DNA of 41,021 bases from Gammaproteobacteria bacterium (lineage in GTDB: Bacteria; Pseudomonadota; Gammaproteobacteria; GCA-001735895), in the NCBI GenBank assembly GCA_024229615.1, contig JAAESG010000542.1:1-41021 (forward strand). Direction: 5' to 3'. Positions 1 to 41,021 of this stretch are shown one piece after another (position 1 is the first letter of the stretch; each line of letters starts with the position of its first letter). The position numbers and the translations under genes are program-made. The notes under the pieces are model-generated. The model searched no databases. It saw nothing but the letters and a program-made list of their open reading frames with translations, and was not told the origin of the DNA.

Positions 1-174
1 CTTTACCCGACGATTCAATTTGCTCGCTGGAATAGTGAACTCAAACAAGGCATTGCGCCGGACCTTAGTGCGGCGATGGTAAAAAGACTGAAAAGCATTA
101 TTCACTGGGAGCTGGTGCTGATCGGTGGCATTTTGCTGTGTGCATCATTGATGGCAAAGGGATTCGGCAGCTGA
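1..174 (+). CDS. DUF2214 family membrane protein, C-terminal part only
   Basis: An open frame runs from the first base to a TGA at 172-174, so only the last 57 residues are present. The visible piece starts with the LYPTIQFARW segment, has a charged stretch, and ends in a hydrophobic helix closing with LMAKGFGS. This matches my recollection of the C-terminus of DUF2214, small four-helix inner-membrane proteins of unknown function that typically end in an 'MARG.G' motif. The start lies outside the window. It is followed within 33 bases by the aldolase gene on the same strand. Confidence 0.6.
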   Translation, partial: LYPTIQFARWNSELKQGIAPDLSAAMVKRLKSIIHWELVLIGGILLCASLMAKGFGS

Positions 175-206
175 TTTGCTCTGTTTGCGGATACGGGATT
201 ATCGAT

Positions 207-953
207 ATGAAATTTAGCCAACGTTTGCGCCAAGGGGATTATTTAGTGGGCACCATGCTGACGCTTCCTGCCCCCGAAATCGCTGAAATGGTTGCCAAAT
301 GCGGTTTCGACTGGCTGTTCATGGATGGCGAACACGGCGCCTTATCCACCCTCGACTGGCAGCGTATGTTGCAAGCCGTCGCCGGACGCAGCGCGAGTAT
401 TATCCGTGTGGCCGAAAATAGCGAGGCGACGATCAAGAAAGTGCTGGACCTGGGCGCTGACGGCATCATAGCGCCGCAGGTTAACAGCGCGGATGAAGCC
501 CGGCGAATCGTGAGTTACTGCAAGTATCCGCCGCAGGGTGTGCGTGGTGTCGGCCTCGCGCGGGCGCAGGGCTATGGACTCGATTTTGCCAGCTACGTCG
601 AATCCGCCAACGATGATGTCGCGGTGATCATCCAGGCGGAACACATCGATGCGATTGGCAATATCGGAGAAATCGCCACGGTCGAGGGTATAGACGCGGT
701 CTTTATCGGTCCTTACGACCTGTCTGCCAGCATGGGTAAGATGGGTCAAATCGATGATGCCGAAGTCGTTGCAGCGATCGACAGTGTTACCCGTGCCTGC
801 CAGCTTAACAATGTGGCGCTCGGCTATTTCGGGGTGGATGCGCAAAGCGTGCTGCCCTATATTGAAAAGGGCTATAAGCTGATTTGTGCTGGTGTGGATG
901 CAGGCTTCGTCACCGCGGGAGCCCAGCAAATCCGGGCACAATTGACACCGTAG
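207..953 (+). CDS. HpcH/HpaI family aldolase
   Basis: Predicted cytoplasmic class II, metal-dependent aldolase of 248 residues, a normal length for the 2-dehydro-3-deoxyglucarate / 4-hydroxy-2-oxoheptanedioate aldolase family, which cleaves 2-oxo-3-deoxy acids to pyruvate plus an aldehyde. The frame is open from 138, but homology begins at the ATG at 207 (MKFSQRLRQG), so that start is preferred. Visible signatures are the DGEHG segment with the catalytic His at residue 43, Arg68, the metal-binding Glu145 in IIQAEH, and GPYDLS with Asp171 near residue 170. Substrate cannot be read from sequence; neighbours give no sugar-acid pathway. The stop codon lies inside a small 7-bp hairpin (943-959), which may contribute to transcription ending here. 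Confidence 0.85.
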   Translation: MKFSQRLRQGDYLVGTMLTLPAPEIAEMVAKCGFDWLFMDGEHGALSTLDWQRMLQAVAGRSASIIRVAENSEATIKKVLDLGADGIIAPQVNSADEARRIVSYCKYPPQGVRGVGLARAQGYGLDFASYVESANDDVAVIIQAEHIDAIGNIGEIATVEGIDAVFIGPYDLSASMGKMGQIDDAEVVAAIDSVTRACQLNNVALGYFGVDAQSVLPYIEKGYKLICAGVDAGFVTAGAQQIRAQLTP

Positions 954-954
954 G

Positions 955-1112
955 TGTCATCCCGGTCCCCGAGTCCACTGCTGTCCGGAATAAAAGCCTG
1001 TTCCCGGAAACAAGTCATAGAAATCAACAGGATTCCCCCGAGGCAGCCATTGAATGTTTGAGACGACCTGATAGACATTATTCCGGACAGCCGTGGGCCC
1101 CCGAGTCGGGAT
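955..1112. repeat. long imperfect palindromic element (MITE-like)
   Basis: A 14-bp perfect inverted repeat, GCTGTCCGGAATAA at 980-993 and its complement at 1078-1091, is extended outwards by further pairing (CCAC/GTGG and ATCCCG/CGGGAT) to about 959 and 1112. The whole segment could fold into one hairpin of about 155 nt. There is no coding potential on either strand. It lies directly after the aldolase gene and just before a histidine-kinase remnant. No transposase or clear target-site duplication was seen, so calling it a MITE is inference. Confidence 0.5.
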
Positions 1113-1139
1113 CTTGCATGAGTGGCGCGGTCGTACCGT

Positions 1140-1157
1140 AATCCCGGCTTCCGGGCC
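1140..1157. repeat. short dispersed palindromic repeat (ATCCCGG...CCGGG type)
   Basis: The segment reads ATCCCGGCTTCCGGG and belongs by eye to the common proteobacterial intergenic palindrome 'TCATCCCGG..TTGA.CCGGGATGA'. Other copies in this window are near 20344, 29525, 29645 and 38488. This copy is degenerate. Confidence 0.4.
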
Positions 1158-1164
1158 TGGATAG

Positions 1165-1347
1165 GGCTTGGGCCGATTTTATCGCGTTGCCGACAGCGGT
1201 GCCGATGGTGCCGGTCTGGGCCTTTCGATTGTCAAATCGATCGCCCAAATTCACAGGGCTCAAATAGAGATGGGAGATTTCGAGCTGGGCGGTCTGAGGG
1301 TGAAAATTCGCTTCGCTGCCGAGCCGGCGACTCAATCAGTCGGAGGT
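1165..1347 (+). pseudogene. remnant of a sensor histidine kinase (C-terminal ATPase end)
   Basis: This reading frame encodes GRFYRVADSGADGAGLGLSI followed by VKSIAQIHRAQIEM and GGLRVKIRF. That is the classic end of a HisKA/HATPase_c sensor kinase: the F-box (RFYR), the G2 box (GAGLGLSIV) and the final strand. Everything upstream is missing: a TAG stop at 1162-1164 directly precedes it, and no H-box, N-box or receptor domain is seen. The frame stays open to 1587 but the later part overlaps the aminotransferase gene on the other strand and has no kinase similarity. About 55-60 residues of a ~450-residue protein survive, so this is a truncated relic beside a palindromic element. Confidence 0.75.
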
Positions 1348-1392
1348 AGAAAAATACTGTCAGGCGTCGCTGTCGCGAAGCCTTCGGTAAAT

Positions 1393-2247
1393 TCAAACCA
1401 GAGAAGATCGGGCATATTCTATATAGATTTCACGCAGTCGACGGTAATACTCGCCCGGGTTACCGGCATTGATTTTCTGATCGTCGATTTTTACCACCGG
1501 CAACACGTAACTCGAGGCACCACTGATAAATGCTTCATCTGCGCCCAGTGCATCGTCGAGCGTAAACTTCCTTTCAAGCAGGCGTAATCCGTGCGCATCA
1601 CAGAGGCCTAGTACCGCGCGCCGGGTGACGCCGGGCAGTATGTCGTTACTCAGCGGGCGGGTCAGCACCTGGTCGTCGCGGACCATGAAAAAACTGGTGC
1701 TGCCGCACTCGGTAACAAAGCCCTCGGCATCGATCATCAGGGCTTCGTAGGCGCCGGCATCATGCGCGGCTTTTTTGGCTAACACCTGGGCCAGCAGGTT
1801 GACCGACTTGATATCTCGCCGAGCCCAGCGAATATCGACTGTGCTGGCAAGTGTAATCCCGGTCTCGGCCGCGTTGTTTTCAATCGCATCTTTTACCTGG
1901 GTGAACATGAATACGTTGGGTTTGATATCTCCGGACCAGACGAAATCGCGTTCGGCGACCCCGCGTGTCACCTGCATGTAGACGAGACCCTCGTCGAGTT
2001 GATTGAGTTCGACAAGCTTGCGAAACGCATGCAGAATTTGCTGTTGACTCAGTGGTGATTTGATCGAGAGTTGCTCCAGCGAATTTAAATAACGCTGCAT
2101 ATGATGCTCGAAATCAACCAGTTTGCCGTCGAGCACACCGGCGACCTCGTAGATTGCATCACCAAAATTGACCGCACGGTCAAAAATTGAAATTTTTGCC
2201 TCATGCTCGGGTAGATATTCGCCATTCAAAAAAACAATACGGGTCAT
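1393..2247 (-). CDS. dat: D-amino-acid (D-alanine) aminotransferase, class IV PLP
   Basis: Predicted cytoplasmic fold-type IV PLP transaminase of 284 residues, the usual length. D-alanine aminotransferases exchange the amino group between D-alanine and 2-oxoglutarate or related acids; branched-chain aminotransferases and aminodeoxychorismate lyase share the fold. The N-terminus VFLNGEYLPEHEAKISIFDR is typical of Dat. The PLP lysine is Lys147 in RRDIKSVNLL, and Glu180 in FVTECGSTSFF fits the conserved acid near the cofactor. The start is ATG with an upstream AGGAA on this strand. It is divergent from glcD across only 48 bp. Dat is the best call, but specificity within class IV is inferred. Confidence 0.85.
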   Translation of the reverse strand: MTRIVFLNGEYLPEHEAKISIFDRAVNFGDAIYEVAGVLDGKLVDFEHHMQRYLNSLEQLSIKSPLSQQQILHAFRKLVELNQLDEGLVYMQVTRGVAERDFVWSGDIKPNVFMFTQVKDAIENNAAETGITLASTVDIRWARRDIKSVNLLAQVLAKKAAHDAGAYEALMIDAEGFVTECGSTSFFMVRDDQVLTRPLSNDILPGVTRRAVLGLCDAHGLRLLERKFTLDDALGADEAFISGASSYVLPVVKIDDQKINAGNPGEYYRRLREIYIEYARSSLV

Positions 2248-2295
2248 TCTGATGGATTCCTGTTAATTATCAGACAAAATGCTAGCATACAAATC
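2248..2295. promoter_or_regulatory. short divergent promoter region between dat and glcD
   Basis: Only 48 bases separate the two divergent start codons, so both promoters must overlap each other or the genes. The spacer is AT-rich, contains the palindrome TGCTAGCA and a 6-bp inverted repeat TCTGAT/ATCAGA. glcD has no recognisable Shine-Dalgarno sequence before its ATG. No -35/-10 pair could be assigned with confidence. Confidence 0.35.
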
Positions 2296-3759
2296 ATGTC
2301 GGATACCCATAGAAAAAAACTGGCGCAGCGCTTTCGCGAGTTTCTGCCGGAGCAGAGTGTGATCGATCAACCGACCTCACTGGCTGCTTACGAGTGTGAT
2401 GGATTGAGCGCTTACCGAGAGCAGCCGTTGCTGGTTTTGTTGCCAGAGAATATCGCTCAGGTTCAACAGGTGATGCGCCTGTGTCACGAGCAACGTTTGC
2501 CGGTGGTCAGTCGCGGTGCGGGTACCGGTCTCTCGGGTGGCGCCTTGCCTCACGCGGAAGGTGTCGTCTTGAGCCTGGCGAAAATGAACCGAATTTTACA
2601 GATAGACTCGTTGTCGCGCCTGGCCGTTGCCGAGCCGGGGGTTCGTAATCTCGCCATTTCGGAGGCGGTAAAATCACAGGGGCTCTATTACGCACCCGAT
2701 CCCTCGTCACAAATCGCCTGTTCGATCGGCGGCAATGTTGCCGAGAACGCGGGTGGTGTTCACTGCCTCAAATATGGATTGACCTTACATAACATTCTTG
2801 CGCTTAAACTGGTCAGTAGCGAAGGCGAAATCTTCGAAATCGATCAACGCAACCTGCAAACGGAGGGCTACGATTTACTGCCGTTACTAGTTGGCTCTGA
2901 GGGCATGCTGGGGATCGTGGTCGAGGTGACCGTCAAGTTGTTACCCATTCCGCGTTGTGCGCGAGTCGTCATGGGAATTTTCGATTCGGTGGATAAAGCC
3001 GGCGATAGCGTGGCCGCGATTATTGCCGAAGGCATTATCCCGGCCGGAATCGAAATGATGGATAACCCGGCAATACGCGCCGCCGAAGATTTTGTGCACG
3101 CGGGCTACCCGGTCGAAGCGGAAGCCATATTGATTTGTGAACTCGACGGTACTGAGGAAGAAGTGTCATCTCAAATCGATCTGGTAGAAAAGGTCTTGCT
3201 TAAACGAGGTGCGACCGAAACCCGTCTCGCTCGCGACGAGGCCGAACGCCTGTTGTTCTGGTCGGGTCGCAAGGCGGCATTTCCCGCGGTGGGACGCATA
3301 TCCCCGGATTACTACTGCATCGATGGCACCATACCGCGCAAATCCCTGGCCGCGGTGTTGCGCGGGATAAGAGAATTGTCTACCGAATACGGATTGCGCG
3401 TGGCCAATGTTTTCCATGCCGGTGATGGCAATCTGCACCCCTTGATACTCTATGACTCGAGCAACGAAGGCGAGTTTGAAGAAACAGAAGAGCTCGGCAG
3501 CAAGATCCTGCAGCTGTGCATTCATCATGGCGGTACGATTACCGGTGAGCACGGCGTGGGTGTCGAGAAACTCGGTGAAATGTGCGTGCAGTTCGGTGAT
3601 GCGGAGCGCAACCAGTTTCATTCGATTCGTGAATGTTTTGATCCGCTGAAAATTCTGAATCCCGGTAAGGCGATTCCGACGCTGGCGCGCTGCGCCGAAT
3701 TCAACGCGATGCACGTGCACAACGGTGAACTCCCCTTTCCGGAACTGGAACGCTTTTAA
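2296..3759 (+). CDS. glcD: glycolate oxidase subunit GlcD (FAD-linked oxidase)
   Basis: Catalytic flavoprotein subunit of glycolate dehydrogenase, which oxidises glycolate (also D-lactate in relatives) to glyoxylate, passing electrons to the respiratory chain. Length 487 is normal for GlcD. The FAD_binding_4 (PCMH) domain covers about residues 40-180, with VSRGAGTGLSGGALPH near 71-86 and GGNVAENAGGVHCLKYG near 145-161. The FAD-oxidase C-terminal domain carries HAGDGNLHP and EHGVGVEK, the metal/substrate-binding histidine motifs. Its TAA stop overlaps the glcE ATG (TAATG), showing translational coupling. The products of glcD, glcE and glcF act together as a membrane-associated complex. Confidence 0.93.
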   Translation: MSDTHRKKLAQRFREFLPEQSVIDQPTSLAAYECDGLSAYREQPLLVLLPENIAQVQQVMRLCHEQRLPVVSRGAGTGLSGGALPHAEGVVLSLAKMNRILQIDSLSRLAVAEPGVRNLAISEAVKSQGLYYAPDPSSQIACSIGGNVAENAGGVHCLKYGLTLHNILALKLVSSEGEIFEIDQRNLQTEGYDLLPLLVGSEGMLGIVVEVTVKLLPIPRCARVVMGIFDSVDKAGDSVAAIIAEGIIPAGIEMMDNPAIRAAEDFVHAGYPVEAEAILICELDGTEEEVSSQIDLVEKVLLKRGATETRLARDEAERLLFWSGRKAAFPAVGRISPDYYCIDGTIPRKSLAAVLRGIRELSTEYGLRVANVFHAGDGNLHPLILYDSSNEGEFEETEELGSKILQLCIHHGGTITGEHGVGVEKLGEMCVQFGDAERNQFHSIRECFDPLKILNPGKAIPTLARCAEFNAMHVHNGELPFPELERF

Positions 3760-4826
3760 TGCCTTCGATCCCCGTTCTCAATCTCGAGGAAGACCTCGCG
3801 ACTCAGGTTGCCGCGGTTGCCGCAACCGGCGCCGAGGTGCAGATAATCGGTGGTGGCAGCAAGCGCTTTTACGGTGAACCCATGGAGGCTCTGCCGATCG
3901 ATGTATCCGCGCACAGCGGCGTGATCGACTATGATCCTGCCGAACTCGTGATCACCTTGCGAGCCGGTTGCAAGCTAAGCCAGGTCGAAACCCTGCTGGC
4001 CGAAAATCGGCAGATGTTCGGTTTTGAACCCCCTTGTTTAGGCGCGGATGCGACCATCGGTGGTATGGTTGCCAGTGGTCTGGCCGGACCGCGCAGGGCT
4101 TATGCCGGCAGTATCAGGGATTTTGTGCTGGGTGCCAAAATGCTTGATGGGCGAGGCAAGGTTTTGCAATTCGGTGGTCGCGTAATCAAGAATGTCGCCG
4201 GCTTTGATGTTTCGCGATTGCTGGTGGGTTCGCACGGCACCCTGGGTATTATCCTCGAGGTATCAATCCGGGTCATACCGATGTATGAAACCGAAAAAAC
4301 ACTCGCCTTCGAACATGCCAGCGCCGACCGGCATGTCGCCTGGATCAATGAGCTGGGTGCTCTGCCCTATCCGATATCCGCCTCCACCTGGGTCGATGGC
4401 TGCAGCCTGTTACGCTTGTCGGGCAGTGCGCAGGGTGTCGATTACGCCGTGGTTCAACTGGGTGGGGATACAGTCGATTCCCACTGGCAGGCGTTCAGGG
4501 AGCAAACCCATGAATTCTTCGATCCTGACCAGCCACTCACCCGAATTTCAGTACCGCCGGCCAGTGCGGGAATTGCCATCGATAATCCGCAGATGATCGA
4601 ATGGGGTGGGGCGCAACGCTGGTTTAGAGGTGAACTCGATATCGCCGGGCTTCGACAACAGGTGCCGGGTCAGGGGATTGGTGTTTGCGCGTATCGCGGT
4701 CACGCGGCAGAGGTTCCGGTATTTCACCCTCTGCCTGATACGACGCTGAAGTTGCAACGCAGCATCAAATCCAGTTTCGATCCCGCCGGTATCTATAATC
4801 CGGGTAGAATCTGTCCGGGGCTTTAA
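3759..4826 (+). CDS. glcE: glycolate oxidase subunit GlcE (FAD-binding)
   Basis: Second flavin-binding subunit of the GlcDEF glycolate oxidase. It is 355 residues, about the size of E. coli GlcE, and keeps the PCMH-type FAD domain (IIGGGSKRFYG near 30-39, DATIGGMVASGLAGPRRAY near 95-113, FDVSRLLVGSHGTLGII) but lacks the large C-terminal oxidase half of GlcD. It ends with the typical SFDPAGIYNPGRI. Its start overlaps the glcD stop by one base, and the glcF ATG follows after one base. In E. coli all three subunits are needed for activity. Confidence 0.92.
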   Translation: MPSIPVLNLEEDLATQVAAVAATGAEVQIIGGGSKRFYGEPMEALPIDVSAHSGVIDYDPAELVITLRAGCKLSQVETLLAENRQMFGFEPPCLGADATIGGMVASGLAGPRRAYAGSIRDFVLGAKMLDGRGKVLQFGGRVIKNVAGFDVSRLLVGSHGTLGIILEVSIRVIPMYETEKTLAFEHASADRHVAWINELGALPYPISASTWVDGCSLLRLSGSAQGVDYAVVQLGGDTVDSHWQAFREQTHEFFDPDQPLTRISVPPASAGIAIDNPQMIEWGGAQRWFRGELDIAGLRQQVPGQGIGVCAYRGHAAEVPVFHPLPDTTLKLQRSIKSSFDPAGIYNPGRICPGL

Positions 4827-4827
4827 C

Positions 4828-6030
4828 ATGCGGACCCGGCTCGCACAGAAAATTCAACAGGGTCGTCATGCCGACGATATCGAGGGTATATTGCGCAATT
4901 GCGTGCATTGTGGATTTTGCAATGCAACCTGTCCGACCTATCAGTTGCTGGGCGATGAACTGGACGGACCGCGGGGTCGAATCTACCAGATGAAGCAGTA
5001 CTTCGAGGGTGCCCCAGCGAATACCGAAATACTCGGGCATCTCGATCGTTGTCTGACCTGCCGTGCCTGTGAAACCACCTGTCCGTCGGGCGTCAAGTAC
5101 AGTCATTTGCTCGAAATTGGTAAAGAACTTATCGAAGAAGAGTTGCCGAGACCCTGGCTGGATCGCATGCGCCGGCGCGCGATTGTGCGTTTTATTAATT
5201 CCGGTTGGTTATTCGCGTTATCGATTCGAATGGGACAGGCCTTTGCCGGGATGCTGCCGGCCAAAGTCAGAAATTCGATTCCCCGGCGGCAAGCACCGCT
5301 GCTGCGCACGGATAGTCGGCATCAGCGCAAGGTTTTAATGCTCGCCGGTTGTGTGCAGCCGATGCTCACTCCCAATACCAATGCCAGTGCCGGCAATCTC
5401 CTCAACAAGCTCGGAATCGAGGTTGTCGAGCTGGCGCAAAATTTTTGCTGCGGAGCTGCGGCGTTTCACACTTCGGATGCCGATTATGGCATGCGGCAGG
5501 TGAAGACGCTGATCGACGCCTGGTGGCCTTATATCGAAACCGGTGTCGAAGCGATCGTGGTGACGGCGACGGGGTGTGGTGTTAGCGTCAAGGACTATGG
5601 TCGCCTGTTGGCGGATGATGCCGATTATGCAGAGAGGGCCAAAATCGTCAGTGGGCTCTACCGTGATTTGATTGAAGTGGTCGAAGCGGAAAGTGCCCAG
5701 TTCGAAGGACAGGAATCGGCTGCAAAACGCGTCGCCGTACATACCCCGTGTACCATGCAACACGGTCTCGGTATCAACAGTCGGGTCGAAACCCTGCTCG
5801 AAAAGGCCGGTTATGAGATTTGCCGGGTCGAGGATGCTCATTTATGCTGCGGATCGGCGGGGACTTATTCGATGCTACAGCCGAAATTATCGGCACAACT
5901 GCAACAGAACAAGATCAGGGCGCTATCGGTCGATCAACCGGAAATCATCGCGACCGCCAATATCGGATGCCAGATGCATCTGGCTCAGGGCAACCGAATA
6001 CCGGTAGTGCACTGGATCGAGTTGTTGTGA
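4828..6030 (+). CDS. glcF: glycolate oxidase iron-sulfur subunit GlcF
   Basis: Iron-sulfur subunit that takes electrons from the flavin subunits GlcD/GlcE. Length 400. Two 4Fe-4S ferredoxin motifs are visible: Cys25, 28, 31, 35 (CVHCGFCNATCP) and Cys75, 78, 81, 85 (CLTCRACETTCP). Two CCG domains follow, with NFCCGAAAFH and LCCGSAGTYS. It starts one base after glcE ends, completing a three-gene operon. No glcC regulator, glcA permease, glcG or malate synthase gene is adjacent, unlike the E. coli locus. Confidence 0.93.
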   Translation: MRTRLAQKIQQGRHADDIEGILRNCVHCGFCNATCPTYQLLGDELDGPRGRIYQMKQYFEGAPANTEILGHLDRCLTCRACETTCPSGVKYSHLLEIGKELIEEELPRPWLDRMRRRAIVRFINSGWLFALSIRMGQAFAGMLPAKVRNSIPRRQAPLLRTDSRHQRKVLMLAGCVQPMLTPNTNASAGNLLNKLGIEVVELAQNFCCGAAAFHTSDADYGMRQVKTLIDAWWPYIETGVEAIVVTATGCGVSVKDYGRLLADDADYAERAKIVSGLYRDLIEVVEAESAQFEGQESAAKRVAVHTPCTMQHGLGINSRVETLLEKAGYEICRVEDAHLCCGSAGTYSMLQPKLSAQLQQNKIRALSVDQPEIIATANIGCQMHLAQGNRIPVVHWIELL

Positions 6031-6070
6031 AAACAGTTCCTGGGCATGTGGTTCCTGGCTGTCAGCGATA

Positions 6071-6088
6071 ACAGGTGAAAAAACCTGT
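6071..6088 (+). terminator. weak hairpin downstream of glcF
   Basis: ACAGGT and ACCTGT flank a GAAAAA loop about 40 bases after the glcF stop. The stem is only 6 bp and no T-run follows, so this is a weak candidate for the operon end. Confidence 0.25.
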
Positions 6089-6196
6089 AACGGATACGTA
6101 ATAATTCCCCGAGATAATTTCCGGGCTATCTTGAGTGATTGATTATTCGCCTGAGGTAGGTTAATTTACCGGGGTTCGCCTGTTTTGCTGGACGAA

Positions 6197-6237
6197 CAGA
6201 TACTAATAATTTCGAGCAGATACCAATAATTTTAGAG
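6197..6237 (+). promoter_or_regulatory. tandem ~20-bp direct repeat upstream of the peptide ABC operon
   Basis: Two adjacent copies start with CAGATACTAATAATTT (6197) and CAGATACCAATAATTT (6217): 15 of 16 bases are identical and the period is 20 bp, about two helical turns. The second copy ends 20 bases before the binding-protein start codon. The spacing and position suggest an operator for a regulator binding the same helix face twice, or a duplicated promoter-proximal element. Confidence 0.45.
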
Positions 6238-6257
6238 CTCAATGAGGACGCTTCCTA

Positions 6258-8303
6258 ATGAATAAACTACGATATTTGATCAGTATCGGCCTGATGGCCG
6301 TAGCTGGCAGCGCGCTGGGTGCCGGTTGCCCCGCAGTGACTGTCTCTAACATGCAGGGCGTTGCCGCCGGTGCATTCCCACAACAGTACGACAAGGCCGA
6401 GTTTGAAAAGCTTGCCGGTTGTACGATGAAATTCTCTGAAAACCCGGATATCGCCAAACTCAATGGCAAGATTCGAGCTAACCCGAAACTACCGCCGCTG
6501 TCCGAGCGTCTACCGGATGAGCCGCTGGTCGTGGCCCCCTACGACAGCATCGGTAAATACGGCGGTACCTTCGACATGATATCGAATGCGACCGAAGCCG
6601 GTACCTCCGACTTCCTCGCGATTCGCCACGTCAACCTGGTGCGTTTTTCCGATAATTTGCAGACCATTGTTCCGAATGTCGCCAAGGGCTGGGACTGGAA
6701 TAGTGATTTCACGCAATTGACTTTCCACCTGCGCAAGGGGCACAAGTGGTCCGATGGTCATCCGTTTGGTGCTGAAGACGTCAAGTACTGGTATGACAAT
6801 CTGTCGTTGAATCCCAAGGTGTACGAAAAACCGAAAAATTACGTGCTGGTCGGTGGCGAACGTATGACGGTTGATGTCATCGATGCGCAAACCGTGCGTT
6901 TCAATCTGCCGGCACCGAAGCCTGGCCTGCTGGCCCATTTTGCCAATTCGTACGCACAAGGTTTTCAGCCCAAGCATTTCCTAAGCAAGTGGGATCCCGA
7001 TCTGAATCCGGATGCCGACAAGATGGCCAAGGCCGCCGGTTTCGAAAACGGCCTGGAAGTGTTGAATAATTATTACGGTAACTCGGACTGGACCGATACC
7101 CCGTCGCCGATGCTTCGCAGCCCGAACAGGGTTAGCAAGCTGCCCGCCGATACCCACCCGACGCTCGAGTCGCACATCCTGGTTGCCGAGTCCACCGAAG
7201 GCCGTCACCTGGTAGCAAACCCGTATTTCTTCCAGGTCGATACGGCGGGTAACCAACTGCCTTACATCAGTGAACAGGATGAGATTTACGTCAACGAAGA
7301 CGAAGTACGCCTGCTCAAACTGGTCAACGCCGAAGTGGATTTCAAGGCACAGTCGCTGCAGTTGTCCACCGCCCCGTTGTTGCTGGAAAACCAGGAGAAA
7401 GGTGACTTCACCGTTGACCTGCGTCCCGAAGTCACGATCTTGACCTTCGGCATTAACATGACCCACGAGAACCTGGAAAAACGCGAGGTCTTCTCTGATC
7501 TGCGCTTTCGTCAGGCGATGTCGGTCGCGATGAATCGGAACGAAATGAACGAGACCGCCTTCTTCGGTATGGGTGAAGCCAAGCAATATGTTGGTTTCAC
7601 GGATTCACCTCCGTTCGTCGACGAGAAATGGAAGCAACACTACGCCCAGCATGATCCCAAGCTTGCTAGCAAGTTGCTCGATGAAATGGGCTTGAAAGAC
7701 GTCGACGGCGACGGATTTCGTGAACTGCCAAACGGCGACAAGCTGGTGATCAATTTGCAGTTCTCGGTGCAGGGTGCGCCAGCCGCACTGGTTGAACTCG
7801 TCGGACTGCACTGGGCCGCGATCGGCATCCAGACCACGGTCAAGGAAGTTACCCCGGATGAATACCGCAGCGCGCAATCGTCCAACAAGCTCGACGTCAC
7901 CATGTGGCGCAACGGCCAGCCACTCGCGATCGTGCTCGGAACCAACCAGATCTGGGTGCCGCCTTATCACGATTATTTCACGGTACGCACCAACATGCTG
8001 TGGGCCGAATGGGTGGATACGAACGGCGCCAGCGGCGTAGAGCCGCCGGATTACGCGAAACAGATGATGAAAGATATCACCGCTTTCCAGTCCACCCCTG
8101 TGGGTACGCCGGAATCGGACAAACTGGGTGCGCGCCTGGTCAAGAACCTGGTTGAAAATCTGCTGTTTATCGGTTCGGTGCAGACGCCGGCGCCGATTTA
8201 CCATCGCAATGTGGTGAAAAATTTCGTCGAGTACACGACGCACTCGTTTGAATACTATCGTTCCTATCCGTACCGGCCTACGCAATGGTGGCTGGACGAG
8301 TAG
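6258..8303 (+). CDS. ABC transporter periplasmic substrate-binding protein (SBP_bac_5, oligopeptide type)
   Basis: Periplasmic receptor of the Opp/Dpp-type importer encoded by the next four genes. The 681-residue precursor starts with a Sec signal peptide (MNKLRYLISIGLMAVAGSALG). The mature part shows the family 5 solute-binding pattern: KYGGTFDMISNA near 95, a GWDWNSDFTQLTFHLRKG-WSDG block near 140-165 and FRQAMSVAMNR near 420. It is longer than E. coli OppA/DppA (about 540), as in a subgroup of proteobacterial family 5 binding proteins. The ligand is not predictable: oligopeptides, sugar oligomers and opines all use this fold. A GAGG precedes the ATG. Confidence 0.88.
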   Translation: MNKLRYLISIGLMAVAGSALGAGCPAVTVSNMQGVAAGAFPQQYDKAEFEKLAGCTMKFSENPDIAKLNGKIRANPKLPPLSERLPDEPLVVAPYDSIGKYGGTFDMISNATEAGTSDFLAIRHVNLVRFSDNLQTIVPNVAKGWDWNSDFTQLTFHLRKGHKWSDGHPFGAEDVKYWYDNLSLNPKVYEKPKNYVLVGGERMTVDVIDAQTVRFNLPAPKPGLLAHFANSYAQGFQPKHFLSKWDPDLNPDADKMAKAAGFENGLEVLNNYYGNSDWTDTPSPMLRSPNRVSKLPADTHPTLESHILVAESTEGRHLVANPYFFQVDTAGNQLPYISEQDEIYVNEDEVRLLKLVNAEVDFKAQSLQLSTAPLLLENQEKGDFTVDLRPEVTILTFGINMTHENLEKREVFSDLRFRQAMSVAMNRNEMNETAFFGMGEAKQYVGFTDSPPFVDEKWKQHYAQHDPKLASKLLDEMGLKDVDGDGFRELPNGDKLVINLQFSVQGAPAALVELVGLHWAAIGIQTTVKEVTPDEYRSAQSSNKLDVTMWRNGQPLAIVLGTNQIWVPPYHDYFTVRTNMLWAEWVDTNGASGVEPPDYAKQMMKDITAFQSTPVGTPESDKLGARLVKNLVENLLFIGSVQTPAPIYHRNVVKNFVEYTTHSFEYYRSYPYRPTQWWLDE

Positions 8304-8324
8304 CACGAGTTAGTTGACAATAAA

Positions 8325-8357
8325 TTTGACTGCGGGCTATTCTAGCCCGCAGTCAAA
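8325..8357 (+). promoter_or_regulatory. perfect 15-bp hairpin between binding-protein and permease genes
   Basis: TTTGACTGCGGGCTA (8325-8339) and its exact complement (8343-8357) flank a 3-nt loop, 22 bases after the binding-protein stop. No T-run follows, so it is unlikely to be a full intrinsic terminator. Its place suggests an RNA-processing or 3'-end-protecting structure that keeps binding-protein mRNA more abundant than the permease mRNA, as known for other binding-protein operons. Confidence 0.65.
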
Positions 8358-8421
8358 ATAACAAATTCCCCCGGGTGGAATGATCACGGGAGGAAAATAG
8401 AGGGGGACGTTAAAGAAACCC

Positions 8422-9426
8422 ATGTTTCACTTTCTTCAGTTCGCTGCCACCCGCGCCACGCTTGCGGTTATTACGTTGATCATGGTGTCGTTCATCGTGT
8501 TCAGTCTGATGGAACTGGTGCCGGGGGATTGCGCAGAACGTTACCTCGCCTTTAAAAACACGCAGGGCAGCCAGATATCGGTGGCCGACATCGATGCCGA
8601 ACGCGTTCGTCTCGGGCTAGATAAACCTTATATCGTGCGTTGGGGTACGTGGATTGTTAATGCCTTCCGGGGTGAGTTCGGCGATAGTTGTATTCTGCGA
8701 CTGAATATTTCACAGCTTTTGGGGGAAAAATTCTGGATCAGCCTGATGATATGCCTGACCTCGCTGCTGCTCGCCTACCTGATTGCAATTCCCGTGGGGA
8801 TCATCTCGGCGACCTCGAAAAGCCCAATTGTCAATAATAGCCTGCGTCTCGTCAGCTACCTGGGATTGGCGATGCCCAACTTTCTGCTGGCCTTGATGAT
8901 CATGCTGTTTTCGACCATAGTTTTCGGTGACAGCCTTACGGGTCTGTTTTCCAAGGAATTTCGCGATGCTGCGTGGTCGTATGAGCGGGTCATGGACTTC
9001 CTGTCGCGCGCCTGGTTGCCCGTTTTTATCCTCGGCTGGTCGGCGACCGCATTTGCGATCCAGACCGTGCGCGCGTTGATGTCCGACGAAGTTGGCAAGT
9101 TGTATGTACTGGCCGCGGCGGCGCGCGGCGTTACCGGGCGCCGGCTGTTGTGGCGCTACCCGGCACGCCATTCGTTAGGGCCGATCATCAACTCGCTGGG
9201 ATTTGACCTGAATCGAATCTTCAACGAACTGCCAATCGTCGCATTGATTCTGACCCTGACCGAAGCAGGCGCCCTGCTAATCGAGGCCCTGGCCCGCTCG
9301 AATGACCAGCAGTTGGCGGGTGCGATTATTTTCTTACTCACCGCCAGTATCGTCGGCATCAATTTTGTCACCGATATCATATTGGCGCTGACCGATCCGC
9401 GGGTTCGCCGCAGTATTCTGGGATAA
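8422..9426 (+). CDS. ABC transporter permease, OppB/DppB type
   Basis: Inner-membrane permease subunit of the family 5 ABC importer; 334 residues. The N-terminal helix (ATLAVITLIMVSFIVFSLMELVPGD) matches the OppB/DppB N-terminal domain, then come about five more membrane segments. The EAA-type coupling loop is AAAARGVTGRRLLWRYPARH at about residues 230-250, although its usual 'HALRN' is altered to YPARH. The gene follows the stable hairpin and precedes the OppC-type gene by 5 bases. A purine-rich stretch upstream (near 8401-8406) is rather far from the ATG, so initiation may be weak. Confidence 0.88.
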   Translation: MFHFLQFAATRATLAVITLIMVSFIVFSLMELVPGDCAERYLAFKNTQGSQISVADIDAERVRLGLDKPYIVRWGTWIVNAFRGEFGDSCILRLNISQLLGEKFWISLMICLTSLLLAYLIAIPVGIISATSKSPIVNNSLRLVSYLGLAMPNFLLALMIMLFSTIVFGDSLTGLFSKEFRDAAWSYERVMDFLSRAWLPVFILGWSATAFAIQTVRALMSDEVGKLYVLAAAARGVTGRRLLWRYPARHSLGPIINSLGFDLNRIFNELPIVALILTLTEAGALLIEALARSNDQQLAGAIIFLLTASIVGINFVTDIILALTDPRVRRSILG

Positions 9427-9431
9427 GCAAG

Positions 9432-10583
9432 ATGACCGATACGGCAGCCATTGAAAATACCGACTCGAATCTCGATCAGAGCCGTAAGGAAGCCTATTTT
9501 ACCGCTGGTCAGGGACAGTTGATCTGGTCCCGATTCAAAAAACAGCGTGCGGCAATGGTAGGCGCAGCGGTGTTGATACTATTAGTTCTGTCTGGGTTGT
9601 TTGCCCCATTTCTGACGCCCTATGATCCGACCATCAAGGGCCGCAATGCCGATTATCAGAACGGCGCGCCGAATATTCCGAAGTTCTGGGATGAGAATGG
9701 ATTTTCCTTTCGTCCTTTCATTTATACCTACGAACGAACCCGGTCGATCGAAACCAATTTTCGCTGGGTGAGTAAGGTCAACCGCGACAAGCGCCGTTAC
9801 GTTGTACTGTTTCCAGAAGGTGACGAGTACACGTTGGCCGGTATCACCTTCAGTACGCATCTGTTTGGCGTCGATCAGGGCAAAATCCACCTGTTCGGTA
9901 CTGACGGAACGGGTAAAGACATTTATTCCAGGACCTTCCATTCGATCAACACGTCGCTGGCGGTGGGCACCATAGGCGTTCTGATTGCCTTTGTGCTGGC
10001 GTTAATCATCGGTGGGGTTTCCGGATATTATGGCGGCTGGACCGACTCGATTTTGCAGATGATCACCGATGCGGTCCGAACGGTCCCCGCAATCCCGTTA
10101 TTTATGGCGATCGCGGCGTTTATTCCAGATACGGTTAGCTCCGAAGGACGATTTTTTATCATTTCGATCATCCTCGGTTTCATCGGTTGGCCGACACTCG
10201 CGAGGCGGGTTCGAACCCACCTGCTGACCGAGCGCAACCAGGAATATGTGCTTGCGGCACAACTCTGCGGTGCCTCTCCGGGCCATATCATCGGGCGTCA
10301 CCTGTTGCCGAGTTTTACCAGCTATATCATCGTCGATTTAATCATTTCATTTCCGTACATGGTACTTTCCGAAACCGCGCTCAGTTTCATCGGGCTGGGT
10401 TTGAAGGAACCGGTTAACTCGCTCGGCGTCATGTTGCAAAACGTGACCAAGGCGGATGTGCTGCTCAATTACCAGTGGAATTTTATCCCGGTTTTATTCT
10501 TTATCACGCTGGTGCTCGCCTTTGTGTTTGTCGGCGATGGGCTGCGTGACGCCGCCGATCCCTATGCGGATACCAAGAAATGA
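9432..10583 (+). CDS. ABC transporter permease, OppC/DppC type
   Basis: Second permease subunit, 383 residues, longer than typical OppC/DppC (about 300). The extra length lies between the first membrane helix (near residues 38-60) and the main transport domain: a hydrophilic, probably periplasmic insert of about 90 residues (roughly 65-155) ending at LFGTDGTGKDIYSR, the conserved OppC block. The EAA loop AAQLCGASPGHIIGRHLLPS lies near 275-295. The stop overlaps the next ATG (ATGA), indicating translational coupling with the first ATPase gene. The enlarged loop may contact the equally enlarged binding protein; that is inference. Confidence 0.88.
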   Translation: MTDTAAIENTDSNLDQSRKEAYFTAGQGQLIWSRFKKQRAAMVGAAVLILLVLSGLFAPFLTPYDPTIKGRNADYQNGAPNIPKFWDENGFSFRPFIYTYERTRSIETNFRWVSKVNRDKRRYVVLFPEGDEYTLAGITFSTHLFGVDQGKIHLFGTDGTGKDIYSRTFHSINTSLAVGTIGVLIAFVLALIIGGVSGYYGGWTDSILQMITDAVRTVPAIPLFMAIAAFIPDTVSSEGRFFIISIILGFIGWPTLARRVRTHLLTERNQEYVLAAQLCGASPGHIIGRHLLPSFTSYIIVDLIISFPYMVLSETALSFIGLGLKEPVNSLGVMLQNVTKADVLLNYQWNFIPVLFFITLVLAFVFVGDGLRDAADPYADTKK

Positions 10584-11587
10584 CCAGTCCCCTGATTTCC
10601 GTTAAGGATCTGACGCTGCGCTTCAAAACCGATGAAGGTCTGGTCACCGCTGTGAATAACGTTTCCTTCGACATCGCACCGGGTGAAGTGCTCGGTCTGG
10701 TGGGGGAGAGCGGTTCCGGCAAATCGGTGACCGCCAAGTCTTTGATGATGCTCAACGCCGAGAATTCGGTCTATGACGATAACAGCAAGATTACCTTGAA
10801 CGTCGACGATCGGGAATTCGATGTGCTGTCACTGAAACGCGCCCAGGATCAGATGATAATCCGCGGCGGCGCGATCTCGATGATCTTTCAGGAACCGATG
10901 GCGAGTTTTGCTCCGGCGATTACCATCGGTGATCAGATGGTCGAGCAATTACTGATCCATTCAGATATGACCGCGGCCCAGGCCAAGGAAGTTTCGATTG
11001 AAATGTTGACCCGCGTGGGCATCCCGGAACCGGCACAGCGTTTCGGCCAGTATGCCTTCGAATTTTCCGGCGGCATGCGCCAGCGCGCGATGATTGCGAT
11101 GGCGCTTTCCACCAAGCCCAGGCTGCTGATCGCGGATGAACCGACGACCGCGCTCGATGTCACCATCCAGGCCCAGGTCATCGAATTGATGAAAGACCTG
11201 GTCGAAGAATTTCACATGTCGATTCTTTTTATTACCCACGATCTCGGTGTCATCGCGCAAACCGCCGACCGCGTCGCGGTCATGTACCTCGGCAACCTGG
11301 TGGAAACCGGAACCGTTCGCCAGGTCATCAATTCGCCGGCGCATCCCTACACGCGCGGGTTGTTAAACTCGCTGCCCAAGCTCGACGATCTCGAGGCGCC
11401 GCTGACACCGGTGCCGGGGGATATCCCTTCACCGCTGGATCGCCCTTCGGGTTGCGTGTTTCATACGCGTTGCGTGGAATCGGATGCGATTGCCGAAAGA
11501 TGCCGCAATGAAATTCCGCTGACCACGATAGATAGTGCGAATCACCAGGTGGCCTGCCATCTGGCAAAGCAAGGAGATCAGGCGTGA
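10580..11587 (+). CDS. ABC transporter ATP-binding protein, OppD/DppD type
   Basis: Cytoplasmic ATPase energising the importer; 335 residues. Walker A GESGSGKS lies near residues 41-48, the signature is FSGGMRQR, Walker B is [12 protein letters not shown], the H-loop is FITHDLG. The C-terminal oligopeptide-transporter (oligo_HPY) domain contains GCVFHTRC with conserved cysteines. Overlaps both neighbours by 4 bases (ATGA upstream, GTGA downstream), so the two permease/ATPase junctions are translationally coupled. Confidence 0.92.
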
Positions 11588-12576
11588 GTAAAGATGTGTT
11601 GATCGCTGCGCGTGACCTGTCGGTGCACTTTCCATTGAGAGGGCTGGGCTTCGGTGAACGCCCCGTGGTGCGCGCCTGTGAGGGCATCAATATCGAAATC
11701 GAAAAAGGCAGCTTTTTCGGCCTGGTGGGCGAATCGGGTTCGGGTAAAACCACGCTGGGGCGCGCGATGCTGAAAGCGGCGCCGATTAGCCACGGCGAAG
11801 TCGTGTTCTCGGATGACGAAGTGACCTATGATCTGGGTAGCCTGCAAGGACCTGAACTCAAGGATTATCGCAAGCGTGCACAGTTGATTTTTCAGGATCC
11901 CTACGCGGCCTTAAGCCCCAGGATGACGGTACGCGACATCATTGCCGAGCCGCTCGAAGTCATGGGCTTGACCTCAAGCCGTGAAGAGACCGATGCGAAG
12001 GTACGCGAAATTGCCGCCAAGTGCCGGCTCAATCTCGAACACTTGCGACGTTTCCCGCATGCGTTTTCCGGTGGTCAGCGCCAGCGTATTTCGATCGCGC
12101 GCGCCCTGGTGTCGGACCCGAAATTTATCGTCGCCGACGAGTCCGTGGCCGCGCTGGACGTGTCTATTCAGGCCGACGTTTTGAACCTACTGAACTCGAT
12201 TCAGCGGGAAAGCGGCATTACCTTTCTGTTCATCAGTCATGATCTGAGCGTCATCGCGCATACCTGTGACTTCGTCGCGGTCATGTATCTCGGGCAAATC
12301 GTCGAAGCCGCGCCGACAGATAAACTTTTTTCCGAAACCTCGCATCCTTACACCAAGGCGCTGCTGTCGGCGATTCCCTCGCTGGATCCCGATGTGCGCG
12401 GGCATGCGCAGCGCCTGGAAGGGGAAATCCCCAGCCCGATCAATCCCCCCCCGGGTTGTCGCTTCAATACACGCTGTCCGCATGCGCAGGAACGCTGTCG
12501 CCAGGAAGTACCCGAATGGCGTGAAATGAGTAGTGGGCACCATGTAGCCTGCCATTTCTCGGAAGAGCTTGCCTGA
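11584..12576 (+). CDS. ABC transporter ATP-binding protein, OppF/DppF type
   Basis: Second ATPase of the peptide-type importer; 330 residues, starting with GTG inside the end of the previous gene. Walker A GESGSGKTT lies near residues 49-57, signature FSGGQRQR, Walker B FIVADESVAALD and H-loop FISHDLS are all intact, and the C-terminus has GCRFNTRCPHA as in OppF/DppF. Together with the preceding gene it forms the usual heterodimer. It is the last gene of the operon; no strong terminator follows, only a small TAATTAC/GTAATTA hairpin at 12612-12630. Confidence 0.92.
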   Translation: MSKDVLIAARDLSVHFPLRGLGFGERPVVRACEGINIEIEKGSFFGLVGESGSGKTTLGRAMLKAAPISHGEVVFSDDEVTYDLGSLQGPELKDYRKRAQLIFQDPYAALSPRMTVRDIIAEPLEVMGLTSSREETDAKVREIAAKCRLNLEHLRRFPHAFSGGQRQRISIARALVSDPKFIVADESVAALDVSIQADVLNLLNSIQRESGITFLFISHDLSVIAHTCDFVAVMYLGQIVEAAPTDKLFSETSHPYTKALLSAIPSLDPDVRGHAQRLEGEIPSPINPPPGCRFNTRCPHAQERCRQEVPEWREMSSGHHVACHFSEELA

Positions 12577-12763
12577 AGCATCGTTCGCTGATTTCACAGG
12601 GGCTTATTTCTTAATTACCACCTGTAATTAGAGTGATGCGCGACATTTTCTGGATAATATGCAGACAGGCAGGAAATGCATAAGAGTCGCTTAGGTGGAT
12701 TAATCATCGATTGCAATACTGAGGACCTGGAAACGGCAGCAGTATGCATTGGGGGATGATGCA

Positions 12764-13384
12764 TTGTTAGCACCGAAAAATATAGCAGGGTTGCTATTTG
12801 ATATGGGCGGCGTCGTGTTCGAGATAGACTTCGAACGAGCACTGCAATCATGGAGTGACTGGACGAGTTTGCCAATCGAGGAAATCCGCAATCGCTTCAG
12901 GATGGACGAAGCCTATGAGCGGCACGAACGCGGAGAAATAGGAGCATCCGAGTACTTTGACTATCTGCGCGTGATGCTCGAACTTGAAGCCGCTGATTCG
13001 GAAATTGCCCTGGGCTGGAATGCAATTTACCTGGAAGAAATAGCGGAGACAGTTAACTGCATCCTGGCCGTAAATGCGACACTACCCTGTTTTGCGTTTA
13101 CGAATTCCAATCCGACACATCAGGTTTTCTGGATGGCTGCTTATCCGAGGGCCGTAGAATCTTTTCAGCAGATTTTCGTATCATCAGAATTGGGGTTGCG
13201 CAAGCCAGACCGTGTAGCATTCGATGCAATTGCAGATAACACGGGAATCAGTTTGGGAAAGATGCTTTTCTTCGACGACTCAGAAGAAAACGTCGACGGT
13301 GCGCGAGCAGCAGGAATGCGAGCAGTTCATGTCAAAACACATTCAGATGTCAAAAAGGCATTGGCGGATATCGGTGCACTTTAA
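12764..13384 (+). CDS. HAD-superfamily hydrolase (subfamily IA, YihX-like)
   Basis: Predicted cytoplasmic phosphatase of about 206 residues. HAD motif I reads LLFDMGGVVFEID: the nucleophile Asp is present but the second Asp is Gly, as in the HAD-IA 'FDxGGV' group that includes YihX. Motif II is FTNSNP, motif III LRKPD, motif IV FFDDSEENVDGA. The start is uncertain: no in-frame ATG exists near the N-terminus. TTG at 12764 has GGGGGA eight bases upstream and is preferred; TTG at 12749 also works. Substrate unknown. Codon use looks more AT-rich than in the flanking operons, suggesting a different history. Confidence 0.78.
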   Translation: MLAPKNIAGLLFDMGGVVFEIDFERALQSWSDWTSLPIEEIRNRFRMDEAYERHERGEIGASEYFDYLRVMLELEAADSEIALGWNAIYLEEIAETVNCILAVNATLPCFAFTNSNPTHQVFWMAAYPRAVESFQQIFVSSELGLRKPDRVAFDAIADNTGISLGKMLFFDDSEENVDGARAAGMRAVHVKTHSDVKKALADIGAL

Positions 13385-13452
13385 CATGCATATTCAGAAG
13401 GATCTGGCCGGCGCCAGATCGCTTTTACGGGTTGTTAAAAGGTACTTATGAA

Positions 13453-13698
13453 ATGATTAAAGTTCTAGCATTAATACTGGTCATTGGTGGTACATCAATT
13501 TATTACACGGATATGGAAAGCGAATCTGCGCTGGCCTCGGTCTTACTGCCCATCCTGGTTGTGATTTCGTTGATAGCACTAGCACTGTGGCTGGTCACTC
13601 TTTTTCACAACAGAGGAATTGTGCAAACCACTCATTCAAGTGTTGATGGTTCATCTGGCTTTATGGGGGATGATTCCGGAGGCGGGGATGCGGGTTAA
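13453..13698 (+). CDS. small hypothetical membrane protein
   Basis: An 81-residue protein with two hydrophobic segments (KVLALILVIGGTSIYY near 3-18 and VLLPILVVISLIALALWLVT near 30-50), a short acidic loop, and a Ser/Gly/Asp-rich tail ending in DDSGGGDAG. ATG at 13453 is preferred over the in-frame TTG at 13432 because AAAGG lies about 10 bases upstream. I recognise no family. It follows the HAD gene by 68 bases and immediately precedes the hairpin array. It looks like a real gene because of its clean two-helix pattern and ribosome site, but it could be lineage-specific. Confidence 0.55.
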   Translation: MIKVLALILVIGGTSIYYTDMESESALASVLLPILVVISLIALALWLVTLFHNRGIVQTTHSSVDGSSGFMGDDSGGGDAG

Positions 13699-13756
13699 GG
13701 TTTTGGTTTCATGTATAGGGAAGCTCTGAACAATGCATCCTGAATTGTCAGAGGAC

Positions 13757-13868
13757 GGAGAAACAAAAAATGTGGTTTTTGTTTCTCCTTCATTTTCAAC
13801 GACTTAACGGTCATTGAAAATGGCGGTGTGTCCTTGCACCGCGGAAACTCTAATAAATCAGAGTTTCC
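13757..13868 (+). ncRNA. run of four consecutive hairpins, candidate structured RNA or DNA element
   Basis: Four hairpins follow with two or no bases between them. H1: 13757-13769 pairs with 13776-13788 (13 bp, GGAGAAACAAAAA). H2: 13791-13799 pairs with 13814-13822 (CATTTTCAA), with GAC/GTC pairing inside. H3: 13823-13828 with 13837-13842 (GCGGTG/CACCGC). H4: 13843-13851 with 13860-13868 (GGAAACTCT/AGAGTTTCC). No frame here is convincing. H1 followed by TTCATTTT could by itself be a terminator for the small membrane-protein gene. The rest could be a small RNA, a recombination-type structured DNA, or several stacked terminators. Strand is inferred from the upstream genes. Confidence 0.5.
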
Positions 13869-13871
13869 TTA

Positions 13872-14197
13872 GATGTGCCCGGTAACATGCGTTTACCGCC
13901 GTGGCCCGGCTAACACCAGGCCGTTATTCTGGTATTCGATAAAGATAACGGTTTACCACTCACGGTACTGGATGGGCACCCGATCACCGAAATGCGTGCC
14001 ACGGCCGGCTCAGCCGCTGCTGCTCGCAAACTGGCCACCACGGATCGAGTGGTTGTGAAATATTCGCCGAAATTGGAGAGATCTACAGCGGTTCTCAAAT
14101 TGTGCCTAAAGGGAGCACGGTGATTTATGATTCTGTCGGTATGGTGATCATGGATGTTGTAGCCGCGAAACAGGCCTATGACCTGATTGTAAATTAG
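13872..14197 (+). pseudogene. decayed ornithine cyclodeaminase family gene
   Basis: Translated pieces match the ornithine cyclodeaminase/mu-crystallin family: PGNMRLPPWPG then a TAA stop at 13911-13913, then in the same frame HQAVILVFDKDNGLPLTVLD, GHPITEMRATAGSAAAARKLA. After about 14055 the similarity continues one frame over as EIGEIYSGSQIVPKGSTVIY, DSVGMVIMDVVAAKQAY, ending at a TAG (14195-14197). The central NAD-binding Rossmann region (about 130-150 residues) is missing at the junction. The N-terminal part before PGN is also absent; the hairpin array sits there. So the gene has a truncation, an in-frame stop, an internal deletion and a frameshift. It cannot make a functional enzyme. Confidence 0.75.
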
Positions 14198-14335
14198 CAC
14201 CAGGCTCAACCTGCGCCAACTGCGGTAGTGTAGTCGGCGTCTATCTGTTCGGCTGACCTGAAATTAGCCATGCAGCAGGGATTAGCCTGCGAGGTACATC
14301 ACGTTTATACTCTCGCTATCTGGAAGGAGTGAACT

Positions 14336-14836
14336 ATGCCTAATAATAAAGTCCTGATACCGCTGAATCAGTCGGAACTCAGTCAGAAAATAGTGCCCAG
14401 CGTCGAACAGTTTTTCCCCGCCAGTGGCAATGACCTCGTATTGTTTTTTATCACCAGGCCACCCAGTGCGGCGGGCTTCGGTAAACCCGACCTGGGGGCG
14501 GGTTACGTGCAATTGCCTGGCGATGAACCGGTTACACCGACGCTCCACCCCATTTATGCCTCGCAGCAGGAAGATAGCATCAAGGCCCATGTCGAAGCCG
14601 AGCTGACGCCCCTAACCAGCCACCTCGAGGATGTCGGTTATAAGGTATCGATCATGGTAGGTTTTGATAAAGATCCGGTCGACGCAATCTTGCGTGTTAT
14701 TGGCGAGAATGAAATCAACCTGGTCGCCATGTCTACTCACGCTCGAGTGGGTGTGACGCGCTTTTTCTTCGGGAATATCGCCGATATTCTGGCACAGAAG
14801 GCAAAGATTCCGGTGTTGCTGGTACACCCTTCGTGA
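14336..14836 (+). CDS. universal stress protein, UspA family
   Basis: Single-domain Usp protein of 166 residues. It starts NKVLIPLNQSELSQKIVPSV, has an insertion of about 30 residues after the first strand region, and ends with NEINLVAMSTHARVGVTRFF followed by a GNIADILAQKAKIPVLLVHP segment. The ATP-binding G-2x-G-9x-G-(S/T) pattern is only partly kept (G..RFFFGNIAD), so nucleotide binding is uncertain. A strong ribosome site (GGAAGGAG) lies seven bases before the ATG. Transcribed alone; role presumably in stress survival. It is followed at once by a long palindromic element. Confidence 0.85.
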   Translation: MPNNKVLIPLNQSELSQKIVPSVEQFFPASGNDLVLFFITRPPSAAGFGKPDLGAGYVQLPGDEPVTPTLHPIYASQQEDSIKAHVEAELTPLTSHLEDVGYKVSIMVGFDKDPVDAILRVIGENEINLVAMSTHARVGVTRFFFGNIADILAQKAKIPVLLVHPS

Positions 14837-14841
14837 CCCTG

Positions 14842-14984
14842 GCCCGCATTTCTCACCACCTTATCTACTGCGACGACGCTATGCCGCAGCCTGCCTGCAT
14901 TTGGCTCGGTCAGAGCGCTCATAAAATACAGGCAGGGCACGACCTCTCGTCGCCTCGCAATGAGTGGTGGTGAGAAATGCGGGC
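14842..14984. repeat. 143-bp palindromic element with perfect 19-bp terminal inverted repeats
   Basis: GCCCGCATTTCTCACCACC at 14842-14860 is exactly inverted at 14966-14984. Inside, GCGACGA (14870-14876) pairs with TCGTCGC (14947-14953), and CCTGCCTG (14890-14897) pairs with CAGGCAGG (14929-14936), so the whole element can fold as one long hairpin. No ORF. It starts five bases after the UspA stop. The size and terminal repeats resemble a MITE, although target-site duplications are not apparent; it might also serve as a bidirectional terminator for the converging uspA and thioesterase genes. Confidence 0.65.
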
Positions 14985-15058
14985 TAGTGCTTTTTCAGTA
15001 CCCAGGATTCAAGGCACCGCTCCGGCAGGTGACGGCAGCGCTATAGATTTGTTATCGA

Positions 15059-15439
15059 TTAGTCAGTCGGCACTGGCCGCGGTCGTCCATCGACACCGAG
15101 TGCAACAAATTTGAACTTGGCCTCGGTTACCTTGACTGTGTTACGAGACCGATCACGCTGTACCCAGGCCTCCACATGGATATCTATCGAAGTATGCCCG
15201 ACGTGTTGAATTTCTGTATAGACACAGAGTATGTCGCCGATTTTTACAGGGCGTATAAAATGCATGCCATCGAGGGCCACCGTAACGGTACGGCATTGGG
15301 CACGCTCACTCGCGCAAATGCCCGCGGCGATGTCCATTTGCGACAACACCCAGCCACCGAAGATATCACCAGCCGGATTCTGATCGGTGGGCATTGCAAG
15401 GGTACGTGTGGTGAGTTCACCTTGGGGTTTGTCTGGCAT
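15059..15439 (-). CDS. acyl-CoA thioesterase, YciA family
   Basis: Hot-dog-fold thioesterase of 126 residues that hydrolyses acyl-CoA to free acid and CoA. The N-terminus TTRTLAMPTDQNPAGDIFGGW contains the family's Asn21 and catalytic Asp25, and FIRPVKIGDILCVYTEIQHVG is the typical second block. Length fits YciA (about 130). It is transcribed leftwards, divergent from the slp-like gene and convergent with uspA. The exact acyl chain preference cannot be read. Start at ATG 15439 is directly before the conserved region. Confidence 0.88.
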   Translation of the reverse strand: MPDKPQGELTTRTLAMPTDQNPAGDIFGGWVLSQMDIAAGICASERAQCRTVTVALDGMHFIRPVKIGDILCVYTEIQHVGHTSIDIHVEAWVQRDRSRNTVKVTEAKFKFVALGVDGRPRPVPTD

Positions 15440-15652
15440 GCTTGATTCGCCGAATGAGGGTTATAGGATCGGCAATGATAGAAAGACTGTATCGGGCAGT
15501 CAAAGACTTTGCAGGCCAGATTTGCCGATTTGGCTGGCGGAAGTGAATGCTGGCATATTCGACCCAATGCGCTGGCTTTTGCAAGCTCCGCTCAACCAGA
15601 GATCAAAACCATAGTTGATATGAATCAGCATGTTGAACTAAATTCCGTGTAT

Positions 15653-15667
15653 TAATCTAATAGATTA
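15653..15667 (+). promoter_or_regulatory. perfect palindrome abutting the slp-like start codon
   Basis: TAATCTA-A-TAGATTA is a perfect 7-bp inverted repeat that ends on the A of the ATG. No Shine-Dalgarno sequence is visible. It could be an operator over the transcription start or an RNA fold that hides the start codon. Confidence 0.3.
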
Positions 15668-16209
15668 TGAACCCATTTCGTGTCGTTATTTTTATCATCA
15701 CTGCCGTAGCGATTGCCGTCGGTTGTGCGAGCAAGCCACCGGCCGCGATCAGCAAGATACCGGAGCAGAATCCGTCACTCACCCGGGTGCTGCTGGACCC
15801 GGGGCGTTTTATCGGTACCGAGGTGCGTTGGGGCGGTGAAATAACCAAAGTGGAAAACAAGACCACTCAGACCTGGATAGAGATCGTTCGGCGGGAACTT
15901 CGTACGGATGGCAAGCCGGTGGCGAGCGGTAACAGCGATGGACGTTTCATCGCCAGTTTCGAAGGTTTTATAGACCCAGTGGTGTACGAGACTGGCCGCC
16001 TGTTAACGGTAGTTGGCTCAATCGACGCAAACACCAGTCGACCCATTGGTGAGTATGACTATACGTTTCCGATCGTCTCGGTAGAGGGATCCTATCTGTG
16101 GAAAGCCGTGAGCAGGACGGCTGGCCCTTATTACCCTGCTCCCAGGTGGCATTACGATTTGTATTATCATTACCCGTGGCCTCATCACAGTCATCCACGG
16201 CACTATTAA
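15667..16209 (+). CDS. Slp family outer-membrane lipoprotein
   Basis: Predicted lipoprotein of 180 residues. The signal peptide (NPFRVVIFIITAVAIAVGC) ends in a lipobox with Cys20 as the lipidated residue; the following Ala-Ser does not suggest inner-membrane retention. The mature part resembles Slp (starvation/stationary-phase lipoprotein): LLDPGRFIGTEVRWGGEI, then QTWIEIVRRELRTDGKP and GRFIASFEGFIDPVVYE, then GEYDYTFPIVSV. The C-terminus is rich in His, Tyr and Pro (WHYDLYYHYPWPHHSHPRHY), which could bind metal. In enterobacteria Slp is linked to starvation and acid stress. Confidence 0.85.
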   Translation: MNPFRVVIFIITAVAIAVGCASKPPAAISKIPEQNPSLTRVLLDPGRFIGTEVRWGGEITKVENKTTQTWIEIVRRELRTDGKPVASGNSDGRFIASFEGFIDPVVYETGRLLTVVGSIDANTSRPIGEYDYTFPIVSVEGSYLWKAVSRTAGPYYPAPRWHYDLYYHYPWPHHSHPRHY

Positions 16210-16280
16210 TCCGGCACAGAAAATAACCTGCTGGTCGTATTTCGCCCGGCCGAGACTAGCAAACCCTGACCAGGTAACCC

Positions 16281-17213
16281 GTGTCCCGCAATTCAGATAT
16301 CCCGATCGTGCCCCCCGCTGGTGCACTGAAATCGAATCTCCTGTGTTTTTCGGCGATGGTGATGTGGTCGTTTGCTTTTCCGATTGCGGAGTTCCTGTTG
16401 GTAAGCTGGGGTACGATCGCATTGGTACTGGTACGGCAACTGATCGCGGTGAGTGCATTGTTCTGTTGCTGGTTATGGATTGACGGCTGGGTAAAGATTT
16501 GCCGGGCAGACTGGTATCGTGGCATCAGTGTCGGTGGCGTTGGTTTTGGCCTGGGCTCGATGACTTTTCTGATCGGTCAGGATTTGTCCGACGCGGTAAC
16601 ACCGGCGATCGCGGCATCGATGATGCCTATTGTTGGTGCACTGCTGGAAGTGACTTTTGACGGGCGTCGCATGCAACCCCGGTTGTTGCTTGGTATCGTA
16701 TTTGCGCTACTCGGCGGATTGCTGGCCACGGGAACACGCATGGACGAGGGAAATTTTGGCTGGGGTAGTCTGTTGTGCCTGGTTTCGGTGGTGCTGTTCG
16801 CCTGGGGAACCCGCGCCACAACGAAGGGTTTACACTCGCTTTCTTTCGTCGGGCAGACCACCATCACGATGAGCGGAAGTCTCTGTATCGTCTTCAGTGT
16901 GTACCTGGTTATGCTATTGTTCGGCATCCCTGGCACCGCGATAGGGCTACTCGATACGGGCCATATTGTGTTGCTCCTGTTCACCTCGACTGCGTCCCTG
17001 GCGCTGGCGCAATTCATGTGGATCAGGAGTGCGTCCGGGCTCGGCATTCTGCTGGCTTCACTGCATATGAACGCAGTACCGTTTTACGTCATGGTCATCG
17101 TGGTGTTGTTTCTGGGTGAAGGCTGGAACTGGTGGCAGGCGGCCGGCGCTGCGCTGGTCGCGATGGGTGTGCTGTTGGCGCAATCGGTTTCACGCGGCCG
17201 GGGGTGGCGCTGA
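16281..17213 (+). CDS. EamA/DMT family transporter
   Basis: Inner-membrane protein of 310 residues with about ten hydrophobic segments in two EamA repeats (first from about residue 20, second from about 160). The second repeat ends with the typical PFYVMVIVVLFLGEGWNWWQ then AAGAALVAMGVLLAQ. Such proteins are drug/metabolite exporters with varied substrates; this one is not assignable. The start is a GTG (VSRNSDIPIV) preceded by AGGTAA; no better ATG exists. Monocistronic by context. Confidence 0.85.
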   Translation: MSRNSDIPIVPPAGALKSNLLCFSAMVMWSFAFPIAEFLLVSWGTIALVLVRQLIAVSALFCCWLWIDGWVKICRADWYRGISVGGVGFGLGSMTFLIGQDLSDAVTPAIAASMMPIVGALLEVTFDGRRMQPRLLLGIVFALLGGLLATGTRMDEGNFGWGSLLCLVSVVLFAWGTRATTKGLHSLSFVGQTTITMSGSLCIVFSVYLVMLLFGIPGTAIGLLDTGHIVLLLFTSTASLALAQFMWIRSASGLGILLASLHMNAVPFYVMVIVVLFLGEGWNWWQAAGAALVAMGVLLAQSVSRGRGWR

Positions 17214-17392
17214 AGCGGGAGTTGGCGAGTACGCCGACTGCAACGGCGTAAAGGCGGTTGCCCGGCACCGAAAATCGTATTACGAACGGGCTAACTCAGA
17301 TAATCCGATGGTCGTGATCGAATTTAATAGTTATCTTCGATTGCTTGATTCCAATAGCATACGATCTGGTCGAATATCTTCAGGTAAACCTA

Positions 17393-18580
17393 TTGTTTGA
17401 TCGAAGGCCTACTGGCCTGCAGGCCTTCTCGGGTCATGCAGGCGAGCCGATCGCCAGGCTAAACTCCATCGAAGGATTTGCACGTTCGTTGCTGATCGGG
17501 ATCATTCCGTTATTGGCCCTGGAGGCGCTCGGCAGCAAGGAGATGGTAACGCGTGCCTATCTCGCGGCCTCGATTCTTACTTTGATGATTACACTCAACT
17601 TTGCCGGCCTGGAGCGCCTGCTGCAAAGACGCTGGGTATTGACACTGGGTGCAGGCTTTACGATTAGCGCCACCCTCATTTTGAGTTTCGGCCAGGGTTG
17701 GATCATGTCGATAGCGATTGGCTTGCAATCCGCGGCTGCGTCGTTGTTTTCGGTTTGTATTTCGTTATACATCATGGATTACATCGGTAAGAAAGAGCTT
17801 GTTTTTACCGAGTCAAAGCGACTGTTTTATACCGGTATTGCGTGGATGATCGGTCCGGTGCTCGGACTATGGCTATGGGAAGAAACCCATCACTGGGTGC
17901 CGTTTTTGCTCGCGGCATGCGCTTCGGTCGGCATGCTTGGTTATTTCTGGTACTTACGGCTGGGGCACAGCCAGGTTATCCAGAAGGCTAAAAAACCATC
18001 GATCAACATCTTTAAAATCATCCCTCGGTATTTTGCGCAATCGGCATTGCGTATCGCGTACTGGATTACCCTGTCGCGGGCAATTTTCTGGATGACTGTT
18101 TTTATCTATGCGCCTATTTATGTGGTTGAGTCAGGGTTGTCGAAATGGGTTGCTGGCGGGTTGCTGTCGCTGGTGAGTTCCCTGCTCATCGTAAGTCCGT
18201 TGATCAGAAGACTAGCCGGCCGGTTTGGAACTCGCCTGCTCATCATCTGCGCGTTAATGCTGAGCGGGATTTCAATGACCATGCTGTTTTTTGTGGGTGA
18301 GCCAAAACCCATCGGCCTGCTATTCTGGATCAGCGCTGCGCTGGGGGGTGCCATCGTCGATGTACTTGGCAATATACCCTTTATGCGTATGGTCAAACCG
18401 CGTGAAAGAACCGAGATGACGATGATATTCTCGACCTGGCGTGAGGGCTCTCAGTTGCTGACGCCACTGTTAGTATCGCTGGTGTTGTTGGTAGCGCCAT
18501 TTGAAGTTTTCTACCTGCTACTTTCTACAATATTGATCAGCGCTAGTCTGATGGCGACATTCCTGCCGCGCAGGTTGTAA
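17393..18580 (+). CDS. MFS transporter
   Basis: Major facilitator protein of about 395 residues with roughly twelve hydrophobic segments and a central cytoplasmic loop (WYLRLGHSQVIQKAKKPSIN). Similarity to MFS proteins begins near SIEGFARSLLIGIIPLLALE. The start is uncertain: no in-frame ATG precedes the first helix. TTG at 17393 has AGGT seven bases upstream and is preferred; TTG at 17345 is the alternative. Substrate unknown. A small CTCTGC/GCAGAG hairpin (18594-18610) follows the stop and may help termination. Confidence 0.78.
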   Translation: MFDRRPTGLQAFSGHAGEPIARLNSIEGFARSLLIGIIPLLALEALGSKEMVTRAYLAASILTLMITLNFAGLERLLQRRWVLTLGAGFTISATLILSFGQGWIMSIAIGLQSAAASLFSVCISLYIMDYIGKKELVFTESKRLFYTGIAWMIGPVLGLWLWEETHHWVPFLLAACASVGMLGYFWYLRLGHSQVIQKAKKPSINIFKIIPRYFAQSALRIAYWITLSRAIFWMTVFIYAPIYVVESGLSKWVAGGLLSLVSSLLIVSPLIRRLAGRFGTRLLIICALMLSGISMTMLFFVGEPKPIGLLFWISAALGGAIVDVLGNIPFMRMVKPRERTEMTMIFSTWREGSQLLTPLLVSLVLLVAPFEVFYLLLSTILISASLMATFLPRRL

Positions 18581-18781
18581 GGATTTAAAGCATCTCTGCA
18601 ATAGGCAGAGCCTCTGCGACACAGGGGAGTGCCGCCAATTCTCGATCGCACAAATGGCTGGAATATGAAGGAAAACGCAAAATCGTGGTTGTGTTTTTCG
18701 TGCTCTGCTAAGTCAGAGCCTGCCTCGGAAACTGCGCGGCTCGCTCGATCCGGGGATGATTTATGCGGAGCTTGCTTTTGG

Positions 18782-20266
18782 TCAGCTGCCGGTTTTGACC
18801 TTGATGACCGATTCATGCCAGTCAGCGAGCAGTAAATTGCGCTGATTGCTTTCCATGCCGGGATCGAATTCCCGATCGGCCTGCCAGCGTTTCGAAATAT
18901 CGTCCAGTGATTCGAACAGGCCAACCTGCAATCCGGCCAGATAAGCAACTCCGAGGGCGGTGGTCTCGGTTTCAACCGGCCTTTCGACGATGATGTCGAG
19001 AATATCGGCAAGAAAACTGCACAACCAGTTGTTCTGTACCATGCCGCCATCGATCCGTAGGCGTGTCGGTTTGAGTCCGTCGCGGCGCTTCGCTTCCAGC
19101 AAATCAAAAGTCTGATAGCAGACCGATTCGAGTGTGGCGCGCACCAGTTCAGCCGGCCCGGTATCGCGCGTGATGCCGAAGATAGCGCCACGCGCGTCGG
19201 GATCCCAATGCGGTGCTCCCAGCCCGGTGAAAGCGGGCACCAGATACACTCCGTTATTGGAATCGAGTGACGCGGCCAGGGCTTCGGTTTCGCGCGCGGA
19301 TTCGATCACACCGATGCCATCGCGCAACCATTGCACCGCGGCGCCAGCGACAAAGATGGAGCCTTCCAGGGCATAGGTAGTTTTGCCATTGAGGCGATAA
19401 GCGACCGTGGTTAACAGCTTGTTGTTTGATGTCAGGGCTTGATCGCCGGTGTTAAGCATCATGAAACAACCGGTGCCATAGGTGCTCTTGATCATGCCGC
19501 GCTCGAAGCAGGCTTGCCCAATGAGTGCTGCTTGCTGGTCTCCAGCCACGCTTGCGATCGGGATTTCGGCATCGAGCAGGGTTTTACTGGTTGATCCGTA
19601 ATCATCGGCGCAATCGAGTACTTCGGGTAACAGTGATGTCGGCACAGACAGCATGCCGAGCAAATCGTTATCCCATTGTTGCGTATGGATATTGAACATC
19701 AGCGTGCGCGACGCGTTGGTGGCGTCAGTTGCGTGTACCTCGCCCCCGGTCAGGCGCCAGATCAGGAAGCTGTCTATAGTGCCAAATGCGAGTTCTCCCT
19801 TTTCCGCGCGTTCGCGCGCTCCGCCCACGTTGTCGAGAATCCAGTTGACTTTAGTGCCAGAGAAATAGGGGTCGAGTAGCAAACCGGTTTTTGCGCTAAC
19901 CTCAGGTTCCAGTCCCTGTTCGCGCAACGCCTCGCAGAAACTCGCGGTGCGTCGGTCCTGCCAGACGATTGCATGGTAAACAGGCTCACCGCTGGAACGG
20001 TCCCAGACCACGGTGGTTTCGCGCTGGTTGGTAATACCGATTGCGGCGATATCGTGTTGCTCTGATTTTGCTTTGTCCAGGGCTTCACGAACCACGGCCA
20101 ATGTCGTAACCCAGATTTCTTCGGCGTTGTGTTCTACCCAGCCATCCTTTGGGAAATGCTGGCCAAATTCCTGTTGTGCGGTAAACACGGCATGACCGTT
20201 GGTGTCAAACAACATCGCGCGTGAACTGGTCGTACCCTGGTCGATACTGAGAATATACTGGCTCAT
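18782..20266 (-). CDS. glpK: glycerol kinase
   Basis: FGGY-family cytoplasmic kinase that phosphorylates glycerol to sn-glycerol 3-phosphate with ATP. Length 494 is standard. It opens with [18 protein letters not shown], keeps the [10 protein letters not shown] block with the glycerol-binding Arg-Glu pair near residue 82, [13 protein letters not shown] with the catalytic Asp near 245, and [11 protein letters not shown] for phosphate binding. AGGAGG precedes the ATG. It is the last gene of the leftward glycerol cluster, 146 bases after glpD, with a dispersed palindromic repeat in the gap. Confidence 0.96.
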
Positions 20267-20343
20267 CTGAATCCTCCTGAACTGCTAATCCTCAAAACTA
20301 AGGAGCGACGCCATAGTATCATCGTCATTATGGATTTTGTCGC

Positions 20344-20370
20344 TCACCCCGGGCTTGACCCGGGATCATG
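20344..20370. repeat. dispersed palindromic repeat between glpD and glpK
   Basis: CACCCCGGGCTTGACCCGGG followed by ATCATG matches the widespread 'CCCGG..TTGA.CCGGG' intergenic palindrome. It forms a CCCGGG-type hairpin and may affect mRNA ends within the glp cluster. Confidence 0.55.
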
Positions 20371-20412
20371 CCAAGCTGCCATGGGCTCAATGCCGTGTTG
20401 CGCAGGCATTTG

Positions 20413-22014
20413 CTATTCTGCAAAATATTCATCGAAGCGTTTTTTCGCATCCTCTCCGAACAGTTTTTCACAGGCCTCGAACAAGCCGGCTGATTGGCGT
20501 AGTTCCGCGCGTGAGACCAGTAACTCAATCTTTGAGCGCCGGCGCAGATAGTCCTCCAGTTTAACGATCATTTCCTGGTCTACGAGATAATCGATTTCAC
20601 AACGGCGTATGCCTGTATTCTCGATTAGTGTTTCGCACAGAGAGGGCTCGCCTTCGATCGCGTCTAACATTTCGTCCGCGTGCGCCGCGTAGCGTCGCCA
20701 CAGACGTACGCTCAAAGCTTCTTCGGTGTCACTGGCGACGATTTCGTCGAGACCGAGTTCGCGCGCGCGCGCGAAGAAAGCCTCGCGTCGCTGACGATCG
20801 GGCTCACCATACCACATGTCGGCATTTCCGAGACTCAATCCCATCCGGGATACATTGGCACAGATTTCGTTACCGACATTGAGGCAGTCGGTCAACTTGC
20901 CCCCGAAGATACTGATATGATTCTGCGCGGGTATTATTTCGATGACATGCTTGCGCGACAGCTGTCGAACCGCGACGGATTCATCGCTGCTTCGACGAGT
21001 TGCTAATGGGCGTACACCACAGCGCTCGGCGATTACATCGCCGGCGACCAGTGGTCTGGCTAAATCCAGACGCGCATTGATATTTGATAGTACAAACTCG
21101 CGATCCGCCTCGGTCACTGCTGTCATCGGATCTTCCACCTGTGTGTCGGTGGTGCCGATGCAAGTGCGGTTGGCCATCGGTATCGCGAAAAACAGGCGTT
21201 CGTCGTCGGCAAAAAAAGCCAGCACCCGGCGACTGTCCGAAAGTTTCGGCACGATCAAATGAATGCCTTTCGATAGTTGATGTCGATACTCGGTTTCGAT
21301 TCCACTCTGCGCATTTAGTTTATCCACAAAGGCGCCTGCAGCGTTGATCAGAACCTTGCTTCGAATTGAAAACTGCTTACCGCTGATCTGATCTTCAACC
21401 GCTGTTGTCCAGCCACCGTCGGCGGTCTGTGTCGACCCTCTGGATTCGATATAGTTGGCGGCAACGCAACCCTTATCCATGGCGCCGCGGACGAAATTGA
21501 AGACGAAACGTGCGTCGTTATCGTGCAGAAAGGCATCCGAGTATTCGATGCCAGCTGTGCTGATGAGGGTATTGATTAACGGTTCGTTTTGTTTGATCTG
21601 ATGCGGCGACAGCATGCGCGGCGTGTGGGTTTTGCCACGCCCCAGTAGCCAGTAAAGCCAGGTGCTGGCGAAAATGATCCATGGGTGAAAACGAAATTGC
21701 TTGTTAATCGTCATCAGGAAGCGGATTTCCTTGACCGTAGACGGGAAGCTGTCGAGTAGTTTGTTGCGTGATTTGCACAATCCCGCGACCAGGCCAAACT
21801 CGTAGCCCTCCATGTACTTGATACCACCCCAGACCAGGTTGGAGGATTGCTGACTGGTGAAGCCAGCGAAATCGCGCGCATCGATCAGCGCCACTTTTAC
21901 CCCGCGTGCGGCCAGCGCGGCCGCCGACACGGCGCCGTTGATGCCGCCACCGACGATCACCACGTCGAAGGTTTCATTCTGCAGTCGTTCTATGTTGCCT
22001 TCTCGTAAAGTCAT
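20413..22014 (-). CDS. glpD: aerobic glycerol-3-phosphate dehydrogenase
   Basis: Membrane-associated FAD enzyme that oxidises glycerol 3-phosphate to dihydroxyacetone phosphate, feeding electrons to quinone. It has 533 residues, near the usual 500-540. The Rossmann FAD motif DVVIVGGGINGAVSAAALAA lies at about residues 18-37, followed by FTSQQSSNLVWGGIKYME, typical of GlpD. The C-terminal domain (DEMLDAIEGEPSLCETLIEN onward) is the helical DAO_C region. It sits between the DUF2160 gene and glpK, matching the pathway order after import. Confidence 0.95.
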   Translation of the reverse strand: MTLREGNIERLQNETFDVVIVGGGINGAVSAAALAARGVKVALIDARDFAGFTSQQSSNLVWGGIKYMEGYEFGLVAGLCKSRNKLLDSFPSTVKEIRFLMTINKQFRFHPWIIFASTWLYWLLGRGKTHTPRMLSPHQIKQNEPLINTLISTAGIEYSDAFLHDNDARFVFNFVRGAMDKGCVAANYIESRGSTQTADGGWTTAVEDQISGKQFSIRSKVLINAAGAFVDKLNAQSGIETEYRHQLSKGIHLIVPKLSDSRRVLAFFADDERLFFAIPMANRTCIGTTDTQVEDPMTAVTEADREFVLSNINARLDLARPLVAGDVIAERCGVRPLATRRSSDESVAVRQLSRKHVIEIIPAQNHISIFGGKLTDCLNVGNEICANVSRMGLSLGNADMWYGEPDRQRREAFFARARELGLDEIVASDTEEALSVRLWRRYAAHADEMLDAIEGEPSLCETLIENTGIRRCEIDYLVDQEMIVKLEDYLRRRSKIELLVSRAELRQSAGLFEACEKLFGEDAKKRFDEYFAE

Positions 22015-22065
22015 GACGTCGTTAACTGCAAAGCGGAATCCTGACTCGTCTGTGTCAACGCCACT

Positions 22066-22350
22066 TCATACCTTTTTGAATACAAAGACAAACCAACCGA
22101 TAGCCAGTGCCAGTGCCCCCCATAAAGGAGTGCTGAAAAATGCCAACCAGGCGAGATGTATAAAACCCGAACCCAGCCAGGAAATAAAAAGCCGGTCTCC
22201 TCGCGTGGTGTCGAGACCAAAAACACCGCGACGCGGATCGCCCCCTGGACTATATTTTTCCCAGACACCCATGACCATGATCGAAAACACCAGCGCCACG
22301 AAAAATGCAGCGGTCGGCCAGGTCCAGGCCATCCAGGACAGGTCTAGCAT
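22066..22350 (-). CDS. glpU: DUF2160 small membrane protein of the glycerol ABC cluster
   Basis: A 94-residue protein with about three hydrophobic segments (TWPTAAFFVALVFSIMVMGV, the FISWLGSGFIHLAWLAFFST region, and WGALALAIGWFVFVF) and a polar loop WEKYSPGGDPRRGVFGLDTT. This is the DUF2160 family, found beside glycerol ABC transporter genes; the gene in the equivalent place of the rhizobial glycerol operon is called glpU. Its function is not established. It starts 15 bases after glpQ ends, so it is cotranscribed. The symbol is assigned by position and family recollection. Confidence 0.75.
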   Translation of the reverse strand: MLDLSWMAWTWPTAAFFVALVFSIMVMGVWEKYSPGGDPRRGVFGLDTTRGDRLFISWLGSGFIHLAWLAFFSTPLWGALALAIGWFVFVFKKV

Positions 22351-22365
22351 GCCAGTTCCATGCGC

Positions 22366-23163
22366 TTAAACCCGTCCCAGGGCGAAGCCCTTGGCAATAT
22401 AGTTGCGGACGAAGTAAATGACGAATGCTCCGGGTATGATGGTGAGTGAACCTGCAGCCGCTAACAGTCCGAGTTCATAGCCGGAAGTACTTGCGGTTCG
22501 TGTCATGGTTGCCGCAATCGGTTTGGCACTGACCGAAGTCAGGGTTTTTGCGAGTAACAATTCAACCCACGAGTACATGAAGCAGAAAAACATGGTGACA
22601 CCGATGCCCGCGGCAATCGTTGGGATGAAGATACGGACGAAAAAGCGGGGAAATGAGTAGCCGTCGAGATAGGCGGTTTCATCGAGTTCTTTTGGAATTC
22701 CCGACATGAAGCCTTCCAGAATCCATACCGCGAGAGGAATGTTGAACAGGCAGTGCGCAAGCGCGACCGCGAGATGGGTGTCAAACAATTCAATCGCCGA
22801 GTAGAGCTGAAAGAAAGGCAGTGCAAATACGGCCGGTGGCGCCATGCGATTGGTCAATAGCCAGAAAAACAGGTGCTTGTCACCCAGAAACCGGTATCTC
22901 GAAAATGCATAAGCAGCGGGCAGGGCGACCGAAACCGAAATCAGGGTATTGATGACCACGTATATCAGTGAATTGATATATCCGTTATACCAGGTCGGAT
23001 CGGTGAAAATCTTGATGTAGTTTGCGAGCGTGAATTGTTGCGGGAAGAACGAAAATCCACCCAGAATTTCGTTGGTCGTTTTGAACGACATCGATAGCAG
23101 GCCGTAGATGGGTAGCATCAAAAACAGAATGTAAAGAGTCGGTACCACCCATTTTCTGTTCAT
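22366..23163 (-). CDS. glpQ: glycerol ABC transporter permease GlpQ
   Basis: Inner-membrane permease of the carbohydrate-type (MalG-like) family, 265 residues, about six membrane helices. It opens with a helix (VPTLYILFLMLPIYGLLSMS). The EAA coupling loop lies near residues 160-185 (AYLDGYSFPRFFVRIFIPTI). It pairs with GlpP to form the channel for glycerol. It lies 4 bases after glpP. The symbol follows the rhizobial glpSTPQUV nomenclature and should not be confused with the E. coli GlpQ phosphodiesterase. Confidence 0.85.
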   Translation of the reverse strand: MNRKWVVPTLYILFLMLPIYGLLSMSFKTTNEILGGFSFFPQQFTLANYIKIFTDPTWYNGYINSLIYVVINTLISVSVALPAAYAFSRYRFLGDKHLFFWLLTNRMAPPAVFALPFFQLYSAIELFDTHLAVALAHCLFNIPLAVWILEGFMSGIPKELDETAYLDGYSFPRFFVRIFIPTIAAGIGVTMFFCFMYSWVELLLAKTLTSVSAKPIAATMTRTASTSGYELGLLAAAGSLTIIPGAFVIYFVRNYIAKGFALGRV

Positions 23164-23167
23164 CTTG

Positions 23168-24034
23168 TTACTGCTCCTCGTTGCGCATCATGACAGTGTA
23201 AAAAACCCAGCAAATCAGCAATACGATCAGGAAATATATCAGTGACATCGCTGCTGCCGGACCCAGGTCGAACTGTCCCAGTGCAATCTTTACCAGATCG
23301 ATCGACAGGAAGGTGGTTGTGTTTCCCGGTCCTCCACCGGTGAGCACGAAGGGCTCGGTGTAAATCATGAAACTATCCATGAAACGTAACAGGATCGCGA
23401 TAGTCAGAACGCGTTTCATCTTCGGCAGCTGAATATATCGAAACACAGCCCAGCTGCTTGCGCCGTCGATGCGCGCTGCCTGATAGTAAGCATCAGGAAT
23501 CGAACAGACGCCGGCATAGCAGAGCAGCACCACCAGCGAGGTCCAGTGCCACACGTCCATCAATACGGTCGTCATCCATGCGGACACCGGTTGTTGAGTA
23601 AAGTTGTAATCAAAGCCCATCGAATTCAGGCTATAGCCGAGCAGGCCGATATCGGGTAACGCAAATATATTCCACATGGCGCCGACCACATTCCATGGAA
23701 TTAACAACGGCAGAGCCATTAACACCAGGCATACCGAGACCCAGGGCCCTTTGCGCGGCATCGACAGTGCAACCGCTATGCCGAGTGGAATTTCGATTGC
23801 CAGAATCATACCGGTAAACATCAACTGCCTTAGTAGCGAGGCGTGAAAACGTTCCGAGCGCAACACCGCCTCGAACCAGGTAACGCCCTCCCAGAAGAAC
23901 ACGTTATCGCCAAAGGTTTCCTGCAGGGAGTAATTGACCACCGTCATCAATGGAATGAAGGCGTTGAATGCCACCAGTAATAGCACCGGCACCACCAACA
24001 ACCAGGCTTTCTGATTGGTCGATTTACGCACCAT
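23168..24034 (-). CDS. glpP: glycerol ABC transporter permease GlpP
   Basis: Permease of the MalF/UgpA type, 288 residues, with six predicted helices beginning KAWLLVVPVLLLVAFNAFIP. The EAA loop is AARIDGASSWAVFRYIQLPK near residues 185-205. Its start overlaps the end of glpT by 11 bases, indicating coupling. With GlpQ, GlpS, GlpT and the binding protein GlpV it should form the full importer. Nomenclature follows the rhizobial glycerol transporter. Confidence 0.85.
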   Translation of the reverse strand: MVRKSTNQKAWLLVVPVLLLVAFNAFIPLMTVVNYSLQETFGDNVFFWEGVTWFEAVLRSERFHASLLRQLMFTGMILAIEIPLGIAVALSMPRKGPWVSVCLVLMALPLLIPWNVVGAMWNIFALPDIGLLGYSLNSMGFDYNFTQQPVSAWMTTVLMDVWHWTSLVVLLCYAGVCSIPDAYYQAARIDGASSWAVFRYIQLPKMKRVLTIAILLRFMDSFMIYTEPFVLTGGGPGNTTTFLSIDLVKIALGQFDLGPAAAMSLIYFLIVLLICWVFYTVMMRNEEQ

Positions 24035-25100
24035 CTGCCCCCACTGCCCAGTCGTCGCAATAGATTCGAAGGTTTTCAGGATCGAACTGTATCTGCGGAT
24101 TTTCTGACGGGATTAGCTGGTCCTCAGCGACGATCATTTTAATTTGCTCAGTCTCGTGTTTGACGGTCACCACCTGGTAACGCCCAAGGTCCTCGACTTT
24201 TTCGATTGCGACCGGAATGCCCTGGCTTGCGAAGTGAACAAACTCCGGCCGAATACCGATTTCAAGCTTGCCGCTCAAATCGGTATCGGCCGGATAACCC
24301 GAGGAGAGCAGGTTATTCGCAAAAACAGGTTGCCCATTGTCTAGCCTGCAGGGCAGTACATTCATTCCGGGCGAGCCGATAAAATAGCCGACAAAGGTAT
24401 GTCTGGGCCTGCTGAAAAGTTCCACCGGCGTGCCGACCTGAACCACGCCGCCGTCGTGCATGACGACAACCTTGTCGGCGAAAGTCAACGCTTCGACCTG
24501 GTCGTGGGTAACATAAATCATCGTTACGCCGATTTGCTGATGCAGCTCTTTCAGCTTCGAACGCAGCTGCCACTTCAGATGCGGGTCGATCACTGTCAGT
24601 GGTTCGTCGAACAGGATCGCATTGACATCTTCGCGCACCAGGCCCCTGCCCAGTGAAATTTTTTGCTTGCCGTCGGCGCTAAGGCCAGAAGCGCGATGTT
24701 TCAGTCGATCGGATAAATCCAGCATTTCGGCAATTTCGATGACTCTTGCCTGTACCTGTGATTCGGGCATGCCGCGATTGCGTAGCGGGAAAGCCAGGTT
24801 GTCAAATACACTCATGGTGTCGTATACCACGGGAAACTGGAATACCTGTGCGATATGCCGATCGGCGGTTGGCCGCTGCGTGATCTCGTTGTCGTCAAAC
24901 AGAATTGATCCTTCGGAAGGAGTCAGCAGCCCCGAGATGATATTCAACAGGGTCGTCTTGCCACAACCGGAAGGGCCGAGCAGGGCGTATGCACCGCCAT
25001 CTTCCCAGACCTGGCTGACTTCCTTGAGCGCGTACACCGGTGCCTGCCCCGGCGGTGGCGGGTAAGCGTGACGTACATTTCTGAATTCGATTCGCGACAT
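24024..25100 (-). CDS. glpT: glycerol ABC transporter ATP-binding protein GlpT (degenerate signature motif)
   Basis: ATPase subunit of 358 residues if begun at ATG 25100 (MSRIEFRNVR); an upstream in-frame ATG at 25130 would overlap glpS by 29 bases and is less likely. Walker A GPSGCGKT (42-49), Walker B AILFDEP with Glu166, and the H-loop YVTHDQVEAL with His199 are intact. The ABC signature is not: where LSGGQQQR is expected the protein has LSADGKQK (140-147). The C-terminal TOBE-like domain is kept (GKLEIGIRPEFVHF). It works with GlpS, which shows the opposite pattern of motif loss. Unrelated to the E. coli GlpT antiporter. Confidence 0.87.
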   Translation of the reverse strand: MSRIEFRNVRHAYPPPPGQAPVYALKEVSQVWEDGGAYALLGPSGCGKTTLLNIISGLLTPSEGSILFDDNEITQRPTADRHIAQVFQFPVVYDTMSVFDNLAFPLRNRGMPESQVQARVIEIAEMLDLSDRLKHRASGLSADGKQKISLGRGLVREDVNAILFDEPLTVIDPHLKWQLRSKLKELHQQIGVTMIYVTHDQVEALTFADKVVVMHDGGVVQVGTPVELFSRPRHTFVGYFIGSPGMNVLPCRLDNGQPVFANNLLSSGYPADTDLSGKLEIGIRPEFVHFASQGIPVAIEKVEDLGRYQVVTVKHETEQIKMIVAEDQLIPSENPQIQFDPENLRIYCDDWAVGADGA

Positions 25101-25101
25101 G

Positions 25102-26166
25102 TTAACCCTGCGTCTCGATGAGTTGCTCATTCACGTCGAAATACAGGCAACGACTTGAATTGAAGAAAAAGCTGGCGCTTTGGCCGAATTCATAGCTGTG
25201 GATGCCATGCGTTTCGCTAACCCAGTTGTTGCCTTCGACAATGACGCGAATGATACTTTCAGAACCGCTGATCTCGGCAATTTGCACTTCGCCGCTCACC
25301 TCCACTCCCGCACCCTGGGGAGATAGATGGTGAGGCCTTACCCCGATGGTGTAGCTGCCATCGGGCATTTCGGCAAGCCTCGCGGGCACGGTCCAGCTAA
25401 CTGAATCCGACAGGTAGGCGGTACCACCACGTTTATCTATCGAAGCCACGTTGACCGGAGGATCTGAAAACACACGTGCGCTGGTGAGTGAGTCAGGGTT
25501 GCGATAGATAGTCGAAGTTTGGCCGAACTGAATCACGCGGCCCTCATTGATGGTGGCGGTGTAACCGCCAAGCATCAAGGCCTCTAGCGGTTCGCTGGTA
25601 GCGTAGACAACGGTGGCGCCGGTATCAGCGAACATTTTCGGGAGTTCGTCACGCAACTCCTCGCGTAGCTTGTAATCCAGATTGGCCAATGGTTCGTCGA
25701 GTAAAACCAGTTCGGCGCCTTTGACCAGCGCACGCGCCAGAGCGGTACGCTGCTGTTGTCCGCCGGAAAGCTCGTTTGGCAATCGATCCAGCATCGGTGT
25801 CAGTTTTAACAGTTCGGCGAAGCTGCGTACTTTTTCATCGATTTCGTTTCTGGGCAAGCCGGCCACCCTCAGTGGAGAAGCGATGTTGTCGTAAACACTA
25901 AAGCTGGGGTAGTTGATGAAGGCCTGGTACACCATGGCGACACTGCGCTTTTGTACCGGTATGCCGGTGACATCCTGATCATTGACGAGAAGCCTTCCGC
26001 TACTCGGTTTTTCCAGTCCGGCCATCAAGCGCATCAACGAGGTTTTGCCGCTTAGCGTGGTGCCAAGCAAGATATTGAACTGCCCGGGTTCGAGCGACAG
26101 ACTGGTTTCGTAGATATGAGTTTCCGCACCGACGCGTAGGGAAACATTGTCTAGTTCGATCGCCAT
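25102..26166 (-). CDS. glpS: glycerol ABC transporter ATP-binding protein GlpS (H-loop histidine missing)
   Basis: ATPase subunit of 354 residues. Walker A is GTTLSGKTS (35-43), the signature LSGGQQQRTALARAL is canonical (133-147) and Walker B is LVLLDEP with Glu158. The H-loop position reads YATSEPLEAL where partners have YVTHDxxEAL, so Ser191 replaces the histidine that senses the gamma-phosphate. TOBE-like C-terminal region present. It begins right after glpR (the glpR stop and glpS ATG are adjacent) and ends one base before the glpT ATG. The heterodimer with GlpT should have one consensus and one degenerate ATP site. Confidence 0.87.
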   Translation of the reverse strand: MAIELDNVSLRVGAETHIYETSLSLEPGQFNILLGTTLSGKTSLMRLMAGLEKPSSGRLLVNDQDVTGIPVQKRSVAMVYQAFINYPSFSVYDNIASPLRVAGLPRNEIDEKVRSFAELLKLTPMLDRLPNELSGGQQQRTALARALVKGAELVLLDEPLANLDYKLREELRDELPKMFADTGATVVYATSEPLEALMLGGYTATINEGRVIQFGQTSTIYRNPDSLTSARVFSDPPVNVASIDKRGGTAYLSDSVSWTVPARLAEMPDGSYTIGVRPHHLSPQGAGVEVSGEVQIAEISGSESIIRVIVEGNNWVSETHGIHSYEFGQSASFFFNSSRCLYFDVNEQLIETQG

Positions 26167-26970
26167 TTACGCGCGGCCCGCCTGTTCTTCAGGTCGCTCG
26201 TGCGCAACGATTTCGAGACCAACACCGTGCTCTTCACACAGCTGGATTACATCTTTGGGGACACCGTCGTCGGTAACCAGTGTTCCAACAGCCTCTATAT
26301 TTCCGATTCGGATAGGTGCGCGACGCTCAAACTTCATCGAATCGGTGACTAGTATGACCGAGCGGGCATGCTCGATGATGGCTCGGGTAACACGCACCTC
26401 GCGCAGATCAAAATCAAAAAAATCGCCATCGTTGTCGATGGCTGAGCACCCGATAATCGCGTAGTCGAGCTTGAAGTTGTCAATAAATTCCTCTGCACTG
26501 GGGCCTACAATTCCGCCATCAGAACGTCTGATGGCGCCACCAGTTATCATGACTTCCAGTCCGGGTGCGGGCCATAGCATACTGGCGACGTTCATATTGT
26601 TGGTGATCACCAGCATGCCTTTGCGATGGTAGAGATATTCGGCAACTCTTTCGGTCGTGGTGCCTATATTGATAAATAGAGATGAATTATCGGGTAGCAA
26701 GTCGGCGACGCGCTGGGCAATATCCGATTTTTCCTCGGCCATCAGTATTTTACGCGCACGGTAGCCGAGGTTTTCGACATTGTCCTTGACGATGGCGCCG
26801 CCGTGTACCCGTTGTACCAGCTGGTGCTCGTAAAGCTGGTTCAAATCGCGACGGATGGTTTGTGGTGTCACGCGCAAGTGATTTGACAACTGATCAACTT
26901 GTACCGAGCCATGTTCGCGGATGTAGTCCATGATCAAGTGCTGCCGTCTGCTGATATCGACGCTCATCAA
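26167..26970 (-). CDS. glpR: DeoR-family glycerol-3-phosphate regulon repressor
   Basis: Cytoplasmic repressor of 267 residues. The N-terminal DeoR helix-turn-helix covers about residues 8-60 (IREHGSVQVDQLSNHLRVTP then QTIRRDLNQLYEHQLVQRVH). The C-terminal sugar-phosphate sensor domain has the phosphate-binding FINIGTTTERVAEYL near 100-113. In E. coli, GlpR releases DNA on binding glycerol 3-phosphate. Position between glpV and glpS supports a local role. TTCG-type half-sites upstream of glpV are its likely targets. Confidence 0.88.
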   Translation of the reverse strand: MMSVDISRRQHLIMDYIREHGSVQVDQLSNHLRVTPQTIRRDLNQLYEHQLVQRVHGGAIVKDNVENLGYRARKILMAEEKSDIAQRVADLLPDNSSLFINIGTTTERVAEYLYHRKGMLVITNNMNVASMLWPAPGLEVMITGGAIRRSDGGIVGPSAEEFIDNFKLDYAIIGCSAIDNDGDFFDFDLREVRVTRAIIEHARSVILVTDSMKFERRAPIRIGNIEAVGTLVTDDGVPKDVIQLCEEHGVGLEIVAHERPEEQAGRA

Positions 26971-27002
26971 ATCTGCTTACCACCGAGTAATAACGTTTAG
27001 CG

Positions 27003-27032
27003 CCGCCGGGGCTCCCAATAAAACCCCGGCGG
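27003..27032 (-). promoter_or_regulatory. 9-bp GC-rich hairpin between glpV and glpR
   Basis: CCGCCGGGG (27003-27011) pairs perfectly with CCCCGGCGG (27024-27032) across a 12-nt loop. It lies 28 bases after the glpV stop in the direction of transcription. No T-run follows the stem, so it probably limits or processes read-through from glpV into glpR-glpS rather than stopping all transcription. Confidence 0.5.
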
Positions 27033-27059
27033 GTACTAGCCTTGTTGACTTTATCCCTC

Positions 27060-28787
27060 TCAGTTTTTCCAGCGCTTGATTAACTCGTCGTAGTTGACGG
27101 TTTGCCCCTTGGGCTTTTCGTTAACCTTTGCCTTCGGAGAGCCGGCTTTTTTCAGCCACTTGGCTGGATCCGATTCTTCGTTGAGCCGTGGCCCACAGCC
27201 GCCATAAGTGCCGGCTTTCTCGTCCGCGGACTGCATGCGCGACATGACCAGGTCCATTTCGGTTGCGAGTCGATCCATCGCCTGTTGCGGTGTGAAAGCG
27301 CCGGAGTTCACGTCTCCAATTTGCTGCCACCAGATCTGTGCCAGTTTTGGGTAGTCGGGCACATTGACACCGGTTGGTGACCACAGCACGCGATCGGGCG
27401 AGCGGTAGAACTCAACCAGGCCACCCAGGTTCGGGGCGCGCTCAGTGAACGAGGCGTGATTGATGGAGCTGTCGCGGATGAAGGTCAGGCCAACATGACT
27501 CTTCTTAACGTCAACGGTTTTGGAAACCACGAACTGCGCATAAAGCCAGGCTGCCTTGCGACGATCAACCGGAGTGGATTTGAACAGAGTCCAGGAACCC
27601 GCGTCCTGGTAGCCGAGCTTCTGACCCTCTTCCCAGTAGGGTCCATGTGGTGAAGGCGCCATACGCCAGAGTGGCTTGCCCGCGTCATCGACGGTATTGT
27701 TACCCGCACTTTTTGGGGTCACCATGGAAGCGGTAAACGCTGTATACCAGAATATTTGCTGCGCAACATTACCTTGTGAAAGAGCGGGCAAGGATTGATA
27801 AAAGTCGTAGCTTGCGGCACCGGGAGGTGCATATTTGCGTAACCATTCATCCCATTTACGAATCGCGTAAACCGCGGCCGGACCGTTGGCCGCACCCCCG
27901 CGAGATACCGAAGCACCAACCGGATTGCAGCTGCCGGATTCCATGCGAATACCCCATTCGTCGACTGGTATTCCGTTAGGCAAACCCTTGCTGCCTGCGC
28001 CGGCCATCGATAACCAGGCGTCTGTCATACGCCAACCAAGATCAGGTGCACGCTTACCATAATCCATGTGGCCGTATACCCTGACACCGTCGATATTCTT
28101 GACGTGCACCGAGAAGAACTCGGCGATATCTTCATAGGCAGACCAGTTAACCGGTACCCCGAGATCGTAACCGTACATGTCTTTGAACTTCTTTTGCAAA
28201 TCGGCACGGTCGAACCAGTCCTTGCGGAACCAGTACAGATTTGCAAACTGCTGGTCAGGCAATTGATACAATTTGCCATCTGGACCGGTAGTGAATGATT
28301 TGCCCACAAAGTCGTCAACGTCGAGCATCGGATTAGTCACATCCTTGCCTTCACCTGCCATCCAGTCAGACAGGTTCACCGCCAGTTGCAGCCGCGAATG
28401 GGTGCCGATCAGATCCGAATCGTTAATATAGGCGTCGTAGAGATTCCGCCTGGTTTGCATCTGGGTCTGAACCGCCTGTACTACTTCGCCCTCACCCAGT
28501 AGCTGGTGATTGACCTTGATTCCGGTAATTTCCTCGAAGGCTTTGGTCAGTGTTTTGGATTCGTATTCGTGGGTCGGAATCGTTTCTGACAATACATTGA
28601 TTTCCATCCCCTTGAAGGGTTTAGCGGCTTTAATAAACCATTCCATCTCCTTCATCTGATCCGATTGGGATAGTGCAGAAGGTTGAAATTCATCGTTAAC
28701 CCATTTTTTGGCTTCAGATGACCCGGCGTAAACTGATTGTGCGGAAAGCGCGGCAACCGTGGCGGCCAGCGCAATTTGCTTAAGCAT
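27060..28787 (-). CDS. glpV: glycerol ABC transporter periplasmic binding protein GlpV
   Basis: Family 1 solute-binding protein, 575 residues, longer than typical sugar-binding proteins (about 420) but in line with glycerol-type ABC receptors. The signal peptide MLKQIALAATVAALSAQSVYA is cleaved near residue 22. The mature part opens with a long helix region and continues MEINVLSETIPTHEYESKTL, TKAFEEITGIKVNHQLLGEG, as in family 1 proteins. First gene of the leftward cluster, followed by a hairpin and then glpR. Glycerol as ligand is inferred from the neighbouring glpKD and regulator genes. Confidence 0.85.
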   Translation of the reverse strand: MLKQIALAATVAALSAQSVYAGSSEAKKWVNDEFQPSALSQSDQMKEMEWFIKAAKPFKGMEINVLSETIPTHEYESKTLTKAFEEITGIKVNHQLLGEGEVVQAVQTQMQTRRNLYDAYINDSDLIGTHSRLQLAVNLSDWMAGEGKDVTNPMLDVDDFVGKSFTTGPDGKLYQLPDQQFANLYWFRKDWFDRADLQKKFKDMYGYDLGVPVNWSAYEDIAEFFSVHVKNIDGVRVYGHMDYGKRAPDLGWRMTDAWLSMAGAGSKGLPNGIPVDEWGIRMESGSCNPVGASVSRGGAANGPAAVYAIRKWDEWLRKYAPPGAASYDFYQSLPALSQGNVAQQIFWYTAFTASMVTPKSAGNNTVDDAGKPLWRMAPSPHGPYWEEGQKLGYQDAGSWTLFKSTPVDRRKAAWLYAQFVVSKTVDVKKSHVGLTFIRDSSINHASFTERAPNLGGLVEFYRSPDRVLWSPTGVNVPDYPKLAQIWWQQIGDVNSGAFTPQQAMDRLATEMDLVMSRMQSADEKAGTYGGCGPRLNEESDPAKWLKKAGSPKAKVNEKPKGQTVNYDELIKRWKN

Positions 28788-28839
28788 GAGAGATTCCTCC
28801 TCGCTATTCTGATTATTGGTTACATCGACAGGACCTGCG

Positions 28840-28868
28840 AAACTACCTTCGTATGTTCACATTGTCAA
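28840..28868 (-). promoter_or_regulatory. candidate sigma-70 promoter of glpV
   Basis: On the minus strand, TTGACA (28868-28863) is followed after exactly 17 bases by TAGTTT (28845-28840). The -35 is perfect and the -10 matches three of six positions. It lies about 50 bases upstream of the glpV ATG. Confidence 0.5.
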
Positions 28869-28922
28869 TAATTTGCTTTCGTTATGTTCGAAATAGCGTT
28901 CGATTAGTGCGTTTTAATTTCG
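28848..28922. promoter_or_regulatory. candidate GlpR operators upstream of glpV
   Basis: TTCGTATGTTCA (28848-28859) lies between the -10 and -35 elements, and a near copy, TTCGTTATGTTCG (28878-28890), lies just upstream of the -35. More TTCG half-sites are at 28899 and 28919. TATGTTCG resembles the half-site of the E. coli GlpR operator, and TTCG-type repeats are typical DeoR-family targets. Binding inside the promoter spacer fits repression. Confidence 0.5.
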
Positions 28923-28988
28923 TTTTAAATCAAAACTGATACATTCATAGCTTTAGCTTTGTACTATTCATGGCGTCGATAAGCCATT

Positions 28989-29471
28989 ATGATCACCGCC
29001 ATGGCGGAAACAAAAAAACTGCTCATCGTCGCGCACAATCCTTCGCCTAATACGCAGAAACTGGTTGAAGCCACGCTGCGCGGCGCCATGCATGAAGACA
29101 TTGACGGAGTAATAGTCAAACACATTCCACCTTTACAGGCGGCTGCCGATGACGTGCTCTGGGCCGATGCGATCATACTCGGTACGACCGAGAATTTTGG
29201 TTATATGAGCGGGGCGCTGAAGGATTTCTTCGATCGTATTTACTACCCCTGTCTCGAGCATACCGAGGCGATGCCTTTTGCCGCTTATATCCGGGCGGGC
29301 CTCGATGGTACCGGTACTAAAAATGCGATCGGCAAGATTACCTCCGGTTTGAAATGGAAAGCGGTACAGGAATCGATGATACTACAGGGCGAATATCAAC
29401 CCGGTTTCGAAGAACAATGCGAAGAACTGGGTATGTTGATGGCTGCCAGTCTTGAAAGCGGAATTATTTGA
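28989..29471 (+). CDS. flavodoxin-fold NAD(P)H-dependent reductase family protein
   Basis: Cytoplasmic protein of 160 residues with the flavodoxin-like pattern: KKLLIVAHNPSPNTQKLVEA binds FMN phosphate at the N-terminus, WADAIILGTTENFGYMSGAL followed by KDFFDRIYYP is the conserved second loop. It resembles NADPH-dependent FMN reductase / flavodoxin-family proteins. The start could be ATG 28989 or ATG 29001; the latter begins nearer the homology (MAETKKLLIV). No clear ribosome site is visible for either. Divergent from glpV, so its promoter may share the GlpR-site region. Partner and substrate unknown. Confidence 0.75.
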   Translation: MITAMAETKKLLIVAHNPSPNTQKLVEATLRGAMHEDIDGVIVKHIPPLQAAADDVLWADAIILGTTENFGYMSGALKDFFDRIYYPCLEHTEAMPFAAYIRAGLDGTGTKNAIGKITSGLKWKAVQESMILQGEYQPGFEEQCEELGMLMAASLESGII

Positions 29472-29524
29472 ATGAAACGGTTACTCCCCCTTAAGCGGGA
29501 GGTCCTTGGGCTCGGGTTGTCTGG

Positions 29525-29552
29525 CAAGATCCGGATCAATTCCGGGATGACG
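29525..29552. repeat. dispersed palindromic repeat copy
   Basis: AAGATCCGGATCAATTCCGGGATGACG-type sequence, matching the ATCCGG/CCGGGATGA family seen elsewhere in the window. It lies in the 233-bp gap between the reductase and SDR genes. Confidence 0.5.
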
Positions 29553-29644
29553 CCATGCCCTGGTATTATTCGCGCATAAGCTGTGGTCCGACATATCGAG
29601 ATCTTGTATCGTGCAGAACTTATAAGATCCCCGTTTTCACGGAG

Positions 29645-29682
29645 CCCCCGCGCCCGCGGGGTTGACGTATCGGGATGACATC
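29645..29682. repeat. dispersed palindromic repeat copy, second in the same gap
   Basis: A CCCGCGGGGTTGACGTATCG segment followed by GGATGACATC shows the same GGGATGAC half as the copies at 29525 and 38488. Two copies within 160 bp make this gap repeat-rich; no gene was seen in it. Confidence 0.45.
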
Positions 29683-29704
29683 ATAGCCGTTGGAGGGTTT
29701 TTAA

Positions 29705-30400
29705 ATGTCAAATTTTGGTGGGAAAAAAGCGATCGTTTTAGGAGGTACCTCGGGCATCGGGCTTGCAACCACCGAAATGCTGCTCGATGGCGGGGCCGAG
29801 GTTATCGCCGCTGGTCGACGTGAATGCGAGATCGACGGTGTTGAATGCGTACAGGTCGATGTGCTCGATCGCGCGGCTCTGGCCGAGTTGTTCGAGAGGA
29901 ACAATGGATTCGACTACCTTGTGAATGCCGCGACCGGGGGTCCTCGAGCGATCGGACCATTCCTGGAAATGGACCTCGACGGATTTCAGAATTCATTCGC
30001 CAAACTGTGGGGCTACGTCAATAGCGTGCGCCTCGGTGTTCCGCAGATGTCGGCATCCGGTGCCGTGGTGTTGATTAGCGGCTACCCGGCGCGCAAATGG
30101 CGTGCGGGAACGATTGCGATTGGTAGTGTGGGTGGATCGGTCGAAGCCTTCATTCATCTGGCCGCCAATGAAATCAGCCCGGTCCGTATCAACGGCGTTA
30201 GTCCCGGCCTTATCGACACCCCGATGTCACCACTGCAGGGAGACGAGCGCAGGGAATATTATGCAAAAGGCAGCGCGCAACATCTGATTCCACGTGCCGG
30301 GACTTCAAAGGAAGTGGCCGCGGCAGTCATCTTTCTGCTCGAAAATGAATTCGTGACCGGGACGATTGTCGATGTCGACGGTGGGGCAATCGTCACGTGA
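29705..30400 (+). CDS. SDR-family protein lacking the canonical Tyr/Lys pair
   Basis: Short-chain dehydrogenase/reductase fold of 231 residues. The NAD(P)-binding motif GGTSGIG (13-19) and NAATGG (74-79) are present, as are Ser125 (VVLISG) and the late RINGVSPGLIDTP motif. At the normal distance from Ser125 the catalytic YxxxK is absent: positions 138 and 142 are Ala and Val (TIAIGSVGGS). A YPARK sequence (127-131) is present but directly after the Ser, too early for the usual active site. It may be a divergent enzyme or a non-catalytic binding protein. GGAGG precedes the ATG; the stop overlaps the next GTG by four bases. Confidence 0.82.
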   Translation: MSNFGGKKAIVLGGTSGIGLATTEMLLDGGAEVIAAGRRECEIDGVECVQVDVLDRAALAELFERNNGFDYLVNAATGGPRAIGPFLEMDLDGFQNSFAKLWGYVNSVRLGVPQMSASGAVVLISGYPARKWRAGTIAIGSVGGSVEAFIHLAANEISPVRINGVSPGLIDTPMSPLQGDERREYYAKGSAQHLIPRAGTSKEVAAAVIFLLENEFVTGTIVDVDGGAIVT

Positions 30401-31536
30401 GTTTTGAAAGAATCAGCAAGACCCTGAGCGGTGATTCACCCGGGCGCAGTACCGAACTGAATTATTTTCGTATCGGACCCGTGGATGCGGTCCAGAAGGT
30501 CTACCTGCAAGCCGCAATGCATGCCGATGAACAACCCGGGATTCTGATTTTGCACCATTTATTGCAGTTGTTGCGCGCAGCGGATGCTGCCGGTGAATTG
30601 AATGCCCGCTTCGTAGTATTCCCGATGGTCAATCCATTGGGTATGGGCGATATCGAATTTGGCCAGCACCAGGGCCGCTACAATCGTGCTACCGGGGTCA
30701 ACCATAACCGTGACTGGCCGGCACTGTATGATGAGGTCGGCGCGAAACTCGGGGAGAAACTCGGCCCGGACGCGACCCAAAATATTGAGACGGTACGCGC
30801 AGTGCTGAGCGAGTGGGTCAAATCCCTGCCCACAGTCACGGCGCAGGATCAATGGCGCCAATGCGTAATCGGTGAAGCCTGCAATGCGGATTATGTTTTC
30901 GATGTGCATTGTGACGATGACTCGCTGGTGCATATCTTTACCATCCCGCAACTGGCTGACAACATGCAGCAGCTCGCCAACTGGATTGGTGCGGATGCGA
31001 CCTTGCTCGCCGAGGATAGTGGTGGCGGTTCTTTCGACGAAGTCTGGCCGGCTATCTGGTTGCGCCTCGCGCGCGATCATGCCGATAAACCCATACCCTT
31101 GCCAGTGGTTTCGTGCACGCTGGAGTATCGCGGTGCCTGCGACACTTTCGACGAGTTGAATCGACAGGATGCGCAGAATCTATACGGATATTTTCAGGCC
31201 CAGGGTTTGATTGGCGGAACAGCAATCAGTCGGCAGGGCGAGGCCGCCGCACCAACCGATTTACGTGCGACCGAGTATCTGCGAGCGCCACAGGCGGGTT
31301 TGCTGGCCTACTGTGTAGAACTCGGCGATCGGGTTGAGAAAGGCGATCGTATTGCCGACCTGATCGAACTCGATGGGGAGGGTGCATTCGTCTCGAGAAT
31401 CCCACTGTTGGCCGGAACATCGGGTCAGGTTATTTCGCGCAAGCTCAACAAGTATGTCTGGGCCAATGCCAATATCTCCAAGATCGTCGGCAGCGAAATA
31501 CTCGAGTCGCGCAGTGGAAATCTGCTCAGCGATTAA
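30397..31536 (+). CDS. succinylglutamate desuccinylase/aspartoacylase family zinc hydrolase
   Basis: M14-like zinc-dependent amidohydrolase of 379 residues (AstE/AspA family), which removes acyl groups from N-acyl amino acids. Zinc ligands are visible: His42 and Glu45 in MHADEQPG and His171 in FDVHCDDD. The NHNRDWP motif near 102-108 is typical, with Arg/Asn substrate contacts. The C-terminal region (QAGLLAYCVELGDRVEKGDR) resembles the barrel-like domain of this family. Starts with GTG inside the SDR stop, so both are coupled. No other ast genes are nearby, so the substrate need not be succinylglutamate. Confidence 0.87.
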   Translation: MSFERISKTLSGDSPGRSTELNYFRIGPVDAVQKVYLQAAMHADEQPGILILHHLLQLLRAADAAGELNARFVVFPMVNPLGMGDIEFGQHQGRYNRATGVNHNRDWPALYDEVGAKLGEKLGPDATQNIETVRAVLSEWVKSLPTVTAQDQWRQCVIGEACNADYVFDVHCDDDSLVHIFTIPQLADNMQQLANWIGADATLLAEDSGGGSFDEVWPAIWLRLARDHADKPIPLPVVSCTLEYRGACDTFDELNRQDAQNLYGYFQAQGLIGGTAISRQGEAAAPTDLRATEYLRAPQAGLLAYCVELGDRVEKGDRIADLIELDGEGAFVSRIPLLAGTSGQVISRKLNKYVWANANISKIVGSEILESRSGNLLSD

Positions 31537-31946
31537 ACCTCATCCGTAGATGTCAGTTTGCTCTCGGGCAAGTGCTCATCGGCGTGCAACCAACTGACCT
31601 TTTCGTTAAGGAAACTGTGATCCTGGGGTGCCAGTCGTTCGGGATCGTCAAATAGTCCGAGCTGCAGATGAATTTCGTCGGCTCGATTTTTATATTCGTA
31701 GGAAACCGGGGATCCGCACTGTCCGCAAAAGCTTCGAGTGACCCCGTCGTCGGTGATAAAGCGATTCGGTAGGGCGCCGGTGAAGATGACCTGATCCAGT
31801 TTAAATCCTGCAAAAGTCGTCATCACAGAACCACTTTGTCGACGGCAGGATTCGCAGTGACAGTGACCGACCCAGTCAAACTTGCCATTGATCTCGAATT
31901 TGACCGCGCCACAATAACAGTGGCCGCTCAGATTTTTGTCGCTCAT
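31533..31946 (-). CDS. GFA family (glutathione-dependent formaldehyde-activating-like) protein
   Basis: Zinc-binding protein of 137 residues with the Mss4-like fold. Cysteines fall in GHCYCGAVKFE (N-terminus), GHCHCESCRRQSGS and SFCGQCGSPV, the three blocks of the GFA family. The frame is open upstream, but ATG 31946 (MSDKNLSGHC) has a strong AGGAGGT ribosome site and is preferred. The stop codons of this gene and of the converging hydrolase overlap in TTAA (31533-31536). Most GFA proteins have no proven formaldehyde activity; function uncertain, though formaldehyde arises from demethylation reactions encoded nearby. Confidence 0.85.
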   Translation of the reverse strand: MSDKNLSGHCYCGAVKFEINGKFDWVGHCHCESCRRQSGSVMTTFAGFKLDQVIFTGALPNRFITDDGVTRSFCGQCGSPVSYEYKNRADEIHLQLGLFDDPERLAPQDHSFLNEKVSWLHADEHLPESKLTSTDEV

Positions 31947-32088
31947 AAGGCACCTCCTGCGATCGATAATACGCCCTTTGTGAAATGAAGTCGTGCGCCT
32001 GTAAGTCGGAATACTTGATTGGCTCCCATTTTTAGATCCTTGTCTCAGATCGATATTCGGGCTGACAATCATGCACTGGGATGGTGTT

Positions 32089-32454
32089 CTATTTGAACGC
32101 AGACTTTAAAACGAACTCTTCGAGTTTCTTGTCGATACCGAATACGTGCAGATCTAGCCACTTGTACAGAAAATCGGATAACGAGACCTGCAATGCCTGG
32201 TGCATGGTGGGGTCGGTTTCCAGCATCGCTTTGAGTTCTTCGCGAAAGCGATCATGCGCTTCAATGTGATCGGTGGCTTCTGGATAGTCGAGAATCCGCA
32301 TGTAGGCTTCTTCGAGAACGAAATGGTGTTCCGCGTAGAGCTTGAGGCGAGTTAGTACTTCGGGATCAAAGGGGACTTCCTTGATCTTGTCGATTAGCTC
32401 AAACAAGGCCTGGTGTTGCGTATCCTGCCAGATCAGGTTGCTGGTTTTTTGCAT
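32089..32454 (-). CDS. bacteriohemerythrin
   Basis: Non-heme di-iron oxygen-binding protein of 121 residues, four-helix bundle. Likely iron ligands are all present: His14 (QHQALFELI), His44 and Glu48 (HFVLEE), His63 and His67 (HIEAHDRF), His103 and Asp108 (HVFGIDKK). This single-domain form lies in the cytoplasm and may carry or sense oxygen, possibly supplying oxygen-using enzymes such as the nearby Rieske oxygenase; that link is inference. It is transcribed leftwards as an independent unit. The gap to the aminotransferase gene (32455-32626) shows nothing clear. Confidence 0.9.
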   Translation of the reverse strand: MQKTSNLIWQDTQHQALFELIDKIKEVPFDPEVLTRLKLYAEHHFVLEEAYMRILDYPEATDHIEAHDRFREELKAMLETDPTMHQALQVSLSDFLYKWLDLHVFGIDKKLEEFVLKSAFK

Positions 32455-32626
32455 TGCGCCGGATTCAACTTGAATTTCGGACCACGATAGAGGAAAAACC
32501 CGAGGTTAGTCAAGGAGCGGGCGGTAATACCATCTACTGCAAATATGAGAATTTGAAAATCTCCGCTTACCCGGGGACGAGGTTCGCTGGTGGTTCATTC
32601 CTTTTCAAAGGTGCGCAAAAAAACAG

Positions 32627-33949
32627 TCAGAATCGATTGAATTCGCGGCAGGCGATGTCGAGACCACGCAAGGTTTCTTCAAGGTCTCGCGCCGTATGTA
32701 CGGTAGAAACGAAGCGGCGCACTCCCGGTAGAATGTATTGTCCCTGTTTCATCAACAGGGTATCGAGTTTGCGCATCGCGACCTGATCGCTGGCGAGTAC
32801 ATCGGCCTGGTTGCATGGGGTCTTATCCATGAAAAGAATTTGCCATAGTGAACCGGTATGCTCTGCAATTGCCGGAATATTGTGCTGGTCGAGCAGCTTT
32901 TGCGTTTCCTTGCAGAGATCGTCGGCGAAGCCGTTCATACGTTCATAGACGCCTGGCTTGCCGAGCTCGTCGAGCATTGCCATGGTTGCCGCCGCGGCCA
33001 CCGGATTGCCATGCAGGGTGCCGTTAAAATAAGTATAGCCCTGCTGACCTTTCAGCTTTGGATCGGACAGGCTGATGACATCGGCACGCCCGGCGACGCA
33101 GGACAATGGTCCGCCACCGCCAACGACCTTGCCGTGGGTCGAGAGGTCGGGCTTGACGTCAAACCACTGTTGCGCACCGCCGTAACCCAGTCGAAAACCG
33201 GTGACCACTTCATCGAGAATGAAAAGTATGTCGTATTCATCGCATATTTGACGTATTTCCTGCAGGAACCCGGGTTGTGCCGGGATAATGCGTTGTACCG
33301 GCTCTGCGAAAATGGCGGCGACATCGCTGTGATGCTCTGCGACGATTTCGCGCAGCTTGTTGAGATCATTGTAGGGGCAGACCAGCATGGTCGAAACGGT
33401 CGCATCGGGTTGTCCATAGGAATCGGCGGTACCCTGCGGATAACTACCGGGCTCTTTGGGGAAGGTCGAAACGATCGCATAGTCGTGATTGCCGTGATAG
33501 GCGCCTTCGAATTTGAGGATCTTGTTACGCCCGGTGAAAGCGCGTGCAAGCCGCATCGCGTAGGCGGTTGCCTCTGATCCGGTGGTTGCATAGGCAATTC
33601 TTTCGGCACAGGGGATATCCTCGACCAGGCGTTCGGCGAGCTGGATCGCGACATCGTTCAACGAACCGAACATATGTGCGCCACGCTCGAATTGCGTCTG
33701 TGCGGCCTTGACCACGCTGGGGTGGGAATGGCCGAGGATCAGGGCGCCGGCGCCACCAACATAGTCGATATATTCATTACCATCGACATCCCACATGCGG
33801 GAACCTTCACCGTGTGTGTAAATCAGGCGAATATCGTCGGCTAACGAATAGCTGCCGAGCCCGGATCCGGGCAAGACACGGTCGGCAATCTCAAACAGTT
33901 CGCGCTGCGACAGCTTGTCGGATGAAGGTTGAGTTGCGGGAGAGGGCAC
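32627..33949 (-). CDS. class III PLP aminotransferase (glutamate-1-semialdehyde aminomutase-like)
   Basis: Fold-type I PLP enzyme of 440 residues. Key features are ATTGSEATAYAMRLAR near 121-136, KFEGAYHGNHDY near 146-157, ILDEVVTGFRLG with Asp246 and THGKVVGGG with the PLP lysine Lys274. Overall it resembles the GSA-aminomutase subgroup, which includes beta-amino-acid and omega-aminotransferases. The long upstream frame overlaps the Rieske gene and is rejected; GTG 33949 has AGGAG nine bases upstream, 16 bases after the Rieske stop. ATG 34018 is an alternative. Cotranscribed with the oxygenase, so it probably deaminates the demethylated product. True HemL is unlikely given the context. Confidence 0.83.
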   Translation of the reverse strand: MPSPATQPSSDKLSQRELFEIADRVLPGSGLGSYSLADDIRLIYTHGEGSRMWDVDGNEYIDYVGGAGALILGHSHPSVVKAAQTQFERGAHMFGSLNDVAIQLAERLVEDIPCAERIAYATTGSEATAYAMRLARAFTGRNKILKFEGAYHGNHDYAIVSTFPKEPGSYPQGTADSYGQPDATVSTMLVCPYNDLNKLREIVAEHHSDVAAIFAEPVQRIIPAQPGFLQEIRQICDEYDILFILDEVVTGFRLGYGGAQQWFDVKPDLSTHGKVVGGGGPLSCVAGRADVISLSDPKLKGQQGYTYFNGTLHGNPVAAAATMAMLDELGKPGVYERMNGFADDLCKETQKLLDQHNIPAIAEHTGSLWQILFMDKTPCNQADVLASDQVAMRKLDTLLMKQGQYILPGVRRFVSTVHTARDLEETLRGLDIACREFNRF

Positions 33950-33965
33950 GTTCAGAAACTCCTGT

Positions 33966-35063
33966 TTAGTCGACGGCTGCTCTGAGCCATTCGTGTAACT
34001 TCTGGATAGGTCCTTCATTATTAATACCCCCTTCGGGATTGAGCACAAGGGGGCCGGGTTTGTAACCGCGCGAGTTGATACCGCGCTGGACTTCCTTGAC
34101 GATGTCGAGGTCTTCCTGGAAGGTGGTTTCGCGATCGTTATCGATGACTTTCTGCAGAGTTTCATCGACTTCACCATTGTTTGAGTAAAAGGTTCGATAC
34201 ACGCGCACGTCATCGACTGCGAGTGGCCGCCAGCTAAAGCTGTTGACGACGCCGCCCGGATAAAACTGGATTGAAGAGGCTGGCCACAGGAAGAAGCTGC
34301 CGTAGTCTGCGCCACTGACGTCGTACCAGGCGTCGTCACTACTCGACGGCTTCGATGTGTGGTGCAGAACCTCGATTTCGCCGTATGCTTCTATCGAGTA
34401 GGAAGCAGGATCGATGACGCCTTTCGCAAACGACGGATGGCAAGGCCCGCAATGATAACATTCGTTATAGTTCTCGACCGCGACGAACCAGTTACAGCCT
34501 TCGTCAGCGGTATGATGGTAGGCGTATTGTCTCTGCTCCACATCGGCGCAGAGGCTCAGCATTTCTTCACGAATACCCGGGTAGGTCTCATCCATGCTGG
34601 CGCAATCAGGATCGAGATTGATAAAGATAAAGCCGAGGAAATTCTGCAGGCGGATTTCGGTCAGGCAGATTTTTGCGGAATCGAACCCGGGTACCTTTTG
34701 TGAATGAGGTGCAGCCTTGAGATTTCCTTCGAGGTCGTAAGACCAGGCGTGATAGGGGCACACCAGTAGTTTTCGGTTTCCGATGCCTTCCACGAGTTTG
34801 TGCCCACGATGCTGGCATACATTATAGAAGGCCTTGATTTCACCCTCGCGCGTATGCGTAATAACGATGTCCTGATCGAATATCTCGAGGCTCAGAAAAT
34901 CACCGGTCTTGCCGACCTGGCTGGAATGACAGGCGAGCAACCAGTTCTGGTAAAACAGCTTTTCCATGGTGCGCTGGAAAAGCTCTCTGTCATTATAATA
35001 TTTAGCTTCGAGCCCGAGTACCGGAACTCCATCGGAGACAGCTTTCAAATCAGGATTCGTCAT
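33966..35063 (-). CDS. Rieske non-heme iron oxygenase, alpha subunit (GbcA/choline monooxygenase-like)
   Basis: Oxygenase component of 365 residues. Rieske [2Fe-2S] ligands are Cys83-His85 (NVCQHRGHKL) and Cys102-His105 (CPYHAWSYD). The catalytic iron site has VENYNECYHCGPCHPSF with His204 and His209. This arrangement is typical of the quaternary-amine group (glycine betaine monooxygenase GbcA, choline monooxygenase, proline betaine demethylase), which hydroxylate N-methyl groups to release formaldehyde. No ferredoxin reductase subunit is present in the window, so electrons must come from elsewhere. The ATG has GGGAGGA upstream and overlaps the regulator gene's end by 14 bases. Confidence 0.88.
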   Translation of the reverse strand: MTNPDLKAVSDGVPVLGLEAKYYNDRELFQRTMEKLFYQNWLLACHSSQVGKTGDFLSLEIFDQDIVITHTREGEIKAFYNVCQHRGHKLVEGIGNRKLLVCPYHAWSYDLEGNLKAAPHSQKVPGFDSAKICLTEIRLQNFLGFIFINLDPDCASMDETYPGIREEMLSLCADVEQRQYAYHHTADEGCNWFVAVENYNECYHCGPCHPSFAKGVIDPASYSIEAYGEIEVLHHTSKPSSSDDAWYDVSGADYGSFFLWPASSIQFYPGGVVNSFSWRPLAVDDVRVYRTFYSNNGEVDETLQKVIDNDRETTFQEDLDIVKEVQRGINSRGYKPGPLVLNPEGGINNEGPIQKLHEWLRAAVD

Positions 35064-35967
35064 AGATATTGTCCTCCCATCGGGCAGAATGAAAAGCTTC
35101 GACGGCGGTGCTTGCCTGCTCGCCGCCGCGCACTACCAGCAGCGCACAGAGGCTTTCCAGCAGTGCGGTTACCGCCGAATTAGAATGAAAGAACTGGGGT
35201 GTATGGGTCGGTGCTACCAAACCGATATCGGATTCGCGGCAGAGCGTCGCTGCACTGCTGTCGGTGACGCCGATGATTTTTGCGCCGGTTTGTTTTGCTC
35301 TTTGTACCGCGGCAAGTGTATCGCGTCGATAAGGCTGAAAGGTCATCGCCAGCAGACAATCTCGAGAGTTCATACGAATGAGATCATCCGAGGGCAGGCT
35401 ACCGTGGCGCGGTGTCAGCATGAAATGATCGAATCCCATACGCGCGACATACCAAAAGTTATAAGCGAGGGGGTAAGCGAGCCCGAGGCCGAGTACATAA
35501 ACCCGACGTGCATCGATCATCAGGTCCACGGCGTGTTCGAGATCGGCGACCGACTGTTTGGCAAACATTTTTTCGGTGTTTTCGAGGCAAGCCTCGGCCA
35601 TGCTGCCGAAGATCGCGGTACTACCGCCTTTGCGATCCATCTGTTGCAGCCAGTGCACGCGATCGGGGGTGCTGCCAATGCCGCCACGCACGAAATCACG
35701 AAAACGTTCCCGCATCGCATCGTAGCCGGCAAAGCCGAGCTGCCGTGCGAGGCGTACGAAACTGTTCGGCTGTACATCGGCGTTAGAGGCGAGAGTGCGC
35801 ATCGATTGCAGGCCGACTTCATGCGGGTGATCGATGATGTAGCGCGCAGATAACTGCAGTTGTCCCGGCAGGTTGTCGAATTCGGCCAGCAGGCGTGCGA
35901 TTACCTCTTCCTGCGACTGCGGCAAGGCGTTTGCAATCACGCTTAAATTTTGCGTTGGATGTGACAT
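35050..35967 (-). CDS. MurR/RpiR family transcriptional regulator
   Basis: Regulator of 305 residues with an N-terminal HTH_6 domain (about 10-85: SARYIIDHPHEVGLQSMRTL then NADVQPNSFVRLARQLGFAG) and a C-terminal SIS sugar/ligand-binding domain (about 120-260: RRVYVLGLGLAYPLAYNFWY). The frame is open to 36054, but ATG 35967 (MSHPTQNLSV) is preferred since homology begins after it. Its end overlaps the oxygenase start, and the divergent flavoprotein gene begins 81 bases away. RpiR-family proteins usually respond to sugar phosphates, but members also control amino-acid and betaine catabolism genes. Confidence 0.87.
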   Translation of the reverse strand: MSHPTQNLSVIANALPQSQEEVIARLLAEFDNLPGQLQLSARYIIDHPHEVGLQSMRTLASNADVQPNSFVRLARQLGFAGYDAMRERFRDFVRGGIGSTPDRVHWLQQMDRKGGSTAIFGSMAEACLENTEKMFAKQSVADLEHAVDLMIDARRVYVLGLGLAYPLAYNFWYVARMGFDHFMLTPRHGSLPSDDLIRMNSRDCLLAMTFQPYRRDTLAAVQRAKQTGAKIIGVTDSSAATLCRESDIGLVAPTHTPQFFHSNSAVTALLESLCALLVVRGGEQASTAVEAFHSARWEDNIYDES

Positions 35968-35989
35968 TTGTGCACTTGATTTAATTATT

Positions 35990-36005
35990 GATACAAGTGT
36001 ATCAT
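35990..36005. promoter_or_regulatory. candidate operator for the RpiR-family regulator
   Basis: TGATACAAGTGTATCA is an inverted repeat with 7-bp arms and a 2-bp spacer, centred in the 81-bp divergent intergenic space. A second overlapping inverted repeat, CACTTG at 35974-35979 and CAAGTG at 35995-36000, shares one arm. Such a site could control both operons. Confidence 0.55.
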
Positions 36006-36048
36006 CCGCCAAACTTTCAATGCAACTAGATTTTTGCGGAGTCACTAG

Positions 36049-38481
36049 ATGCAATCAAAGGCGAAAATCGTCATTATCGGTGGCGGGGTCATGGGCTGTT
36101 CCCTCGCGTATCACTTGTGCAAGGAAGGGGAGGTCGATGTCGTATTGCTGGAAAAGGCGGAACTGACCAGCGGTTCGACCTGGCATGCGGCCGGGCAGAT
36201 TACCCACTCGGTCAGTCATTATAGCCTCGCCAAGATGGCTGCTTACGGCACCGAGTTATATCCACGGCTCGAAGACGAAACCGGGCAATCCTGCACCTGG
36301 CACGGCAGCGGCAGCCTGCGCATCGCCTACACCGAGGACGAGGTCGACTGGATCAGGTACACGCTGTCTGTCGGCAAGGGTCTCGGACATGAAATGGAGA
36401 TTATCGGGCCTGAGCGTATCGCAGAGCTGCACCCGTTTTATAATCTTGAGGGCGTCATGGCTGCGCTTTACACGCCACATGATGGACACGTCGATCCCGC
36501 TGGTGTCGCCTTCGCGATGGCCAAAGGCGCCCGTATGATGGGCGCAGTCGTGATCCGACAGAATCGTGTTACCGGTATCACCCGAACCGGCGATACCTTC
36601 GTGGTGCATACCGAGCAGGGCGACATCGAAGCCGATCGCGTGGTCAATTCAGGCGGCACTTACGCGCGTCAGATTGGCGAATGGGTCGGGCTCGATCTGC
36701 CGATCGCGAACATGCTGCATCATTACCTGATTACCGAGACCGTGCCCGAGTTCGAGGAACTGGAAAATGAATTACCGGTTATCCGCGACGATTCGCAGGT
36801 ATCGGGTTATATCCGCATGGAGCAAAAGTCGGGGTTGATCGGAATCTACGAAAAAGCCAACGCGGCCTCGGTTTGGGACGATGGCACACCCTGGGAGTCG
36901 GAGAACGAACTGTTCGAACCCGATTATGACCGCATCATGCCGTGGCTCGAAAATGCACTCGAGCGTATGCCGATACTGGCCGACAAGGGCATCAAGAGCG
37001 TGGTTCACGGCGCCATCACTCATCCGCCGGATGGCAATATGCTGCTCGGTCCCTCCGGGTTGAAAAACTTCTGGCTTTGCTGTGGTTCGCAAGTCGGAAT
37101 CGCCTGGGGTCCAGGCGCCGGGAAATATCTCGCGCAGTGGATGGTAAATAACGCCGCGGACGTTTCGATGCGCAGTTTCGATCCACGCCGTTTCGGTGCC
37201 CGCATCGACGATGAGTATCGCATCAGCAAGGCCAAGGAAGATTACCTGCTGCGTCATGAAATTCCCTATCCACACCTCGATCGTCCCGATCTGCGGCCAT
37301 CACATTCAAAACTGTCACCGCTGTACGAAGCACTGAAACAAAAGGGTGCGGTTTATGAAGACGTTTATGGCTGGGAGCGACCCTATTGGTACGCGGTCGA
37401 TGGCGTCGAGCAAAAGCACATCGAGAGTTTTCGGCGCAGCGAGTTATTCGACATTATCGGAAAAGAGGTTCAAGGCATGCGCGCCCACGCCGGGATTGCG
37501 GATCTGACCGCCTTCGCCAAGGTCGAAATCGGGGGTGAGGACGCGCAGTCCTATCTCGATCGGATCCAGTCGAATAAGCTGCCGCAAAAAGACGGCAGTG
37601 TCACGCTGACTTACCTGTTGATGGAAAACGGTCGTATCGAAGGCGAGGCCACTATCATCAAGCTGGCCGAGAATCGCTACTACATGGTTTACGCGGCCGT
37701 GCGTGAGGCGGCCTTGCTGAACTGGATGCAGGAAGAGTTGCGTGCAGGCGAAGATGTCACCATAAGTAATGTATCGGAAGACTATGGCGTCATCATGCTC
37801 GCGGGTCCGGCCGCAGGCCGAATTCTGGCCGAATGCACCGATGCTGTGCTCGATAATGCGAGCTTCCGCTGGCTTTCCGCTCGCCACATCTGCGTCGCCG
37901 GGGTCGATCAGGTGCGCGCAATGCGCGTGACCTATACCGGCGAACTGGGCTGGGAACTGCACGTGCCGATGGCCGCTATGCTCGAGGTTTACAATGCACT
38001 GCTGTCGACCTCGTATAGCGAGGGCATGGTACATATCGGTTCCGCCACGCTGAATTCAGTGCGCATGGAAAAGGCCTATCGTTCCGGATCGGAAATCACC
38101 AATGAAGTTACGATAACAGAGGCAGATGTGGCCCGATTTTCTCGCGATGGAGGATTTCAGGGTGCGCAGGAATCGCTCAAACCTGCTTCGCGCTGGGTGC
38201 TTGCTTACCTGCAGCTCGATGAACCTGCGCCGGACTCGGTACAATGTGACCCGCTGGGTTCGGAATCGGTGTGGCATAACGGCAGTCCGGTCGGGCAGGT
38301 TTCATCGGGCGGTTACGGCTACGACCAGGGCAGGTATCTCGCATTCGCCTATATCAAGCCCGAGCTGAATCAAGTCGGAAAAGAGTTAGAAGTCCTGGTC
38401 ATGGGAAAACCCAGACGGGCGGTAATAGTTGAACAGTGCGTGTATGACCCGCAGAATCTACTACCACGAAGCGAAGATTAG
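36049..38481 (+). CDS. dimethylglycine dehydrogenase-like FAD/GcvT fusion protein
   Basis: Flavoprotein of 810 residues in the DMGDH/sarcosine dehydrogenase family, which oxidises N-methyl groups and passes the one-carbon unit to tetrahydrofolate. The N-terminal DAO domain opens with KIVIIGGGVMGCSLAYHLCK; STWHAAG carries His46, the position of the covalent FAD histidine in DMGDH. An FAO_M segment follows (about 370-430), then a GCV_T folate domain (from about 465) and its C-terminal barrel (about 700-800). GGAG precedes the ATG. It is divergent from the Rieske genes, consistent with stepwise demethylation of a methylated amine. Confidence 0.88.
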   Translation: MQSKAKIVIIGGGVMGCSLAYHLCKEGEVDVVLLEKAELTSGSTWHAAGQITHSVSHYSLAKMAAYGTELYPRLEDETGQSCTWHGSGSLRIAYTEDEVDWIRYTLSVGKGLGHEMEIIGPERIAELHPFYNLEGVMAALYTPHDGHVDPAGVAFAMAKGARMMGAVVIRQNRVTGITRTGDTFVVHTEQGDIEADRVVNSGGTYARQIGEWVGLDLPIANMLHHYLITETVPEFEELENELPVIRDDSQVSGYIRMEQKSGLIGIYEKANAASVWDDGTPWESENELFEPDYDRIMPWLENALERMPILADKGIKSVVHGAITHPPDGNMLLGPSGLKNFWLCCGSQVGIAWGPGAGKYLAQWMVNNAADVSMRSFDPRRFGARIDDEYRISKAKEDYLLRHEIPYPHLDRPDLRPSHSKLSPLYEALKQKGAVYEDVYGWERPYWYAVDGVEQKHIESFRRSELFDIIGKEVQGMRAHAGIADLTAFAKVEIGGEDAQSYLDRIQSNKLPQKDGSVTLTYLLMENGRIEGEATIIKLAENRYYMVYAAVREAALLNWMQEELRAGEDVTISNVSEDYGVIMLAGPAAGRILAECTDAVLDNASFRWLSARHICVAGVDQVRAMRVTYTGELGWELHVPMAAMLEVYNALLSTSYSEGMVHIGSATLNSVRMEKAYRSGSEITNEVTITEADVARFSRDGGFQGAQESLKPASRWVLAYLQLDEPAPDSVQCDPLGSESVWHNGSPVGQVSSGGYGYDQGRYLAFAYIKPELNQVGKELEVLVMGKPRRAVIVEQCVYDPQNLLPRSED

Positions 38482-38487
38482 TAACAG

Positions 38488-38520
38488 CTGTCACCCCGCG
38501 ACTTGATCGCGGGATGACAG
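38488..38520. repeat. dispersed palindromic repeat / hairpin after the DMGDH-like gene
   Basis: CTGTCACCCCGCGA pairs with TCGCGGGATGACAG across a CTTGA loop: a 14-bp stem with one mismatch, 7 bases after the stop codon. It is the best-formed copy of the window's 'TCAcCCCG..TTGA..CGGGATGA' family and could mark the end of the mRNA, although no T-run follows. Confidence 0.6.
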
Positions 38521-38561
38521 ATGAGCTGCGGCGGGATGAAAATATTTTTGAGGAGTAAATA

Positions 38562-38942
38562 ATGGATCAAGATTTATTTGAAAAAGGCCTGGCCAAGCGT
38601 AAAGGTACGCTCGGTGCGGAGTATGTCGAGAAGAACCTGGCTGCTGCCGATGAATTTACGCGACCATTTCAGGAGGCAATGACGGCCTGGTGTTGGGGTT
38701 TTGGCTGGGGCGACGAGGTGATAGAGCCTAAAACGCGTTCGATGATGAACCTGACGATGATCGGGGCACTAGGCAAGATGCACGAGTGGGAAATTCACTG
38801 CCGTGGGGCGCTGAATAATGGCGTTAGCAAGGAAGAGATTCGTGCCATCATCCACGTGGTTGGAATTTACTGTGGGGTGCCGCAATCGCTGGAATGCTTT
38901 CGCGTTGCACGCAAGGTGCTCGAAGAGGCTGGTGAGCTATAA
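38562..38942 (+). CDS. carboxymuconolactone decarboxylase-like protein
   Basis: Small all-helical protein of 126 residues in the CMD/AhpD-like superfamily, nearer to PcaC (gamma-carboxymuconolactone decarboxylase) than to AhpD because the CxxC redox motif is absent. The block SMMNLTMIGALGKMHEWEIH near 67-86 and NNGVSKEEIRAIIHVVGIY near 91-109 are characteristic. Members without the redox cysteines often stand beside unrelated catabolic genes with unknown roles. GAGGAG lies before the ATG. It is probably cotranscribed with the flavoprotein gene; the end overlaps the converging PaiB-like gene by six bases. Confidence 0.82.
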   Translation: MDQDLFEKGLAKRKGTLGAEYVEKNLAAADEFTRPFQEAMTAWCWGFGWGDEVIEPKTRSMMNLTMIGALGKMHEWEIHCRGALNNGVSKEEIRAIIHVVGIYCGVPQSLECFRVARKVLEEAGEL

Positions 38943-39521
38943 AAGGATATTACGCATTGCTTTCACTAGTGACTCCGACCCTAATTCATCGAGATTGTCG
39001 ATGATGCCCTGGTGATCCTGGGGCGGTCGGTTCTGGCTGAGCTTGTATTTGCATTGCAGCTCTTCGATTTCGATCTCGACGCCGATGATCGCCTTGAGCA
39101 TGGCGTCGCGATACTCGGGTTGCCAGGGCTTTTCGAGTCCTGACTCGTAGCGTTTGCTCAGGGTATCGACTATCGAGGCAATGGCTTCGGGTTGCTCGAA
39201 GACGCGGCAGCGTCCGTAGATGTGCAATGCCTGGTAGTTCCAGGTCGGAACACCGGCTGTCTGATACCAGCTCGGCGAGATATAGTCGTGCGGCCCCTGG
39301 AAGGTGACCAGTACCTGTTGATCCTCGAGATTTTGCCAGTGCGAATTTTGCCGGGCGAGATGGCATTGCAAAAACCTGCGATCGCTGGAGACCAGAAAAG
39401 GCAGATGCGAAGCGGTGAGTCGTTGCTCGGCAAGCGAGACTAACTGACCGAAAGAATTGGCATCGAGAAACGAGAAAATTTCCTCGGTTTCGGTAACGCT
39501 GAAATGACTGGGAACATACAT
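38937..39521 (-). CDS. PaiB family FMN-binding protein
   Basis: Predicted FMN-binding split-barrel protein of 194 residues, annotated in relatives as a negative transcriptional regulator (PaiB, sporulation/protease control in Bacillus) though the flavin fold suggests a reductase-like or sensor role. The N-terminus MYVPSHFSVTETEEIFSFLD is highly typical, followed by FGQLVSLAEQRLTASHLPFL and QVLVTFQGPHDYISPSWYQ. ATG 39521 begins the homology; the longer frame to 39635 runs into a palindromic element and is rejected. The C-terminus overlaps the carboxymuconolactone decarboxylase-like gene. Confidence 0.85.
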   Translation of the reverse strand: MYVPSHFSVTETEEIFSFLDANSFGQLVSLAEQRLTASHLPFLVSSDRRFLQCHLARQNSHWQNLEDQQVLVTFQGPHDYISPSWYQTAGVPTWNYQALHIYGRCRVFEQPEAIASIVDTLSKRYESGLEKPWQPEYRDAMLKAIIGVEIEIEELQCKYKLSQNRPPQDHQGIIDNLDELGSESLVKAMRNILL

Positions 39522-39580
39522 GATTGACGAGTTTCCACGATGAGTTGAGATCGCCACTTGAGAACGATCGATGGCTTGAA

Positions 39581-39749
39581 TATAACCTGAATCCGTGGGT
39601 CCATGACAGCGCATAACGCAAGTCTTTGATCCCACAGCAGTTCAAAAAATACCCGATTAACCTAAGGGTGAAGCGCAGATTTTTTGATTCCACTGTGAAA
39701 TCAAATTCTTACGCTCTGCATTCGCCCTGAACCCACGGATTCTGGTATA
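39581..39749. repeat. 169-bp imperfect palindromic element (MITE-like)
   Basis: GAATCCGTGGGTCCA (39589-39603) and TGAACCCACGGATTC (39728-39742) are inverted with one mismatch and extend outwards to TATAACC / GGTATA. Further in, AACGCAAG..TTTGAT..CACAG on the left matches the complement of the right side with few changes, so the whole element folds on itself. A centred 23-bp near-palindrome, TTTGATTCCACTGTGAAATC plus AAA at 39683-39705, adds a second fold. There is no ORF. It fills most of the space between the divergent PaiB-like and enolase-family genes, whose promoters it must contain or border. Confidence 0.55.
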
Positions 39750-39818
39750 AGTAAAAGCAAACATTTGCGCCAAATTATTTTGTTTTACCGGGTGAGTGAC
39801 GAGAGGTAACAGTTTTAC

Positions 39819-40922
39819 ATGAAAATTTCTCAAATCAGTGTTTGGCAACTCGACCTGCCCTTGCACAAGCCTTACTGGCTTTCGGGTGGTCGCCTCAAGT
39901 TCGAGCAACTCGATTCCACCATAATACGCATCGATACCGACGAGGGTGTTACCGGTTGGGGTGAGGGTTGCCCCTGGGGTGTGACCTATCTGCCGGCTTT
40001 CGGCAAGGGAATACGCGCCGGTATAGACGAACTGGCAGCCCTGTTGATAGGCCAGGATCCACGTCAGCACGATTCCATCAATCGCATCATGGATCTCGCC
40101 TTGCCTGGACATCCTTATGTCAAGTCGGCTGTCGATATTGCTTGCTGGGATATCGCCGGCAAGGCAGCGGGGTTACCCGTTTGCGAATTGCTCGGTGCGC
40201 GAGAACCCGATCCGGTGCCGATCGCTTCGAGCGTATCGACCGGCACTCCACAGGAGATGCTGGACGAGGTGCAACGCTTTCGGGATTTGGGCTATCGCGT
40301 GCATTCCTGCAAAGTCGGTGCCGACGTCGCCACAGATATCGAGCGCATCAATTTGCTCGGCGCCAACGAGCGCGCTGGAGAAATTATGTTCTACGATGCC
40401 AATCGCGCCTGGCTGCCGCGCGAGGCGATTACCGTACTGAACTCGATTACTGGCGTGACCTCGTGGTTTGAACAACCCTGCGAAACCCTCGACGAAATCG
40501 CACAGGTACGCCGACAAACCAGTTACCCAATCTGCGTCGATGAGGGTCTGCATAGTTTTGAAGATCTGCTCAGAATTCAGCGTGACGGTATTGCCGAACT
40601 GGTCAACATCAAAATCAATCGTGTCGGTGGTTTCACCAAGGCACGGCGCTTGCGCGATTTCTGTCTCGCCAGCGGTATTACCATGTTGATCATGGATACC
40701 GGGGGTAGTGTCATGGCGGATACTGGAGTTGCGCATTTTGCACAGACAATCCCGGCTCCATCCTGTCTCGGAGTCTGGTCCTGCCAGGAAATGGTCAGCG
40801 TCGATCCGGCGCCAGGGCAGGGGGTGCGTAATATCGAAGGTTGTTTCAATGCACCCGGATTACCGGGCCTTGGTGTCGAACCCGAGCTCGCGCTATTGGG
40901 TGACCCGGTTGCGGAGTACTAG
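39819..40922 (+). CDS. enolase-superfamily enzyme (mandelate racemase/muconate lactonizing family)
   Basis: Enzyme of 367 residues. The MR/MLE barrel motifs are present: Lys165 (HSCKVG), metal ligands Asp193 (FYDANRAW), Glu218 (WFEQPC) and Asp241 (CVDEGL), and a second acid/base Lys265 (NIKINRVGG). Lysines on both faces fit alpha-proton chemistry (racemisation, epimerisation or dehydration). The N-terminal capping domain and VKSAVDIACWDIAGKAAGLP recall cis-3-hydroxy-L-proline dehydratase and 4-hydroxyproline betaine 2-epimerase relatives, from memory. That fits a proline- or betaine-type catabolic locus, but the substrate is unproven. AGAGG lies upstream of the ATG. Confidence 0.85.
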   Translation: MKISQISVWQLDLPLHKPYWLSGGRLKFEQLDSTIIRIDTDEGVTGWGEGCPWGVTYLPAFGKGIRAGIDELAALLIGQDPRQHDSINRIMDLALPGHPYVKSAVDIACWDIAGKAAGLPVCELLGAREPDPVPIASSVSTGTPQEMLDEVQRFRDLGYRVHSCKVGADVATDIERINLLGANERAGEIMFYDANRAWLPREAITVLNSITGVTSWFEQPCETLDEIAQVRRQTSYPICVDEGLHSFEDLLRIQRDGIAELVNIKINRVGGFTKARRLRDFCLASGITMLIMDTGGSVMADTGVAHFAQTIPAPSCLGVWSCQEMVSVDPAPGQGVRNIEGCFNAPGLPGLGVEPELALLGDPVAEY

Positions 40923-40987
40923 CCTGCATATTGCATCAGTATCCCGGATGCTGACGCCGGACAAATGCGGCTGAACGCCGGACTGGA

Positions 40988-41019
40988 CCTCAATCCATAG
41001 CTCTAGCTATGGATTGAGG
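40988..41019. repeat. near-perfect 32-bp palindrome at the window end
   Basis: CCTCAATCCATAGCT at 40988-41002 pairs with AGCTATGGATTGAGG at 41005-41019, leaving a two-base centre: 15 bp of perfect stem. It lies 66 bases after the enolase-family stop codon. No T-run is visible before the window ends. It could be a transcription end structure or the edge of another palindromic element. Confidence 0.5.
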
Positions 41020-41021
41020 GA

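Follow-up and report, generated by a model that had tools for sequence, protein, structure and literature searches.

A conserved five-hairpin plan in an apparently undescribed family of ~150-base mobile elements of many Proteobacteria

The element described here lies in a 41,021-nucleotide stretch of gammaproteobacterial DNA (contig JAAESG010000542.1; the window), downstream of a short membrane-protein-like frame and upstream of two fragments of an ornithine cyclodeaminase gene, which match positions 92-128 and 265-310 of the 314 in the Pfam profile OCD_Mu_crystall. The gene remnant noticed beside the hairpins before any database search is thus genuine, and the gene is decayed. The hairpins had also been taken to replace its N-terminal part; this finds no footing, as no cyclodeaminase sequence was seen to the left of the element, the remnant is also internally deleted, and a relative with an intact locus was not found. 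No link between the decay of the gene and the element is seen at the window locus. About one kilobase further on, 3' of a universal-stress-protein gene, an inverted repeat at 14848-14985 (CCCGCATTTCTCACCACC ... GGTGGTGAGAAATGCGGGC) may represent another dispersed palindromic repeat; similar words (GTGAGAAATCCGGG, CCGCATTTCTCACC) adjoin copies of the element in other genomes (L060, L122, L165).

The original prediction placed four adjacent hairpins at 13757-13868, within a unit of 112 nt. All four are present, with a minimum free energy for this stretch of -52.8 kcal/mol on the plus strand (z -10.2) and -55.6 kcal/mol on the minus strand (z -10.3), which none of 200 shuffled controls matches; as single-stranded DNA, the window copy adopts the same fold as RNA. 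H1 and H2 measure 32 nt each, as had been stated, and the predicted stem layout stands apart from H3, whose stem reaches up to 8 bp if G-U pairs are included, rather than 6. The unit itself is larger than foreseen: similarity among the aligned flanks of the copies begins at GGAAGCTCTGA, 38 bases 5' of H1, and ends at TCAGAGTTTCC, the end of H4, and a fifth hairpin, H0, is found within those 38 bases in aligned copies and folds; the element therefore comprises 13719-13868, 150 bp with five hairpins in a row (Table 1). The terminal hairpins hold the transposon ends, H4 the right one. The second, decayed copy in the window is matched by the covariance model at 18616-18701 (E 6.8e-4); it is flanked by two long frames whose 3' ends converge on it, one of 411 aa and transporter-like (17345-18580), the other glycerol-kinase-like (18782-20266).

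Table 1. Features of the element and of its second copy in the window.
Feature	Position	Strand	Remarks
Whole mobile element (putative), type A	13719..13868	+	150 bp, no gene; borders set by the limits of similarity among dispersed copies
Target duplication, left copy ATAG	13715..13718		imperfect partner of TTAG, 3/4; read directly
Target duplication, right copy TTAG	13869..13872		read directly
Left terminal inverted repeat GGAAGCTCTGA	13719..13729	+	same kind as the IS5_4 ends of L186 and L175
Right terminal inverted repeat	13858..13868	-	TCAGAGTTTCC on +; GGAAACTCTGA read inwards
Hairpin H0	13724..13753	+	loop region TCC on +, GGA on -; from folds
Hairpin H1	13757..13788	+	13 bp, 32 nt; conserved loop RYGYGR
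Hairpin H2	13791..13822	+	9+4 bp, 32 nt; variable loop
Hairpin H3	13823..13842	+	at most 8 bp; conserved loop RTCCNT on +, ANGGAY on -
Hairpin H4	13843..13868	+	includes the right end of the element
Second, decayed family copy	18589..18776	-	extra sequence in H0; borders approximate, ends read by eye

A DNA search of the source genome returns 19 matches, most of them at 92-100% identity, and a covariance model of H1-H3 returns 52 (E up to 1e-3). With a cut-off of 1e-5, the same kind of model detects the element in 46 of the 274 genomes sampled from the class, many with at least 16 copies, and it also occurs beyond the class in other genomes of the phylum; within the genus, the distribution is patchy (7 of 31). 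A pattern based on H2 and H3 matched no fewer than 110 stretches in named genomes, almost all of them from Gammaproteobacteria, with Sedimenticola, Chromatiales, Muproteobacteria and the Olavius algarvensis Gamma 3 symbiont among the hosts; the match on a Calothrix plasmid (L086) is due to chance. In two narrow tests, viral contigs gave no match to the exact pattern and plasmids none to one type A copy. In Rfam, the element has no match at gathering score in any family; weak matches to the plastid psbA 3'UTR involve H1 alone and are not accepted as membership. The family is thus larger and far more widespread than is visible from the sequence of the window alone.

Several copies depart from the common plan. 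L129, L133, L163, L075 and L160 represent a structural variant in which an extra stem (for example CGTGGCCATAAGATTATTTATGGTGC) expands the H1 loop. L064, L105 and L116 form a divergent subfamily in which H0 and H1 are different and H3 and H4 unchanged; their contigs are labelled Klebsiella pneumoniae (MAG), a label that may be a binning error. Two longer elements, L030 and L033 of genome G016, have the family-like ends H3/H4 and a different interior (GCAGGTTTTGCATCGTTACATGG...); they are possibly recombinants, or another MITE with the same ends.

The copies terminate in short inverted repeats of two types on one core, A (GGAARCTCTGA) and B (CAGGNTGTTGAAAAA), and copies of both types are flanked by 4-bp duplications of the YTAR type, exact in 37 of the 51 with recognisable ends; the duplication of the window copy is imperfect (ATAG/TTAG). 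YTAR is the target of IS5 (PMC10359306). Type A-like ends are also found on transposase elements: L174 (1158 bp) has TTAG duplications and an open 317-aa transposase frame, L186 (1191 bp) has CTAA duplications and a frame that appears broken, and both occur in genome G045, which also holds type A copies; in a third such element, L175, the ends are less exact. The proteins of L175 and L186 belong to NCBIfam transpos_IS5_4. Among the transposase loci examined from host genomes, none is an IS with type B ends, and the five PF05598 matches in the source genome include no intact partner IS. PF13586 transposases were rejected as partners, with none in 17 host genomes, as were those of PF01609, for which the source genome gives three weak or broken matches without matching ends.

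An autonomous IS bearing the hairpin core was not found among 33 transposase loci, where the sole core match, in L181, belongs to a distinct type B element that has ends of its own; the element is therefore not a simple internal-deletion derivative. Nor was an empty insertion site found in the genus, so that it is the anatomy of the copies that points to transposition. The original prediction had considered a structured RNA, a substrate for single-strand recombination and the end of a mobile element. Of the last of these, mobility is upheld by the multiple copies, the terminal inverted repeats and the YTAR duplications, and it is a whole element rather than an end that they mark.

The core is kept while the ends differ between types A and B. 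In an alignment of 113 different core sequences, pairing holds in 91% of cells, and double compensatory changes occur in 30 of the 34 base pairs of the three core hairpins. Covariation scores 0.418, compared with 0.141 for shuffled controls and no more than 0.118 for slid partners. Fitting the alignments to the structure biases them in its favour, and related copies are not independent; even so, the margin over the slid controls is large. When copies from outside the class are aligned separately, 24 of the 34 pairs show double changes and the score is 0.486, against 0.162 when shuffled. Two of the checks proposed for the original prediction, a covariance model and a genome-wide search for copies, have thus yielded compensatory changes in several stems and multiple genomic copies; as to the structured RNA it envisaged, the structure is indeed conserved, each of the three core stems showing compensatory changes, while a role as RNA is only possible.

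The sequences of the stems vary freely and the loops of H0, H1 and H3 hardly vary (Table 1). H0 was absent from every search pattern and model, and its loop is nevertheless TCC (GGA on the minus strand) in 53 of the 56 family H0 hairpins; the conservation of the H3 loop is partly built into the pattern. The interior of the element thus appears, on comparison of its copies, to be under selection.

Taken together, the family has what characterizes an IS5-group MITE: it is short, lacks a transposase gene, is dispersed in many copies and has 4-bp YTAR duplications on its flanks; as for the inverted repeats, a likeness to those of IS5 elements in host genomes is found for type A only (L174, L186, L175). 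It is very probably a non-autonomous IS5-group MITE that is moved in trans and carries a constrained hairpin core, the loops of which are shown to a partner. A transposase made elsewhere would bind the ends and move the element into YTAR sites, and insertion would fall mostly between genes, often at their 3' ends. The loops, in RNA or in single strands of DNA that have been extruded, may be presented to a partner that recognises their sequence and that would help the element to persist or spread.

A serious rival to a role as RNA, and one that we rate as somewhat less than an even prospect, is that the palindromes are kept as DNA: hairpin-templated correction during replication would mimic compensation, and extruded hairpins would aid transposition, serving in end recognition or in protection from read-through, with no function of the RNA. 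In agreement with this, nearly all changes are full double changes, G-U accounting for 34 and A-C for 75 of about 2076 cells, single-stranded DNA of the window copy folds likewise, and the transposon ends lie inside the terminal hairpins. Correction, however, leaves unexplained why the loops are more conserved than the stems and why A-C is more frequent than G-U; because the loops are conserved over the stems, neutral correction of palindromes is an insufficient account. Moreover, hairpins are not known to be required for IS5-type DDE transposition.

A more specific version of the main explanation, tentative and in our view rather unlikely, holds that the hairpins act in minus-strand RNA, as a mobile site that binds CsrA/RsmA or serves it as a decoy. 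H3 and H0 show A(N)GGAN loops on stems, giving two sites about 90 nt apart; read-through transcripts would bind CsrA dimers, whereby neighbouring mRNA would be changed or CsrA titrated. The high-affinity RsmE/CsrA site has the form of a hexaloop ANGGAX on a stem (PMC4005645), and it is this form that the minus-strand loops of H3 and H0 match; in H3 (A-N-GGA-Y), the free N coincides with the free position of the motif, and the GGA of H0 recurs almost throughout, though this hairpin entered no pattern or model. Against this, the motif was spotted post hoc.

The two strands are also asymmetric: wobble pairs are more frequent on the minus than on the plus strand (75 vs 34, counted as A-C and G-U cells on plus), also when the strongest column is left out (28 vs 9 representatives, p 0.0026), and the minus strand is predicted to fold better in 53 of 66 cases, to which loop terms contribute. 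Yet wobble pairs are scarce on both strands, which suits DNA palindromes better than RNA; in typical structured RNAs they are not rare. A simple scan around the window copy only showed no sigma-70-like site in 13400-14400, and neighbouring genes show no preference for transcription of the minus strand (12 vs 21). csrA is encoded in 39 of the 43 hosts tested, and the assemblies that lack it are incomplete or fragmented, but its presence is little informative, as the gene is common in these hosts anyway. In one host genome (G424), nine csrA matches accompany six copies of the element.

The Rfam model for RsmW gives one weak match, on the minus strand of one copy (E 0.026), which lies below the gathering score, is not repeated on other copies and is not accepted as membership in the Csr/Rsm families; of the several A(N)GGA-loop hairpins typical of these RNAs, each element offers only two, H0 and H3 on the minus strand. 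At its widest, and with the same low expectation of being right, this would amount to a MITE superfamily whose minus strand carries ready pairs of CsrA/RsmA-binding hairpins, perhaps with the H1 loop as a third that is recognised, and which, in spreading through the Proteobacteria, would rewire or titrate the global post-transcriptional regulator of its hosts.

The surroundings of the copies bear on a further alternative, by which the main role of the element would be to terminate transcription, or to stabilise mRNA 3' ends, at the gene ends where it has landed; this we consider improbable. Copies do lie preferentially near gene 3' ends, in 23 convergent against 10 divergent neighbourhoods (with genes called by a simple longest-frame rule), and in the window terminator-like scores are obtained for H1 on the plus and H3 on the minus strand. 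Such placement, however, is also expected from selection against insertion into genes or promoters and from the fact that YTAR contains TAA or TAG; in 14 of 48 copies, the stop codon of a long frame falls within a duplication, a weak excess over the expected 18% or so. Further, most hairpins are not followed by a proper U-tract, and termination has no need of conserved loops. The orientation of the copies relative to genes shows no significant bias. A single-copy cluster of terminators is ruled out by the copies, and a chance cluster of hairpins left behind by gene decay, for which the decayed cyclodeaminase gene next to it might speak, can be dismissed as next to impossible for an element that is multi-copy, sharply bounded, widespread and covarying.

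As a non-autonomous MITE with a constrained hairpin core, the element belongs to a known general kind, and its conserved architecture is both unusual and well supported. The usual view of bacterial MITEs is that of IS remnants in decay, with a single stem from end to end; the present family contrasts with that view in its five-hairpin plan, its covarying stems and its loops, which are near-invariant across distant hosts. No description of a MITE with this five-hairpin plan or with CsrA sites was found in the open-access literature, and the family is apparently undescribed. At the least it constitutes a missing annotation, present in about one in six of the sampled genomes of the class and without a match in Rfam at gathering score; should the CsrA reading prove right, sites bound by a global RNA regulator would be spread by a mobile element.

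Among known systems, IS5-family IS (NCBIfam transpos_IS5_4) and their MITE derivatives share with the element the GGAA.. inverted-repeat ends, the 4-bp YTAR duplications and the dispersed copies; it differs from them in having no transposase gene, a hairpin core seen in none of the transposase loci examined, and a second end type, B, for which no matching IS was found. REP/BIME, ERIC, Correia and RUP are likewise short, dispersed palindromic repeats, but mostly consist of one long end-to-end stem, or of RAYT-tied palindromes of 20-40 bp, and have other targets (see also PMC2229807); REP/BIME with RAYT, which make no target duplication, are ruled out by the 150 bp unit, the inverted-repeat ends and the YTAR duplications. 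An integron attC cassette array is unsuited, because the copies are dispersed singly with target duplications.

The Csr/Rsm sRNAs (CsrB, RsmY, RsmZ, RsmW) resemble the element in their A(N)GGA-loop hairpins if its minus strand is read; unlike them, it is not a dedicated sRNA gene and has no Rfam match at gathering score, and neither a promoter nor a terminator of its own was seen. The CIR repeats of Caulobacter and Brucella, of about 110 bp, have two separate hairpin arms without an end-to-end stem and expose a protein-recognition motif at the loop (GANTC), but what this motif attracts is a DNA methyltransferase; terminal inverted repeats are not listed for them, and they differ in hosts and sequence (PMC2229807). 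QMITE2 of Coxiella burnetii differs in its variable duplications of 7-11 nt and its GTAG REP, is known from essentially one species and short relatives, and has no reported conservation of loop motifs; like the element, it measures 150-190 bp, is highly structured, occurs in tens of copies and lies mostly in 3' untranslated and intergenic regions, and it is the source of the sRNA CbsR16 (PMC5896051).
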